DNA of 9,417 bases from an uncultured Mycoplasmatota bacterium (GTDB taxonomy: Bacteria > Bacillota_I > Bacilli_A > RF39 > UBA660). This document shows positions 1-9,417 of the stretch, piece by piece. The notes under the pieces are model-generated. The model worked only from the letters and a program-made list of their open reading frames with translations, did not search any database and was not told the DNA's origin. Numbering within the stretch: the first letter of the stretch is position 1; the number at the start of each line of letters is the position of its first letter. A program made the position numbers and the translations under genes. The stretch is taken from assembly GCA_947643295.1 (NCBI GenBank), contig CANRVM010000040.1, positions 1-9,417 of the forward strand, given 5' to 3'.

Positions 1-499
1 TATTGCAAATTTTGCAACAGTTCAAAAAGAAGGAATTAGGAAAGTCGAAAGAAATATTGATTATTATAATTTAGATGTAATAATAAGCGTAGGGTACCGT
101 GTTAAATCTTTAGAGGGTGTAAGATTCAGAAAATGGGCAACTGCAAGAATTAAAGAATACATAATTAAAGGATATACTATGGATGATGAGCGTTTTAAAA
201 ATTTAGGCGGTGGAAAATATTTTTATGAATTAATAAACCGCATTAAAGATATCCAATCAAGTGAAAAAGTATTATATAGACAAGTTCTTGATTTGTATGC
301 TACTGCAATTGAATATAATCCTAATGCTCCCGAAACTATAAGATTCTTTAAAATTGTGCAGAACAAATTCCATTTTGCAGCACATGGAAACACTTCCGCA
401 GAAGTTATCTATAATCGTGCTGGTGCAGACAAGTTATTTTTTCATCCGATGTTGCAAAATAATATAAAACGGAAACAAGAGTTATTAATTAAACGATGA
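1..499 (+). pseudogene. RhuM-family protein fragment, open at the left edge and truncated at its C-terminus
   Basis: The frame is open from base 2 and ends at TGA 497-499. The translation matches the middle of RhuM-family (virulence-associated, DNA-binding-like) proteins: an ANFATV stretch, then NLDVIISVGYRVKS, RFRKWAT, a long helical stretch, and a HGNTSAEVIYNRA block around 378-428. Family members are about 330 residues and normally continue past this block for another 100 or so. Here similarity stops near 440 and is replaced by unrelated residues before the stop. The first methionine in the window (179) lies inside the conserved region, so it is not the true start, which is upstream of the window. 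RhuM genes are common in defence and mobile islands; their biochemical role is not established. It is broken at the 3' side; whether the truncated product is made is unknown. Confidence 0.8.
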
Positions 500-691
500 G
501 AAGGAATATTTTGTTTTCAATTAAATATTGAAGAAGGAACCAATTTGAAATCACAATCTGTGACCTCAAGTTTAAGGAATGAAATAGTGCATGGTGGAAT
601 AAGATATTTACCGTATGTTTTAACTGAGCAAGGAATAATGATGTTATCTGGTCTTTTTAAAAGTGATAAAGTGTGGCATCATTTAGTCTAA
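450..691 (+). pseudogene. ORF6N-domain remnant (phage-type DNA-binding protein), N-terminal part missing
   Basis: Reading on in the RhuM frame past TGA 497-499, the translation from about 509 gives FCFQLN, then NLKSQSVTSS, then GGIRYLPYVLTEQGIMMLSG, ending at TAA 689-691. This is the typical second half of the ORF6N domain (the FxFQLT, LKSQ, RYLPYAFTEQG pattern), found in phage antirepressor-like and KilA-N-related proteins. The N-terminal strand-helix part and everything after the domain are missing. A NNIKR stretch at about 450-464 could be the residue of the usual KRNIxRF segment, but that is uncertain. There is no start codon or ribosome binding site of its own. It is a decayed piece joined to the RhuM fragment. 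Confidence 0.75.
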
Positions 692-847
692 AAACTTCCT
701 TAGGATAAAGAAACAAGGTTACTTAAAAAACGTTTTATTTCGAAAAAAGAATGTTATTATGTTAAAATAATGAATAGACTGATGGAGTAATAGGTATTTC
801 TACATACCACGTTGATTGTATTCACAAATAGGAAAGGATAATAGTTA
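692..847. other. Short gap without a gene
   Basis: About 155 bases between the ORF6N remnant and the next RhuM start. AT-rich, with stops in all frames. No convincing promoter: AT-rich hexamers such as TAAAAT at 763-768 exist but lack a matching -35 at normal spacing. A ribosome binding site, AAAGGA at 833-838, precedes the ATG at 848 by 9 bases, so this upstream end belongs to the second RhuM gene. Confidence 0.5.
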
Positions 848-1051
848 ATGAATCATAAGTTAATTGGTAATGAAAATAATATAATTTTTTATGAAGATAA
901 GAATAATAATACGAAAGTTGAAGTAAGATTGCTTGATGAGGATGTATGGCTAAATGTTAATGCAATTGCTACTTTATTTAATGTGCAAAGACCTGCGATT
1001 GTGAAGCATATTAGTAATATATACAAAGATGAAGAACTTGATAAAAGTTGA
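848..1051 (+). pseudogene. RhuM-family protein, N-terminal fragment only (second copy)
   Basis: 67 residues starting at ATG 848 behind AAAGGA. The translation matches the start of RhuM-family proteins: IIFYEDKNNNTKVEVRLLDE, VWLN, the helix-turn-helix-like segment around TLFNVQRPAIVKHI, then SNIYKDEELDKS. Full-length relatives carry on here with a VxANFAT stretch and some 270 more residues. In this copy the frame meets TGA at 1049-1051, and homology ends at the S codon 1046-1048, which is where a perfect palindrome begins. The gene is therefore a 3'-truncated remnant. It is a different copy from the fragment at the left edge, which begins near the same family position where this one ends, although that coincidence may only reflect where the window was cut. 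Confidence 0.8.
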
Positions 1052-1511
1052 ACTTGTTCCAAAATGGAACAAGTTCAACTGGAAGGAAATAGAAGAGATT
1101 CTAAAAATAAATGGTTTTGATGATATTCGAGAGTATCCAGAATGGGTTTCGATAGATTTTATAAGAAGAGGAAAACCAGCTCATTTATTTACAAGAGAAG
1201 AACTAGAGCAAGAAATAAAAAAGGCCGATGATCGTGTTTCAAATCAACTAATAATTGATGAAAATGGGTATGTTAAGGTAACTAGAAATGAAGGTTATGG
1301 AAAATTGTATCTAGTACGATTTGAGCAATGGGATGCTGGAAATAGATATGTCGGAAAGTATGCAGATTTATCCTTATTTAACGTTCTTTACCTAGTAGCA
1401 TTAGATGGTTGGTTGAATTATTTGAAAACAGGAAGGGGACAATATATGGATGATTATGATAAAGAATTAAACGAAGAAGAGTTAATAAAAGAAATAAAAA
1501 AACACTATTAA
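1029..1511 (+). CDS. Hypothetical protein, probably 5'-truncated and fused to RhuM sequence
   Basis: 160 codons ending at TAA 1509-1511. I do not recognise the family. The protein is soluble and charged, with many Trp and Tyr (FNWKEIEEILK, EYPEWVSIDF, a DENGYVKV segment, YLVRFEQWDAGNRYVGKY, ALDGWLNYLKTGRGQ) and an acidic helical tail. The only ATG (1029) has no ribosome binding site and sits inside the RhuM fragment in another frame. The first five or six codons are thus out-of-frame RhuM DNA, and the next eleven or so are the palindrome. The native start was probably lost when the junction formed. Translation, if any, would depend on coupling to the RhuM fragment, whose stop at 1051 overlaps this start by 23 bases. 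Nothing in it suggests a transposase. It could also be an intact small gene with an unusual start. Confidence 0.5.
   Translation: MKNLIKVELVPKWNKFNWKEIEEILKINGFDDIREYPEWVSIDFIRRGKPAHLFTREELEQEIKKADDRVSNQLIIDENGYVKVTRNEGYGKLYLVRFEQWDAGNRYVGKYADLSLFNVLYLVALDGWLNYLKTGRGQYMDDYDKELNEEELIKEIKKHY
1046..1080. repeat. Perfect 16-bp inverted repeat with a 3-base loop at a gene breakpoint
   Basis: Left arm AGTTGAACTTGTTCCA (1046-1061), loop AAA (1062-1064), right arm TGGAACAAGTTCAACT (1065-1080). All 16 positions pair, and pairing stops at the flanking bases. The left arm contains the stop codon of the truncated RhuM fragment and starts where RhuM similarity ends. The right arm lies in the next reading frame, which is open through the whole palindrome. 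It has no T-run after it, so it is not a classical intrinsic terminator. It could be a fold-back junction left by a rearrangement, the end of a small mobile element, or an insertion scar. Confidence 0.9.
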
Positions 1512-1704
1512 AATTTTCTTCCTAAACTTAGCATTTTGTAGCAAAAGTAGAGCAATTGATTAAGTAGATTCTGTTAAAGAAAAAGTTGATAGTGAAGCAT
1601 CGGTTTCTATATATTACTAAAAAAACAATGTATATAATATTACTTGTAAAAGGAGAAAAAGAAATTTATAATAGAACAATAACAATTTCACCATGAATAA
1701 TATA
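1512..1704. other. Non-coding, AT-rich stretch with no recognisable gene
   Basis: Stops occur in every frame. A short open patch near 1574-1620 reads VKEKVDSEASVSIYY before a stop and may be a scrap of a lost gene, but I cannot assign it. A 22-codon frame at 1628-1696 has an ATG but no ribosome binding site and is not called. No terminator hairpin with a T-run was seen. Confidence 0.4.
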
Positions 1705-1733
1705 TTGCATCCATTCCATTGTTATATTATGAT
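1705..1733 (+). promoter_or_regulatory. Sigma-A-type promoter for the GIY-YIG/helicase gene
   Basis: -35 TTGCAT at 1705-1710, a 17-base spacer, and -10 TATGAT at 1728-1733, each one or two bases from consensus. Transcription would start near 1740, giving a leader of about 58 bases. A short inverted repeat (TATAG, 4-base gap, CTATA) lies just downstream at about 1734-1747, over the expected start site, and could be an operator. Confidence 0.65.
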
Positions 1734-1784
1734 ATAGTTAGCTATAAACTTATGGCAAGGTGTAGTTATATCTTTTAAAGAGGT

Positions 1785-1790
1785 AGGTGG
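1785..1790 (+). promoter_or_regulatory. Ribosome binding site of the GIY-YIG/helicase gene
   Basis: AGGTGG, 7 bases before ATG 1798, preceded by another AGG. It supports the start at 1798; no other in-frame start upstream is as well placed. Confidence 0.6.
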
Positions 1791-1797
1791 TAACGCT

Positions 1798-3417
1798 ATG
1801 GAGATAAGATCTTATGATTTCCAAGCTGGAGATTTTAAAAATTGGGAGATTGCTAATCCTTATCATTGTCTTTATATTTTGGAAGGAAAGAAATATATGT
1901 ATATTGGTGAAACCACAAATGTAAAAAGAAGGGCAAAGGAACATAAACAAAAGGTAAAAGAAAAGCGTTATCAATTTCATACGATGCATATAGTAACAGA
2001 TCATCATGCCAATGCGACCATCATGAAACATTATGAATGCCTTTTGACAAGTTTGATGGAGATAGAAGGAAGATATACAATAGTAAGTGAATCTAAATAT
2101 AAATACCTTTTTTATGATAAGAAAAATGAATATGAGTTAAAATTTGATAAATTATGGTTATTACTTGAAAAAAAAGGACTAGTGAGAGAAAAGGAATTTG
2201 ATAATTTGTTAACGATGGAAAAATTTAGTCATTCTCCTTTTAAATTATTAAATGAGGAACAGAAAAATGCACTGAAAGCGATTCTTAATATTTTAAATAC
2301 AAAGGAAGACCAACCAGTAGATAAAAACTATCAAGCAAGACCATTAAAAATTACAGGAATGGCTGGTACGGGAAAAACAGTACTTGCTATTACGCTTTTT
2401 GATTATTTAAAAAGGGATATCCATTTTCATACGAAAAAAATTGCAATTGTGGTTGCGAATCCTTCTTTACGGGAAGAAATAAAATTCACTTTGAAATGTC
2501 TGAATTATGCGAAGAATAATGTCATTGCTCCTATTGATGTAACGAGAAAGAAATACGATATTATCATTTGTGATGAAGCTCATAAATTAAGAAGAAATAA
2601 AAATTTGCATTTTTATTCCAAAGCCTTTCAAAAAGGCAATGAGAGATTGGGACTTGATTATACTCATGATGAGTTAGACTGGATTTTAATGCAGGCAAAA
2701 ACAACAATTTTGTTTTATGATGAAAAGCAAATTGTTTCTCCTTCTGAAATTCCAAAAGAAGTATTTAAAAAGAAGATAGAAACGCAAGAAAGAGGCTATC
2801 GTCCTATTGAGTTAAAAAAACAAATGCGAGTGCAAGCAGGAAGAACATATATAAAGTATATTTATGATATTCTTTATGGAAAAGAACCCGAAAGAAAAAA
2901 ATTTAACAACTATACTCTGCAAATAGTAGATAGCTATCAAGAATTAAATGAAATTATCAAAGAAAAAGAGAAAAAATATGGATTAAGTAGAAAAGCAAGT
3001 GGTTATGGATTTGAATACCGAAATGATAATACCAGTGATTCTCATACGATTTTGATTGACCATACAAAAGCAAAATGGAATACGTGTACAAAGGGTTGGA
3101 TTCGAAAACAAGAATGTAAACAAGAAATTGGTAGTATTTACACACTATGTGGGATTGATTTAAATTACTTAGGACTTATCATTGGACCGGAATTGTATTA
3201 TGATACCAAAGAGAAAAAAATTAAGTTAAATAAAGAAGAATTTTACGATAATGTCGTGAAAAAACAGGAGTCCGATGAAGAAATTTACAACCATGTTTTG
3301 AATGCTTATGGTATTCTTCTAACAAGAGCCATTATGGGAACTTATATCTATATATGTGATGATAATTTAAGAAAATATCTAGAAAAATTTTTTTCATCCG
3401 AAAGAACACAAAAATAA
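1798..3417 (+). CDS. GIY-YIG nuclease fused to a Schlafen-group-3 (DUF2075) DNA/RNA helicase
   Basis: 539 residues. Residues about 20-85 form a GIY-YIG endonuclease domain: LYILE at 25-29 as the GIY element, YIG at 35-37, arginines 44-45 and His49 in the RRAKEH segment, and Glu80 (HYE) as the likely metal ligand, so the active site looks intact. Residues about 150-530 are a superfamily-1-like helicase of the DUF2075 type: Walker A GMAGTGKT at 187-194, Walker B with DEAH at 259-262, a KKQMR motif at 340-344, the EIGSIYTLCGIDLNYLGLII segment near 450, and an LLTR motif near 507-510. The expected action is ATP-driven movement on DNA or RNA coupled to strand cutting in the cytoplasm. It has its own promoter and ends 127 bases before the NACHT gene start, in the same direction. 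Proteins of this family occur often in defence islands; a role in defence is inferred from context, and no target is evident. Confidence 0.88.
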   Translation: MEIRSYDFQAGDFKNWEIANPYHCLYILEGKKYMYIGETTNVKRRAKEHKQKVKEKRYQFHTMHIVTDHHANATIMKHYECLLTSLMEIEGRYTIVSESKYKYLFYDKKNEYELKFDKLWLLLEKKGLVREKEFDNLLTMEKFSHSPFKLLNEEQKNALKAILNILNTKEDQPVDKNYQARPLKITGMAGTGKTVLAITLFDYLKRDIHFHTKKIAIVVANPSLREEIKFTLKCLNYAKNNVIAPIDVTRKKYDIIICDEAHKLRRNKNLHFYSKAFQKGNERLGLDYTHDELDWILMQAKTTILFYDEKQIVSPSEIPKEVFKKKIETQERGYRPIELKKQMRVQAGRTYIKYIYDILYGKEPERKKFNNYTLQIVDSYQELNEIIKEKEKKYGLSRKASGYGFEYRNDNTSDSHTILIDHTKAKWNTCTKGWIRKQECKQEIGSIYTLCGIDLNYLGLIIGPELYYDTKEKKIKLNKEEFYDNVVKKQESDEEIYNHVLNAYGILLTRAIMGTYIYICDDNLRKYLEKFFSSERTQK

Positions 3418-3453
3418 GAAGAGGAGATTGTGAGTTAAAACAATTATATTTTC

Positions 3454-3482
3454 TTGCACTGTTAGATAAATATCGATATAAT
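3454..3482 (+). promoter_or_regulatory. Strong sigma-A-type promoter for the NACHT gene
   Basis: -35 TTGCAC at 3454-3459, a 17-base spacer, and a perfect -10 TATAAT at 3477-3482. Transcription would start near 3489. The region just after it contains an inverted repeat (ATAGG 3484-3488, CCTAT 3498-3502) overlapping the start site, a possible repressor site. It means the NACHT gene need not rely on read-through from the helicase gene. Confidence 0.75.
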
Positions 3483-3483
3483 A

Positions 3484-3502
3484 ATAGGTAATATTTTCCT
3501 AT
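3484..3502. repeat. Small inverted repeat at the transcription start, possible operator
   Basis: ATAGG, 9 bases, CCTAT. It is placed where RNA polymerase would begin transcription from the promoter at 3454-3482. Five-base arms are weak evidence in AT-rich DNA; the placement is the only reason to list it. Confidence 0.3.
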
Positions 3503-3530
3503 CATGAGAGAGGAAGTATGGTAAGAAAAT

Positions 3531-3538
3531 GGAAGGAG
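3531..3538 (+). promoter_or_regulatory. Ribosome binding site that decides the NACHT gene start
   Basis: GGAAGGAG, 6 bases before ATG 3545. The earlier in-frame ATG at 3518 has only AGAGGA with about four bases of spacing. The downstream start is therefore preferred, shortening the product by nine residues. Confidence 0.65.
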
Positions 3539-3544
3539 CTTATT

Positions 3545-6500
3545 ATGAAAGACTGTCAGTTTAAAGATATCGAGAAATATCTTAGGAAAGATGCGAAAAT
3601 TGGAAAGGATATTTTGGATGCCTTTGAAAGTTTATCTGATGCAGCAATTGTTTTTAGTCCGATTGTATTTGGGCCTAAAGCCACTTCTTTATTTCAGTTG
3701 TTGGATGTGAAAGATCGTCTATTTCAATTAGGAAATAAAGTGCTTGACTATATTACCAAGCAGAAAGAAACCGATTATATTAGTAGAACAGAACAATTGA
3801 GGATTGCTTATTCTCTTATTGGTTATACTTCTTACTTTGAGGCTCTTCAAAATAGTATGCCAGAGGATGTTTTAAAAAAGATAAGAGTAAAATTTAGTAA
3901 AAATAGGGAGTTACAAAAAGAAAATTCTGCTTCTTCAGAATTATTAGGAATGGCTTCTACGATGGTAGATAAATCATGTCTGTGTTTTTATACGGATCAT
4001 GTTACTTCTTTTGCGGAGATAAAAAAGCAATTGCTAGAAGTGTATACAAGAGCAACAAAGAATATGTTGGGGCTTATTTTAACGGAGAATATTTACGATG
4101 AAGAAAAAGAAGAGGAGAAAAAAGCTTTAGAAAAAGTAAAAGAGATATTGGATGCAATACCAAAAGATGCTCTTAAAATATACGAAGCACAGTATTTAAA
4201 GTTGGCTGACGAATATGAAGATTTTGCCTACTTTGCTCAATTAAAGAATTTTGAAGGTCTTCATTATGCAATAAAGAAGAATCAAATTGCTATGGATAAA
4301 ATTGCTAATCTTACGGAAGAGATTGATGTAGGACTTAAAAATTTAAATGATATTGTCAACTCCATTGTAACAGATTATCATAGTATTCAAGCACAAGATC
4401 TTATTGATGATTTAAGAAAAAAATATTTGTCCATGATTGAAGAACCTATCATTGATGATAAAGAAATCAGTTCGGACAAAGAAATGATTCCCTTACGGTT
4501 TCCTAGAATAGTAGATGCCTTTATTCCTCAGTCATATAAATGTTTCTCTTATATAAATAAGGATATTAAGCTAGAAGATACTAAGGTTTGGGACCGTGTA
4601 TCCATTCAGTCAAATTTAGATCAGTTTTTCATCCAATATCTTTATTCCATCGATAGTATTAACTATCCACTTATTATTTTGGGACAGCCGGGAAGTGGTA
4701 AATCATTATTAACAAAGGTTCTTTCTGCTCAATTAATGAGTAATTCTTATACCGTGGTACGTATTCCTCTTCGAGAGGTGAATGCAGAAGTTGGTATTGA
4801 TGCTTTAGTAGAAGAACAAATAAGAAAATTAACTAGTAGAACCTTACCTCAAGGATATGGTGAATTTGCTAGTCAGTTTAATGAAAAGCCTTTAACTATC
4901 ATTTTAGATGGATATGATGAACTTCTTCAAGCAAAAGGAGATGTCTTTTCTGGATATCTAGAAAAAGTTCGTACTTTTCAACAAGAGCAAAAGACAATGA
5001 AACGTCCTGTTCGAATCATTATTACTAGTCGAGTTACCTTGATTGATAAAGCAAAAATTCCTCTTCATTCTACGATTCTTCGTTTGATGGAATTTGATGT
5101 CAATCAAAGAAAGAAATGGATGGATATTTGGAATCAGGTCAATGCTGATTATTTTGAAAGAAAGAAGATAAAACCTTTTACACTATCGATAAAGGATGAG
5201 AAGAAGGAAAGTAGTCTTATCGAATTAGCTGAACAACCTTTACTACTTTTGATGCTTGCTCTTTATGATTCCGAAGCAAATGAACTAGGTAAGATGAGTG
5301 ATATGAAACGAACCGAGTTGTATGATAATCTTTTGCGTAGATTCGTTCGTAGAGAAAGAAGAAGATATGTGGTAGGATTTGAAGAGAAAACAGCCATAGA
5401 ACAAGAAAAAATAATTGATCAAGAAATGGAACGTCTTGGAATTGTTGCTATTGGGATGTACAATCGAGAAGAAGTGGTCATCCGTTCTAGCCAATTAGAA
5501 AAAGATTTGGATATATTTAAAGCTCATAGAGAAGATGGCAGTCCTAAACTGAATACCTTAAAAGAATCGGAGTCTGTCTTAGGTGGTTTCTTCTTTATTC
5601 ATCAGTCGATGGCACAAGATATGGAAGATGATAAGGATACTTCGGAGAGTGCTTACGAATTTTTACATAATACATTTGGTGAATTCCTAACAGCTGATTT
5701 TATTTTACGAAATACAGTGAATGAGGTATGTAATATTTATATTGATAGAAAATATAAGTCCTCTAGTTTAGCAAGTCGATTATCCACTACTTCTTCTCTA
5801 AGTTCTAATTGGTTTTATTGTCTTATGTTTGTACCACTTTACTCAAGACCTGTTGTCATTGAAATGTTACGAGAACATATGAAAAAAGCATTAGAACATA
5901 AACTAAAAATTCATGAGTTTCTAGTGGAGATTACAGAAGAGGAATTTGTAGAAAATTTACAATTTTTGATACAAGATCAACTAAATAGTGTCTTAAATAC
6001 AAAAAATATTCCAAGTGTGATGCAAAGTGATATTACTTTAGATTCCGACATGCCTCTAATAGGTTATTTATCTACTTATACACTCAATTTAATTTTACTA
6101 GCAAGTACACTTAGTTCAGACGGTTTCTTATTCAGGGAAGAACAATTCTGTCTTCCTGGTTTGGATGTTTTACAATCTCGTCCTTGGGATAAATTAACTA
6201 CCTTGTGGAAGGCATGGTTTGCTCCTACTGACTTAATGGGGTTATCTGTTATTTTGAAGACAAGACGAAAAAAAGCGGATACCGTTTTAATTACCTGTAA
6301 TGAGAAATTTGAAGCTACTAGATATGAACAACCAATTGATATTTTCCTTTGTGTTTCTTCCACTCTCTCTGATACGTTATCGATTAGTTTATCAGGACTA
6401 CATACCCCACGTTTTCGGGAAATTACAAAGAGAAATCATAGAGAACTTTATCGTATGTTAAAAGAGGAAAACCCTAACTTTTATTTTTCCTATCTTGTTA

Positions 6501-7762
6501 CTTTATTACGAAATGAAATCAATGGCCTACCAGAAAGTAGAAAAAGAGTGGTAGATTGTACTTTCCATTATCAAAAGATCAATCAGCTTATCCGTGATAT
6601 TGTTTTAGATAGGGAAATGGATAAGGTTAATTGTGAAACTTTATTAGATATTTTTGAAATTTTAGAATGTTCGCTAAGAAGAAATGTTGTTTTCTTTTCT
6701 ACTCGTAAAGAAATTTTGGAAGTATTACCCTATATCATAAATCATGTGAGATTTGACCAAAGAAGAATAAATAGATATTCTTCACCAGAAATAATAAGTG
6801 GTGCTTATGTATTACAACTTTTAATGGGAGATGAATTTTTATCTTATTTTTATAAAAATCATTATATAGAACAGGGACTTTTTGATATGGAGTGGGAGGA
6901 TGAATTTCGTAGAACGATGCATTATCTATCTCGTTATATTAGTGTTGATGTTTTCTTTTATGCTAGGAAGGAAGATAGTATTCATCTACCATTTGAAATA
7001 ATGGAAAGATATACAGAATTAAAAAGTAGACATAAAGAAGAGATATTGTTAGAAATGATTTCTTCTACTAATATTGAAATTCTGGTGAAAACAAATCCTA
7101 AAACGTTATCTTGCTTTTTATTAAAATTAAAAGAGGATAAACAGATAAAAAAACGAGAGTTCGCAAGAGTAGTAGATGAATTTTTAATGAGATACTTGGA
7201 TCAATTAGAAACGGTTGGTCCTAAGTTTATCCCACCTAGTTCTATGATAGACGCCATTCAGTTAGCACGTGATACCAATGACCATAAGTTTATCATGCAT
7301 ATTCAAAAGATATTAGATGCTTATCTTTTTAGAGGAAATTTAGGAATGCGTAATTTCTATCAAATATGTTGTATTTATCCTCGTTTTATCATTTGTTTGA
7401 TTGAATTGTTACCAGAGCTTTTTCAAGCCTTGCTTTTTGAATCCGTAGACAGCCCATATTTTGAACGGAATTTTCGATTTGCCAATAGACAAAAGTTATT
7501 TGAGTATATGGAATTACTAAAATCTTTCCATAAATTATCGAAGGAGATTTTTCTTGATTCGAATCAAGCGATGAAGATGTTCCGTGGATTTGACCGGATG
7601 ATAAGTAACACCTTTATAGTGGAGAATCTAGAAGTGGAGCAATTGACAATGAATCAATTACATATTCTAGAATGGTATGCTAAATTTACAAAGAGTAAAG
7701 AGACATCCTTAAAAATAAAGGAATTGTTAAATCAGGAGAATTCTATTGCAAAATATAGTTAG
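3545..7762 (+). CDS. NACHT-domain STAND NTPase (bacterial NLR-like protein)
   Basis: 1405 residues from ATG 3545 (an alternative start at 3518 adds nine). Residues 1 to about 330 are mostly helical with coiled-coil-like charged stretches and no motif I know. A P-loop follows, GQPGSGKS at 380-387, then the NACHT-type Walker B LDGYDE at 454-459 with its extra acidic residues, and the arginine-ending strand RIIITSR at 490-496. After this come the LAEQPLLLLMLALYD helix block and YEFLHNTFGEFL at 704-715, both typical of a NACHT NTPase group also common in actinobacteria. Residues about 715-1405 are a long helical, repeat-like region, probably the sensor, with no recognised fold. NACHT proteins act as ligand-triggered oligomerising switches, and several bacterial ones protect against phage. 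There is no obvious toxin domain, so either the N-terminal region or a neighbour would be the effector. All ATPase motifs appear intact, and there are no frameshifts. Confidence 0.87.
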   Translation: MKDCQFKDIEKYLRKDAKIGKDILDAFESLSDAAIVFSPIVFGPKATSLFQLLDVKDRLFQLGNKVLDYITKQKETDYISRTEQLRIAYSLIGYTSYFEALQNSMPEDVLKKIRVKFSKNRELQKENSASSELLGMASTMVDKSCLCFYTDHVTSFAEIKKQLLEVYTRATKNMLGLILTENIYDEEKEEEKKALEKVKEILDAIPKDALKIYEAQYLKLADEYEDFAYFAQLKNFEGLHYAIKKNQIAMDKIANLTEEIDVGLKNLNDIVNSIVTDYHSIQAQDLIDDLRKKYLSMIEEPIIDDKEISSDKEMIPLRFPRIVDAFIPQSYKCFSYINKDIKLEDTKVWDRVSIQSNLDQFFIQYLYSIDSINYPLIILGQPGSGKSLLTKVLSAQLMSNSYTVVRIPLREVNAEVGIDALVEEQIRKLTSRTLPQGYGEFASQFNEKPLTIILDGYDELLQAKGDVFSGYLEKVRTFQQEQKTMKRPVRIIITSRVTLIDKAKIPLHSTILRLMEFDVNQRKKWMDIWNQVNADYFERKKIKPFTLSIKDEKKESSLIELAEQPLLLLMLALYDSEANELGKMSDMKRTELYDNLLRRFVRRERRRYVVGFEEKTAIEQEKIIDQEMERLGIVAIGMYNREEVVIRSSQLEKDLDIFKAHREDGSPKLNTLKESESVLGGFFFIHQSMAQDMEDDKDTSESAYEFLHNTFGEFLTADFILRNTVNEVCNIYIDRKYKSSSLASRLSTTSSLSSNWFYCLMFVPLYSRPVVIEMLREHMKKALEHKLKIHEFLVEITEEEFVENLQFLIQDQLNSVLNTKNIPSVMQSDITLDSDMPLIGYLSTYTLNLILLASTLSSDGFLFREEQFCLPGLDVLQSRPWDKLTTLWKAWFAPTDLMGLSVILKTRRKKADTVLITCNEKFEATRYEQPIDIFLCVSSTLSDTLSISLSGLHTPRFREITKRNHRELYRMLKEENPNFYFSYLVTLLRNEINGLPESRKRVVDCTFHYQKINQLIRDIVLDREMDKVNCETLLDIFEILECSLRRNVVFFSTRKEILEVLPYIINHVRFDQRRINRYSSPEIISGAYVLQLLMGDEFLSYFYKNHYIEQGLFDMEWEDEFRRTMHYLSRYISVDVFFYARKEDSIHLPFEIMERYTELKSRHKEEILLEMISSTNIEILVKTNPKTLSCFLLKLKEDKQIKKREFARVVDEFLMRYLDQLETVGPKFIPPSSMIDAIQLARDTNDHKFIMHIQKILDAYLFRGNLGMRNFYQICCIYPRFIICLIELLPELFQALLFESVDSPYFERNFRFANRQKLFEYMELLKSFHKLSKEIFLDSNQAMKMFRGFDRMISNTFIVENLEVEQLTMNQLHILEWYAKFTKSKETSLKIKELLNQENSIAKYS

Positions 7763-7864
7763 ATAGTGCTTAGAAATAAAGAAAATAAGAGGAAGTTTTG
7801 ACAAAGGGCATTTTTTAAAAAAGCAGAAACAAAACCCTAGACAGTAGATAGAAGGAATATTATA
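7763..7864. other. Spacer between the NACHT gene and the Nudix-like gene
   Basis: 102 bases. A TTGACA at 7798-7803 looks like a perfect -35, but nothing resembling a -10 lies 16-18 bases downstream. The A/T-rich palindrome around 7811-7822 has no GC stem, so it is not a convincing terminator. Either a weak promoter or simple read-through from the NACHT gene is possible. Confidence 0.4.
7851..7856 (+). promoter_or_regulatory. Ribosome binding site of the Nudix-like gene
   Basis: GAAGGA, 8 bases before ATG 7865, supporting that start over the in-frame ATG at 7886, which has no comparable site. Confidence 0.55.
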
Positions 7865-8317
7865 ATGAATATAGGTGAAGAACGAATGGAAGAAGCAAAA
7901 CATGCAATTTTTATTATTAGAAATAAGGATGGAAAGTATTTACAGTATGATGATATTAGATGGAGGAGTTTCTTATTCTTAAATTGTAAAATCGAGGATT
8001 CCTTTGATAGTAATCAAATAAAAAAATTCCTATGGGAAAAATTAGGTATGGATAAAGATTCCATTTCCGTCCAATTCTTAAAGGATATGGTTCATCAAAA
8101 AATTTCCGTTCCTTCTAACAAAAAAAAGAAGTATCATCATTATTTTTATTTAGTGGAGTTTGATTTAGGAAAGAATATGATGAAGGCTAAATTTAAGTAT
8201 CAAGATATTTCTTATCAATGGTTTACGATGGAGGAGTTACAGAAGAATAAAAGGATACAAGACGTCAATCAGGATATTGTTTCTTATGTGGAAAATTTAA
8301 TGAAGGAAAGGATGTGA
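7865..8317 (+). CDS. Nudix-fold protein with a degenerate Nudix box
   Basis: 150 residues. The layout matches a small Nudix protein: an opening strand [14 protein letters not shown], then [15 protein letters not shown], a helix ending in WEKLGMD, a [12 protein letters not shown] strand, and the closing [12 protein letters not shown] segment typical of Nudix C-termini (WhsxeEL). The Nudix box should read GxxxxxExxxxxxxRExxEExG. Here the equivalent region, about residues 38-60, has Asn-Cys for Gly-Gly and lacks the R-E-x-x-E-E metal-binding core (it reads KKFLWEKLG). Hydrolysis of nucleoside diphosphate derivatives is therefore unlikely. A ligand-binding or regulatory role is more plausible, as seen for other inactive Nudix domains. 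The TGA stop at 8315-8317 is four bases before the deaminase start, so the two are probably co-translated. The fold assignment comes from the pattern only. Confidence 0.65.
8307..8312 (+). promoter_or_regulatory. Ribosome binding site supporting a GTG start for the deaminase gene
   Basis: AAAGGA inside the 3' end of the Nudix-like gene, 9 bases before GTG 8322. The protein similarity begins just after this GTG, so it is the likely native start. Confidence 0.6.
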
Positions 8318-8321
8318 AAAG

Positions 8322-8876
8322 GTGCCAGGAAAAAGAGAATCTTATTTAAATTGGGATGAGTATTTTATGGGGTTAGCCATTTTATCTTCTATGAGGAGCA
8401 AAGACCCTCATAACCCAGTGGGAGCTTGTATTGTAGAAGAAGAAAGTAAGAAAATATTATCGATTTGATACAATGGATTGACGAAAGGGATGAGTGATGA
8501 CACATTTGACTGGAATTCTTCTGGAGAAATAACAGGAAAACCACTCAATATAAAGGACTTTTATATTGTTCATGCAGAGCGTAATGCGATTTTAAATTAT
8601 AGAGGAAATAAGAAGGATTTAGAAGGTTCGACGATGTATGTCACATGGTCTCCATGTACTGAATTTGTGAAAGAAATTGTACAAGTAGGGATAAAAAAAG
8701 TTTATTATCTTCGAGAGTATTCCAAAGAAATACAAAAAATGATAGGTAGACGTATGTTAGATAGTGCAGGAGTAGAATGTATTCCCTATAATCGTGAGAG
8801 AGAAATTACAAAAGAAGAAGTAGTTGCAAATACAGAAGCAATGCAAAAGGTTTTAAAAAGTTTTTCAAAGAGGTAG
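8322..8876 (+). pseudogene. dCMP deaminase, interrupted by an in-frame TGA and lacking one zinc ligand
   Basis: Reading from GTG 8322 through one stop gives 184 residues that follow dCMP deaminase along their length: [35 protein letters not shown], the zinc and proton-transfer motif HAERNAIL (His84, Glu86), SPC (Cys112), and GIKKVYY. In the resemblance to eukaryotic-type dCMP deaminases the closest family features are RSKDP and VGACIV. The enzyme converts dCMP to dUMP, altering pyrimidine deoxynucleotide pools. Codon 49 is TGA (8466-8468) where the family has Gly of GYNG, one base from GGA. The second cysteine of PCxxC is Phe115 (TTT at 8664-8666), one base from TGT. Both are single G-to-T changes and either alone should abolish activity. 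A restart at TTG 8478 or ATG 8490 would omit the first strands. The rest of the frame is open, so decay is recent or the shortened product is kept. Confidence 0.85.
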
Positions 8877-8882
8877 AATAAA

Positions 8883-9417
8883 ATGAATCCAAATCAAATA
8901 ATGAAGAGAATGAACGATATTGAGTATGGTTTTCCGGATGAACATGGTAACAATATTTTAATAGAAAATCCAGAAAAATATGAAGAAGAATTTGATAAGT
9001 TTTATTATTTACAAACTCCAGATGAATTATTACAATCAAAATGTGGTGTATGTTGGGATCAAGTAGAATTAGAAAGAAAATTATTTCAAGATTCCAATAT
9101 CCCATTTAAAACTTATTTCATATATATTGTTGATGGTGATAGGTTACCATCCCATACCTTTTTAACATATAAAGAGGGTGGTAAATATTATTGGTTTGAA
9201 CATTCTTGGGGAAAATATCAAGGAATCCATGAATATCGTAGTAAAGTAGAGTTGTTACTGGATGTGAAAAAACACTTTGAACGAGAACATTCTTATGTTA
9301 GTAGAAATAAACTCTTATTCATTTATGAGTATCAAAAACCAAAAGAACATATTACTTGCGATGAGTTTTATCAATATATTGAAACGCAAAGACTAGTGAA
9401 AATACAGAAACCACTTT
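8883..9417 (+). CDS. Transglutaminase/papain-like cysteine-enzyme fold protein, cut by the right edge
   Basis: 178 codons are visible from ATG 8883 and the frame is still open at 9417. AAAGAGG at 8867-8873 lies 9 bases upstream, and the start is six bases after the deaminase stop, so it belongs to the same gene train. The visible part has a Cys in GVCWDQVELER (Cys57), a His in LPSHTFLTY (His91) and an acidic residue in YYWFEHSW (Glu106). This order and spacing match the Cys-His-acid triad of transglutaminase-like and related papain-fold enzymes, which make or break amide bonds on proteins or small amines. There is no signal peptide or membrane segment, so it should be cytoplasmic. The family is not one I can name; the assignment rests on the motif pattern. 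In this context it could act as an effector or a modifier of a neighbour, which is inference. Confidence 0.65.
   Translation, partial: MNPNQIMKRMNDIEYGFPDEHGNNILIENPEKYEEEFDKFYYLQTPDELLQSKCGVCWDQVELERKLFQDSNIPFKTYFIYIVDGDRLPSHTFLTYKEGGKYYWFEHSWGKYQGIHEYRSKVELLLDVKKHFEREHSYVSRNKLLFIYEYQKPKEHITCDEFYQYIETQRLVKIQKPL

Follow-up and report, generated by a model that had tools for sequence, protein, structure and literature searches.

The question raised by this locus is whether its genes act together as one defence system. The window (the whole stretch of 9,417 nucleotides analysed here) contains five coding regions on the + strand, from position 1798 to its end, encoding in this order a helicase, a NACHT-type NTPase, a Nudix-like protein, a deaminase and a transglutaminase-like protein, the gene for the last of which reaches the window edge. 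An earlier note on this DNA described them as five same-strand genes with short gaps and proposed that they form a joined system. The strand and the number of genes are as described, and the gaps are indeed short among the last three genes, which lie close together with 4 and 6 bases in between, but the spacing is uneven, as 100 bases precede the NACHT gene and 102 precede the Nudix-like gene. Our observations favour the view that the five genes do not act as one system and that, instead of a novel defence system of five parts, the locus holds a sensor of a known kind that works by itself. We consider it likely that the best explanation is a bacterial NLR-like sensor acting alone, next to a separate helicase gene and a separate unit of three host enzymes. 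The five-gene proposal is thus narrowed to one testable gene, the NNH7-NACHT gene.

The NACHT protein

The NACHT gene (3518..7762, +) is intact and encodes an NNH7-NACHT protein of 1414 amino acids, identified as a STAND-type NTPase from Pfam, motifs and homologues; in one relative, P0005, the protein begins at an ATG equivalent to position 3545. Its earlier description as a NACHT switch is borne out: NNH7 (1.6e-20, 74.7 bits versus a cut-off of 27) and NPHP3_N are both above their Pfam cut-offs, and the protein carries a Walker A motif and an ITSR motif. Matches to NACHT, AAA, AAA_22 and nSTAND3 are all below their Pfam cut-offs (20.4 bits versus 26.7 for NACHT itself), and many of the listed relatives carry NACHT. 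The NNH7 N-terminal domain (residues 29–242, PF22738; 3602..4243, +) is all-helical in a structural model (mean pLDDT 65.5) and is a probable effector or adaptor. The NACHT ATPase core (4670..5119, +) contains GQPGSGKS at residue 389, ILDGYDE at 462 and ITSR at 502; ILDGYDE (462–468) is invariant across 23 aligned sequences, while a scan of the protein with a stricter Walker B pattern gave no match. The C-terminal region (residues 1001–1414; 6518..7759, +) is a probable sensor and is poorly conserved, with a mean identity of 0.31 and 0.29 among 22 relatives, compared with 0.81 for residues 381–540 of the core. Conservation of the N-terminal domain, the switch and the C-terminus is thus 0.51, 0.81 and 0.3, respectively, and the drop from 0.81 to 0.3 fits a switch coupled to a diversifying sensor. 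The window protein thus shows two features of bacterial NACHT STAND proteins: an NTPase core in which Walker A is followed by further motifs, and an organization in three parts, with a domain at the N-terminus, a switch and a variable region at the C-terminus.

At least 354 homologues were found, and most of the 120 listed are nearly full length. No sequence relative of the NACHT protein was detected among solved structures (PDB, E <= 1), and no PADLOC or NCBIfam model used here names it, so that we are dealing with a family of at least 354 members that has no name in the PADLOC models used and no sequence relative of solved structure. Because neither collection names the protein, the idea of a defence role rests on its architecture, from which it appears reasonable. 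In the excerpted text of PMC12169576, bacterial NACHT (bNACHT) proteins are organized as a C-terminal sensor, a NACHT and an N-terminal effector, and some of the tested proteins, in clade 14, are without a discernible effector domain. Like these NLR-related defence proteins, the window protein has a central NACHT-type STAND NTPase, a separate N-terminal domain and a variable C-terminus, and it is apparently encoded by a single gene, with defence-type genes in some loci; unlike them, it has NNH7 as its N-terminus, with no nuclease match in Pfam. We propose that the variable C-terminus would sense an infection cue, that the NACHT core would bind ATP and drive oligomerisation, and that the helical NNH7 N-terminus would carry the output, most likely killing or arrest of the infected cell.

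NACHT loci in relatives

The earlier note suggested checking whether the genes stay together across distant genomes. A genome scan with two peptide patterns matched 80 stretches, of which 35 were kept, and the 34 NACHT loci compared here are a sample that lies outside the host's probable class (Bacilli). In 31 of them the protein is less than 40% identical to that of the window, and L032–L034 match over short stretches only; all were kept in the counts. At least 3 kb of flank was available on both sides for 26 of the 34. The other seven window proteins, searched by tblastn (E <= 0.01) in the fetched flanks, were found at none of the 34 loci, all from outside the host's class, and for the NACHT gene the proposed partnership therefore fails in the fetched relatives. 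Nor did any neighbour family recur beyond 4 of the 34 loci, a level reached by ABC-type and response-regulator-type families that look generic by eye. Ten neighbour proteins were chosen from these loci, half of which match PADLOC models at E <= 1e-5 and half of which match none; those matched include type I modification, restriction and, in L026, an AriA/GajA-like ATPase.

The three downstream genes

The Nudix-like protein (7865..8317, +; 150 amino acids) was characterized from its relatives, a motif scan and profile comparison. It had been taken for an inactive Nudix, and the Nudix box (GX5EX7REUXEEXGU) is indeed absent, but its identity as a Nudix protein is not established. The window protein matches nothing in Pfam or among PDB sequences, one of the four family members has a NUDIX match in Pfam at E 0.14, and hhalign, run against a set of two Nudix sequences, gives a collinear profile alignment that does not reach significance (P 0.074, probability 0.8%). 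The AF2 model (pLDDT 43.9) is too poor for a structure search, and a Nudix fold is only suggested. A genome search that sampled other classes than the host's found no locus for this family.

A sigma-70-like promoter match (7838..7866, +; 11 of 12 positions, spacer 17) lies before the Nudix-like gene. As it overlaps the first ATG, it requires the later start at 7886, an ATG which, judging from the alignment, may be the start common to the relatives. Under a Markov model a strand would carry 0.37 matches of this quality, with 30% of runs giving one or more, and the gap 0.005; promoter-like matches overall are as numerous as expected by chance (56 versus 51.0, sd 7.8). Together with the 102-base gap, this match was counted in favour of separate transcription, in which case the Nudix-like, deaminase and transglutaminase-like genes would form a transcription unit of host enzymes.

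The deaminase gene (8322..8876, +) is broken. It contains an in-frame TGA (8466–8468), and in the zinc-binding motif PCxxC a Phe takes the place of the second Cys, so that a zinc ligand is lost; PF00383 matches the 3' part (2e-11). Its close relatives are intact, single-domain proteins of 184 amino acids. The gene had been read as a dCMP deaminase that might act downstream of the NACHT protein, a role that is not supported. Besides the lesions, the intact relative P0125 (96% identical) reaches 84.2 bits versus a cut-off of 400 with the anti-phage dCTP deaminase model NF041025, and 76.4 bits versus 219.45 with the ComEB dCMP deaminase model; it scores higher on the former, but both values are far below the cut-offs. 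The 3' part of the window gene itself reaches 55.1 of the 400 bits. It shares a zinc-binding deaminase core with the anti-phage dCTP deaminases (NF041025, PADLOC dCTPase), but the intact relatives have 184 amino acids whereas these models have lengths of 437 and 630.

The transglutaminase-like protein (8883..9416, +; 178 amino acids to the window end) was correctly recognized, as DUF553 matches it at 1.8e-4 (21.4 bits, cut-off 20.5). Cys57 and His91 are kept and are invariant in four aligned sequences; this Cys/His pair is common to the viral-contig proteins, and by family score and residues the protein fits the transglutaminase-like cysteine proteins (DUF553). In sampling from outside the host's class, its four viral loci and five weak genome matches are without window partners.

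The helicase

The first gene (1798..3417, +) is intact and encodes, as previously noted, a GIY-YIG and Schlafen group 3 (DUF2075-type) helicase of 539 amino acids in which the key motifs are present. PF09848 matches at 2.2e-60 and PF01541 at 1.6e-4 (22.3 bits, just below the cut-off of 22.6), and the PDB match is Schlafen 5 (E 2.1e-4). Relatives occur in 29 plasmid records at E <= 1e-10, nine of which cover at least 80% of the query; these nine span 91–98% of the window helicase but are only 24–28% identical to it. Our literature search returned no named system for a GIY-YIG/DUF2075 helicase, DUF2075 being absent from the 15 listed of 23 papers, and no paper joining DUF2075 with 'phage defense'. 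Of four relatives inspected, three have type I modification genes, Cas6/Cas10 or a DNA adenine methylase in their vicinity. Since some distant relatives thus stand beside restriction or CRISPR genes, the left half of the window may be a defence island.

One system or several

That the NACHT protein senses infection, the Nudix-like protein lacking the box binds a nucleotide signal and the deaminase or the transglutaminase-like protein acts on it would agree with the common strand and order of the genes, and with the open NACHT and Nudix-like frames. In addition, the NACHT relative P0005 (93% identical) and the deaminase relative P0125 list the same longest contig of 72,450 bases, so that in another strain one contig probably holds both the NACHT gene and the deaminase gene. 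Against this stand the 34 NACHT loci, where neither partners nor a recurrent neighbour appeared, and the broken state of the deaminase gene. The deaminase relatives point the same way: none of the best 80 of 578 viral deaminase loci, all less than 50% identical, has a Nudix-like, transglutaminase-like or NACHT relative, and three relatives (46–52% identical) inspected in genomes have no Nudix-like or transglutaminase-like relative within their short loci, two of them having metabolic genes around them, as judged by eye from translations. A single joined system of five genes is thus not supported, and we regard it as very improbable. About as improbable is a variant in which, in this lineage, an NNH7-NACHT sensor recruited the Nudix-like protein as a nucleotide-binding protein together with the transglutaminase-like enzyme, the deaminase being lost secondarily in this strain.

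The three small genes might instead have nothing to do with the NACHT gene and stand outside core metabolism, as a cassette that is accessory or derived from a prophage. Four viral contigs, 50 to 289 kb long, encode relatives of the transglutaminase-like protein, 18 phage records hold deaminases of this kind (E <= 1e-15, all less than 60% identical), and the Nudix-like family is rare, with three proteins besides the window's own and no significant family match. Yet the 120 listed of 1636 deaminase homologues are 50–96% identical and come from contigs of up to 750,576 bases, one of them from a Bacilli bacterium, and the viral deaminase loci mentioned above lack the other two genes. A cassette therefore seems unlikely to us, and we prefer a unit of host enzymes. 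As for the possibility that the helicase and the NACHT protein work as a defence pair with a common output, their genes are adjacent, on the same strand, 100 bases apart and both intact, but no helicase relative lies near any of the 34 NACHT loci, nor a NACHT relative near four plasmid helicase relatives (4 of the 29 records), which leaves this pairing the least probable of these readings. In the explanation that we favour, the helicase gene would be a separate defence-island gene adjoining the NACHT gene. The claim of a defence-island module is thus retained in part: a defence character of the left half is reasonable, given the helicase relatives and the neighbours of NACHT genes, but a joined five-gene system is unsupported. 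The contig also carries decayed RhuM genes, found upstream as announced: a short stretch from the N-terminus of a RhuM-type protein (848..1051, +; PADLOC PDC-S05, 5.5e-23), for which a Pfam search gave no match, and a RhuM-family remnant that runs off the window start (2..499, +; PF13310, 1.7e-63; PADLOC PDC-S05).

Results and discussion

The earlier note had proposed that a helicase, a NACHT protein, an inactive Nudix protein, a dCMP deaminase and a transglutaminase-like protein act as one defence system, but the sequences of the relatives that we fetched do not support such a joint five-gene system. Two peptide patterns, run against genome_contigs (84,980 species), picked out 34 NACHT loci, of which three encode proteins 50–54% identical across nearly the whole protein and 31 fall below 40%. 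None of the other seven window proteins has a tblastn match at E ≤ 0.01 in any of these loci. When the 295 ORFs lying within 6 kb of the NACHT relatives were clustered by blastp (E ≤ 1e-5; flanks of at least 3 kb on both sides in 26 of the 34 loci), no neighbour family was present in more than four loci, so that the neighbourhood expected of a shared system was not found, and the most frequent families look generic. Of 10 chosen neighbour proteins scanned with PADLOC, five were matched at E ≤ 1e-5 and the other five were not. Locus L001 contributes an upstream restriction-type helicase, L002 a PDC-S01 candidate, and L026 a type I modification protein, a type I restriction protein and an AriA/GajA-like ATPase. 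By eye, ribosomal protein genes flank the stretch of the NACHT relative on either side in L023. Within the fetched loci, the NACHT gene is thus without a steady partner. Downstream of its NNH7-NACHT relative, L001 also encodes a second large NTPase-like protein (14860–17385; 841 aa) with pentapeptide-like repeats by eye and no PADLOC match.

The NNH7-NACHT protein (3518–7762) has at least 354 homologues among 7990 candidates scored in the protein search. In Pfam, NNH7 scores 74.7 bits against a cut-off of 27, NPHP3_N is above its cut-off, and other P-loop models, including NACHT, are below theirs. Pattern searches place Walker A at residue 389 and ITSR at 502, and a strict Walker B pattern has no match; ILDGYDE (residues 462–468) is invariant in all 23 aligned sequences. 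Mean identity to the window residue in 22 relatives is 0.51 for residues 1–250, 0.63 for 251–380, 0.81 for 381–540, 0.73 for 541–740 and 0.59 for 741–1000, and it is 0.31 and 0.29 for 1001–1200 and 1201–1414. This profile fits a conserved switch joined to a changing sensor, a plan stated for bNACHT proteins in an excerpt of PMC12169576. The NNH7 domain is predicted to be all-helical with moderate confidence (pLDDT 65.5), and comparison of this modelled fold gave no match strong enough for naming a function.

Every listed gene and remnant of the window is on the + strand. A RhuM remnant (2–499) and a short RhuM-type N-terminal piece (848–1051) are in different frames and form a decayed region. 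At the end of the second piece lies an inverted repeat (1046–1080) whose 16-base arms pair perfectly around a 3-base loop, with no T run after it. Searches of Pfam, NCBIfam, PADLOC and PHROGs, at the thresholds applied, gave no hit for the ORF at 1029–1511 (160 aa). The GIY-YIG/Schlafen group 3 helicase (1798–3417) has both GIY-YIG and helicase motifs. Among its 29 plasmid relatives, four neighbourhoods were inspected: they contain a DUF3578 protein and an AAA ATPase (L052), type I modification genes and a nucleotide pyrophosphohydrolase (L053), an HNH endonuclease protein and a DNA adenine methylase (L054), and Cas6 and Cas10 (L055). These neighbours suggest that the helicase is a defence-island gene whose partners vary, and the defence-island guess is reasonable for the left half of the window. 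In L053 (6875–8928), the nucleotide pyrophosphohydrolase directly follows a DUF2075 helicase, and the type I modification genes adjoin the two.

The Nudix-like (7865–8317), deaminase (8322–8876) and transglutaminase-like (8883–9416, extending to the window end) genes are separated by 4 and 6 bases and preceded by a 102-base gap. A promoter-like match at 7838–7866 (11 of 12) is the sole + strand match at this level in the window. It is weak evidence for a promoter, because 30% of simulated windows have a match of this level on one strand, because promoter-like sites in total are at chance level (56 observed versus 51.0 expected, sd 7.8), and because it overlaps the first ATG of the Nudix-like gene, so that a later start at 7886 would be required. 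The five coding regions of the earlier note are present on one strand, but the deaminase frame is broken and the Nudix fold of the Nudix-like family, which has three proteins beyond the window's own in the protein search, is only suggested.

The deaminase frame is interrupted by a TGA at 8466–8468, and its PCxxC motif is missing the second Cys. Its closest relative among those listed, P0125, is 96% identical and intact. It remains below both cut-offs, reaching 76.4 of the 219 bits set for ComEB, across most of its length, and 84.2 of the 400 bits set for the anti-phage deaminase, in its core. Another homologue, P0155, is named from a Bacilli bacterium, and the host of the window probably belongs to that class too. 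Across 199 genomes, three relatives were found (46–52% identical; G035, G001 and G767); by eye, two have metabolic neighbours, a uracil phosphoribosyltransferase-like gene among them in G035 and shikimate-pathway-like genes in G001. Since the longest contig listed is 72,450 bases for both P0125 and the NACHT relative P0005 (93%), another strain probably carries the NACHT and deaminase genes in linkage. Although this counts against reading the genes as separate, gene order kept between closely related strains does not prove that they form a system.

Cys57, His91 and a YYWFEHSW stretch are common to the transglutaminase-like protein and to viral-contig proteins. Four viral-contig loci were found (L038–L041), three of which were included in the alignment; the listed L039 ORFs repeat those of L038. 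L038, L039 and L041 carry the matching sequence within a longer protein, and L040 in one of 193 residues. The viral contigs carrying these sequences are 50 to 289 kb long.
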